A stretch of DNA of 35,803 nucleotides, taken from the IMG/VR virus record IMGVR_UViG_3300045993_001033, positions 1 to 35,803 of that record; one strand, written 5' to 3'. This document shows positions 1-35,803 of the stretch, piece by piece (position 1 is the first letter of the stretch; the number at the start of each line of letters is the position of its first letter). The notes under the pieces were generated by a model that saw nothing but the letters and a program-made list of their open reading frames with translations, was not told where the DNA came from and made no database searches. The DNA comes from a virus. Position numbers and translations under genes: made by a program.

Positions 1-837
1 GCAAAAAACGGTGGAGCAAAATCCTATGAAGACGCACGTTTCTGGGAAGCCCAAACCGATAAAACAGGTAACGGAAGTTTCGTAATCCGTTTCCTCACAC
101 AGAAGGATGGAGAAGACCTGCCATGGGCAAAAGTCTTTACCCGCGGATTCAAGGGTCCATCCGGAAAATGGTATGTTGAGAACTGTCTCTCCACTATCGG
201 TCAAGACGATCCAGTTGGTGCTTATGCATCCAAGATCTGGAATCTCGGCGGTAAAGAGAATGAAGACCTCGCTCGCGTTTACAAGCGCAAGTTGACCTAC
301 ATCTCCAACATCATGGTCATTTCTGACCCAACAAATCCTGCCAACAACGGTAAAGTATTCCTTTACAAGTATGGCAAGAAGATTCATGACAAGATTCTGT
401 CTCTCATGCAGCCAGAATTTGAAGACGAATCACCAGTAAATCCTTTCGATTTCTGGACAGGCGCCGACTTCAAACTCAAGATTCGCCAGGTTGAGGGTTA
501 CCGCAACTATGACAAGTCTGAGTTCGTTGAGCCAAAGGCAATCGCTTCTTCCGACGACGAGATTGAAAAGATCTATGCATCTGTTTACTCGCTCCTCGAG
601 TTCACCGATCCAAAGAACTTCAAGCCTTATGCCGAGCTCGAGGCAAAGATGAAGGCCGTCCTTGGCGACCAGGCAATTGCTCCTGAGACTGCAGAGGAAC
701 TCGCAACTAAGGTTGAGACTGCAAAGCCAGTTGGCAAGGTTGCTACAGCTCCTGAAAAGGAAGTTGCTCCTGCTCCTGCCGCAGGTGATGAAGATAGCGA
801 AGACCTCGAGTATTTCGCTAAGCTCGCTAAGAGCTAA
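1..837 (+). CDS. 32: Single-stranded DNA-binding protein gp32 (5' end outside window)
   Basis: This is the C-terminal 278 residues of a T4 gp32-type protein, which coats single-stranded DNA during replication, recombination and repair. The frame is open from base 1, so the start lies upstream. The core resembles T4 gp32 in order: an FxxxxxGNGSFVIRFL segment, GKWYVENC, the KRKLTYISNIMVISDP strand, NNGKVFLYKYGKKIHDKI, and GADFKLKIRQVEGYRNYDKS. The C-terminal tail is rich in Ala, Pro, Glu and Asp and ends in an acidic patch, as expected for the protein-interaction tail. The zinc site is degraded: of the T4 ligands His64, Cys77, Cys87 and Cys90, only the Cys in ENC remains, with Arg, Asp and Gly aligning to the others. 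A rho-independent terminator follows directly. Confidence 0.95.
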   Translation, partial: AKNGGAKSYEDARFWEAQTDKTGNGSFVIRFLTQKDGEDLPWAKVFTRGFKGPSGKWYVENCLSTIGQDDPVGAYASKIWNLGGKENEDLARVYKRKLTYISNIMVISDPTNPANNGKVFLYKYGKKIHDKILSLMQPEFEDESPVNPFDFWTGADFKLKIRQVEGYRNYDKSEFVEPKAIASSDDEIEKIYASVYSLLEFTDPKNFKPYAELEAKMKAVLGDQAIAPETAEELATKVETAKPVGKVATAPEKEVAPAPAAGDEDSEDLEYFAKLAKS

Positions 838-860
838 GTAGTTTCTAAGACCGTGGTCAA

Positions 861-892
861 AGCCGATTGGAGAAATTCAATCGGCTTTTTTT
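861..892 (+). terminator. Rho-independent terminator after gp32
   Basis: A 9-bp perfect stem (AGCCGATTG / CAATCGGCT) with an 8-nt loop is followed by a run of seven T. It lies 24 bases after the gp32 stop codon and before the next promoter, so it should end the gp32 transcript. Confidence 0.9.
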
Positions 893-911
893 GTGCGAAA
901 ATTCTGGCAAA

Positions 912-951
912 TTCTTATTTACTTTTCTGAATTAAGTAATATGCTGATTCA
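912..951 (+). promoter_or_regulatory. Early-type promoter placing ATG at +1 (leaderless)
   Basis: The -35 box TTTACT (918-923) and -10 box TATGCT (940-945) are 16 bp apart, within a longer conserved block TTCTTATTTACTTTTCTGAA. The ATG at 952 begins exactly 6 nt after the -10 box, so transcription should start at or next to the A of ATG. The same layout occurs at five minus-strand early genes in this window. No Shine-Dalgarno sequence is possible in such a short leader. Confidence 0.85.
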
Positions 952-1215
952 ATGAGCACCAAAATTACATGGTATCGAAGCCCAGATTATGCGCTGATTG
1001 CATTACTCGTCGCCGACACCGCAAGTCTTACAGTGATTCTCGTCGCTAAAGACGGTCTCAGTTATGAAGTGCTTAGCACCAAATACAACGCGCTTCGAGT
1101 CACGGGCACTCTTGAAAATCAAATCGAGTTCGCGAAGGAGGCAGCCATCGTGAAGCTAAAAGCCATCGTCGGAGCTCTTGCCTTTGCTCTCATCTCTACC
1201 GATATCAGCAAATGA
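952..1215 (+). CDS. Small early protein, function unknown
   Basis: An 87-residue protein that I do not recognise. It is rich in Ala, Leu, Val and Ile, with alternating hydrophobic stretches (around residues 14-32 and 66-82) but no charged-flanked membrane segment that I would call confidently. The ATG start is fixed by the early promoter, which ends 6 nt upstream. Its stop overlaps the start of the amidoligase-like gene in an ATGA junction, so the two are probably co-transcribed and translationally coupled. It could be an accessory protein for the enzyme, but that rests on position only. Confidence 0.75.
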   Translation: MSTKITWYRSPDYALIALLVADTASLTVILVAKDGLSYEVLSTKYNALRVTGTLENQIEFAKEAAIVKLKAIVGALAFALISTDISK

Positions 1216-2177
1216 AGAAGAACTATTCAATCTGGTCCGCCTCTGGCTATCCAACAACTCTTGGATACGAGCACGCACGCATTCCTGCAAACATGTCGAT
1301 AACGAAGGAGTTGATGGATGTAGTCATGCGTGCGTCCAAATTTATTGACGAAACGTTCATCGAGACAGACACTTACAAAAAACTGGTAGCCGATAGCGAG
1401 GGTGGCAAATACGAATGTGGTGCACTAGAGTTTGCATCATCCATCATCAAAAAACCCGAGGACTTAACGACATTCTACAAATACGTTGAGAGTCTTTTCA
1501 AAACCGCTGGGCGGGTTGCGAAGTGTAAGTTCGTTGCAAACACTGAAACACCAACTCATTACGTTGAGGGTGGTGGCGGTCACATCCATCTTGGCTGCGA
1601 TACTGGTTGCGGCTCTAATCATGCAGTTCGCCTTGCAAATAAGATCATCGTATTTCTCCTAAACAACCCGACCATCCCCTGGTTCATGTCTGAATGGTGT
1701 GATGATGACGTATGTGTCTCCACATTTTATCACAGCATCCTGAAATACTTCGGCGCCGGCGAAATTCCTCTTACGACCAACATGATATGGGCGCATCTCG
1801 ATCATCAATCTTCCGGCTGGGGAATGGGACCGGCGCAATCAAGATTGCAGGGAGCGATTAAGAATCCAATGCCGACCGTTGAGATTCGCTGCTTCCAATC
1901 TCCGACTTCACTGGAAAATCTTCATGACAACGCCGATATGGCAATGAAGATTTTCATGCATGCGCAGTATCATTCCACGCCTCCTCTTCGATTCTCTTCA
2001 GTTAAGGAGATGAAGAAGTTCTACAAGACGCATGACCCCATCAAAGAGTTCAATTTAGTTCTCGCCACGCTCGGTCTTGAACGCAAGCGATACTCAAAGT
2101 ATTTGGCAAACTATCGTCGTCGACTGCGTGATGGCACTCTCTTCCCCACAAACTCTGATGAGGATGACGACTATTAA
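1212..2177 (+). CDS. Amidoligase-like enzyme (COOH-NH2 ligase family)
   Basis: A 321-residue protein with features of the amidoligase family, distant relatives of glutamine synthetase that join a carboxylate to an amine using ATP. Visible motifs are an N-terminal acidic strand with Glu73 in CGALEFAS, a glycine-rich GGGGHIHLG at about 120-128 (the family GxHxH metal/nucleotide site), and TVEIRCF at about 222-228 (the family E-x-R strand). The C terminus is basic and then acidic (DEDDDY). The start overlaps the preceding small gene by ATGA and has no Shine-Dalgarno sequence. Its end overlaps the convergent minus-strand gene by 4 bp. The substrate is unknown. Family assignment is by motif only. 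Confidence 0.7.
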   Translation: MKKNYSIWSASGYPTTLGYEHARIPANMSITKELMDVVMRASKFIDETFIETDTYKKLVADSEGGKYECGALEFASSIIKKPEDLTTFYKYVESLFKTAGRVAKCKFVANTETPTHYVEGGGGHIHLGCDTGCGSNHAVRLANKIIVFLLNNPTIPWFMSEWCDDDVCVSTFYHSILKYFGAGEIPLTTNMIWAHLDHQSSGWGMGPAQSRLQGAIKNPMPTVEIRCFQSPTSLENLHDNADMAMKIFMHAQYHSTPPLRFSSVKEMKKFYKTHDPIKEFNLVLATLGLERKRYSKYLANYRRRLRDGTLFPTNSDEDDDY

Positions 2178-2713
2178 GGCGTCGCGACAGGATCTTTGTC
2201 CTTGACAGACAGACGAAGGTCGTGTTCGATATCAGCAAAGACATCGAGGACCTCACCCTTAAACTTCTTGTAGCGCTCTAGAATTTCTGCAGAGGCTGAG
2301 GGCTGATCACCCTTTTCCGTTTTCTGGAAGGTGATGTCAAGTTTCTCCATGTCGGTAGTAATCTCTTTGATCACGGCATCAAGTTTGGAGGTGAGGAGGT
2401 TCTTATACTTCTCATTCTGCGCGAGCTGACCTGAAATGGAACCGCCTCTGATCTTCATCAGACCCTTCTGAATGTCTTTCGTGTTACCACTGAATGTGCC
2501 ACGAGCAGTCAGTGCTGCTCCGTGAACCTGCTTTGAAACACCCTTGGCTGCGCCATGTGCGCCCGAAACTCTGGACTTCAGTCTGTCAACGAGACCTTCA
2601 ACGATCGCGTAACGCTTACCCTCAAAGATAAAGAAGGTCTTGCCTTCTGACGTGGCTGTCTCTGCGAGACGGAGAAACTGTTCTTGGAGGACTGGTGAAA
2701 GTGTGTTAAGCAT
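2174..2713 (-). CDS. Late-expressed protein of unknown function
   Basis: A 179-residue protein that I do not recognise. It has a short hydrophobic/aromatic strand region (around residues 25-38, KTFFIFEGKRYAIVEG), then a Gly/Ala/Ser-rich linker, then a mostly helical, charged C-terminal half likely to form coiled coil. It is the last gene of the minus-strand late block, after the tape measure gene, and has its own late promoter (TAAATA at 2719-2724, 5 nt from ATG). Position suggests a virion or assembly role. Its last 4 bases overlap the end of the convergent amidoligase-like gene. Confidence 0.75.
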   Translation of the reverse strand: MLNTLSPVLQEQFLRLAETATSEGKTFFIFEGKRYAIVEGLVDRLKSRVSGAHGAAKGVSKQVHGAALTARGTFSGNTKDIQKGLMKIRGGSISGQLAQNEKYKNLLTSKLDAVIKEITTDMEKLDITFQKTEKGDQPSASAEILERYKKFKGEVLDVFADIEHDLRLSVKDKDPVATP

Positions 2714-2718
2714 GGTTG

Positions 2719-2724
2719 TATTTA
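2719..2724 (-). promoter_or_regulatory. T4-like late promoter
   Basis: TAAATA, within AAATAAATA, lies 5 nt before the ATG at 2713. It resembles the T4 late -10 element TATAAATA; T4 late genes have no -35 box. The short gap implies a leaderless or near-leaderless mRNA. Confidence 0.7.
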
Positions 2725-2728
2725 TTTG

Positions 2729-4546
2729 TTAAGCTGCTCCAGCTGCCCAGAGGGAGGTTCTATCCATCAATGCACCAGAAGAGATATTCACTGTCGCGTT
2801 GGATGTAGATACATTATTCACTGGAGAAGGGGCCTGAGGTGACTGGATGATCACGGGTGAAGGTGCAGATGCAATGTCAGCTCTTTGGACGGCCGCTTCC
2901 TTCAATGAATTAACGGAAGATTCAAGTGACTTAGAAGCCTGAATGCGATCCTTGTTGTAGTTTGCAATCAATTCGCGCGTAGAATCATTCTTCGTTGCAG
3001 CTCCTGCCGCAATGTTAATGTCTGAATCCGAGGCGCCTGATTTTGAAAGTTCTTCCTTCGCCTTTGCAACATTACCACCAAACCTTTTAACTGCAGCGTT
3101 GTAATCCTCTAGAACCTTATCGTTGATTACGAGCGCGGGTGTCTTGTCACCCATCATTTTCTTGATGAATGGAGGAATTAAATTTGTGATCCAAGTTCCA
3201 ATCCACTCGCCAACTCTGCGAATATTATCAAATGCTTCATTAACAAATTCCTTCGCGAAATCAACCACCGAGAAATTCTTAAGTGAACGCTTTATCTGGT
3301 CCATACCAAATGCGCCAAGAACTGGAGCGATGACATAGTCCTTGATAAGATCGATCAGCATCGATGGAAGTGATAGCAACCAAGTAAGAGCGCCTTTACC
3401 AGCACCTGCAATTGCCGATACTCCCTGTTCAAGTAGGCCAGCGCCATCGTCGACAGACTTTTTCCAGTCATCAAATGCTGCAGTGACAACATACCAAGCA
3501 GCTTCAATCGGCGCAAAGATCTTACCAATAGCTGATCCTATCACCTTGAATTTGGAGAAGATGGAACCGATTTTCTCAAAAAATGAGAATAGTTTGCCGA
3601 TAACTCCACCAGACTTTGGAGAAAATGCTTCAGCAATCTCAGCAATTGCTTTCATAAAGCCTGATGACTTGAACTCCTTGAATAACGTTTCGATGCCGTT
3701 TCCAAATGCATCTTTGATTTTCTTGCCAACAGCAAAAACTTTATCAAGTTTTAGCATTCTTTTAATTGGCCCAATAAAGTTTTTAATGTCGTTGGCCTCG
3801 CGCTCAAGAGCTAAGGCTTCCATCCTGAGTTCGAGCGCTGCTTTGTTTGCAGCCTCCGCCGCAGCGCCAAGTTTGACGGTTCTTGATTCAGCCCCAAATC
3901 CCTTGCCAACCTTTGTGCTGTTCTCCAACTTTTCTGCCTGCATTTTCAGCACCTTTGCTTTGGTCATTTTCTTCTTTGCAAGTTTGCCGGAGTCCTCAAA
4001 TATTCCAGTTAGAACCCTATCAATCGTTGAAATAGTAATCTTGAAAGCACCAGTAGCAATCTTAAAAGCGCCGACCACTGCCTTCTCGATATCAATACCA
4101 TGCGACTTCATGAGGCCTGAAATAAAGCCAATGCTCAATCCGCCGAGAGCTGCCATAGCACCAGCAAGTGCAGTCGTAAATTCACCAACAACTCTCGTAA
4201 TGAATGGGAGCATTGGAAACAGATCGTGAACGAATCGTCCAAGAGCATCCATGATGCCTGCGAATGGAGAATCGATATGTCTATTTGACATACGTGATTC
4301 CTTCTTCTCTGCTGGCACTGGCTTACGCTTCATCTTATCCATCTCAGCCTCGGCACGCTGAAGATCTGAATCATTCAGTCCCTGAAAGTACTTGGAGAAT
4401 ACACCCTCAAGTCGCATCTGTGATTTCAACTGCATGCCTGCAATCGAACGAAGATCTCCGATTTCATTTCCCAGATCCTGGATGCCAGAATTCTGCTCCT
4501 TAATGGATTCTACTACATCTGAGATTGAATTTGATCTTCCTGCCAT
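2729..4546 (-). CDS. 29: Probable tail tape measure / baseplate hub protein (gp29-like)
   Basis: A 605-residue, Ala-, Lys- and Gly-rich protein with a helical N terminus, a hydrophobic block at about 95-147, long charged helices through the middle and a second set of hydrophobic segments at about 340-430. This is the usual make-up of tail tape measure proteins, which set tail length and are held in the tube. T4 gp29 has 590 residues, so the length fits a T4-size tail. It follows the gp26 gene and its frameshift extension, matching the chaperone-then-tape-measure order of many phages. A late promoter lies 4 nt before ATG. I assign it by length, composition and position, not by clear sequence motifs. 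Confidence 0.7.
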   Translation of the reverse strand: MAGRSNSISDVVESIKEQNSGIQDLGNEIGDLRSIAGMQLKSQMRLEGVFSKYFQGLNDSDLQRAEAEMDKMKRKPVPAEKKESRMSNRHIDSPFAGIMDALGRFVHDLFPMLPFITRVVGEFTTALAGAMAALGGLSIGFISGLMKSHGIDIEKAVVGAFKIATGAFKITISTIDRVLTGIFEDSGKLAKKKMTKAKVLKMQAEKLENSTKVGKGFGAESRTVKLGAAAEAANKAALELRMEALALEREANDIKNFIGPIKRMLKLDKVFAVGKKIKDAFGNGIETLFKEFKSSGFMKAIAEIAEAFSPKSGGVIGKLFSFFEKIGSIFSKFKVIGSAIGKIFAPIEAAWYVVTAAFDDWKKSVDDGAGLLEQGVSAIAGAGKGALTWLLSLPSMLIDLIKDYVIAPVLGAFGMDQIKRSLKNFSVVDFAKEFVNEAFDNIRRVGEWIGTWITNLIPPFIKKMMGDKTPALVINDKVLEDYNAAVKRFGGNVAKAKEELSKSGASDSDINIAAGAATKNDSTRELIANYNKDRIQASKSLESSVNSLKEAAVQRADIASAPSPVIIQSPQAPSPVNNVSTSNATVNISSGALMDRTSLWAAGAA

Positions 4547-4549
4547 GTC

Positions 4550-4732
4550 TTATTTAGCGTTTGCGCGTCGTTCGTTTTCTTCTTTTATGTCCTCAACTGT
4601 CATTGATACGTAAATTTCCCTCTCCCACGGTAACATATTGTCAAGTTCTGTTAGCGAATACTTGTGGCGATAGGTCAGTTCGAAGTTCGTCTTAAAGTGA
4701 TTCGCAAGAGAATCGTGTGAGAGGGCTATTAG
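4550..4732 (-). CDS. Downstream part of gp26, reached by probable -1 ribosomal frameshift
   Basis: This 60-codon frame carries a conserved-looking segment, LDNMLPWEREIYVSMTV, followed by a charged helix. It has no credible start of its own: no ATG or promoter lies near its beginning, and a GTG at 4780 would lie deep inside the gp26 gene. It is in the -1 frame relative to gp26. The gp26 gene ends GAA TCT TTT TTC TAA, which holds the classic slippery heptamer T_TTT_TTC (4738-4732) directly before the stop. Slippage would give a 291-residue gp26 fusion. The next gene is the tape measure, so the order copies the lambda G-GT-H chaperone cassette. A weak hairpin (4714-4699) lies about 17 nt downstream of the slip site. 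Confidence 0.75.
   Translation of the reverse strand, partial: LIALSHDSLANHFKTNFELTYRHKYSLTELDNMLPWEREIYVSMTVEDIKEENERRANAK
4551..4556 (-). promoter_or_regulatory. T4-like late promoter overlapping a stop codon
   Basis: TAAATA lies 4 nt before the tape measure ATG. It overlaps the last sense codon and the TAA stop of the upstream frameshift-extension frame (GCT AAA TAA), so the gene end and the promoter share bases. Confidence 0.7.
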
Positions 4733-5424
4733 AAAAAAGATTCCAGCCCTGTCAGAGTAATCTTGTTCTCTTCGCCACACTTCTCACAGGTAAATGCAAT
4801 GTCATGGGAGATTTTAGGTGCAGCATTGATGAAGTCTTGGATCTTACCCATCTGCTCCTTGTTCATTGATTCGACAAACGCGACCAACTCTGCCTTGGTG
4901 GATTCAGAAGCAGGATAAACCTTGTCGGCATCAAAGATGGACTCGATACAGAGAATGATCATGTCGATTGGTGTAACGTTCTCTGGAAGATTGGTAACGT
5001 CCTTAGTTGTAAGGAACTTCAGGACAACGCCGATGTCATCTGAAAGTTTGATTGTCTTCAGCGCCTCGGCTTCTTTCACGTTCAGAACCTTTACTTCATC
5101 GAGATTGATTTCAATCGGATTCTGCGCAGAACATTTCGTGCACTTGATCTTGAGCTTCGAGTTCTCGCCGACTGACTTAGCACGAAGGCGGAGGAAGATG
5201 TATTCGATATCGAAGACGGTGAGAGAATCAGGATCAACCTTACCGAACGTGCAGTTCGTGATGACCTCCTTGATTGCGTTTGTAATTTGCTTCTGCTCAC
5301 CGGACTCTTGAGCAATGTAGAGAATCTTTTCCTCTTTGACGAGGTAAGGACGGTATTCAATCTTCTTTCCAGAGGATGGAATAGTTGTTTGATACTTTGG
5401 AAACGATAATGTAGGGAGACTCAT
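4729..5424 (-). CDS. 26: Baseplate hub assembly / tail chaperone-like protein gp26
   Basis: A 231-residue protein of the T4 gp26-type baseplate family. The N terminus has the family segment YRPYLVKEEKILYIAQES, followed by an ITNAIKEVITNCTFG helix. It contains two CxxC pairs, Cys95/Cys98 (CTKC) and Cys213/Cys216 (CEKC), which could make a zinc ribbon. T4 gp26 has 208 residues. The gene ends at a -1 frameshift site that would add 60 residues, and the tape measure gene follows, so it may act as a tail-assembly chaperone in the way lambda gpG and gpGT do. The late promoter TAAATA is 5 nt before ATG, and there is no Shine-Dalgarno sequence. Confidence 0.88.
   Translation of the reverse strand: MSLPTLSFPKYQTTIPSSGKKIEYRPYLVKEEKILYIAQESGEQKQITNAIKEVITNCTFGKVDPDSLTVFDIEYIFLRLRAKSVGENSKLKIKCTKCSAQNPIEINLDEVKVLNVKEAEALKTIKLSDDIGVVLKFLTTKDVTNLPENVTPIDMIILCIESIFDADKVYPASESTKAELVAFVESMNKEQMGKIQDFINAAPKISHDIAFTCEKCGEENKITLTGLESFF
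4732..4738 (-). promoter_or_regulatory. Programmed -1 frameshift slippery site T_TTT_TTC
   Basis: On the minus strand the heptamer reads T TTT TTC in the gp26 frame and is followed at once by the TAA stop. Tandem slippage keeps Phe-Phe pairing and enters the open -1 frame that ends at 4550. Confidence 0.75.
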
Positions 5425-5429
5425 GTAAA

Positions 5430-5435
5430 TATTTA
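5430..5435 (-). promoter_or_regulatory. T4-like late promoter
   Basis: TAAATA, in context GATAAATA, lies 5 nt before the gp26 ATG and directly after the TGA stop of the tube-like gene. Confidence 0.7.
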
Positions 5436-6134
5436 TCAGATGATCTTGGTGATTCCACTGATGGCGTTCTTGATGCCACTCAATCCGGACTGGAGGGCGT
5501 TCTCAATAACGAAGTCGCGATAGGTAAATGAGACTGTCATGCGAGCAGTGGTGCCGTCAGAGGTGTTGTCAAGTTCAATTGAATTGACGGAGGTTGGGAA
5601 TGCATCAATCAGTTTCACACCATAGACTGGAAGATTCTGAGCATTGAGTTGCTGAATAACAACGTCACGTGCATAGTCCTTGAGGTATGGAGTTCTATAC
5701 TTCGTCATGTTCAGAACAAGATCAAGCCAGCGATCGAACATCTTCTTCATGTAGTAATCGTTGGTGACGTGAAAGGCAAAGGTGATATCTTCCTGGATGA
5801 TTCCATTCGGGATCTTCAGGTTGTTTCTGACCGTCTGATAGTCAAGAGTTGTTACCTCACGGCCTGGCATGGAACATGATTCGCAGAGAATAGCAACGTC
5901 GCGTGGATCGTTGATGAGACTCTTGAGGTTGAAACTGTTACCAGAAAGAAGACCGACAACCTGCGATTGAATGTCAAGGTTAATGAGCGACTGCTCGGGC
6001 GGTGCCATGATGATGGCAAATCTGTTAGGACGTGCAAGACCTTGATGAGTCGAGATTGAAGACTTGAAGGCATCAATGCCAGATGGATTGAGGATTGATG
6101 CAGCCTTTGCGCCAATATTTGAAATGAAGCTCAT
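5436..6134 (-). CDS. Tail tube family protein (gp19/gp54-like)
   Basis: A 232-residue protein with the hallmarks of the T4 tail-tube fold family: ARPNRFAIIMAPP near the N terminus, ILCESCSMPGREVTTLDYQT in the middle, the IQEDITFAFHVTNDYYMKKM strand, and near the C terminus LIDAFPTSVNSIELDN followed by MTVSFTYRDF. T4 gp19 (tube) and gp54 (tube initiator) share this fold. Its place beside gp26 and the tape measure, away from any sheath gene in view, leans towards a hub or tube-initiator role such as gp54, but the main tube protein cannot be excluded. Late promoter 4 nt before ATG. Confidence 0.8.
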   Translation of the reverse strand: MSFISNIGAKAASILNPSGIDAFKSSISTHQGLARPNRFAIIMAPPEQSLINLDIQSQVVGLLSGNSFNLKSLINDPRDVAILCESCSMPGREVTTLDYQTVRNNLKIPNGIIQEDITFAFHVTNDYYMKKMFDRWLDLVLNMTKYRTPYLKDYARDVVIQQLNAQNLPVYGVKLIDAFPTSVNSIELDNTSDGTTARMTVSFTYRDFVIENALQSGLSGIKNAISGITKII

Positions 6135-6138
6135 GTTC

Positions 6139-6144
6139 TATTTA
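6139..6144 (-). promoter_or_regulatory. T4-like late promoter containing the upstream stop codon
   Basis: TAAATA lies 4 nt before ATG 6134. Its first three bases are the TAA stop codon (6142-6144) of the upstream 510-residue protein. Confidence 0.7.
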
Positions 6145-7674
6145 GATGCGGACGTCTGACAGTTTCATTTTATATGGATCAATGTCGCCGAAAAGTATCT
6201 TTCTAACAGCCATGGCATCATCTGAAACGTCTCCTGAGTAGAGGAACTTTCCACCCTGCTTCTTTGCAAACCTGATCACGCGCTGATAGAGCTTGGTGCC
6301 AATTCCCTGCCTCTGATATTTCTTATTGACCTCGAGCCATTCGATGGACAGATCGTTATCACCAGCCTGACGATAGTCTGCATCACGAGCAGGAATAAGG
6401 CGTGCAACGCCTACTTCTTTCCCACCCAATAGCGCTCGAATAACCCATAGATCGTTGCCTTCATCCTCACCCCTTTCTTTGGCTGTAGTGAATGTAAGAC
6501 CTGCAGGTGCGACTGACTCTGACAACTCCTTCATGAGAGGGGCAGCCTTCATTTCAGGAGTAAGATCACGTGCTCTCATTCCACGAGGGAAGAGATGAAC
6601 CTCCATCTTTACCTTTGGACCGTAGAGTTCTTTAAGAGCAGCAGCACGATGTCTTCCATCATGTGAAGTAATCTGCCACGAAGAACGATCCGCGTTCCAT
6701 TCGACGTTGAAGAACGGTTGACCAAATCCTTTACCGCTCTTGATCGCATCCTTCAGAAAGTTTATGGTGATCGCATCCTCCCTTGAACCATCCATTGGAA
6801 TAGCCAATTCAAGGAACTGATCAGGTGTCATCTCCCTTTTGAAGCCGCGATAATCAATTTCCTGGTTATATGGAACTGCACCAACCCCGTCCTTCGCATC
6901 GAACTTTACTGCCTCTGTCATGCTCGATAGCTGTCTAAGCTGTGCGACAGTGATGCCAAGTTTATCTGCGATTGCATGGACCTTGGAGTATGGAGTATCA
7001 GCGGTAACCGTCTTTAGGATCTGCTTCTGTTCTGGTGACATCATGTGAATGATATCCGCGTACCGATCTTTCTTAACGACTACTGGCTTCTTGCCACCAA
7101 CAATTGCCTTCACCTCGTCGTAGGTATTGGTTCTCTTATCGTAGTCGAGCTTATCAGAATATTGTGGGAGTGCATTGTCGAATGCGTATTCTTCCACCTT
7201 CCCACCAAAATATCTAACCACATCAAGCGTGGACTCAAACACCTGATTAGAAAGTTCTGACCATGAATCTTTCCAGATTGAAATGACCTTAGAGACCGTC
7301 CAAATTCTTCCTGTAACTGGAGCAAACTTCTCTCTGATAAAATCACGTGGCGATCCAAATGTTGGGATCTTCAGGGATGGATTCGAAATGAATGTTAGAA
7401 AGTCTTCATATGAACCTGTCACAGCGATATCAGGAAACTTCGAAAGCTGCGTCGCCAATGCCTTTCCCTGGTTGTCTGCTGACCTCTTCGATACTGCATC
7501 ATTGATCAACTTGAGTTGAGCGAAGAGCTCAACGTGGGTGGTGGCGGAGCCGAGGTCGATGAGCTGAAATGTATTCCAACATGCGAAGGTGTGGGCATCG
7601 GCGGCGGTGAACGCCACTGGTTTCTTCGTCTTCGTCAGGTCTGGGTTCTCGAGGAACTGTTTAAAGGTCTTCAT
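6142..7674 (-). CDS. Probable internal head protein with ParB-like and GNAT acetyltransferase domains
   Basis: A 510-residue, three-part protein. Residues 1-12 (MKTFKQFLENPD) resemble the capsid-targeting peptides of T4 internal head proteins such as IPIII (MKTYQEFIAE). Residues about 15-245 form a module found four times in this window: a start like ADAHTFACWNTFQLID, then GRIWTVSKVISIWKDSWSE, MMSPEQKQILK and a helix-turn-helix-like ADKLGITVAQLRQLS. Residues about 255-375 carry a ParB/Srx-like DGRHRAAAL (about 339-347). Residues about 390-500 look like a GNAT acetyltransferase, with EVNKKYQRQGIGTKLY containing the acetyl-CoA-binding QRQGIG. The ATG overlaps the upstream stop (ATGA). I infer delivery with the DNA as a T4 Alt-like effector; this is not shown directly. 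Confidence 0.72.
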   Translation of the reverse strand: MKTFKQFLENPDLTKTKKPVAFTAADAHTFACWNTFQLIDLGSATTHVELFAQLKLINDAVSKRSADNQGKALATQLSKFPDIAVTGSYEDFLTFISNPSLKIPTFGSPRDFIREKFAPVTGRIWTVSKVISIWKDSWSELSNQVFESTLDVVRYFGGKVEEYAFDNALPQYSDKLDYDKRTNTYDEVKAIVGGKKPVVVKKDRYADIIHMMSPEQKQILKTVTADTPYSKVHAIADKLGITVAQLRQLSSMTEAVKFDAKDGVGAVPYNQEIDYRGFKREMTPDQFLELAIPMDGSREDAITINFLKDAIKSGKGFGQPFFNVEWNADRSSWQITSHDGRHRAAALKELYGPKVKMEVHLFPRGMRARDLTPEMKAAPLMKELSESVAPAGLTFTTAKERGEDEGNDLWVIRALLGGKEVGVARLIPARDADYRQAGDNDLSIEWLEVNKKYQRQGIGTKLYQRVIRFAKKQGGKFLYSGDVSDDAMAVRKILFGDIDPYKMKLSDVRI

Positions 7675-8327
7675 TCGGCGGAAATCTTTGCATTGAGCTG
7701 CGCAACAGTGAGACCGAGTTTGTCGGCAATGTCTGCCTTCTTAGCATATGGAGTATCGGCAGTAAGATTCTTGAGGATGAACTTCACCTGAGGATCCATG
7801 ACGTGGGCCTTGTCAGATGGCTTAGAGATAGTCTGCGACTGACCAAGCATTGCAACCACTTGATCGTATGTTTCTAATTCATCCTCTTCTGCGTAGCCTC
7901 TTCCATTATCGTAGAGACATTTTTCTGGATCCATTCGATAGAACTTCAGAATCTTTTTGATGTTTTCAAATTGAGATACGCTCACATCTGACCAGCGGTT
8001 TCTCCAGATTGAAATAATTTTGCTGCCCTTCCACAGTCTTCCCTCCACTATATCCTTACGACGTCTGTCGATCTGAGCTGCATCGTGATGGTCTCTCCAT
8101 TCTTGAGCATCCTTTTCCGTTCCATATGGATAATCAAACGCGCCAAATGGGTTAGCTTTAGGTCCGCCATTTATGAGAAACTTATGGATCTCATCGTGAG
8201 TATCAGCAACCACGGTTGCAATTGCAAACTTATCGAATGCAGAGAAAGCAACGGCACCTACATCGCGCCAATGATGGCCAGCAACCCCATCTGGATCCTC
8301 TGCAAGAAATTCTTTGAAGGTCTTCAT
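7671..8327 (-). CDS. Probable internal head protein, single-module member
   Basis: A 218-residue paralogue of the N-terminal module of the following gene. It begins MKTFKEFLAEDPDG, where LAE fits the (I/L)xE rule for T4 prohead protease cleavage. The module elements follow: VAFSAFDKFAIATVV, GSKIISIWRNRWSDVSVSQF, ETYDQVVAML, MDPQVKFILKNLTADTPY and ADKLGLTVAQL. A longer open frame reaches 8474, but the ATG at 8327 makes an ATGA overlap with the upstream gene and restores the shared N-terminal peptide, so I chose it. There are no extra domains. Function unknown. Confidence 0.78.
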   Translation of the reverse strand: MKTFKEFLAEDPDGVAGHHWRDVGAVAFSAFDKFAIATVVADTHDEIHKFLINGGPKANPFGAFDYPYGTEKDAQEWRDHHDAAQIDRRRKDIVEGRLWKGSKIISIWRNRWSDVSVSQFENIKKILKFYRMDPEKCLYDNGRGYAEEDELETYDQVVAMLGQSQTISKPSDKAHVMDPQVKFILKNLTADTPYAKKADIADKLGLTVAQLNAKISAE

Positions 8328-8920
8328 ATCATCTTCTGCGAATCCATCCAAACTTTCTCCTTCGAAGCTCCAGTGAAGGACTCGCTTGGCAAGTAGACAG
8401 CCATTTCCCAGTCGCTCGCTGGAACAATCGAGAACGGTGAGCGCACGTGATCCAAAAGATATCTTTTCCAGCAAGGTTTGAACTGACGATACTTCTGCGA
8501 AGAGGAGAGAATGTCGTATGACATGTTGATCTTCGTTGACTCGTCGAATCGCTTGTTGGATGAGATGTCGTAGAGACGGGATAGAAGTAGTGCGCGAACA
8601 GGAGGAGAGATGTAATGGAGATTCAGACCATAGAAGCCACCCTCGGCTGGCTGGACAACCATTGTGAGTGGGAACTTATCCCAATACTCCATCGAGTCGG
8701 CAGTCTTCGCGTCATAGAAGAACATGTGCATCGAACCAATTGAAGGTCTCGAACGCACGATCAGGGACGGATCTCTCAGAAGGGTATTACGATTAAGAGA
8801 TGAGATGTTCTTGAGACGATTCTGAAACCACTGTCTTGAAGCCTGTGAGCGAGCACGAAAGCGATTAGCTTTGACTTCTGCTTGTACTTTTTGGAATAGA
8901 GACGGAGGTTGAACGGCCAT
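8324..8920 (-). CDS. Conserved T4-like phage protein, role unclear
   Basis: A 198-residue protein with a basic N-terminal helix, then FYDAKTADSMEYWDKFPL and GGFYGLNLHYISPPVRALLL. This pattern (a phrase on 'pathway of pressure' YWDKFP followed by GFxGLNxHY) is one I associate with conserved hypothetical proteins of T4-like myoviruses, often near head-completion and baseplate genes; I cannot name the T4 counterpart with confidence. It has its own late promoter 4 nt before ATG and is followed, with ATGA overlap, by the internal-head-like genes. A virion or packaging-related role is likely by context. Confidence 0.72.
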   Translation of the reverse strand: MAVQPPSLFQKVQAEVKANRFRARSQASRQWFQNRLKNISSLNRNTLLRDPSLIVRSRPSIGSMHMFFYDAKTADSMEYWDKFPLTMVVQPAEGGFYGLNLHYISPPVRALLLSRLYDISSNKRFDESTKINMSYDILSSSQKYRQFKPCWKRYLLDHVRSPFSIVPASDWEMAVYLPSESFTGASKEKVWMDSQKMI

Positions 8921-8924
8921 TTCT

Positions 8925-8930
8925 TATTTA
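8925..8930 (-). promoter_or_regulatory. T4-like late promoter
   Basis: TAAATA, in the run AAATAAATA, lies 4 nt before ATG 8920, with no Shine-Dalgarno sequence. Confidence 0.7.
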
Positions 8931-8939
8931 TTTGAAACT

Positions 8940-9335
8940 TTATGGTAGAACGTTCTCTGCAACTGGTCTATTCGCCGTTGCATTCCAAATGCTCTTACCC
9001 TTTTCGAGAGCAAGATCTTTCAGGAATTTCAGTTGCTTTGGTTTAATGGAAACACTATTTAGAAATGAGAAATGAATTGTGTTTGATGTTTCAACAACCC
9101 TTACCCAACCTTTTCTGTAGGCATACTCATACATGTCAGGCATCGGCACTTCCTTCCCATCAAGGTAGTAATCACGCTGTCCACCATCCGCCCATGTCCT
9201 AACCTCGAAGTGTCCCTTACCAATAACATCGCCAACATACTCGATGTGCCGATTAACTTTGATAAGCTCGCAGTCAGGCGAAAGCCAGAATTCCTGGCGG
9301 CCGTACTCGAGAAGAAACTCCTTAAATGAAATCAT
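8940..9335 (-). CDS. Small protein with capsid-targeting-like N terminus
   Basis: A 131-residue protein that begins MISFKEFLLEYG. The segment FKEFLLE matches the N-terminal peptides of the neighbouring head-protein family, and LLE fits the (I/L)xE prohead protease site. The rest is mixed alpha/beta (for example KGHFEVRTWADGGQRDYYLD) with no domain I can name and without the module of its larger neighbours. ATG overlaps the upstream stop by ATGA. A packaged virion protein is a reasonable guess. Confidence 0.7.
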   Translation of the reverse strand: MISFKEFLLEYGRQEFWLSPDCELIKVNRHIEYVGDVIGKGHFEVRTWADGGQRDYYLDGKEVPMPDMYEYAYRKGWVRVVETSNTIHFSFLNSVSIKPKQLKFLKDLALEKGKSIWNATANRPVAENVLP

Positions 9336-9643
9336 GTGTTGATAACAAGAAGGTAGAAGACTTCACCTGGAGTCTCAGCAACATAATTCCAGCCTGCGAT
9401 GTCTTCATCAGAGCGATCATAATCCGCAGAAGAATACTTGAACTGAAGGATCTTTCCGGTTTTCTCTGACTTCACTGAGATTGGTGCTCGAGCTGAGCGT
9501 GATCCAATGGCTCCATCGATCTGCGATCTATCAACTGTTCCATGACGGCCCTTCCACGAAATGATTGAAGAGAGAAGATGTGCTTCAACGGCTTCTCTGA
9601 TTACGGAGTTTGGGATGTGGGAGGGGATTCTGACGTGTTTCAT
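9332..9643 (-). CDS. Unknown small late protein
   Basis: A 103-residue protein that I do not recognise. The C-terminal half is predicted beta-rich (KILQFKYSS, GEVFYLLVINT). It lies in a chain of three coupled genes (9987 to 8940) joined by ATGA overlaps on both sides and served by the late promoter at 9994-9999. No function can be assigned. Confidence 0.72.
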   Translation of the reverse strand: MKHVRIPSHIPNSVIREAVEAHLLSSIISWKGRHGTVDRSQIDGAIGSRSARAPISVKSEKTGKILQFKYSSADYDRSDEDIAGWNYVAETPGEVFYLLVINT

Positions 9644-9987
9644 TTTGAATATCGGGCGGGTGAGGTGTCTGATGCTAGGTTTGTTTTGATGAATAGGTCA
9701 TGAGCTCTTCCGTCGTAAATCTTTCCTTCATGTTCAATCCATGTATGGGAAATCTTACGGAGTTCTTCCATGATGCCGAACTTCTCTGCATACTCATGCA
9801 TACTCAGTTCGAGGTTTCTCATGCTCATCAATTCCTGTGGTGTAAAGTTTCGTGCTGTGATGTTTGGTTTGTCGATTGAGAAAGTGCCGTCAACTTTCTT
9901 TGGGAAGAAGCCTGCTCTGTTTGCTCTCTGAATGAACTCATAGAAATCTCTGATTGGCGATTTGTGAAAGAGTTCATCGAAGGTCAT
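9640..9987 (-). CDS. Unknown small late protein
   Basis: A 115-residue, mostly helical protein (helices around residues 10-25 and 50-80) that I do not recognise. The start MTFDELFHKSP vaguely resembles the aromatic N-terminal peptides of its neighbours but lacks the FKxFLE core. It is the first gene of a coupled run and has a late promoter 6 nt before ATG. Confidence 0.72.
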   Translation of the reverse strand: MTFDELFHKSPIRDFYEFIQRANRAGFFPKKVDGTFSIDKPNITARNFTPQELMSMRNLELSMHEYAEKFGIMEELRKISHTWIEHEGKIYDGRAHDLFIKTNLASDTSPARYSK

Positions 9988-9993
9988 GCTTCC

Positions 9994-9999
9994 TATTTA
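9994..9999 (-). promoter_or_regulatory. T4-like late promoter containing the upstream stop codon
   Basis: TAAATA lies 6 nt before ATG 9987. Its TAA (9997-9999) is the stop codon of the upstream large protein. Confidence 0.7.
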
Positions 10000-12726
10000 G
10001 CTTACGAGGTCCTCCGGCTTTGGCACATATTTGTTTGGCGCGACCTTTGAGCGATACTTCTTTCCTTTAATGACGATGATGCCGTCAATCCATTTTTTAC
10101 CCGACCAACCGCTTTTCCATCCAAGACCCTTCTCCCATGTTCCATTCTCCCATGTTCCATAGAAGAATCCATCTTTCCATGTGCCATTCTTCCAGACAGC
10201 TTTATCTGAAAATTCACCATATTTCCATATGCCATTCTTCCAGATGCCTGACTTAAAGTAACCGTCTTTCCATGTGCCATTCTGCCATTCGCCGCCCTCC
10301 CATTGACCGTCAAGCCATGTGCCGCCTTTCCACGTTCCAGATTTCCACTTTCCATCGGTCCAAATTCCTCCAGCCCAAACCTTCCCATCCCATTCTGGAT
10401 CGTAAAACTGGTGTTTATTGTCTGCAAACTCTGGTGTATCAAGTGCTCCAAACATTCTAGCGCCAAGCTTCTTCATGTCAGATGAAGCAGCGTCCATAAG
10501 TTGACGAGGATTCTTTACGTTAGCCTTGAAGTCGAGAGCCCTTTTGATCCATTCATAGTCCTCATCCTCATCAGCATACGATTTTATTTTGTCGAAGACG
10601 GTATCGTTGTTGTGCTGAAGATCGTAGATGTGGTCAATGTAAACAGCGAGGTGGGAGGTGTCAGAGTCTGAAACTGCAAATAGCTTTAGCCAACCTTCAC
10701 AGATTCCTGCCCATGCTTTGCCACCATAACCAGGATCCCATCGTAAATTACGATAAACTTTATATGCGAGGTTAACAAACCAGACCTGACTCTTATCGTG
10801 GATCTTAAGAGCGGCCATGACAGAATTGAGAGACTGTGTTCTTTGCGCATTGAAGATATCGCCTGACTTGTGAGGTGCTCCAAGTGCTCTACCGGTTTTT
10901 TTACCGAAATAAGTTTCAAGAAACTCGAAGCCGTCGTTCCCAAGTTTTTTCTTTAAGCGCCATTCAGCCGCCGTCAGTTCTTCACCGCTTGGAACTGAAG
11001 ACATCGCGTATTCGTCATAGGTAAATCCTTCAGATGTTTCAGAGAAGACGTGTCTGAACTCCGCGCACATCGAATAGAAAACAGAATCGAGGAGGTGCTT
11101 CTTCAGGAATGGGAAGAGCTTGTGCGCTGCGGCATTGACTGCCTCAAACGTAGCATCAGTCGATGCATAGAACAATTTGTGGTCAGGTTTGAACTCTCTC
11201 ATCTTCCCAAGGTTGACACCCGCCATATACGAGAGAAGGTAGAAGTCAGCCATCAACACTTGAGGTGAGGATGGAACAGAATATGAAAGCGCAGATTCAT
11301 TGAGGCTCTCACCCATTACCGACATCTGACGAAGCTGAGCAACACTGATGCCAAGATCATCCGCCATTCCATTGATCTTGGAGTATGGAACATCTTTAGT
11401 TGAGATGGCTTTAAGGATCGCCTTCTGTTCTGGATTCATGACGTGCATGATATCCTTGTAGCGATCTTTTACTGAGACCTTCTCGCCTCGAAGCATATCC
11501 TCGACCTCGCCGATTGTAAAGAATGGGGAATCTGACGGGCGGAATCCATCATCATATCCATATTCCTCTGGATTTCCAGGAAGAATCTTCTTGATTCGCT
11601 CAAAGGTTTCATGTGATACTTCATCCCATGAGTCTTTCCAGATAGAACAAACCTTGCTTACTTTCCAGAATCTGCCTGTTACAAGACCAAGATCTCTTCC
11701 TGCAGTTGATGCACCTTCTACCTTTATCCATGCTGCAGTCTCGGCAAAATCTTCTGGCTTTCCTATCAGAACCATACCTCTCTTTGAGAGAAGTTTTACT
11801 GGACCATCATCCTGCTCCGGCTTATAGTAATGGAGTATTGAGCTAATATCTTGGTGTGTTTTGCGCGCACCATAGACTATGAACTTTTCAAAGACGGTAA
11901 AAGCAAATGCATCATGATCGAATGGTTCAATGACATCGTTTGGATAATCAGGACTCTCAAGAAATGTTTTGAAGGAAGGGATTGTGCTCTCAGCGGCGGC
12001 CATGTTCTTGAGTTGTGCAACCGAAATTCCCATACCATCAGCAACGTCATGCATCTTCGAAAGCGGAACGTTCGTATCCTTAGTTGCAATCGCTTTAAGG
12101 ATCGCCTTCTGTTCTGGATTCATGACATGCTTGATGTGATCGAACTGAGCTCCAACAGAAACCGATTTGTGACCGACTTCTTTCCTCACCTCGTCATACT
12201 TATAGATTTTCTTAGCTGCATTTCGATCTGCTATTTCCCACGCATAATCAGTTGGACTGCCGTGGAGATGTGTAATCAGTTTCTCAATGCCTTCAAGTCC
12301 TTGCTTTGAAACTTCATTCCAGCGGTTTTTCCAGACTGCAATGATCTTTGAATCTGTCCAAAGTCTGCCTGTTACCTCGCCAAGATCTCTGTCGCGCGGC
12401 ACCTCTGCATTGCTTCTGAGTATGACAGAACAGTAATCACCAAAATCTGCGACTGACCCAATGATTTGAAGTTTCAGGTCAGAGAGAATCTTTTGAAGAT
12501 ATACGACGCCAATCTCTGCGCTCGGATTTCTCCGTTTTGTATGGATGTAATGAGATACTGCATAACCAATTTCGAGGTGGGTTGGTCCATCACTTCCATC
12601 ACTCTTTCCAAATAGAACAAACTTCTTAAAGACAGCGAATGTAACTGCGTCCTCTGAGTGATATCTCTTTGACTTATCCGAGAATGGAAAGTCAGGTGTC
12701 TCTAGAAAATCTTTGAACGTTAGCAT
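9997..12726 (-). CDS. Large fused head-protein-like protein with C-terminal WxxG repeats
   Basis: A 909-residue protein in four parts. Residues 1-250 are a head-protein module starting MLTFKDFLETPDFP and ending HVMNPEQKAILKAI plus ADGMGISVAQLKNMA. Residues about 252-485 are a second copy that starts with its own targeting-like peptide, PSFKTFLESPDYP, as if two genes had fused. Residues about 490-770 are helical and unrecognised. Residues about 775-880 hold roughly 18 short repeats of the W-x-x-G or W-x-N-G type (such as WKNGTWKDGFF), likely a beta-solenoid or beta-sheet stack, followed by a basic tail. I chose ATG 12726 over GTG 12729 because it sits 4 nt from the late promoter, as in its neighbours. 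Function unknown; a packaged virion protein is inferred. Confidence 0.75.
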   Translation of the reverse strand: MLTFKDFLETPDFPFSDKSKRYHSEDAVTFAVFKKFVLFGKSDGSDGPTHLEIGYAVSHYIHTKRRNPSAEIGVVYLQKILSDLKLQIIGSVADFGDYCSVILRSNAEVPRDRDLGEVTGRLWTDSKIIAVWKNRWNEVSKQGLEGIEKLITHLHGSPTDYAWEIADRNAAKKIYKYDEVRKEVGHKSVSVGAQFDHIKHVMNPEQKAILKAIATKDTNVPLSKMHDVADGMGISVAQLKNMAAAESTIPSFKTFLESPDYPNDVIEPFDHDAFAFTVFEKFIVYGARKTHQDISSILHYYKPEQDDGPVKLLSKRGMVLIGKPEDFAETAAWIKVEGASTAGRDLGLVTGRFWKVSKVCSIWKDSWDEVSHETFERIKKILPGNPEEYGYDDGFRPSDSPFFTIGEVEDMLRGEKVSVKDRYKDIMHVMNPEQKAILKAISTKDVPYSKINGMADDLGISVAQLRQMSVMGESLNESALSYSVPSSPQVLMADFYLLSYMAGVNLGKMREFKPDHKLFYASTDATFEAVNAAAHKLFPFLKKHLLDSVFYSMCAEFRHVFSETSEGFTYDEYAMSSVPSGEELTAAEWRLKKKLGNDGFEFLETYFGKKTGRALGAPHKSGDIFNAQRTQSLNSVMAALKIHDKSQVWFVNLAYKVYRNLRWDPGYGGKAWAGICEGWLKLFAVSDSDTSHLAVYIDHIYDLQHNNDTVFDKIKSYADEDEDYEWIKRALDFKANVKNPRQLMDAASSDMKKLGARMFGALDTPEFADNKHQFYDPEWDGKVWAGGIWTDGKWKSGTWKGGTWLDGQWEGGEWQNGTWKDGYFKSGIWKNGIWKYGEFSDKAVWKNGTWKDGFFYGTWENGTWEKGLGWKSGWSGKKWIDGIIVIKGKKYRSKVAPNKYVPKPEDLVS
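10045..10400 (-). repeat. In-frame WxxG repeat tract
   Basis: Degenerate short repeats (about 15 bp and multiples, encoding W-x-x-G or W-x-N-G units) are visible as recurring TTCCATGTGCC- and CCATTCTTCCA-like strings on the plus strand. They are coding repeats of the large late protein, not a CRISPR or an iteron array: there are no unique spacers of constant length. Confidence 0.8.
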
Positions 12727-12730
12727 CACT

Positions 12731-12736
12731 TATTTA
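12731..12736 (-). promoter_or_regulatory. T4-like late promoter
   Basis: TAAATA, in AATAAATA, lies 4 nt before the chosen ATG 12726. A GTG at 12729 would be only 1 nt from the box, which argues against it as start. Confidence 0.7.
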
Positions 12737-13177
12737 TTACAGGATCTTCATGCCCAGACCACGGAGTGTGTGTTCAGACCATACCTGAAACTTCCAACCC
12801 CTGGCTTCAGCATACTTCTTGGCTGCTTCCCACTTACTCTGATTCTTCACGTAGGTCATAACCTCGAGAACGAACCTCTGAGTTTTCTTCTTTGGGACCT
12901 TCGGCTTATCTATTTCCTTCTGTGGTTTGATCTCGATCAGATATGTCTCACCATTACGAAGCTTGAACTTGAGGTCTACAAAATATCGATGTGGCTGTCT
13001 GTCTGTTCCACAGATGTAGGGTATGACAGTCTCTTCAGAACTCCATGAAATAACATCCGAGTTCTCGTCGAGCCAGCGGAAGGCTGTCCGTTCCCAGAGA
13101 GAACGGTACGTGACGTTAGAAGCATCACCCATATATTTGCCTCTGTTCTTGACTGGATATTTACCGGAGTAGGCCAT
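12737..13177 (-). CDS. 4: Head completion protein gp4 (TnsA/PD-(D/E)xK-like fold)
   Basis: A 146-residue protein that aligns along its whole length with T4 gp4 (150 residues), needed to finish filled heads before tail joining. Shared blocks are MAYSGKYPVKNRGKYMGD, ITYRSxWE-like VTYRSLWERTAF, the HRYFVDLKFK strand and YLIEIKPQ. Asp68 and Glu82-x-Lys84 fit the metal site of the TnsA-like endonuclease fold that this family resembles. It is divergent from the gp48-like gene, with only 18 bp between the two start codons. Its TAAATA lies 13 nt upstream of ATG, longer than its neighbours. Confidence 0.9.
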   Translation of the reverse strand: MAYSGKYPVKNRGKYMGDASNVTYRSLWERTAFRWLDENSDVISWSSEETVIPYICGTDRQPHRYFVDLKFKLRNGETYLIEIKPQKEIDKPKVPKKKTQRFVLEVMTYVKNQSKWEAAKKYAEARGWKFQVWSEHTLRGLGMKIL

Positions 13178-13183
13178 GACGAA

Positions 13184-13196
13184 TAAATACTATTTA
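13184..13196. promoter_or_regulatory. Overlapping divergent late promoters
   Basis: The plus-strand TAAATA (13184-13189) lies 6 nt before ATG 13196, and the minus-strand TAAATA (13191-13196) lies 13 nt before ATG 13177. The two boxes form a near inverted repeat (TAAATACTATTTA) and the minus-strand box even overlaps the A of the plus-strand ATG. Both polymerases cannot open this site at once. Confidence 0.65.
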
Positions 13197-14116
13197 TGGC
13201 AACAGTTCCGACAACAGCACCAGTCAAGAAGTCTTCGACTCCAATCCTCGTTTTCCCCTCTGAACTGCGGTCTGTTGGTGGATATCCTTACATGGCATTC
13301 GTTAGAGATGCGAGAGTTGTCGTTCATGCCAATGAGGATAAGTCTCTTCAAGATTCCATATCCATCCACCTCCCAATGCCGACTGGTCTGAAGTTCGATG
13401 AAGATGCAAGTTATGATGGAGTAGACACCGGACTGGCGGGCGCAGCCTATGACGCTCTTGCAAATGCAGGGTCGAAGATTGGTGCGGCTGATGGTTTTAC
13501 AGGGAAAGCGATGGCCGCACTCGGGCAGGGTAAAGAACTCGTCAACAATTTTGTAACGCTCGAAGCAGCAAAAATCGCAGCACAGAAGATAAGTAATGAT
13601 GCCATCGCTGCGAAGATAAAGCAAGGGAAGGGCATCATCTCGCAATCAAATACCGTCACAACGTTCCATGGGAATAAGGTTCGAACCTTCTCATTCTCAT
13701 ATAAGCTAATTGCAAAGTCAGAGGAAGAGGCTCGAGACATTCGAGCAATCGTAAAGACATTCCGTGAGGCAGTCTATGGGGCAGCAGCATCAGGAGACAA
13801 CATGGGTCTGTCCATTCCACCAAAATGGCACCTAAAGTTCTACTCTTCTCCGGGTGTAGAGAATCCATTCATTCCACAGATTGATGAGTGCTATATAACA
13901 GGTGCGAGTGTATCATTCAACGAAGGGACAAATCTCTTCCACTTCGACGGCTCGCCAATTGAGACAGACGTCACGGTCTCCTTCTCTGAAACCAGAGTTC
14001 TTCGTTATGATGACATTCGTACCCTCCAACCAGAGCTCGCTCAGGTCCAGAAGGGTGTCAAGCGCCGCCCATCCCTGATCAAATCGATCAAAGATGCCTT
14101 TAAGAAAAACAAATGA
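13196..14116 (+). CDS. 48: Baseplate tail-tube cap protein (gp48-like)
   Basis: A 306-residue protein of the gp48/gp54 baseplate-to-tube junction group. Recognisable parts are the SISIHLPMPTGLKFDED strand near residues 45-65, an Ala-rich helical insert at about 75-135, VRTFSFSYKLIAKSEEEA at about 160-178 and the ending LFHFDGSPIETDVTVSFSE. T4 gp48 has 364 residues and caps the baseplate hub where the tube starts. It heads the plus-strand baseplate operon with gp53, gp27 and gp5. The ATG lies 6 nt after the late promoter. gp48 and gp54 are homologous, so the exact choice is less sure than the family. Confidence 0.75.
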   Translation: MATVPTTAPVKKSSTPILVFPSELRSVGGYPYMAFVRDARVVVHANEDKSLQDSISIHLPMPTGLKFDEDASYDGVDTGLAGAAYDALANAGSKIGAADGFTGKAMAALGQGKELVNNFVTLEAAKIAAQKISNDAIAAKIKQGKGIISQSNTVTTFHGNKVRTFSFSYKLIAKSEEEARDIRAIVKTFREAVYGAAASGDNMGLSIPPKWHLKFYSSPGVENPFIPQIDECYITGASVSFNEGTNLFHFDGSPIETDVTVSFSETRVLRYDDIRTLQPELAQVQKGVKRRPSLIKSIKDAFKKNK

Positions 14117-15234
14117 GCTTCTTCAGACAATTTCCAAAGACGACCTACGACCCCCTGAAAAATGGAACGTCGACATCCATCATTGACATCTTTCGTGCAG
14201 TTAAGATCAATGAGCTGGTTCGCGATGCTGTTACGCCATACCAATATTATTCAGTAAGTGATGGAGATAGACCTGACATCGTCTCGCACCGGGTGTATGG
14301 AACTACAGACTACGACTGGACATTCTTCTACGTGAATGATTCACTTCGTGAGGGTCTTCCAGCCTGGCCAAAGTCTCACTTCGAAATGGAGAAGCACCTC
14401 GAGCTCACCTACGATCCATTCGTGGTTCTTCAGTTTGCTACCAGTATTGAGAATGTTGCAGTGAGTCACTTCAAGGTTGGTACTTTTCCGAATTACGTAA
14501 ATGCGCTTCAGTCATATCCATTTGCTAACAATACGGAGCGCACCTTTCTCCATAAACAAGATGCACTCGATTTTATGGCTGGGGAAACGGCCGCAGGTCG
14601 CACAACGGTCCTCCGTGAATATTTCGTCGATAATATTTCTCAGTTCATCGTAGAAACAAAATACTTTTGCTATGGACTGAACTCTGCAGGCATTATCGTT
14701 GGAACTGGAACTGTTCATTCATGGAACCCAGAACTATCCCAGCTCTGGCTATCGGATGTTGAAGGTGACTTTACCCTGGCAGTGAACTGCCGAATTGATG
14801 CCGCCTCCCCAGCCAATCTTCTCGGGTGGGTGTCGAAGTATCTTCCAGGTCTTTACGATTCGGCATACTTCTCAAATCAGCTCGCGGGGTTCCCGATTCT
14901 CGTAAATCCAGATGATGGTTCTACCCCATACTTTCTCTACTCGCCGGACATTCCCGCGATCCAGGCATATCTCGCCGCCTATGGAATGTTCTCCATCAAC
15001 CGAGTGTTCCTCTCTGGCAGAACGGCACCACACCACTACGTTGATGTGGGTGGTGCAGAAGCATCGAACCGATTCCTCTTTGGAGATTCGACCTTCGAAG
15101 AGGCTTCACTTACCCCCATCACCAACTACGAATGGGAAGAAGCTCAGAACGATGGGAAGAGACAGATTAGAATCATTCGTCCAGAGCTCATCACATCTTT
15201 TGCAGATCAATTCGAAAAAGTTCTAAATGCCTGA
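14113..15234 (+). CDS. 53: Baseplate wedge protein gp53
   Basis: A 373-residue gp53-type baseplate wedge protein. The N terminus matches the family strongly: DIFRAVKINELVRDAV, YYSVSDGDRPDIVSHRVYG and YDWTFFYVNDSLREGLPAWP. The family C terminus is also clear (TPITNYEWEEAQNDGKRQIR, then RPELITSFADQFEKVL). T4 gp53 has 196 residues, so about 180 residues are inserted in the middle (about 115-320); I recognise no domain there. The start overlaps the gp48-like stop by ATGA, and there is no Shine-Dalgarno sequence. Confidence 0.88.
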   Translation: MSFFRQFPKTTYDPLKNGTSTSIIDIFRAVKINELVRDAVTPYQYYSVSDGDRPDIVSHRVYGTTDYDWTFFYVNDSLREGLPAWPKSHFEMEKHLELTYDPFVVLQFATSIENVAVSHFKVGTFPNYVNALQSYPFANNTERTFLHKQDALDFMAGETAAGRTTVLREYFVDNISQFIVETKYFCYGLNSAGIIVGTGTVHSWNPELSQLWLSDVEGDFTLAVNCRIDAASPANLLGWVSKYLPGLYDSAYFSNQLAGFPILVNPDDGSTPYFLYSPDIPAIQAYLAAYGMFSINRVFLSGRTAPHHYVDVGGAEASNRFLFGDSTFEEASLTPITNYEWEEAQNDGKRQIRIIRPELITSFADQFEKVLNA

Positions 15235-16576
15235 AGCAAGAACAGGGGTCATCCCATCCACGCACCGCATCGTCTCACCTACCTCGTATTCGATTCGCTC
15301 GATTGAATTGACGAATCATCGAGGAGAGGTCGTGAACATTGAAGCCATTGTAGCAGACTTCACGATCCAGGAGTCTCTCTACTCCCCGACCCTGGTTCTG
15401 AAAATGAACTTCAAGGACTCGGCCAACTTCATCGAGCAGTATGAGCTCTGCGGTCAGGAGATAATCGACATCTCTCTCATGAGAGAACCTGGAAACGACA
15501 AGGGATCCTTCTCGGATCGTGAGCCGTTCTCCCATCGCTTCTACGTTACGGAATATCCTCTCTTTGCCCGACCTCAGGAACACGTCCAGGTCTTCTCGCT
15601 CATGGCCGTGTCGGAGCATGCCTTCATCTCCAACTTGAAGTTCATATCACGGGCAGTCTCGGGCAATGTCTCTGATATCATCCGTTCGATCCTCGTGAAC
15701 GATCTGAAGGTAGATGATAACTCCATTTACTTCCCATGGGATGTGCCTGGGATAGGCGACCATCGCTGCGTGTCGTCCTTCACTGGAATCATTCCATACA
15801 TGAACCCTCTCTCGGCAGTGGAATGGCTCCGAACAGGCATGAACGATTCTTCCCTCTCTCCATTCTTCTTCTGGGAGTCTCTGAGAGGAATCAACATCAT
15901 TTCACAGACGAATCTAACCACCTCGAAGCTGTATCGAACCTACTACGACCATCGAATCAATCTTCAGAGGGCCCATTCCGAGGATGACTACCTTCTCCAG
16001 GCGTGCACGATCTCTTCCATTGCTTCGAACCTGAAGATGTCGAAGATGTTCCAGGCCAAGGACGGAGCTTTCGGATCTGTCGTGGACTTCGTAGACATCT
16101 CGGAAAAGAAGGTCATCCGACAGAACTTTGCGTACAATTCAGAATTTAAGGGCATGCCAAGTCTGGAAAAGTATCCATCCATCTCGGACAAATTCAAGAT
16201 TGACGGAAAGTCTCTGTCAGAACTTGAATCGAATCGCTCGACCCTGCCCCTCTCTTCCCATAACTACGCCGGAAAGAACTTCGAGAGCCTCCAGCTTCTC
16301 TCATATCTCCCGTGCAAGTCTTTCTCGGAAAACCTTGAATCGATCACCCATGACATGAAGGTTCCCGGGGACTTCGACCTTAATCCAGGAAAGAGGATCA
16401 ACCTTCAGATCCCAAAGCCGATCGATACAGCCTACATCACGGACGGAGCTTCTAAATATGATCAGGTAGCTTCCGGAAACTATCTCGTAACTTCGGTCAT
16501 CCATGAATTCTCCTCTACATACTACTGCACCGTCCGCATCAAGAAAGATGCACTCTCCTTCGACCTGAACAAATGA
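15227..16576 (+). CDS. 27: Baseplate hub protein gp27
   Basis: A 449-residue protein of the gp27 hub type, which forms the trimeric base that holds the gp5 spike. Supporting parts are the N-terminal YSIRSIELTNHRGEVVNIEA with ADFTIQESLYSPTLVLKM, a central FFFWESLRGINIISQ and the C-terminal KRINLQIPKP and SGNYLVTSVIHEFSSTYYCT, typical of phage hub folds. T4 gp27 has 391 residues. It overlaps gp53 by 8 bp and gp5 by 4 bp. Assignment combines family-like motifs with position directly before gp5. Confidence 0.85.
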   Translation: MPEARTGVIPSTHRIVSPTSYSIRSIELTNHRGEVVNIEAIVADFTIQESLYSPTLVLKMNFKDSANFIEQYELCGQEIIDISLMREPGNDKGSFSDREPFSHRFYVTEYPLFARPQEHVQVFSLMAVSEHAFISNLKFISRAVSGNVSDIIRSILVNDLKVDDNSIYFPWDVPGIGDHRCVSSFTGIIPYMNPLSAVEWLRTGMNDSSLSPFFFWESLRGINIISQTNLTTSKLYRTYYDHRINLQRAHSEDDYLLQACTISSIASNLKMSKMFQAKDGAFGSVVDFVDISEKKVIRQNFAYNSEFKGMPSLEKYPSISDKFKIDGKSLSELESNRSTLPLSSHNYAGKNFESLQLLSYLPCKSFSENLESITHDMKVPGDFDLNPGKRINLQIPKPIDTAYITDGASKYDQVASGNYLVTSVIHEFSSTYYCTVRIKKDALSFDLNK

Positions 16577-17886
16577 TCACGCCATATACCTTCTTCACGG
16601 GAGTAGTTGAAGACATCCTTGATCCGGAAGAGATGGGTCGAGTCAGAGTCCGAGTCTTTGGATTCCATTCACCTTCCAGGCAGGACATCCCTACCTCCTC
16701 CCTCCCATGGGCAACCCCGCTCCTACCCACCACATCTGCGTCCATGTCAGGGGTCGGTACCTCGGGAACCGGTCTTCTTCCAGGCTCATGGGTCGTCGGG
16801 TTCTTCCGTGACGGAGAGTCAGGCCAGGATCCCCTCATCCTTGGGTCTATCCCGTCCATCTCATCGAGAAGAGACCCGTCGTTGGGGTTCTCAGATCCGA
16901 GCGGTGTCAATCCCCGTCACCCGGGAGAAGTAGACACACCGCGTTCTGCGCGGTCCTCGTTCCGAGACCATCCAGCCTATACTGGAAAGCTCGACACAAG
17001 AGTCACCTCCATCCCAACTGCCGTCCCGCCTTCCATACCATCCGTGGCTGTACCAGAGCCTGCCGCGTACTACGCGCGAAAGACATGGGACTCCCCCGAC
17101 CCGGCCGACACGACTCGTCCGATCTATCCCTTCAATTCCGTGGAAGAATCATCCGGAGGACATGTAGAAGAAGTCGATGACACCCCGGGCTACGAACGCA
17201 TCTCGACCACCCATCGCTCCGGCGCCTTCCGTCAATTTCTATCCGACGGTTCCGAGGTTCTCTCAATAAGAGGAAAGAGATTTGTTATTATCTCAAAAGA
17301 CGATAACGTATACATTCGTGGTTCCTGTAATATCACGGTAGACGGAGATTGCAGACATCTTGTTAAAGGTAATCTCCACGTAGAGGTAGAGGGTAACTAT
17401 ACAGAAAACATCAAAGGCTCAAAACAAGTAAAGGTAGGACATTCCCATTCCATGGAAATTGGTCAGGACTGGGGTCTCAATATCGGAGAAGGATCCCTCC
17501 TTAGAGTAGGTAAAGATGTATCTGAGATGGTAATAGGCTCCCAGAGTACGAATATCGGAAAAGACTACGATTTCATTGTGAGTGGTACGCTATCTGACTT
17601 CGTTCTGGGTAACAGGTCCTTTATCACAGGCGGAAACCTCACCGGGGCCGTGGGTGGAGTAACCGGATTAGCTCTGGTCGGAGCCGCCACGATCAAGGGT
17701 GCCGGGATCTCGATCACCGCGACGGATTTCGGAGTGAACGCCACCGGAGCCCTCTCTCTAACCGGAAATGACATTACCCAGACTGCAATAAATTCGTTCT
17801 CGAGTGACGCGGCCTCTCTGAGTCTAACCTCCACCGGCACACCGTTGAGCCTGGTCGGTCCCTCCACCTCTACCTCTATCCCGTAA
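16573..17886 (+). CDS. 5: Baseplate central spike protein gp5 without lysozyme domain
   Basis: A 437-residue spike protein. The N-terminal OB-fold is clear (FFTGVVEDILDPEEMGRVRV, then GSWVVGFFRDGESGQDPLIL at about 75-95). The middle is Pro/Ser/Thr-rich. From about residue 215 a beta-helix of VxGxxxxx-like repeats follows (ITVDGDCRHLVKGNLHVEVE and onward to about 390), as in the T4 gp5 needle. No T4 lysozyme domain is present between them, as in many marine T4-like phages. Codon use shifts inside the gene: the repeat region at about 17265-17600 is richer in AGA, ATA and GTA than its flanks. The start overlaps gp27 by ATGA. Confidence 0.88.
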   Translation: MITPYTFFTGVVEDILDPEEMGRVRVRVFGFHSPSRQDIPTSSLPWATPLLPTTSASMSGVGTSGTGLLPGSWVVGFFRDGESGQDPLILGSIPSISSRRDPSLGFSDPSGVNPRHPGEVDTPRSARSSFRDHPAYTGKLDTRVTSIPTAVPPSIPSVAVPEPAAYYARKTWDSPDPADTTRPIYPFNSVEESSGGHVEEVDDTPGYERISTTHRSGAFRQFLSDGSEVLSIRGKRFVIISKDDNVYIRGSCNITVDGDCRHLVKGNLHVEVEGNYTENIKGSKQVKVGHSHSMEIGQDWGLNIGEGSLLRVGKDVSEMVIGSQSTNIGKDYDFIVSGTLSDFVLGNRSFITGGNLTGAVGGVTGLALVGAATIKGAGISITATDFGVNATGALSLTGNDITQTAINSFSSDAASLSLTSTGTPLSLVGPSTSTSIP

Positions 17887-17892
17887 GCTCCC

Positions 17893-18861
17893 ATGTCCTG
17901 TAACTCCAATTCATTCCTAGACGGGCTGCAGGCCAAAGCAGATGCCCTGAAAGCCTCGGTGAACGGTGGTCTGGAAGGCCTTAAGAACGACCTGGGGGAT
18001 GCAGTAGCCGGTCTCAAAGGTGCTATCACCCTGCCTGCCTCCCCCGCAGTAAAGAGCTTCAAGGCAGATCTAGCTGCCCTGCAGGGTAAGGTAGGCACAG
18101 AACTGGCCATTGCGCAGGCCAAGCTCAATGAGACCTGGGGCGGTATCGTAAATGATCTGGACACGCTCATGACAAAGGTCCACCTACCTGGGTTCTCGGT
18201 ATGTTCAGATGCACCGAATGTAGAGGCTACAACCAATCCAGATGGAAGCCTGGCTCCTGTAGTAAAAGCACAGCCTACACCTGCACCAGCCGAGGTCCCT
18301 GCTCCTGCAGAACCGGTAGATGTAACACCTATTAGCCAAGAGGTTGCACCTTCATCCTCGTCTTCCGGTGTGTCATGGTCAAAGGCTCAGGCTGACTATG
18401 CTGGGTATAGAGAGGTGAAGGAAGCATCCTATGGGGAGTTAATTCAGAAAAGCATTGGAGCCCAGACTGAAGCAGATAAACTTAAGAAGGATCCTGATGT
18501 CATGAAGGTTAATGGTCAGGATGGTTCTTTCTTTGGACCTTCGAGTTCACAGAATTACTCTGCGGCAGATAGACTTCGAAAGGGTATGGTTACTCAGGCT
18601 CAATATGACAAGTATACTCTGAGCTTGAAGAAGAGTTCCGAGGCGGCGGAGTTACATGGCGCAGTTGCAGGGATAACTGACCTCTTCGTAAAGTGGGAAT
18701 GGTTCGTGGCCGGTAAGGGTGGACAGGAGGGGGCAATACGATCTGTCGGGGATGGGATCGTTAAGAGCAATCCTTCCTCGGGACCCTACATCCCCAAGGT
18801 AGAGGGATTAGTTAAGGGCAGAATCGGAGTTGTTACGGCTTACTACAACACGGCTCACTGA
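17893..18861 (+). CDS. Unknown structural-operon protein after gp5
   Basis: A 322-residue protein that I do not recognise. Residues about 1-105 form Ala/Leu/Lys-rich helices. Residues about 115-155 are a Pro/Ala/Glu-rich linker with a Ser run. The C-terminal half (about 160-322) is helical with a Trp-rich KWEWFVAGKGGQEGA segment. It is not a PAAR protein, which would be the usual spike-tip neighbour. It lies 6 bases after the gp5 stop with no promoter or Shine-Dalgarno sequence, so it belongs to the baseplate operon. Its last 54 bases overlap the end of a convergent early gene. Confidence 0.75.
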   Translation: MSCNSNSFLDGLQAKADALKASVNGGLEGLKNDLGDAVAGLKGAITLPASPAVKSFKADLAALQGKVGTELAIAQAKLNETWGGIVNDLDTLMTKVHLPGFSVCSDAPNVEATTNPDGSLAPVVKAQPTPAPAEVPAPAEPVDVTPISQEVAPSSSSSGVSWSKAQADYAGYREVKEASYGELIQKSIGAQTEADKLKKDPDVMKVNGQDGSFFGPSSSQNYSAADRLRKGMVTQAQYDKYTLSLKKSSEAAELHGAVAGITDLFVKWEWFVAGKGGQEGAIRSVGDGIVKSNPSSGPYIPKVEGLVKGRIGVVTAYYNTAH

Positions 18862-19101
18862 TCGCATTTTAACCAGAGGGAAGGACCATCCTCTGCCGGG
18901 GTTTTCGTTCCAACCCACTGCGTATCCGTTATCGAGCTTCCACCACACGTTAACATTCTTGTGTCCACCTGGGAAAGGCGTGGGACGATCGGCCTGCCAG
19001 TTGCTCTCCTCAGCCAGAACATCCAGCATCTTGTTCACTGGCGAATCCATGAATTCAGAAAAGAACTCGCGAGGTAGAAAGTCTCGAAGTGGTTTGATCA
19101 T
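18808..19101 (-). CDS. Small early protein, function unknown
   Basis: A 97-residue protein that I do not recognise, with a central Trp-rich part (NVNVWWKLDNGYAVGWNENPGRGWSF). It is real because its ATG lies exactly 6 nt after a strong early promoter. Its C-terminal 17 codons overlap the end of the convergent late gene on the other strand, so the two transcripts are antisense to each other there. Single-gene transcript. Confidence 0.75.
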   Translation of the reverse strand: MIKPLRDFLPREFFSEFMDSPVNKMLDVLAEESNWQADRPTPFPGGHKNVNVWWKLDNGYAVGWNENPGRGWSFPLVKMRSVSRVVVSRNNSDSALN

Positions 19102-19145
19102 GGATAGAGCATAGCAACCCCAAGGTGGATGTAAACAAGAAAGTA
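19102..19145 (-). promoter_or_regulatory. Early-type promoter placing ATG at +1 (leaderless)
   Basis: TTTACA (19130-19135), 16 bp, TATGCT (19108-19113), 6 nt, ATG. The upstream element TTTCTTGTTTAC is kept, but the spacer differs from the other copies, which shows that the two hexamers and spacing are the conserved parts. Confidence 0.85.
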
Positions 19146-19201
19146 AAGATTCCTCTGATCACCCATTGCCGAGAGATGCGGCAGATAGGCTTCGATGCGC
19201 C

Positions 19202-19369
19202 CTAGGCATCGCATTCGGCCAGCTTCAGATCGTATTCGAACTTTGATTCAACGAAGTCTGCACCGGTCCCTTCGAGGCAATCGCATTGGGTCACAGGTTC
19301 GTCTGCATAGATTCCTTCACAGTGGATGCAGATGAAAACTTTACGGCAGACTCTTTTGTAGATGTTCAC
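19202..19369 (-). CDS. Small zinc-ribbon-like early protein
   Basis: A 55-residue protein starting at GTG, with Cys pairs CIHC and CDC spaced by about 14 residues (VFICIHCEGIY ... TQCDCLEG), consistent with a small zinc ribbon. The GTG overlaps the TGA of the upstream gene (GTGA), the same coupling geometry as the ATGA junctions here, which supports it despite its small size. Function unknown; small zinc-binding proteins are common among phage early genes. Confidence 0.7.
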   Translation of the reverse strand: MNIYKRVCRKVFICIHCEGIYADEPVTQCDCLEGTGADFVESKFEYDLKLAECDA

Positions 19370-19692
19370 TCTTCGTCCTTTCGGATAACGTACTGGGTCT
19401 GGAGAGCATCGTTGTTCGTTTCAACCCAGAGACGGGCAGCTTCTTCGGAGGCGTGAGTCTGTTTGAAGTAGACCCAGCGCCAGAGGCAGTTAGGGTTGGC
19501 AGCGAGTTCCTCGGGAGTCGTCTTCATGACCATCAGACCTACCTTCCACTCGCGGGTCTTGGAGCTCCATGTCGGGGCTTCGATGATGCCGCATTCCTTA
19601 CCGTCCAGCTTGATCGTAACGGAAGCGTGAGGACATCCGACTGCACGGAGGCCGGTTTCACGTGGACGTTTTTTGAATATGAACTTGGTCAT
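19366..19692 (-). CDS. Small early protein, function unknown
   Basis: A 108-residue basic protein that I do not recognise, with several Trp (EAPTWSSKTREWKVG, LWRWVYFKQTHASEEAARLW) and a mixed beta/helix layout. Its ATG lies 6 nt after an early promoter. It is followed by the small zinc-ribbon gene with a GTGA overlap. Confidence 0.8.
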   Translation of the reverse strand: MTKFIFKKRPRETGLRAVGCPHASVTIKLDGKECGIIEAPTWSSKTREWKVGLMVMKTTPEELAANPNCLWRWVYFKQTHASEEAARLWVETNNDALQTQYVIRKDEE

Positions 19693-19880
19693 GGATAGAG
19701 CATAGCACTTAATTCGGAAAAGTAAACAAGAAAGTTAGTCGTTGAGTAATTCGATATCGAACTTACCGCAGAGGGAGCGGAAGATTTCTGAAATGACACC
19801 TTCGGCGGTCCGTTGACAATGACAAATGCCAGAATCAATGTCATTGCAATCAGAGTAACTTTGAGTTCGAATGCGGTCAT
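19689..19880 (-). CDS. Small membrane protein, reading frame probably broken by one base
   Basis: The ATG at 19880 overlaps the upstream stop by ATGA and opens with a clear membrane segment (LKVTLIAMTLILAFVIV, residues 7-23). After about residue 24 this frame becomes Ser/Pro-rich and runs through the next promoter. The -1 frame of the same stretch reads RTAEGVISEIFRSLCGKFDI and stops at TAA 19735, directly before the promoter, which looks far more like protein. A single missing base near 19815 would join them into a 47-residue membrane protein with a helical tail. Alternatives are two overlapping genes (the other from TTG 19896) or a real frameshift; there is no standard slippery heptamer. 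Confidence 0.5.
   Translation of the reverse strand: MTAFELKVTLIAMTLILAFVIVNGPPKVSFQKSSAPSAVSSISNYSTTNFLVYFSELSAMLYP
19693..19735 (-). promoter_or_regulatory. Early-type promoter placing ATG at +1 (leaderless)
   Basis: TTTACT (19721-19726), 16 bp, TATGCT (19699-19704), 6 nt, ATG at 19692, with upstream TTTCTTGTTTACTTTTCCGA. The upstream stop TAA of the alternative -1 frame lies at its edge (19735-19737). Confidence 0.88.
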
Positions 19881-20200
19881 GACTTTGGGCGGTCAACTGC
19901 GCTCATCTCGTAAACATCGACCGTTTCAGGGGTGGCGATGACAGTCATCACGTAGAATTGACCTTCACGGATGGCAACCACCTGCCAGTGGTTAGAGTAA
20001 CGATGAACAATACCGATGCACGAGAAGCGGCGGTCGTAAAGAGCATTTGTTATGCGTGACTTATCCTTGCGACGGGCTTCCTCTGCTTGGGCGATGCGAG
20101 CTTTTCTTTCTTCTTCGCATCGTGCTTGATGGTTTGCGTAGGCTTTGAATGGATTAAATGTCATGTCGGATTTTGGAGGCGATTTTGTTCTTGACGCCAT
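19877..20200 (-). CDS. Small basic early protein, function unknown
   Basis: Up to 107 residues that I do not recognise. A charged helix (ARCEEERKARIAQAEEARRK) is followed by a beta-rich half (CIGIVHRYSNHWQVVAI, FYVMTVIATPETVDVYEM). Two starts are possible: ATG 20200, or ATG 20164 (MTFNPFKAY), which reduces the overlap with the upstream 43-residue gene from 47 to 11 bases and may be the true one. Part of a coupled early operon. Confidence 0.75.
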   Translation of the reverse strand: MASRTKSPPKSDMTFNPFKAYANHQARCEEERKARIAQAEEARRKDKSRITNALYDRRFSCIGIVHRYSNHWQVVAIREGQFYVMTVIATPETVDVYEMSAVDRPKS

Positions 20201-20285
20201 ACCAGTAGCACCATCTCCGGAAGTTCCTCCCGAAAAGTCGTGCCATGTTGTAGTAGGCTTTGTCGTATTTGGTTTGGAGAGTCAT
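20154..20285 (-). CDS. Very small basic early protein
   Basis: A 43-residue, Arg/Lys/Tyr/Trp-rich peptide (MTLQTKYDKAYYNMARLFGR at the start). It has no recognised family. It is supported by an exact ATGA overlap with the stop of the upstream gene, the junction used throughout this operon, and by filling an otherwise empty gap. Its net positive charge would suit binding to nucleic acid or to an acidic host protein, which is speculation. Confidence 0.65.
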   Translation of the reverse strand: MTLQTKYDKAYYNMARLFGRNFRRWCYWYGVKNKIASKIRHDI

Positions 20286-20479
20286 AGTCCTTGGCGTTTT
20301 ACCCAGTCTGTCATCTGGGAAAGAAATGATTTTGGCGAGTCATGAAGCGACTTGGTCAAGGCAGCGATATCGTGAAGCTGACGTTCCAGTTCACCGTGAG
20401 AGGCAAGAAGCTCTTGAACGGCAACCGGATCCGGCAGCTTTGCCTTCAGTGCGTTGGTCTTTGGAGTTGCTGGGTTCAT
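20282..20479 (-). CDS. Small helical early protein
   Basis: A 65-residue protein, mostly helical (AVQELLASHGELERQLHDIA then ALTKSLHDSPKSFLSQMTDW). I recognise no family. ATGA overlaps link it to the genes on both sides. Confidence 0.72.
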   Translation of the reverse strand: MNPATPKTNALKAKLPDPVAVQELLASHGELERQLHDIAALTKSLHDSPKSFLSQMTDWVKRQGL

Positions 20480-20694
20480 CGTTTGAAGTTGTGGCGGTGG
20501 GAATAGTCGTGTGCAGTTCCAGTCACCCGGCCTGCATCGTTCGGAGATGTGGAACGGTCGTAACGGTATTTTCCGTCAGAACACCTCAGGCATTCGTAAC
20601 CCTTGAGCCGCGTTCGGCCGAGGACCTTCACGCGCTTTCCAGCCTGGGTCTTGTAAGTCCTGCCGATGCGGAATAGGAATGGTGATGGGTTCAT
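20476..20694 (-). CDS. Small basic early protein
   Basis: A 72-residue basic protein with a likely small beta-barrel start (GRTYKTQAGKRVKVLGRTRL), one CLRC pair, and His/Arg at the end. It is not recognised. It begins 66 bases after the AAA+ ATPase stop. A lone TATGCT at 20728-20733 lies upstream but without the -35 box or the 6-nt spacing, so this gene is probably read through from the ATPase transcript. Confidence 0.72.
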   Translation of the reverse strand: MNPSPFLFRIGRTYKTQAGKRVKVLGRTRLKGYECLRCSDGKYRYDRSTSPNDAGRVTGTAHDYSHRHNFKR

Positions 20695-20760
20695 GGGCGA
20701 GGAATGGGACCTGGCTTTTTATGATAGAGCATATTGGTTCGGTTGAAGGTAGGCCCAGGA

Positions 20761-21672
20761 TTAAGCGGTGATGATGGAGTAAACAGCCAGGCGCTTCCAG
20801 TCAGAGAGGTTTTCCGCATTCTCGGCGAACTGAATCACCTTGATCAAGGAGCGAATGTTGAGGTCCTTCACCGAATTGCGATGTTTCGAAATGATGGCCA
20901 CACACTCGTTCTTGATGGCGAGGGGAACATCTGGCCGGATTTTCGGGGCGAGCTGCTCGAGGCGTTCAATCTTCTCGTCAGTCGTCATGGAGAGGTCGAC
21001 GAACTGAGAGCGAGAAAGAAGAGGCTGAGGGAAATCCTCGATGCGCTTGTTCGAGATGAAGATGGCGCGGCCGGTGAACTCGAAAACCTGGGGAAGACCA
21101 TCGTCAACGCGCTCGGTGAGCCATGAGATGACTCGCTTGCCGGTGGAATCCAAGGCACCTTTCAGGATGTTGGTGGCGGTCTCGTTCATGAGGACGGAAT
21201 CGCAATCATCGAACACGAGAAGCTTCCCGTTGTTTTCGTAGAGGGCACGATAGAGAGCTTTTGGCGAGGAGTGACCCTTCGTAATGGTGTGGTCCTTGCC
21301 TTCGAAGAACTTGTTGATTCCGAGACGGTCGGTTACGGTGAAAGACTTACCGAGACCACCGTCACCAGTCACGATGAGGGAGTTGGTTTTTCCCTGGATG
21401 GCCATGTCGGAAAGTTCCTCGAGGAAGAGGAAGCGTTCGGCGACAGTGAAAGGCGAAACTTGCTGGGCGGCGACGACCGTCTTAAGGATTTCATCACCAT
21501 CTCGGATGATGTCGGCTGGGGCTACCGAAACAAGACGATGCTGGTTGTTGTCGAGGATGACCTCGGCCTGCGCAATCGCCTCATTGTTCCATTTGACGAA
21601 GGTGCCGATTACAATCCGGCCGCCTCGGATTTTGACACGAATCTTGGTTATTCCGGGAATGATGTGGTCCAT
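20761..21672 (-). CDS. AAA+ family ATPase
   Basis: A 303-residue ATPase. An N-terminal beta domain (about 1-60) is followed by the AAA+ core: Walker A GDGGLGKS at about 104-111, Walker B LLVFDDCD at about 152-159, sensor-1 FISNK at about 200-204 and a likely arginine finger in LLSRSQF at about 213-219. The C terminus is a helical lid domain. Similar single AAA+ proteins of unknown role occur in T4-like phages of environmental bacteria. Partners and substrate are unknown; remodelling of replication or host complexes is possible. It starts 2 bases after the stop of a 28-residue ORF that carries the promoter. Confidence 0.85.
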   Translation of the reverse strand: MDHIIPGITKIRVKIRGGRIVIGTFVKWNNEAIAQAEVILDNNQHRLVSVAPADIIRDGDEILKTVVAAQQVSPFTVAERFLFLEELSDMAIQGKTNSLIVTGDGGLGKSFTVTDRLGINKFFEGKDHTITKGHSSPKALYRALYENNGKLLVFDDCDSVLMNETATNILKGALDSTGKRVISWLTERVDDGLPQVFEFTGRAIFISNKRIEDFPQPLLSRSQFVDLSMTTDEKIERLEQLAPKIRPDVPLAIKNECVAIISKHRNSVKDLNIRSLIKVIQFAENAENLSDWKRLAVYSIITA

Positions 21673-21674
21673 GA

Positions 21675-21761
21675 TTAGAGGAAAGCTTTCTCGGAAGGAA
21701 TTTCGTGGCGAGCTTCGAAGTTCTCGAGTTGATACTGTTCTTCAGGTGTTAGTTGGTCCAT
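21675..21761 (-). CDS. 28-residue leader-like early protein upstream of the ATPase
   Basis: A 28-residue acidic peptide (MDQLTPEEQYQLENFEARHE at the start). Its ATG lies exactly 6 nt after an early promoter box, so it is the first ORF of the ATPase transcript and is probably translated from a leaderless mRNA. It ends 2 bases before the ATPase ATG. It may mainly serve to bring ribosomes to the ATPase start, or be a functional micro-protein. Confidence 0.68.
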   Translation of the reverse strand: MDQLTPEEQYQLENFEARHEIPSEKAFL

Positions 21762-21803
21762 GGTTAGAGCGTATACAGTAATACGGAAAAGTAAACAAGA
21801 ATT
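21762..21803 (-). promoter_or_regulatory. Early-type promoter placing ATG at +1 (leaderless)
   Basis: TTTACT (21790-21795), 16 bp, TACGCT (21768-21773), 6 nt, ATG at 21761, with the upstream block TTCTTGTTTACTTTTCCG. The -10 box is the weakest of the set; TATACG two bases upstream is an alternative. Confidence 0.82.
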
Positions 21804-22192
21804 TACAGGTTCTTTCCGTTGATTGAGATGACTTCGACTGGGACGTAAACTGGGAGAGAGTCTGCTGTAAAATCGCCAACGTAAAACCAACCGGCCACCG
21901 CATCACCGTCCTTGAGCATTGAAGCTGATTGAGAATAGAGGATGCAGATCTTATCACCACACCTCGCTCCGAAGGCCTTACCTCTCACAGATGCACAGAA
22001 GTTTTCGGCGATGGCGCTCCCACCATATTCATATCTCTCCTTTGTGACAGTGAGAGTTAAAAGTTTCAGGTCCTTTGCATCTACGATTTGCGTTTGGTTT
22101 TGTTGGTCGTGCCCCTTGGTCCGATTCTGAAGCATGAGCATACTCGACACCAGCAACGAAATAATTGATAGTGCTATTGAGACTGTGTTCAT
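21803..22192 (-). CDS. Membrane-anchored early protein
   Basis: A 129-residue protein with an N-terminal membrane segment (VSIALSIISLLVSSMLML, about residues 4-21) and a soluble domain of about 100 residues that is beta-rich and holds two or three Cys (ENFCASVRGKAFGARCGDKI). The frame is open to 22246, but ATG 22192 follows the upstream stop by one base and puts the membrane helix at the N terminus. It is the last gene of the ten-gene operon that starts at 24749. I recognise no family. Confidence 0.72.
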   Translation of the reverse strand: MNTVSIALSIISLLVSSMLMLQNRTKGHDQQNQTQIVDAKDLKLLTLTVTKERYEYGGSAIAENFCASVRGKAFGARCGDKICILYSQSASMLKDGDAVAGWFYVGDFTADSLPVYVPVEVISINGKNL

Positions 22193-22193
22193 G

Positions 22194-22574
22194 TTAACGT
22201 TTTTTGAGTTCGATAAGTTCTGTGAGCATTTCAACCGCAGAATCAAGATCTGTCATCGTGCACTGTTTGTTTCCAGCAGCATCGTCCCTGAGAGCTTTTC
22301 TGACACGTTCAACAATTGCAATATCGAAGCATTTAACCGCGCCTACCAAAAACTTTTCGATGAGTGAGCCATGCTCCAGATCAACGTGGATAGTGTCGCC
22401 TTCAATCATGATGACCTCTTCATCATCGCAAAGAAAATCTCCGCGGCGTCTTATCGTGATGCCTAGCAGGTTTCCGATATCGGCGATCTGCTTTTCCGAA
22501 AGACATTCAGAGATAACGAAAACTGCTGACTGAGAAGGTCCAGCGACCTGGTTTTGTGTGCGTATGAAGTTCAT
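22194..22574 (-). CDS. Early protein of unknown function
   Basis: A 126-residue protein that I do not recognise. It has an alpha/beta start (SAVFVISECLSEKQIADIGN), an acidic beta segment (EEVIMIEGDTIHVDLEHG) and a helical end (AVEMLTELIELKKR). The start at ATG 22574 overlaps the upstream stop by ATGA; a longer frame to 22649 lies in the upstream gene and is rejected. Confidence 0.72.
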   Translation of the reverse strand: MNFIRTQNQVAGPSQSAVFVISECLSEKQIADIGNLLGITIRRRGDFLCDDEEVIMIEGDTIHVDLEHGSLIEKFLVGAVKCFDIAIVERVRKALRDDAAGNKQCTMTDLDSAVEMLTELIELKKR

Positions 22575-22762
22575 TTTCTTTTTCGAATGTAGGTTCCAAG
22601 AAGACATGGCACCAACTTCTTGTTTGCCATGACGGTTACCTGCTTCCATTCATTTCGCTGGGCTGAACAGAAAAGGTCTCCATGCTTTGTAACATCACCC
22701 ACCTTCAGAACTTCGTAGTTAGGCGGAATCTGAAGGACGCCATCCACGTAGAGAGTTTTCAT
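22571..22762 (-). CDS. Small early protein
   Basis: A 63-residue beta-rich basic protein (YVDGVLQIPPNYEVLKVGDV, VTVMANKKLVPCLLGTY). The layout suggests a small barrel. The ATG at 22762 shares one base with the upstream stop (TGATG); a GTG at 22765 is an alternative start. No family recognised. Confidence 0.7.
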   Translation of the reverse strand: MKTLYVDGVLQIPPNYEVLKVGDVTKHGDLFCSAQRNEWKQVTVMANKKLVPCLLGTYIRKRK

Positions 22763-23142
22763 CACCAGTCAATGTCGATTGTATATGAGCCTGCGGCAAG
22801 AAGTCCTCGTGCATGTAGATCATTTGCAACAGCACTAAGGGATGGATAGAAGTTTCTTTCCCACCACAGCTCGAGACCCCACGTATCACTTCTGTCGGGT
22901 AGCAGCTGTTTTGGGTCTCGAGCTAGCCAGGCTTTGAAGCTCACGCCCATCTCTTCATGATTCACGACCTCTGGTATGAGAATGACGCAGTAATCATCTA
23001 CAGGACCAGGAACGGTGAATTTCTCCCGTCCCCGATCTTTACAGCCATCCTGCTGCTGAAATGAATATGGACGGCCATAAGTTTCCTTTACGAGATCATC
23101 CCAGTCTGATAGCTCTATCACACTTTCAGTTTTAATTTTCAT
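22762..23142 (-). CDS. Early protein of unknown function
   Basis: A 126-residue acidic protein (SDWDDLVKETYGRPYSFQQQ, DDYCVILIPEVV, WGLELWWERNFYPSLSAVAN). A mixed alpha/beta fold is likely. I recognise no family. It is coupled by overlap at both ends (ATGA upstream, TGATG downstream). Confidence 0.75.
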   Translation of the reverse strand: MKIKTESVIELSDWDDLVKETYGRPYSFQQQDGCKDRGREKFTVPGPVDDYCVILIPEVVNHEEMGVSFKAWLARDPKQLLPDRSDTWGLELWWERNFYPSLSAVANDLHARGLLAAGSYTIDIDW

Positions 23143-23522
23143 TTGAAAGTGGTGACTGAATAACCAGAGGAAGTGGTATGATAGCCGTCGGCCGTCGGCC
23201 AGCGATTGATCATCTTCGCTCGAGCGGAGAAGGCTTCCCAGGTTTCGATGGCGTCCTTTGCTTCCTTCAGAGAGTAATTGGTCTGGGCGCGAAGCTCTTT
23301 GATGGCAGAGATCTTGTTACCGCCAAACTTACTGTTGGTGTCCAGGAAATCCCATGCAGAGAGGTTGCTTGGATAGACGGTCAGTCTACCCCGGATGAAT
23401 TCCGGTTCGTGGGCATATGGTCCATCATACTCTTCCTGGATGATGATGGTCGCCTCGGAAGGGAAGTTGAAGTGGGCGCGGATGGCTGTAACAGCCTCGG
23501 CATGGGTGAGTGTGATTTTCAT
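23139..23522 (-). CDS. Early protein with ribosomal L7/L12 C-terminal-like segment
   Basis: A 127-residue protein. Residues about 70-93, KISAIKELRAQTNYSLKEAK and onward, match the core helix pair of the L7/L12 C-terminal domain (K-x-x-V-I-K-x-V-R-x-x-T-x-L-x-L-K-E-A-K), the part of the ribosomal stalk that recruits translation factors. The flanks do not match L7/L12. The start is ATG 23522 (ATGA overlap); a longer frame to 23579 is inside the upstream gene. A stalk mimic acting on host translation factors is possible, but small L7/L12-like helices also occur in unrelated proteins. Confidence 0.7.
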   Translation of the reverse strand: MKITLTHAEAVTAIRAHFNFPSEATIIIQEEYDGPYAHEPEFIRGRLTVYPSNLSAWDFLDTNSKFGGNKISAIKELRAQTNYSLKEAKDAIETWEAFSARAKMINRWPTADGYHTTSSGYSVTTFK

Positions 23523-23665
23523 CGTTCGAAAAGTACGGTAAGTGAGCTTTCTTGGGCGGTAATGGATTTGACTCTCCATCCCTCGGAAATCAACTTGTTG
23601 ATGTTTTCCTCGGCGAGAGACAGTTTTGACCAGTCAGATAGTGGATAGATTTTAACTTTTTGCAT
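23519..23665 (-). CDS. Very small early protein
   Basis: A 48-residue protein (MQKVKIYPLSDWSKLSLAEE, then a helix-strand EGWRVKSITAQESSLTVLFE). It is supported by an exact ATGA overlap with the downstream gene and by protein-like composition. I recognise no family. Confidence 0.68.
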   Translation of the reverse strand: MQKVKIYPLSDWSKLSLAEENINKLISEGWRVKSITAQESSLTVLFER

Positions 23666-23678
23666 TTACAGTTGACCG

Positions 23679-23747
23679 TCAATGCCAACTCGATTGGGAT
23701 CGCGATATGAAGAAACGTTCAGTGAATGGGAATGGGACAGTGATCAT
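23679..23747 (-). CDS. Possible 22-residue micro-ORF
   Basis: A 22-residue ORF (starting MITVPFPFTERFF) whose ATG overlaps the upstream TGA as ATGA. It ends 13 bases before the next gene. Its only support is the junction pattern and its place in an otherwise unbroken coupled chain. Confidence 0.4.
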   Translation of the reverse strand: MITVPFPFTERFFISRSQSSWH

Positions 23748-24067
23748 TTTGTGAAATAGTGGTAGAAGAAATGCTGCCAGATTTGAGTGCCTTCATCGAA
23801 GAGGTCTTCCTCATCGTCATACATGGATTTTCTTTTCTGGGCGGGGGTTTTCTTTTCGATCATGACTGCAAAACCATCCGAAGAACCAGGCCATGGAGCT
23901 TTCCCGTAACCGACGATTTCCCACCCCTTCTTTATTCCGATGAATGGGTCATGATCAATGTTCTCGTAGAGAAAAACTCGATTCTGCTCTGCACCGTTTT
24001 CGTAGTTGAACTTGGCATCTGAAATTTTTGGGATGACCTTCCCGTTGAATGTAAGTTCTGGAGCCAT
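23744..24067 (-). CDS. Early protein of unknown function
   Basis: A 107-residue protein (APELTFNGKVIPKISDAKFN, GWEIVGYGKAPWPGSSDGFA) with an acidic patch YDDEEDLFDEGTQ and an aromatic end. A beta-rich first half is likely. I recognise no family. The ATG at 24067 overlaps the upstream stop as TAATG; the frame upstream of this ATG belongs to the previous gene. Confidence 0.74.
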   Translation of the reverse strand: MAPELTFNGKVIPKISDAKFNYENGAEQNRVFLYENIDHDPFIGIKKGWEIVGYGKAPWPGSSDGFAVMIEKKTPAQKRKSMYDDEEDLFDEGTQIWQHFFYHYFTK

Positions 24068-24264
24068 TACCAACGGGTGATGATGACGTTTTTGTTGCAG
24101 GTCGGGCACTTGAAACCGGTGGCACCATCTGGCCCGCCGCCGTAATCGGTTCCGCTCCAGAGAGTGATGACATCGTTTGGAACGTATTCGATGGTCGAGC
24201 CGCAGCCTTCGCAGATCTTCCGTTTCTTCACTGACTTTGCCGGTTTTGTGGAAATGACTTTCAT
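24067..24264 (-). CDS. Small zinc-ribbon early protein
   Basis: A 65-residue protein with two Cys pairs, CEGCG (about residue 18-22) and CPTCNK (about 53-58), about 31 residues apart, a typical zinc ribbon, and a basic N terminus. A nucleic-acid or protein-binding role is likely but unknown. ATGA overlap with the peptidase-like gene upstream. Confidence 0.76.
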   Translation of the reverse strand: MKVISTKPAKSVKKRKICEGCGSTIEYVPNDVITLWSGTDYGGGPDGATGFKCPTCNKNVIITRW

Positions 24265-24749
24265 TGGATAAATTCAGAAAAGTTTTTGATGTAGTCGGGT
24301 CGCTCTTCTTCGATGATGATGATGCTCTTGAACTTCAGAGAGCGATTGAAAACTGCGCGATAGGATTCACCCTCAAGCTCTCTCTGTTCGGACGGGTCAT
24401 AGACTTTACCGTCGACGATTGCAATTGCATGATGACGAACTCTCTCTCGGCCCTTCTTAAAAAACTTATCGCGAAACTCACCGGAGATGTAGATGGGAAA
24501 TTTGAACGAGAGCTTAACGAGGTTGTCGATGGAATCTTGATAATCCTGTCCGAAGAAAACGTGCTGAAAGGTAACACCACACTCTTTCAGAAATGAACAG
24601 ACATTCATCATGTTTGTTCCAGAAGAAGTGGTCTTCACCAACTTGCAGGCTTCAACCTCAGAAATTCCGAACAGCATGGCAATAGTCGCTGCACCGCAGG
24701 TGTAATGCTTTTGCTGGTGAAAGTGGCGGATGTTCCTGGCTGGTTTCAT
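24261..24749 (-). CDS. C39-like cysteine peptidase-type protein
   Basis: A 162-residue protein with papain/C39-type active-site motifs. The N terminus reads HFHQQKHYTCGAATIAMLFG: Gln12 lies 6 residues before Cys18, the spacing of the oxyanion Gln and catalytic Cys in papain-like enzymes, and C-G-A-A-x-x-A-M is typical of C39 domains. Near the C terminus, RVRHHAIAIVDGKVYDPS supplies His106 or His107 and Asp118, the expected partners. There is no transporter or signal peptide. The first gene of a ten-gene early operon with a leaderless promoter, so it is probably made early in infection. It may cleave a host or phage protein, or act as a transferase; the target is unknown. Confidence 0.75.
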   Translation of the reverse strand: MKPARNIRHFHQQKHYTCGAATIAMLFGISEVEACKLVKTTSSGTNMMNVCSFLKECGVTFQHVFFGQDYQDSIDNLVKLSFKFPIYISGEFRDKFFKKGRERVRHHAIAIVDGKVYDPSEQRELEGESYRAVFNRSLKFKSIIIIEEERPDYIKNFSEFIQ

Positions 24750-24792
24750 AGAACGAACATACCAAGCAATTCAGAAAAGTAAATAAGAAAGT
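24750..24792 (-). promoter_or_regulatory. Early-type promoter placing ATG at +1 (leaderless)
   Basis: TTTACT (24778-24783), 16 bp, TATGTT (24756-24761), 6 nt, ATG at 24749, with upstream TTTCTTATTTACTTTTCTGA. It drives the peptidase-like operon. Confidence 0.85.
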
Positions 24793-24826
24793 TCGTATAT
24801 GGCATCAAAAAAGAATTTGAAGACGT

Positions 24827-25135
24827 TTACTGATACTCGATACGACACTCGGAAGAGATGACGTAATACATGATCGCCTTCTGACGGTAGTGGAGGAAGG
24901 AGAAGGCGACGATCTTCTTCATCTCTTCCTCTGTGCAGAAAATCCGAACGGGAATCACACGCTCCTCGAAGAGTTCGTTTTTGAAAACCCACTGTCCCTT
25001 TGCTGGAGTGAGGATGGTCAGTCCCGCCGAAATGTTCCGCACGAACTTATCCCAGTTTTTGTGATGACGTGTTTTGATCGGCTTTATCGTGTCGCCGTAA
25101 ATCGTCGGAACGAGAATTTCGAAAAGCTTTTTCAT
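24827..25135 (-). CDS. Early protein of unknown function
   Basis: A 102-residue protein that I do not recognise. It is mixed alpha/beta with aromatic strands (FEERVIPVRIFCTEEEMKKI, AIMYYVISSECRIEY). The frame of the upstream gene overlaps it by 89 bases as sequenced, but only by an ATGA junction in that gene's -1 frame. It is the last gene of the operon that begins at 26074. Confidence 0.75.
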   Translation of the reverse strand: MKKLFEILVPTIYGDTIKPIKTRHHKNWDKFVRNISAGLTILTPAKGQWVFKNELFEERVIPVRIFCTEEEMKKIVAFSFLHYRQKAIMYYVISSECRIEYQ

Positions 25136-25319
25136 GCGCGAACGAAAGCATGGTTGCCTTCTTGAACGTGGTGTGACGACGAATCTTTACCCACGTCTGA
25201 GCTTCTTTCTTCGTAGAGAATTTCTGAACCTCTGGTCCAGAGACTTTCCATTTGAGTGGCCTGTCGTGCCAATCTCCACAATGTTCGGGGTGGTCGAGTT
25301 TCGTGATTAGGAATTTCAT
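25047..25319 (-). CDS. Small early protein, probably frame-shifted near its end
   Basis: The first about 60 residues look normal (MKFLITKLDHPEHC, then VQKFSTKKEAQTWVKI). As sequenced the frame runs 89 bases into the next gene with a poor, charged tail. The -1 frame from about 25188 reads SSHHVQEGNHAFVRA and stops at TGA 25132, giving a perfect ATGA junction with the next gene. One missing base near 25185-25195 would restore a gene of about 62 residues ending at 25132. I see no standard slippery site, so a sequencing or assembly deletion or a real mutation is likelier than programmed frameshifting. Confidence 0.6.
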   Translation of the reverse strand: MKFLITKLDHPEHCGDWHDRPLKWKVSGPEVQKFSTKKEAQTWVKIRRHTTFKKATMLSFAHEKAFRNSRSDDLRRHDKADQNTSSQKLG

Positions 25320-26074
25320 TGGAGGCAGAGGGCGCCCTTCAAGGGGCGGGCGATGTTGGTCGTATAACCAGAATTGAAACCGGCAGAGGCAGCTGAACCA
25401 CCGTAGTTGGCGAGCCCGCCAGTCCGAATCGTCCGAAGTCCGGGGTATTTCTTCTCAACAAAGAGGTCACGATCACGAACTTCGTCCTGAAGGATGAGAG
25501 CGTAGCGGTTACGAGCGGAAGTTTCGAACTCGGAAGGGGCAGAGGGTGTGGTGCCATCAGCTGGACGAGAAAGGTTTGAGAACGTTTCCTCCTCCTGCTT
25601 TTTCTTGGCGTCATTCAGTTTCGACGAAAGACCTCGGGAGAAGCTCTCGAAGAAAGTGGCGCGATGAGAAGCAGGAAGTTTGTGGGCTCGGGCAGCCATC
25701 TTCCATTGAGTCGTCATGTGCTCTTTGAGGAAGTCGTTAACGTAGAGGGCGAACTCAACGTCGCTCTTGCGACCAAGGATTAGGTTCTTCATGCCACAGT
25801 AACGTGAACCTGACATGATGACACGAACATTAAAGTGATTCCTCAGGATGCGAGAAATGAAGCGAGTAGTAACTGCACGCTGTTTACCCTCAGGAGCTTC
25901 ACCTTCAACGAACTCTTCCTTGATGGGAGCTGAAACGATTGCACAGGCCAAATCGATATTGTGTTTGGCGGCAAGAGCAACTGCTTTTTCCATGGCGGAA
26001 TCGGCTTCTGCTCCGGTAGCTCCTTTAGAGAGCGTAAGAAGTTTCTTGAGCTTGTTGACAATGTTTTCGTCCAT
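25316..26074 (-). CDS. DUF2786-domain early protein
   Basis: A 252-residue protein. Residues about 4-45 (NKLKKLLTLSKGATGAEADS followed by AMEKAVALAAKHNI) match the DUF2786 N-terminal helical domain. The middle (about 70-150) resembles the region that usually follows it in such proteins (DVEFALYVNDFLKEHM, then basic helices). The C-terminal 50 residues are Gly/Ser-rich. The biochemical role of DUF2786 is unknown; it is common in phages and plasmids. First gene of a three-gene early operon, with its ATG fixed by a promoter 6 nt upstream. Confidence 0.8.
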   Translation of the reverse strand: MDENIVNKLKKLLTLSKGATGAEADSAMEKAVALAAKHNIDLACAIVSAPIKEEFVEGEAPEGKQRAVTTRFISRILRNHFNVRVIMSGSRYCGMKNLILGRKSDVEFALYVNDFLKEHMTTQWKMAARAHKLPASHRATFFESFSRGLSSKLNDAKKKQEEETFSNLSRPADGTTPSAPSEFETSARNRYALILQDEVRDRDLFVEKKYPGLRTIRTGGLANYGGSAASAGFNSGYTTNIARPLKGALCLQ

Positions 26075-26117
26075 GGAATGAGCATACTACATAATTCAAA
26101 AAAGTAAATAAGAATTT
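26075..26117 (-). promoter_or_regulatory. Early-type promoter placing ATG at +1 (leaderless)
   Basis: TTTACT (26103-26108), 16 bp, TATGCT (26081-26086), 6 nt, ATG at 26074, with upstream ATTCTTATTTACTTTTTTGA. It is back-to-back with the gp25 late promoter (26123-26130) on the other strand. Confidence 0.87.
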
Positions 26118-26122
26118 TTGCG

Positions 26123-26130
26123 TATAAATA
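26123..26130 (+). promoter_or_regulatory. T4-like late promoter, full TATAAATA
   Basis: An exact TATAAATA lies 5 nt before the second of two tandem ATG codons (26136). If transcription starts about 6 nt after the box, as in T4, the mRNA begins at this ATG. Confidence 0.8.
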
Positions 26131-26135
26131 AGATG

Positions 26136-26567
26136 ATGGCACTCTCTGATTACAATGGCGCAACGGTATCTGGAACAGTGGCACAGAAGCGCCTCTATGC
26201 TGACTTCGACATGATGATGTCAATTCATCCAATCAAGAAGACCCTTTCTCCTCTGAAGGATATTGATGCTGTGAAAGCATCTGTCAAGCACCTTGTTTTA
26301 ACAAACTTCTATGAGAGGCCGTTCCAACCTCAGCTTGGTTCTAACCTTCGCGCTCTTCTATTTGAACAGGCAGATGCTTTCACTGCCATCGCCCTGAAGA
26401 AAGCAATCATCGACGTTCTTATTGAATATGAGCCACGAGTGGATAATATCACCTGCCAGATTTCCGATGACCCAGACAATAACTCATACGTTGTCACGGT
26501 TGGATTCACCGTCATTTCTCTTTCTTCCAATACTGAGGTAACTCTGTCCGTTCAACGCCTCAGATAA
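26136..26567 (+). CDS. 25: Baseplate wedge protein gp25
   Basis: A 143-residue gp25-type wedge protein (T4 gp25 has 132), related to lysozyme-like gpW/gp25 baseplate proteins of all contractile injection systems. The family motifs are AVKASVKHLVLTNFYERPFQ and the near-universal EPR in LIEYEPRVDNI. Two tandem ATG codons exist (26133, 26136); I chose the second because it is 5 nt from TATAAATA, matching other late genes. It starts the second plus-strand baseplate operon, with gp6 next. Confidence 0.92.
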   Translation: MALSDYNGATVSGTVAQKRLYADFDMMMSIHPIKKTLSPLKDIDAVKASVKHLVLTNFYERPFQPQLGSNLRALLFEQADAFTAIALKKAIIDVLIEYEPRVDNITCQISDDPDNNSYVVTVGFTVISLSSNTEVTLSVQRLR

Positions 26568-26572
26568 TCTCA

Positions 26573-26578
26573 TAAATA
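26573..26578 (+). promoter_or_regulatory. T4-like late promoter
   Basis: TAAATA (in CATAAATA) lies 4 nt before the gp6 ATG, in the 15-base gap after the gp25 stop. Confidence 0.72.
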
Positions 26579-26582
26579 ACGC

Positions 26583-28397
26583 ATGGCCTCTACACTCAAC
26601 GTAACTGAACTTGATTTCGGAAAGATCAAGGAGAACATCAAGAACTATTTCCGTAACTCATCTTCAGCATATGCTGACTGGGACTTTGAAGGTTCGGGCC
26701 TCTCTACGATCATCGACGTTCTTGCCTATAACACCTATTACAACGGCGTTTTGGCACACATGGCGATGAACGAAACATTCCTGGATTCAGCCCAGCTTAG
26801 GCACAACGTAGTTGGTCATGCAAAATTGCTTGGATATGTTCCTCATTCCTATAAGTCCCCATCGGCGGTGATTTCATTGACGTTTGCTGCAGGTGGATCG
26901 GTTCTCCCAATGGAACTTCCAAGAGGTTCGCAGTTTACGACATCGATCGATTCAGTCCAGTATTCCTTTATCACGCTCGAGACATATTCTGCTCCGGCCA
27001 TCGATGACGTCTATTCGTTCCCTTTAGTTGAAATCTTCGAGGGAGCTCTGAAGAAAACGTCTTTCATTGTAGATGAGAACATACTCAATCAGAAATTCGT
27101 CATTCCAGATTCAAATGGGGACATGACGACCCTCATTGTCAACGTACGCGAGAACGCAAAGTCAACCACAACGAGCACGTTCATCGAATTCGCTACGCTT
27201 GCTTCTGCAGATTCCAATTCAGCCATCTATTTCATCTCCGAGAACTACGATGGGAAATATGAGATATCTTTTGGCGACGGCATATTCGGCAAGAAACTTC
27301 CATCTCTTTCAGTCGTCGAGCTCGAGTATCTTGTAACGGCTGGGTCAGGTGCAAATTTTGCAAACTCGTTTTCGTATTCCGGTGGTGGAAGTCCTATCAT
27401 TACAACCGTGTCAGCTTCAACGAACGGTTCCTCCAACGAGAGCATTGAATCTGTTCGCTTTAATGCGCCTCTAGCCCTCGTCGCGCAGAATCGTGCGGTT
27501 ACTGCCGACGACTACAAAGCAATCATTCTTCGCGACTTCGGTGCAGTTGATGCTATCAACGTATGGGGTGGGGAGCAGCAGGTTGTTCCAGAGTACGGTA
27601 AGGTTTTCATTGCGATGAAGCCATCAGGTGGAGATGTTCTTTCAGACACCGAAAAAGCTAGAGTGCTCACGCTTCTGAAGAATCGTAATGTTCTCACGAT
27701 TACACCGATTCTAGTGGATCCTGATTACGTCAACATCTACCTCGATATTGCCTACAAGTACGATTCAAACGCAACAACTCTTCGTATAGGCGAGCTGAAT
27801 ACTCTTGTTGCTTCCGCAGTCTCGACATATTCGGCTAACGAACTGCTTCGATTTGACGGAGTATTCCGTAACTCGAAGCTTCTCAGGGCTGTTGATGCAT
27901 CATCTCCAGCAATTCTGAACTCGGCAGCTCGTGTCTATCTTTACAAGTCAATTTCAATTTCAAACTTCGTTAACGCAAATCTGAACTTTGCAACCAAGAT
28001 TTACGGAGATATTTCCGCCTCCACACCAATCTTGACATCGACGTCATTCATCTATCACGGGTACACAACATTCGTTGGTGATGAACCTCTATCTTCGACT
28101 CGTCGCAATCTGTTCCTATATCGCGTGGATGAATCCGGGAATAAGATCAAACTGCTTCTATCCTGTGGATACGCAACTCCATCAATTGGTGAGGTTGTCA
28201 TTACTGGCTTTTCAGTCGACACTCCTCAAACTCTCCAGATCAACGTTGTTCCAGATTCTTTTGATATCGCACCGAAGAGAGATCAACTCCTCCGCATTGA
28301 CATAAATGCTACAAACATCTTAGGTGAAGTTGATTCGATTGCCGTTGGTGGTTCTTCGGGTGCATCGTCGTATATCACGTTCCCAAGAAGCCGATAA
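26583..28397 (+). CDS. 6: Baseplate wedge protein gp6
   Basis: A 604-residue gp6-type protein (T4 gp6 has 660), the J-like protein that forms the inner baseplate ring. Clear features are the N-terminal GSGLSTIIDVLAYNTYYNGV and LDSAQLRHNVVGHAKLLGYV, the SISFGDGIFGKKL-like strand YEISFGDGIFGKKLPS and the RAVTADDYKAIILRDFGAVD segment. It follows gp25, the conserved wedge order of T4-like phages. Confidence 0.92.
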   Translation: MASTLNVTELDFGKIKENIKNYFRNSSSAYADWDFEGSGLSTIIDVLAYNTYYNGVLAHMAMNETFLDSAQLRHNVVGHAKLLGYVPHSYKSPSAVISLTFAAGGSVLPMELPRGSQFTTSIDSVQYSFITLETYSAPAIDDVYSFPLVEIFEGALKKTSFIVDENILNQKFVIPDSNGDMTTLIVNVRENAKSTTTSTFIEFATLASADSNSAIYFISENYDGKYEISFGDGIFGKKLPSLSVVELEYLVTAGSGANFANSFSYSGGGSPIITTVSASTNGSSNESIESVRFNAPLALVAQNRAVTADDYKAIILRDFGAVDAINVWGGEQQVVPEYGKVFIAMKPSGGDVLSDTEKARVLTLLKNRNVLTITPILVDPDYVNIYLDIAYKYDSNATTLRIGELNTLVASAVSTYSANELLRFDGVFRNSKLLRAVDASSPAILNSAARVYLYKSISISNFVNANLNFATKIYGDISASTPILTSTSFIYHGYTTFVGDEPLSSTRRNLFLYRVDESGNKIKLLLSCGYATPSIGEVVITGFSVDTPQTLQINVVPDSFDIAPKRDQLLRIDINATNILGEVDSIAVGGSSGASSYITFPRSR

Positions 28398-28400
28398 ATA
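28395..28400 (+). promoter_or_regulatory. T4-like late promoter containing the gp6 stop codon
   Basis: TAAATA lies 4 nt before ATG 28405. Its TAA is the gp6 stop codon (28395-28397). Confidence 0.72.
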
Positions 28401-28404
28401 ATTT

Positions 28405-29784
28405 ATGCCGGTTGCCTTTGCATCATCTAGAGTTTCGAAAGCCGAAACGGCCAGAGTAGACACGCTTTTACCTGCGCAGATCCGTGAAGAGACTGCGACG
28501 TTGATAAAGTTCATCGAGGGCTATTACAACTTTCTAAATAGCACCGGCCTTCCTTCCAATGTCATTTCTTCTATCACCTCGTCGCGCGACATCGATGAAG
28601 TTTCATCGGTCTATCTTGATGCCATTGGAAAAGAAATTGCGAAGACAGTACCAAATGGTGCACTCGTCGATAAGGTAAATCTTTACAAGAAGATTGTTTC
28701 ATACTATTCCACCCGTGGAACTGAAGATTCCGTCGCGATCTTCTTCAGAATTTTCTTCAACGAAATCGTAGAAATTTATTATCCGCGCGTTGATATTCTC
28801 CGTGCATCTGACGGTATTTGGGATCCAGCCCAGGGGAAATACGTAGACACAAAGGGTTTTCTTTCGTCAGACAAATATCTTCAGGACGGTAAGTTCTACC
28901 AGGAATTTTCGTATCTCATCCGTTCTCCAATACCAGTTTCCGACTGGGAGTTGCAGTTTGCAAGGTTGGTACATCCAGCAGGCCTAAGATTTTTCGCCGA
29001 GATCGCTCTTTACTTGACTGTCCTTGGTCAGAGTAAATCGTGGAGAGATACTCGCTCAGGCCTAGGCGTCATTGAAGACATCTACATAACGAATTTTCAT
29101 TCGCCGCTTTTCCAGCCAGGATGGCTATCAGGCGCAGATCGTCTCGTTCAGTTCTTTCTTCTTTCTCCGGAGTCTATTTCAATTGATCAGGCAAGGGCAG
29201 TTTACGTCACTCTCAAGCTTTTCTCTTCGACTGCCATCAATGACTCGTATCTCGACAAAATTGATTCGGAATACGATTGGCTGAAAAACTTCGATTCAAC
29301 TCCAGTTGGAGAATATGCGGATCGTTCACCGTTCAATTTAGATGGTTCTCCGCATCGTAGAACCACGGACAGCTATGATTGGTCAACTTCATCGGTGTAT
29401 AGAAGTGCTGCGCCGGTCGCATCTACCGGCTCACGCATTCCTGACCAGCAGATTGGATGGGCATGGAGAAACATTGGTGCTATCGTAAACTTTGTTCCGC
29501 ATGTAGGCCCAATATGGACAGATGTAGCATTCACGGATGAAACCGGATCGTTCTATCTCGTATCTGGCGGCGATGCACTTGCTCTGTCAACGCTCACAAC
29601 ATACGGATTTTCGCTTCAGACTGTTGACATCTATGACCCAGTTAGTGACTCGATTGTCCCAACTATTCTTGCTGTCAGACTTGGTGATGATACATCCGCC
29701 GTACCTCCATCAACTACCGCCATGAGCATGGACGGCTTCATCAGCGGAACGTATTATACAAATTTTGGAGTACTTAAACGATGA
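28405..29784 (+). CDS. Baseplate wedge / gp7-like structural protein
   Basis: A 459-residue protein. The N-terminal part has helical motifs (IREETATLIKFIEGYYNFLN, VNLYKKIVSYYSTRGTEDSV) and the centre has KFYQEFSYLIRSPIPVSDWE followed by LVHPAGLRFFAEIALY. The YQ-FSY-IRS and HPAG pair is one I associate with gp7-region baseplate proteins of T4-like phages of environmental bacteria. T4 gp7 is far longer (1,032 residues), so this may match only part of it. Position between gp6 and gp8 supports a wedge role. Its stop overlaps the next ATG by ATGA. Confidence 0.68.
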   Translation: MPVAFASSRVSKAETARVDTLLPAQIREETATLIKFIEGYYNFLNSTGLPSNVISSITSSRDIDEVSSVYLDAIGKEIAKTVPNGALVDKVNLYKKIVSYYSTRGTEDSVAIFFRIFFNEIVEIYYPRVDILRASDGIWDPAQGKYVDTKGFLSSDKYLQDGKFYQEFSYLIRSPIPVSDWELQFARLVHPAGLRFFAEIALYLTVLGQSKSWRDTRSGLGVIEDIYITNFHSPLFQPGWLSGADRLVQFFLLSPESISIDQARAVYVTLKLFSSTAINDSYLDKIDSEYDWLKNFDSTPVGEYADRSPFNLDGSPHRRTTDSYDWSTSSVYRSAAPVASTGSRIPDQQIGWAWRNIGAIVNFVPHVGPIWTDVAFTDETGSFYLVSGGDALALSTLTTYGFSLQTVDIYDPVSDSIVPTILAVRLGDDTSAVPPSTTAMSMDGFISGTYYTNFGVLKR

Positions 29785-30776
29785 GTTTATATCCTGGAAC
29801 TTTCATAAAGGGAACCGTTGTTCCACCACTCGGAATAACAAATCCTGCCGGTCTAAACAATTTGGTAGGTATTTCGATCACCAAGGCAGAGTTGAAGACA
29901 CTGGTTAATAAGGCTTGCAATTTCACGAGTGCTCATTCATTTGGTGGAATGTCGTATATGACAGGTTCCTCTCCAACTGCTAGAACATATTCAGGCATCA
30001 CACCTCCAACATCGATGAATGGTTATTGGTATGGCTACTCATATGGCGCAACTCCGATTTATTCTCAGGGTGGGTCATATTCCAACGGTGGAGGGGGTGG
30101 CGGAAACGAAATTGTCGGTGTGGACGCAATACCATTCTCGGGCAGACTTGCTCAACCTGGCACGGGTCTTTCGAGAGAGCCGATGCTAAGATCAGACAGC
30201 GATTATTCCGGTACTGGCAAAAGATTGAATCAGGACGTTCAGTTTTATCCGAGCATGATCGGTTCAAACCCTGTCCTCCTCGTCTACGCACAATTTGTTG
30301 GAGTGAATGGGGCTGGTGCTTCCAATCTATACGATCTTACGAGTGATGTTAATACTCATGTCACTTCACAACAATTCTCGGCGTTTACAGATCCGAGCCC
30401 AACTTACGGTGTAACACACGGCCTCTGGTTTACTGCTACAAGAAATGGATCAACGATCACCATCAGAAATGATTCCATCTGGGTCAGCGGCTCAAACTTT
30501 GTTACAGTCAATGTTGGAGGTGTTGCACAGCCCAATATTACTTGGACTACCGCAAATGGTGGTGGAGCAGTCACAACATATTCGGTGCCTGGCGGATATG
30601 CCGGAATCGACTGTCCAGTATCAATTCAATACTGTGGAACTTCTACTCTTCCGCTAGTCGATTCATATTCCATGCCGGTCACAATTCTCGGCAGAACAGT
30701 CTCTATTCCACTCTACTATTCAAGCACGACGCACGCCACCCCAACATCCATTTCGTTGGGAATAAGCGCAGTTTGA
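29781..30776 (+). CDS. Glycine/serine-rich structural protein, function unknown
   Basis: A 331-residue protein rich in Gly, Ser, Thr and Tyr, with a low-complexity stretch (YSNGGGGGGNEIVG, about residue 100-113) and a beta-rich C-terminal half (SGSNFVTVNVGGVAQPNITW). Composition suits a fibre, whisker or baseplate-decorating protein. No family is recognised. It lies in the wedge operon between the gp7-like gene and gp8, with an ATGA overlap upstream. Confidence 0.75.
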   Translation: MSLYPGTFIKGTVVPPLGITNPAGLNNLVGISITKAELKTLVNKACNFTSAHSFGGMSYMTGSSPTARTYSGITPPTSMNGYWYGYSYGATPIYSQGGSYSNGGGGGGNEIVGVDAIPFSGRLAQPGTGLSREPMLRSDSDYSGTGKRLNQDVQFYPSMIGSNPVLLVYAQFVGVNGAGASNLYDLTSDVNTHVTSQQFSAFTDPSPTYGVTHGLWFTATRNGSTITIRNDSIWVSGSNFVTVNVGGVAQPNITWTTANGGGAVTTYSVPGGYAGIDCPVSIQYCGTSTLPLVDSYSMPVTILGRTVSIPLYYSSTTHATPTSISLGISAV

Positions 30777-30787
30777 TGAGCAACCCC

Positions 30788-30795
30788 TATAAATA
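30788..30795 (+). promoter_or_regulatory. T4-like late promoter, full TATAAATA
   Basis: An exact TATAAATA lies 9 nt before the gp8 ATG. This is one of two late promoters whose spacing would leave a few bases of leader. Confidence 0.78.
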
Positions 30796-30804
30796 AGATC
30801 ACAC

Positions 30805-32205
30805 ATGTCAGCAATCATTACAACTCCTTTCCGTGTCAATAACGCAGCTGCTCTAATTACAAAAGTGACGTCACTTTTGTCGACTGACAAACTATTCATC
30901 GCAGTCGGCAAGTCAGACCCTTGGCCAGACTCAGATGCAACTGTTGCAGCTCCAGTTGATTCGTATAAGGACATCGCTGAATTTAGAAAGAACATCGTCG
31001 CCATGAAGCGTGTTGATGGTTCCAATGCCGGTCATGTCATTCCTCTCGTAAAATTTGCTCAAGTTCCTTTCAAAGAATGGGATCCATCTGACGAAACAAA
31101 TTTCACAGCAGGTCTTGTGAATGGTGTTCAGTGTCTGCCAGCTTACTGCACAGTTCAATCCGGTTCTTCATATGCAGTTTACAAATGCGTTTCGTCGCTG
31201 AAGTCCTCGGGTGGCGTTCCCCTTGCTCCTTCTTCGCCAACAGCTCCATCAACTACTTCGTATAGCTCACCGCAATTGGTCGGCGGTTATCTTTGGGCTT
31301 ACATGTATACGGTTTCAGATTCAGATGGAACTTTCTCTCGTGACTTCCTTCCAGTGCCATCTGGAATTCAGGGAACCGCTTACACCGCTCTCGGTAATGC
31401 CGGTAAAATTTATGGTTACCGCATCAAAAATGCCGGCGCTGGATATGCCAACGGCACATTCACTGTCTCACCGATTGGTGACGGTGCATCAGCTCAAGCA
31501 ACAATCGTAATTTCAGGTGGAGTAGTTACATCTGCATCTGTTTCCGCTGGACCACTCTATGGAACTGGTTACACCTTCGCACGCCTCGTCGTTCCAGGAA
31601 CTCCATCAACCGTAGCTGTCATTGAGCCACTCATCACACCACAGTTCGGCCACGGTTACGAGCCAACAATTGAACTCGGCGCTTACTATGCCTCATTTGG
31701 TGTTTCTCTGGCTGGAGCTGAAGATACTGATCTTCCAACATCTAATGACTATCGTCAGATGGGTCTACTTCTCAACCCACTCAACAATTCTAATGCAGTC
31801 ATTACTCCGTCAGCAAATGGATATGCGTCTGGCCAGAAGTCGTTGACCATACCATCTTTTACTGGATCGCTTCCAGCTGACGGAATTCTCTATCAGCCTT
31901 CCACTGGCGCCCTTGCATTTCTTGATTCGTCTACATCCACCGCAGTTTTCTTCCATCAGAATTATTCTACGTTGGTTAACTTCACGGCGTTTGCAGCTTC
32001 TTCAGTTGTGTATGTTTATCCTGCAGGAACGACAACAATTGTTGGCACAACTGGAACTGGTTCCGTTGGTTCGTTCACCCCATCGGCGATAAATACAGCT
32101 GAATACAAAGCCAACTCAGGCACACTTCTTTTTGTAGAGAATCGCAAGAGAGTCTCCCGCGATCCTTCACAGACTGAGGAAATCAAAATCATCGTTCAAT
32201 TCTAA
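30805..32205 (+). CDS. 8: Baseplate wedge protein gp8
   Basis: A 466-residue gp8-type wedge protein (T4 gp8 has 334). The diagnostic N terminus is LLSTDKLFIAVGKSDPWPDS, followed by DSYKDIAEFRKNIVAMKRVD and VPFKEWDPSDE. Residues about 105-150 have SGSSYAVYKCVSSLKSSGGV and SYSSPQLVGGYLWAYMYTVS, also family-like. The extra length is in Gly/Ser/Thr-rich beta segments (about 190-430). Its stop overlaps the next ATG (TAATG). Confidence 0.9.
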   Translation: MSAIITTPFRVNNAAALITKVTSLLSTDKLFIAVGKSDPWPDSDATVAAPVDSYKDIAEFRKNIVAMKRVDGSNAGHVIPLVKFAQVPFKEWDPSDETNFTAGLVNGVQCLPAYCTVQSGSSYAVYKCVSSLKSSGGVPLAPSSPTAPSTTSYSSPQLVGGYLWAYMYTVSDSDGTFSRDFLPVPSGIQGTAYTALGNAGKIYGYRIKNAGAGYANGTFTVSPIGDGASAQATIVISGGVVTSASVSAGPLYGTGYTFARLVVPGTPSTVAVIEPLITPQFGHGYEPTIELGAYYASFGVSLAGAEDTDLPTSNDYRQMGLLLNPLNNSNAVITPSANGYASGQKSLTIPSFTGSLPADGILYQPSTGALAFLDSSTSTAVFFHQNYSTLVNFTAFAASSVVYVYPAGTTTIVGTTGTGSVGSFTPSAINTAEYKANSGTLLFVENRKRVSRDPSQTEEIKIIVQF

Positions 32206-35200
32206 TGTCACTCAAAGTTTTCAACACACAGCCATATTATTGCGACGACTATTACGATTCTGGCGTTGAAGGCAAGGGATATCTGCGTATCCTCTTCAAG
32301 CCAGGTCGGGCAGTCCAGGTTCGTGAGCTGACTCAGCTTCAGACAATGCTTCAGGCGCAGATTGAACGCTTCGGTAGTTCTGTCTACAAAGAGGGAACGC
32401 CGGTAATTGGTGGTCTGGCAACTGCAGACAATTATGCGGATTGGTTGAAAGTTTCGGGAACTTTTCCATCAGACGTCGTCGGTCTTGACATCACAGATGG
32501 AACTGGAATCTCTGCTCGTGTCATCGGTACTACCACAGTCTCAGGACAGAAATATCTTTTCTTGAAGTATACTTCTTCCGATACTGCAAGCGGTGCCGTG
32601 AAAATTTTCCCAGCTTCCGTAACCCTGATTCGTGTTTCAGATACGTCAGCAATCGGATTGACTGTTGCAGCATCTGCTCAATCAGGATTTGGCTCGCGCT
32701 TCTCAATTGATTCTGGTGTCTATTTCATTGGCGGTAATTTTGTTCACGTTGATGCACAGTCAGTCTTTAACGTTGCAAACAATCTCTCAGGCCAGATTGT
32801 TTTCAATCTGACAGAGTCTACTGTTTCTGCACAGGAAGATGCAACGCTCTATGATAACGCATCTGGGACTTCAAACTTTGCTGCACCAGGCGCTGATCGT
32901 TACAAGGTTGATCTTGCATTGGCATTTGTTACATCGCGTTCTGATGCTCAAATCCATCTCCTCACCGTCGTTGAGGGAAGAGTAACGCAGGCTGCGCGCA
33001 CCGAATACTCAAACCTTGACCGCATTCTTGCACAGAGAACGTCAGAGGAATCCGGCGATTACGTCGTTCGTCCATTCCAAATCGATGTGCGCGAGCATCT
33101 CGATAGTGGAACAAATCGTGGTTACAAGACATCGGGTAATGGTGGAGATGCAACAAAGATTGCATTAACAATTGAGCCATCAGTTGCATATGTTGATGGA
33201 TATCGCGTTGAGCTTTCTGACAAGCTGATTATTCCTGTCGACAAGCCAAGAACTCCATCCACGTTCTCAAACATCGCCAAGTCACTCAATCTCGGTAACT
33301 ACGTCTATGGTTCCTTTACTTCAGCAAAGGCTCAACTTGATGTTACGACGAATGATACTGTCTACAACCTTCACAATGGAGCAGGGGCTGCTGTTGGAAC
33401 AGTTCAGGTTCGTGCTGCTCGACCTGACGTAGCATCGGGCGTTTATCGTGTCTATCTCTACAACATCGTCATGTCATCTGGACAGTTTGCCGATGTTAGA
33501 TCTATTAGAACGGGTTCCACTCTTCAGTTCAATCTCACCGATATCGGCGGAACTCTTCTTTCGTCCTCAGCATCTCTCTACGATTCTTCTGAATCTTCGC
33601 TGGTTTTCCCTCTGCCATTTGACGCTGTCAAATCACTTGAAACACTCACATCGCCATATTACGATGTTCGTTACCAGGTTCAGAAAAAATATCCCGTTGC
33701 GGGCCTGACCTCGGCAACTTCGACGACGATCGCCGCATCTCCATTTACTCTCGAGTCTACGTCTGCAGCAGACTATTTCGTTTACAACTCTTCAACCGGT
33801 AATGCAGTCCCAGTCACGTCAGTTACCGGAGATGCAAACAATCGCACCATCGGTTTTGCAGCGCAGACTGGAACTCTTGTTATCGTTGCAGTTGCTACCA
33901 AGGAAGATGCTGCTGGCGTAAAGGCTACAAAGTCTATCGTCAGCCAGACCGATTCTTCCATTGCTCTTGTTGGTGGTACACTCTCGCAATATGATTGCTA
34001 TGACATCACCTCGATTACGTTGGTTGGTGGCACAGGTGCCTTCTCCGGAGTCACTGACGTAAAGTACCTTTATGACCTATCATCTGGTCAACAGGATTCA
34101 TTCTATGGACTCGGTTCAATCGCTCTGAAGTCTGGAGCTTCTGCACCAACAGGCGTCTCGCTGACTGTTACATACCGCTATTTCAATCATGGCGCAGGAG
34201 ATTATTTCTCGGTTGACTCCTATCCTGCTGTAACAATCGGTTACGCCGGAATTCCATCCTACGGCTCAATTCGTCTTGCTAATGCCATTGACTTCCGTAA
34301 GAAGAAGAATGTTGCTGGACCGGTTGATCGTCTGAATCCGGGTTCTGCATTCGTTACGCAGATTTCGCAGTATCTTCCACGTATTGACAAAGTGATTGTG
34401 AATGCATCTGGAGAATTCAAGGTCATCACTGGAACTCCAGCACTGAAGCCATTCGTTCCAGCAACACCAGATTCAACGATGGCGCTTCATACGATTGCAT
34501 ATCCTGCATATCTCTTCAATGTTGCTGATGCCAAAATTACCTTCATCGACAATCGACGTTACACGATGCGCGACATTGGTAATCTCGATTCGAGAGTGAA
34601 GAACCTCGAATACTACACTTCGCTTTCCCTCCTCGAGAAGGAAACAACGTCCCTCGATATCGGTAATCGTTTCAAAAACGGAATCTTGGTTGACTCGTTC
34701 CGTGGTCATAATGTCGGTGATGTTTTCAATTCTGATTACGCCTGTGCCGTTGACCAAGAAAACGGATTACTTCGTCCAAAGGCAGTCGAAAATCTTGTTA
34801 GGCTCGTCAAGACCGGTTCTTCATTTGCACAAATTGCGATCACTGGCGATGTTGTGACGAAGTCATTCACGACCACATCGCACATTTCTCAACCCCTTGC
34901 ATCGGCAGCAATTAACATCAATCCATACAACGTATTTTCTTGGATTGGAACTATCGACCTGTCTCCTTCATCTGACGAATGGAAAGATACTGTTCGCCGT
35001 CCTGATGTCATCGTCAACGATTCCGGCCTCTATGACTCTATCGTCGATATGGCCGCAGCTGCCGGAATCACCGGTACATTTTGGAATTCATGGCAGGTAA
35101 ACTGGACTGGGTCCAAGACAACTTGGAACTCCAAGAAGTGGGGAGATACGGCAACTACAACTAAATCTTCAAGAACTGGCATCAACAAATCTGTCACTTC

Positions 35201-35803
35201 TTCTAATGTTTTAACCAACATCGGTGACAAGGTTGTTGATACTTCATTCGTTCCTTTCATTCGTTCACGAAAGGTTTACTTCTCAGCAAAGGGGCTGAAG
35301 CCAAATACTCGTGTGTATGGTTTCTTCGACGGCACCGACATCTCCAAGTATTGCACAGTCGCTTCATTCGTTTCGTATTCCTCCGGTTCATCGATCACTG
35401 ATTATTACAACCAGCTTTCTACTGCCGATTCTGGAACAATCACGTATACGGCCGACATGAGAACTGATGCTGCTGGTTCCATCTCTGGTTACTTCATCAT
35501 TCCAAATAACGATAAGGCACGCTTCAGAACTGGAACACGCGTTTTCCGACTGACTGATTCATCGGTCAATGACGATACTGCAGCAACAACGCGCGCAGAA
35601 GGTTTCTATTCTGCACAGGGTCTTCTCGAAACAGTCGAAGATACGGTCATCTCTACGCGTGTGCCGCATATCACATCGACACTGCTCTCGGAGAACGTGA
35701 CAACAGTCACGCATAAGCTCGCGCATCGCGACCCACTTGCGCAGTCGTTTATCATCGGAGATATTTCTGGTGGTATTTTCACAACGTCAATCGATCTTTA
35801 TTT
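32205..35803 (+). CDS. Large DUF4815-type structural protein (3' end outside window)
   Basis: The frame is open from ATG 32205 to the window edge (1,199 complete codons). The N terminus, YLRILFKPGRAVQVRELTQL followed by QTMLQAQIERFG, matches the DUF4815 family of large virion proteins of T4-like phages, usually next to gp8 and annotated as a tail-fibre or gp9/gp10-region protein. Other family-like parts are MRDIGNLDSRVKNLEYYTSL at about 788-807 and HRDPLAQSF near the window end. Likely a baseplate-attached fibre or fibre-connector. The ATG overlaps the gp8 stop (TAATG) and has no Shine-Dalgarno sequence. Confidence 0.85.
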   Translation, partial: MSLKVFNTQPYYCDDYYDSGVEGKGYLRILFKPGRAVQVRELTQLQTMLQAQIERFGSSVYKEGTPVIGGLATADNYADWLKVSGTFPSDVVGLDITDGTGISARVIGTTTVSGQKYLFLKYTSSDTASGAVKIFPASVTLIRVSDTSAIGLTVAASAQSGFGSRFSIDSGVYFIGGNFVHVDAQSVFNVANNLSGQIVFNLTESTVSAQEDATLYDNASGTSNFAAPGADRYKVDLALAFVTSRSDAQIHLLTVVEGRVTQAARTEYSNLDRILAQRTSEESGDYVVRPFQIDVREHLDSGTNRGYKTSGNGGDATKIALTIEPSVAYVDGYRVELSDKLIIPVDKPRTPSTFSNIAKSLNLGNYVYGSFTSAKAQLDVTTNDTVYNLHNGAGAAVGTVQVRAARPDVASGVYRVYLYNIVMSSGQFADVRSIRTGSTLQFNLTDIGGTLLSSSASLYDSSESSLVFPLPFDAVKSLETLTSPYYDVRYQVQKKYPVAGLTSATSTTIAASPFTLESTSAADYFVYNSSTGNAVPVTSVTGDANNRTIGFAAQTGTLVIVAVATKEDAAGVKATKSIVSQTDSSIALVGGTLSQYDCYDITSITLVGGTGAFSGVTDVKYLYDLSSGQQDSFYGLGSIALKSGASAPTGVSLTVTYRYFNHGAGDYFSVDSYPAVTIGYAGIPSYGSIRLANAIDFRKKKNVAGPVDRLNPGSAFVTQISQYLPRIDKVIVNASGEFKVITGTPALKPFVPATPDSTMALHTIAYPAYLFNVADAKITFIDNRRYTMRDIGNLDSRVKNLEYYTSLSLLEKETTSLDIGNRFKNGILVDSFRGHNVGDVFNSDYACAVDQENGLLRPKAVENLVRLVKTGSSFAQIAITGDVVTKSFTTTSHISQPLASAAININPYNVFSWIGTIDLSPSSDEWKDTVRRPDVIVNDSGLYDSIVDMAAAAGITGTFWNSWQVNWTGSKTTWNSKKWGDTATTTKSSRTGINKSVTSSNVLTNIGDKVVDTSFVPFIRSRKVYFSAKGLKPNTRVYGFFDGTDISKYCTVASFVSYSSGSSITDYYNQLSTADSGTITYTADMRTDAAGSISGYFIIPNNDKARFRTGTRVFRLTDSSVNDDTAATTRAEGFYSAQGLLETVEDTVISTRVPHITSTLLSENVTTVTHKLAHRDPLAQSFIIGDISGGIFTTSIDLY

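Follow-up and report, generated by a model that had tools for sequence, protein, structure and literature searches.

The gp32 encoded at the beginning of the viral DNA analyzed here appears, to judge from its alignment with relatives, to be one more metal-free member of a branch of the family in which absence of the zinc site is common and the state of the site varies between close relatives, and the rare feature that it would add is an arginine in place of the nearly invariant His64. T4 gp32 is a classic zinc-containing single-strand-binding protein. Passages of two papers (PMC3012046, PMC10862658) assign the zinc ligands of T4 gp32 to His64, Cys77, Cys87 and Cys90. The window, by which we mean the whole stretch of 35,803 nt under analysis, is the entire record IMGVR_UViG_3300045993_001033 (completeness unstated), whose first base falls inside the gp32 gene. 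This 5'-truncated gene occupies positions 1..837 of the plus strand in frame 1 and encodes 278 residues followed by a stop, with no earlier stop; the N-terminal cooperativity part lies beyond the contig edge, and about 24 residues are missing, a length taken from relatives. The window protein matches gp32 of T4 and RB69 in phmmer searches with E-values from 1.9e-46 (8gme_A) to 1.3e-44 (1gpc_A) and phrog_224, the single-strand DNA-binding protein, with an E-value of 1.3e-100. It scores 141 bits against the Pfam gp32 profile (PF08804), for which the curated cut-off is 26.8, in agreement with an earlier sequence-only reading of this DNA, according to which the remainder of the domain is conserved. 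The protein is classified as a member of the gp32 family, outside the zinc-binding subclass.

Compared with the gp32 of T4 and RB69, the window protein has no ligands at positions 64, 87 and 90, and its loop is two residues shorter. In phmmer alignments the segment 'TRGFKGPSGKWYVENCLSTIGQDD--PVGAY' of the window stands opposite the ligand-bearing stretch of T4, and the two-residue deletion leaves Cys87 against a gap; multiple alignments put Asp70 at the Cys87 position, directly before an invariant proline. The T4-type set of ligands is incomplete, the aligned residues, all encoded on the plus strand, being Arg48 (CGC, 142..144) for His64, Cys62 (TGT, 184..186) for Cys77, Asp70 (GAT, 208..210) for Cys87 and Gly73 (GGT, 217..219) for Cys90, which bears out, at every coordinate, the replacements described in the sequence-only reading. 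The 278 residues contain a single cysteine (62) and a single histidine (129). That reading had named ligands from the missing N-terminus as the circumstance that would overturn it; in the complete relatives, the part preceding the first window column holds no cysteine in 166 of 169 and no histidine in 164 of 169, and it is unlikely, by analogy with these relatives, that the missing residues complete a zinc site. As aligned, the visible sequence cannot form a site of the T4 type.

In order to place these residues within the family, 353 gp32 loci from viral contigs and 25 phage records were collected; in total, 2,418 phage records contain a gp32 match. The queries that retrieved the loci were the window protein (80) and the gp32 loci L042 (80), L089 (3), L095 (2), L093 (7) and L174 (80); a pattern demanding Cys77 supplied a further 76, and the 25 from phage records were chosen by hand. 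Once the window itself (L001) and identical sequences were set aside, 296 distinct sequences were left, or 297 with the window; loci L355-L365 were added later and lie outside this number. A full zinc site is found in 85 of the 297 sequences and is not full in 212, counts that describe a sample picked by similarity and partly by pattern and that are neither a census nor a frequency in nature, the loci found with L174 inflating the full-site count and the pattern-chosen loci inflating, by design, that of Cys77. When the pattern-chosen loci are excluded, 235 sequences are left; 81 of these carry a complete site, and arginine at position 64 is then confined to the window. With 212 of the 297 sequences lacking a full site, the window is rejected as the sole gp32 devoid of it.

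The states of the four positions, given in the order 64, 77, 87 and 90, are HCCC in 85 sequences, HSDS in 103 and HSDG in 35; a further 59, the window among them, combine Cys77 with Asp87, and 15 show other states. Position 87 is occupied by cysteine (91 sequences) or aspartate (206) and by no third residue, and position 88, which is Pro71 in the window (211..213, plus strand), is proline in 296 of 297. Cys87 and Cys90 occur together in 85 proteins, every one of which has His64 and Cys77 as well; Cys87 is found without Cys90 in six sequences and Cys90 never with Asp87. Position 77 is cysteine in 144 sequences and serine in 148. His64 is kept in 286 of 297 sequences and in 199 of the 206 with Asp87, and therefore seems to be useful beyond zinc binding. 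Arginine at this position is seen only in the window and L247, and lysine only in L227 and L240; all four of these sequences combine Asp87 with Cys77, a number too small for testing. On the tree, L247 and L227 are placed apart from the window. The loop between positions 77 and 87 has 7 residues in all 212 site-less proteins, and in full-site proteins 7 residues in 73, 9 in 7 and 10 in 5. The two-residue deletion was considered as a cause of site loss and rejected, since 73 full-site proteins share the 7-residue loop.

Full-site proteins are found in T2, RB69, KVP40 and other Straboviridae, in cyanophage S-PM2 and in several groups of environmental contigs. Site-less ones are found in Kyanoviridae (Syn33, S-SSM7, S-CAM7, ME01 and a marine single-virus genome), in Ackermannviridae (CBA120 and a Limestonevirus), in the pelagiphages HTVC008M and Mosig, in the Methylophilales phage Melnitz, and in Vibrio phage K362, Campylobacter phage CP30A, Rhizobium phage RHph_I46 and Stenotrophomonas phage BUCT608. 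The site-less Kyanoviridae gp32 of Syn33, HTVC008M, Mosig and Melnitz, about 50-52% identical to that of the window, likewise have a short Asp-Pro loop with neither Cys87 nor Cys90, but they carry His64 and Ser77 where the window has arginine and cysteine. In contrast, S-PM2 and the groups of L042, L111, L133, L254, L260 and L280 (about 45-53% identity) share the short loop of the window and have the histidine and the three cysteines complete.

A tree was built from 100 representatives with the loop columns excluded, four fragments having been removed before clustering to 103 representatives and three long rows (L099, L095 and L093) thereafter. In it, the window falls within a set of 23 site-less rows, with support of 96 and 99 in two trees, and its nearest row is 57% identical over the tree columns. 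The absence of Cys87 and Cys90 is therefore common to this set, while Arg48 and Cys62 are peculiar to the window, the other 22 rows having histidine at position 64 and serine at 77. The alignment with gp32 of related phages that was proposed in the sequence-only reading thus confirms that the window lacks Cys87 and Cys90 and adds that this is common among the sampled relatives. The claim that most of the site had been lost holds insofar as the ligands are absent; set against its own clade, the window shows the reverse at two positions (Arg64 and Cys77 against His64 and Ser77). Nor is the absence special to this phage, given the 212 sequences without a full site. That the core must be stabilized without zinc stands to the extent that no T4-type site is possible and a normal fold is predicted for the core, and does not stand as a special event. 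The earlier interpretation is in this sense partly supported, being correct on zinc with the emphasis off.

On the same tree the minimum number of changes is 7 for the full site, 15 for Cys77 and 3 for His64, and the zinc site has, as these counts suggest, undergone several changes of state within the family. The direction of change is unreadable from counts on an unrooted tree with many weak branches. It is possible, although we consider it rather unlikely, that the site was gained repeatedly and that the window retains an ancestral metal-free state instead of having undergone loss: the 7 changes required over the 100 rows when gains are allowed compare with 24 losses when a single old site can only be lost, and distant groups (Ackermannviridae, Campylobacter and Rhizobium phages) are site-less. 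Nevertheless, three cysteines are more easily lost than gained, a scattered distribution could also result from recombination of the short loop, and the unrooted tree with its weak branches does not give the direction that this explanation needs. The grouping of the site-bearing, short-loop, marine-type proteins into one clade (7 representatives) was rejected on a quick tree by an AU test with p 0.0035, a value that is optimistic because the group was chosen after a first tree. Independent-pair tests of Cys77 against the Cys87/Cys90 pair gave no significance, the supported pairs being too few.

The structure prediction against T4 gp32 that had been suggested along with the sequence-only reading was run, and the AF2 model of the window protein (70 sequences) keeps the gp32 fold, with a mean pLDDT of 86.4 and blocks of residues 11-220 at 94-98. 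Its top matches in Foldseek and VIA-align are the cores of RB69 and T4 gp32, with 210 residues aligned to 2a1k_A (Z 25.2, rmsd 1.7) and to 1gpc (Z 24.5, rmsd 2.0), and matches other than gp32 are weak (Z 5.4 and less). The model contains an OB-fold core like that of 1gpc and 2a1k, corresponding to residues 8-223 (22..669, plus strand), and the window protein shares family and fold with the T4 and RB69 structures (1gpc, 2a1k, 2atq, 8gme). An acidic C-terminal tail (784..834, plus strand) ends in a conserved motif of the DDDxLSYFxKLA type, according to the consensus of relatives, and residues 267-277 are predicted to form a helix. The aromatic residues at T4 positions 115, 137, 183 and 186, which presumably touch DNA, are kept as tyrosines in the window. 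In contrast to T4 and RB69, Tyr84 is missing from the window, Tyr99 is replaced by tryptophan and Tyr106 by alanine, and passages of PMC535899 place these three tyrosines in the DNA-binding surface of T4 gp32. They are mostly replaced among the 297 sequences (a gap in 285, tryptophan in 279 and alanine or valine in 281, respectively), in full-site and site-less proteins alike, and correspond to the region 208-280 of the window.

In the model a helix spanning residues 71-81 begins at Pro71, immediately after Asp70. L254, a protein with the full site and a loop of equal length, is modelled with the same set of elements: its helix 93-102 starts from the same proline, there preceded by a cysteine, and its scores against 2a1k_A and 1gpc (Z 25.6 and 24.8) equal those of the window. 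The backbone therefore seems not to depend on which of the two residues is present. Metals are not represented in AF2 models, which often show the backbone of a metal-bound state regardless, and a confident loop is therefore no proof of stability without zinc. Aspartate followed by proline at the start of a helix is a classic cap, and with the same backbone for either residue the zinc knot and the aspartate cap would therefore be two closures of one loop. Based on these models, we hypothesize that the aspartate at the Cys87 position probably caps the helix beginning at the invariant proline and takes the place of the zinc knot. For most relatives that lack the site, a polar cluster completed by His64 and Ser77 is possible; for the window, a pairing of Arg48 with Asp70 is predicted as probable. 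Overall, we consider it fairly likely that the window protein has a metal-free loop closed by an Asp-Pro cap, in which an absence shared with its clade is combined with a His-to-Arg change of its own, as opposed to a site in fresh decay.

A different metal site, in which His64, Asp87 and Ser77 or Cys77 (Cys62, Asp70 and His129 in the window) would bind zinc or some other divalent ion, seems improbable to us. Aspartate is able to act as a metal ligand, and the retention of histidine in nearly all Asp87 sequences would be explicable if the two residues still shared a metal; however, the window has arginine at the histidine position, which leaves only Cys62 and Asp70 as possible ligands, its His129 lies within helix 126-136, another element of the model, and most Asp87 proteins have serine at position 77 (143 of 206). 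That Arg48 is a sequencing or assembly error, the window truly reading His/Cys/Asp/Gly, is very improbable, even though CAC to CGC is one transition, the window is known from a single contig and histidine is seen in the remaining 22 rows of its set, since the reading frame is unbroken and conserved elsewhere and a basic residue also stands at position 64 in three distinct contig proteins (arginine in L247, lysine in L227 and L240); such an error would leave the verdict on zinc unaffected, because Cys87 and Cys90 are absent anyway.

Since the site is missing from a large part of the gp32 family, the fold does not generally require zinc, and relatives that differ in the site form natural pairs on which the contribution of the metal to stability, to DNA affinity or to the self-control of translation can be tested. 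Of more interest than the absence of the site from the window is its scattered occurrence among relatives, in an all-or-none manner. A speculative reading, which we put forward tentatively, is that of an all-or-none switch. In this reading, a Cys3His knot and a metal-free His/Ser/Asp-Pro cap would have replaced each other time and again among close relatives of T4-type phages that come from water samples and from cyanobacteria, whether through mutation or through recombination of an 80-base stretch, perhaps in step with the amount of zinc that a host can afford for a protein produced in high copy number; the window, with its Arg-Asp pair, would represent a third solution. The link between zinc supply and the state of the site is a conjecture. 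Bacterial ribosomal proteins, with a metal site formed by cysteines, offer a parallel, the site being present or absent in relatives. Zinc-binding and zinc-independent versions of these proteins are described in PMC5912738. In their case, paralogs that do not need zinc accompany the zinc-binding ones and are employed under zinc shortage, whereas gp32 is compared here by the state of the site alone.

Regarding published work, the reference list of PMC535899 includes, in connection with translational self-control, a publication from 1991 that describes the zinc domain as essential in its title. An Rfam scan of 18 gp32 loci for the translational-control pseudoknot returned one tRNA only, and T2 and RB69 were unmatched too, so that nothing follows from it. 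No account of a gp32 without a zinc site was found in the open literature by title or start of abstract, a scope outside which most subscription papers fall, so that the trait may already be known, and passages of PMC3014915, PMC535899, PMC11551737, PMC10862658, PMC3012046, PMC7824862, PMC2984593 and PMC12893549 do not mention one.

Several other genes of the window were annotated. A gp6-like baseplate wedge protein (26583-28397, plus strand) is closest to those of the phages Melnitz (Methylophilales) and HTVC008M (Pelagibacter), and gp32 of HTVC008M, Mosig and Melnitz was examined because this protein is closest to those phages. Its identity of 36-37% places the window phage far from the phages in the collection. 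No PHROG match at an E-value of 0.001 was obtained for three proteins, of 321 (1212-2177, plus strand), 179 (2174-2713, minus strand) and 267 residues (7671-8474, minus strand). A gp5-like baseplate hub (16573-17886, plus strand) matches only the OB and C-terminal trimerisation domains of Pfam at an E-value of 0.001, with no match to a lysozyme domain. Finally, a protein of 510 residues (6145-7674, minus strand), the gene of which lies next to a tail-tube gene, includes a GNAT acetyltransferase domain close to the C-terminus (Pfam Acetyltransf_1, E-value 1.3e-10).

Follow-up and report, generated by a model that had tools for sequence, protein, structure and literature searches.

The window, meaning the whole 35,803-nt stretch of DNA that was analyzed (positions 1 to 35,803 of IMG/VR record IMGVR_UViG_3300045993_001033), contained the following features at and around the gp26 gene.

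5436–6134, minus strand: tail-tube family protein, upstream of gp26 (phrog_45, E 4e-35)
4729–5424, minus strand: gp26, short form (TAC-N, G-like), 231 aa (PF12322, phrog_150)
4743–4750, minus strand: weak Shine–Dalgarno-like element AGGGCTGG, upstream of the heptamer (−4.4 kcal/mol)
4732–4738, minus strand: slippery heptamer T_TTT_TTC, read directly in the sequence
4729–4731, minus strand: zero-frame stop TAA, abutting the heptamer
4550–4738, minus strand: −1 frame extension (gp51 C-terminal domain), 62 codons plus stop (phrog_634, E 6.6e-25)
4714–4725, minus strand: 5′ arm of a predicted long-range stem, CCCUCUCACACG, 6 nt past the heptamer
4618–4629, minus strand: 3′ arm of the same stem, CGUGGGAGAGGG, coding for PWERE (11 of 12 pairs; arms −17.7 kcal/mol)
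2729–4546, minus strand: probable tape-measure protein gene, 605 aa, directly downstream (weak phrog_15478 match and position)

The gp26 gene ends in GAA TCT TTT TTC TAA, and reading of the sequence confirmed that the heptamer (4738–4732) directly precedes the stop codon (4731–4729), as a first-pass annotation of this DNA had stated. That annotation gave the −1 frame as open for 60 codons and as ending 4 bases before the tape-measure ATG; the frame is indeed open and adjacent to that gene, but it runs for 62 codons from the heptamer (FFLIALSHDSLANHFKTNFELTYRHKYSLTELDNMLPWEREIYVSMTVEDIKEENERRANAK), and its stop (4552–4550) is separated from the ATG at 4546 by 3 nt. Joined to gp26, the extension yields a 291-aa long form (TAC-NC, GT-like). 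Throughout the 8,644 codons of the listed ORFs of the window, T_TTT_TTN occurs in frame only once, at the gp26 site. The further claim that the −1 frame lacks a start of its own was nearly right: a GTG at 4780 inside gp26 lies in this frame, and the sole purine stretch touches it with zero spacing, but no GTG-like start is kept there in relatives. The first ATG past the heptamer is 34 codons in, beyond most of the conserved region.

Identity of the encoded proteins

Profile searches placed gp26 in the Pfam family T4_baseplate (PF12322; E 8.9e-63, 212 bits against a cut-off of 24.5) and in phrog_150 (E 2.7e-71). The −1 peptide matched phrog_634 (gp51, baseplate hub assembly catalyst; E 6.6e-25) and also the C-terminal end of phrog_150. 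Judged by these matches, the downstream frame is the C-terminal part of a known protein, gp51, and not a new gene; the −1 extension of the lambda-like cassette that the first-pass annotation had seen here belongs to a family annotated as gp51. The 605-aa ORF 3′ of gp26 weakly matched phrog_15478, a tail length tape measure family (E 6.5e-5), and it begins directly downstream of the −1 stop, so that gp26 and its extension occupy the location expected of a chaperone pair.

The AlphaFold2 model of gp26 had a pLDDT of 94.4. A Foldseek comparison of this model with the PDB returned nothing significant; the HK97 chaperone 2ob9 (gp13) ranked 16 with a non-significant E of 1.8 over 53 columns, and its probability of 0.35 was the highest among the 50 matches listed. 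A PDB search by sequence likewise gave no match. gp26 carries two CxxC pairs (C95/C98 and C213/C216; 5142–5131 and 4788–4777, minus strand) that resemble a split zinc ribbon, and the aligned isolates have CPDD at the position of the first pair (C95/C98). Elsewhere in the window, a 510-aa ORF in the tail/neck cluster (6142–7674, minus strand) resembles acetyltransferase family phrog_1249 in its C-terminal part (E 1.5e-5), and a gp25-type baseplate wedge domain (PF04965, 38 bits) is encoded on the plus strand at 26265–26510, far from the gp26 cluster.

Conservation of the slip site and the −1 frame

Two sets of loci were compared with the window. The first (n = 85) comprised 80 loci from a gp26-profile scan of IMG/VR, four isolates and the window itself; the second (n = 129) comprised new distinct loci from two further scans with other queries. 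Together they gave 213 distinct loci with a readable downstream region (window, IMG/VR relatives and isolates). This comparison of gp26 loci, which the first-pass annotation had proposed as a check, revealed an in-frame T_TTT_TTN heptamer in the same register in every locus (85/85 and 129/129). The last base of the heptamer in the first set was C in 43 loci, T in 40 and A in 2, and the zero-frame stop lay 0 or 3 nt past the heptamer in 82 of the 85. Two loci (L001:3001–3034 and L007:3208–3240) have a zero frame that runs 24–27 nt past the heptamer, and both still keep the heptamer and the −1 frame.

Codon choice at the site was fixed as well. In 85/85 loci, T is the last base of the codon that precedes TTT (log10 P about −21 from codon usage, a value that is overstated since the loci are related to each other, for which reason nominal probabilities were not taken as proof), and the first codon of the FF pair is TTT in all first-set loci, compared with 73% TTT elsewhere in gp26. 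Most loci are only 36–53% identical to the window protein and there is no exception among them, so the site is conserved beyond chance.

The −1 frame was open in all 129 second-set loci and stop-free over about 40 codons in 213/213, whereas the other two frames always contained stops. Entropy by −1 codon position across the 213 loci (0.76/0.43/1.36 bits) followed the pattern of a coding frame, and the conserved −1 peptide starts at FF. No ATG, GTG or TTG was present in the −1 frame upstream of the heptamer in 79 of the 85 first-set loci, and in 14 loci of that set the frame opens exactly at the heptamer. A sequencing error as the source of the frame change is excluded by the 213 concordant loci. 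On this comparative evidence, we consider with little reservation that the end of gp26 is a site of programmed −1 ribosomal frameshifting, as had been suggested from the window alone.

Distribution among phages and the two-gene arrangement of T4

The heptamer and the −1 extension were present in phages of Synechococcus, Prochlorococcus, Pelagibacter and Methylophilales, in Stenotrophomonas phages DLP6 and Yut3, Pseudomonas phage Astolliot, Delftia phage phiW-14 and Xanthomonas phage X1, and in Vibrio phages K571 and PVA8 and Aeromonas phages P19 and Ahp1. Three of these phages, PVA8, P19 and Ahp1, are Straboviridae like T4 itself and have the slip site. Every Kyanoviridae-type phage sampled retains it, and so do members of Schizotequatrovirus and Emmerichvirinae within Straboviridae.

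Ackermannviridae-type Vibrio phages YC and D509 contain a related −1 frame after gp26 but no T6 run. At the corresponding positions, GCTTTCATGTAATG (YC, L093:3180–3420) and CACTTTTCAAGTAATG (D509, L094:3090–3310) replace the T6 heptamer, and YC has an MMPW motif; the TAATG overlap in both suggests either re-initiation or a different slip site. The first-pass annotation had named as contrary evidence relatives in which the downstream gene has its own start and the heptamer is missing; there were none among close relatives, and such phages occurred only in T4-type Straboviridae and possibly as YC and D509. In the T4-type phages a full-length gp51 replaces the need to shift, as the following comparison indicates.

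Genes 26 and 51 of T4 lie on opposite strands, and both products match PF12322. T4 gp51 matches phrog_150 over nearly its full length and phrog_634 at its C-terminus, whereas the match of T4 gp26 ends where the shift occurs. Against a profile of the 85 fusions, gp51 of T4, RB43, Aeromonas 31, KARL-1 and phiP4-3 aligned to positions 280–288 of 296, and the matching gp26 proteins (T4, KARL-1 and RB43) ended at 236. In all five of these phages, gp26 lacks T_TTT_TTN (0/5 with the site); T4 gp26 has TTC TTT, retaining FF but not the nucleotides of the slip site. The site is therefore gone where a full-length gp51 gene exists, which is the strongest argument that it serves to make the fusion. Short and long forms with a common N-terminal part would thus arise by frameshift in the window phage and exist as separate paralogs in T4; by their sequences, the same two products are made from two genes in T4 and by slipping in the window phage.

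In a gp26/gp51 tree with long branches, in which the root and the duplication point are not placed, the gp51 proteins grouped together (support 100), as did most gp26 proteins (81). In RB43 (L095:2501–3794), gp51 (247 aa) and gp26 (185 aa) follow one another on a single strand, the arrangement that a duplication would be expected to leave, whereas the T4 pair is divergent.

Candidate stimulatory elements

The binding energy of the 16S 3′ end peaked 13–17 nt upstream of the heptamer (mean −5.9 kcal/mol; ≤ −4 in 81% of loci). This Shine–Dalgarno-like element was stronger than in synonymous shuffles (p 2e-7) and conserved in position among relatives, although that of the window (−4.4 kcal/mol) is weaker than theirs.

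Downstream, averaged pair probabilities indicated that positions 13–24 pair with positions 109–120, counted from the heptamer start, which gives a 12-bp stem with a 6-nt spacer. In an 84-row gapless alignment, the stem was paired in 77% of cells compared with 37–62% for slid versions, and double-sided changes occurred in 68 cells compared with 33.9 ± 7.9 after shuffling (0/500 shuffles). Two of its pairs ranked 2 and 4 among 7,140 column pairs by corrected mutual information. The covariation was replicated in new loci that had played no part in finding the stem (p 2.2e-4 and 0.011, with 0.045 for a third pair; control column pairs were null), and swapping of stem partners between loci weakened the pairing (permutation 0/300). 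The stem core was found in 62/84 first-set and 49/129 second-set loci, i.e. 111/213; it was absent from cyanophage-type loci, which had only a weak local hairpin.

Other tests were less clear. RNAalifold returned no structure on the 84-row alignment, and the probable reason is that the stem is missing from about a quarter of its rows. When simultaneous changes were counted by strict parsimony, the signal was weak (P 0.019 for one pair, the others not significant). Two stem pairs scored strongly in a simulation along the gp26 tree, yet slid control helices reached partial significance as well; this null is therefore too lenient and was not relied on. With tree-based covariation tests thus mixed, we consider it likely that the long-range stem acts as a stimulator, and the site probably has two, the upstream Shine–Dalgarno-like element and the 12-bp stem.

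Alternative explanations

Most annotations imply that gp51 is a separate short gene, expressed by re-initiation or coupling after the gp26 stop. Annotators have placed starts past this stop in many phages, and an ATG overlaps it in Vibrio phages K571, YC and D509. Nevertheless, the lack of any start before the heptamer at 79/85 loci speaks against such a gene, the common first starts lie 30–102 nt past the heptamer, within the conserved domain, and the conserved −1 peptide begins upstream of them, at FF. A separate gene would also leave the invariant heptamer without a reason and does not fit T4 gp51, which is a full-length fusion; we therefore regard it as very improbable. The notion that the T run and FF are conserved for the protein only, with no recoding, can appeal to the conservation of FF in gp26 proteins. 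The codons, however, are fixed as NNT TTT TTN beyond what the amino acids demand, the duplicated gp26 genes have lost the nucleotides (T4 while retaining FF), and the −1 frame is under coding constraint. This reading is already largely refuted and its probability is close to nil.

A shift caused by RNA polymerase slipping on the T run, instead of by the ribosome, would be in keeping with a site made of 6–8 T. A run of six T is short for polymerase slippage, and half or more of the sites consist of T6 followed by C (43/85 in the first set, 108/129 in the second). The fixed T_TTT_TTN register argues in the same direction, as do two features typical of ribosomal frameshifting, namely the Shine–Dalgarno-like element upstream and the stem that covaries at a distance of 6 nt. 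Polymerase slippage accordingly has as slim a chance as a separately started gp51, and a −1 shift of the ribosome is the reading followed below.

Proposed mechanism

As a whole, the locus is very likely a tail assembly chaperone gene that gives two products through a −1 slip, to judge from the comparative data. The majority of ribosomes would terminate at TAA and release the 231-aa gp26. A minority would slip back by one base on T_TTT_TTC, tRNA-Phe re-pairing from TTT/TTC to TTT/TTT, bypass the stop and produce the 291-aa gp26–gp51 fusion. The slip is probably helped by the upstream Shine–Dalgarno-like element and, in the window phage and about half of its relatives, by the 12-bp stem 6 nt past the heptamer. 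By analogy with lambda G/GT, the gp26 part may bind and hold the product of the tape-measure gene that follows directly, while the domain added by the −1 frame may recruit the tail tube or hub protein to it. In T4-type Straboviridae, the paralogous genes 26 and 51 would supply the same products, the short one and the full-length fusion, respectively.

We infer the chaperone role of gp26/gp51 from the family, the gene order and the two-length design. For T4, both proteins are listed among the chaperones of hub assembly, and gp51 is needed but not found in the particle (PMC3004832). The lambda proteins G and GT bind the tape measure, with the tail tube protein being recruited by the −1 encoded part, and the virion contains neither G nor GT (PMC5009743). 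The comparisons support the proposal of the first-pass annotation that gp26 is the T4-lineage counterpart of the G/GT chaperone.

Relation to known systems

The frameshift signal of E. coli dnaX has a three-part layout of Shine–Dalgarno stimulator, heptamer and stem (PMC5009743). The gp26 site resembles it in its probable upstream Shine–Dalgarno-like stimulator, slippery heptamer and downstream stem. In dnaX, however, the heptamer is A_AAA_AAG, the hairpin is compact and local, and the shift gives a shorter product, whereas in the window phage the stem arms lie 84 nt apart and the shift gives a longer one. Lambda G/GT (Xu et al. 2004) shares with the gp26 locus a short chaperone with a −1 long form, the slip occurring where the short gene ends and the tape-measure gene following directly (PMC5009743); by contrast, no resemblance between gp26 and G at the sequence level was found in this analysis, and the window phage uses T_TTT_TTN with a long-range stem and a Shine–Dalgarno-like element. 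T4 gp26 (TAC-N) and gp51 (TAC-NC) belong to the same family and have the same two-length design, gp26 being the short form and gp51 the fusion, but they are encoded by two divergently transcribed genes without a slippery site, whereas the window phage has one gene and a frameshift. In Pseudomonas phage Adele and other Vandenendeviridae, a similar comparison of loci had revealed a poly-T slip motif that is conserved ahead of the tape measure, together with an open −1 frame; these phages are of another family, their motif is GTTTTT, and the available text of the report describes no long-range stem (PMC12846349).

The first-pass annotation had regarded gp26 as a T4-type setting without a described frameshift; this did not hold, as T4-like chaperones and poly-T slip signals are already in the literature (PMC10885494, PMC12846349). 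Vladimirov, Gautam & Davidson 2022 (doi 10.1016/j.virol.2021.11.003) is cited as having identified tail assembly chaperone genes in T4-like phages. According to PMC10885494, that work found that some T4-like phages have a short gene and a longer fusion gene instead of frameshifting, and a 2025 paper (PMC12846349) credits it with poly-T slip signals in T4-like phages. To judge from these citing papers, it was already known what gp26/gp51 are, and a poly-T slip in the lineage had at least been suggested. In our literature search, which covered Vladimirov et al. 2022 through papers citing it, no description was found of how widely the site is conserved, of the upstream element or of the long-range stem.

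Implications

The −1 peptide of S-CAM9 matched 541 phage records. In those opened, the extension is listed as a separate gp51 with a start past the slip site, labelled a hypothetical protein or left out, and none contains a joined CDS across the slip site: the annotated gp51 of P-HM2 has only about 30 codons and starts past the site, and in ACG-2014b and S-BM3 the extension is an unannotated gap. Database annotation of the −1 peptide therefore needs correcting in such cases. The long-range stem, in turn, is a directly testable candidate stimulator.

The window phage, a marine-type T4 relative, almost certainly makes two versions of a tail helper from one gene by a one-base slip. We lean slightly toward a history in which the frameshift is ancestral in the T4 lineage, the long-range stem drives it in one large clade with arms that also encode ALSH and PWERE, and genes 26 and 51 of T4 are a later split form; if so, part of the protein conservation of ALSH/PWERE would be RNA conservation. 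A 2016 review presented T4 as an exception to the conserved G/GT frameshift of other long-tailed phages (PMC5009743); in the light of the loci compared here, the exception seems to have arisen locally, within part of Straboviridae only, and T4 gp51, which has long been described as a catalyst without a known function, would gain a role as the long chaperone.
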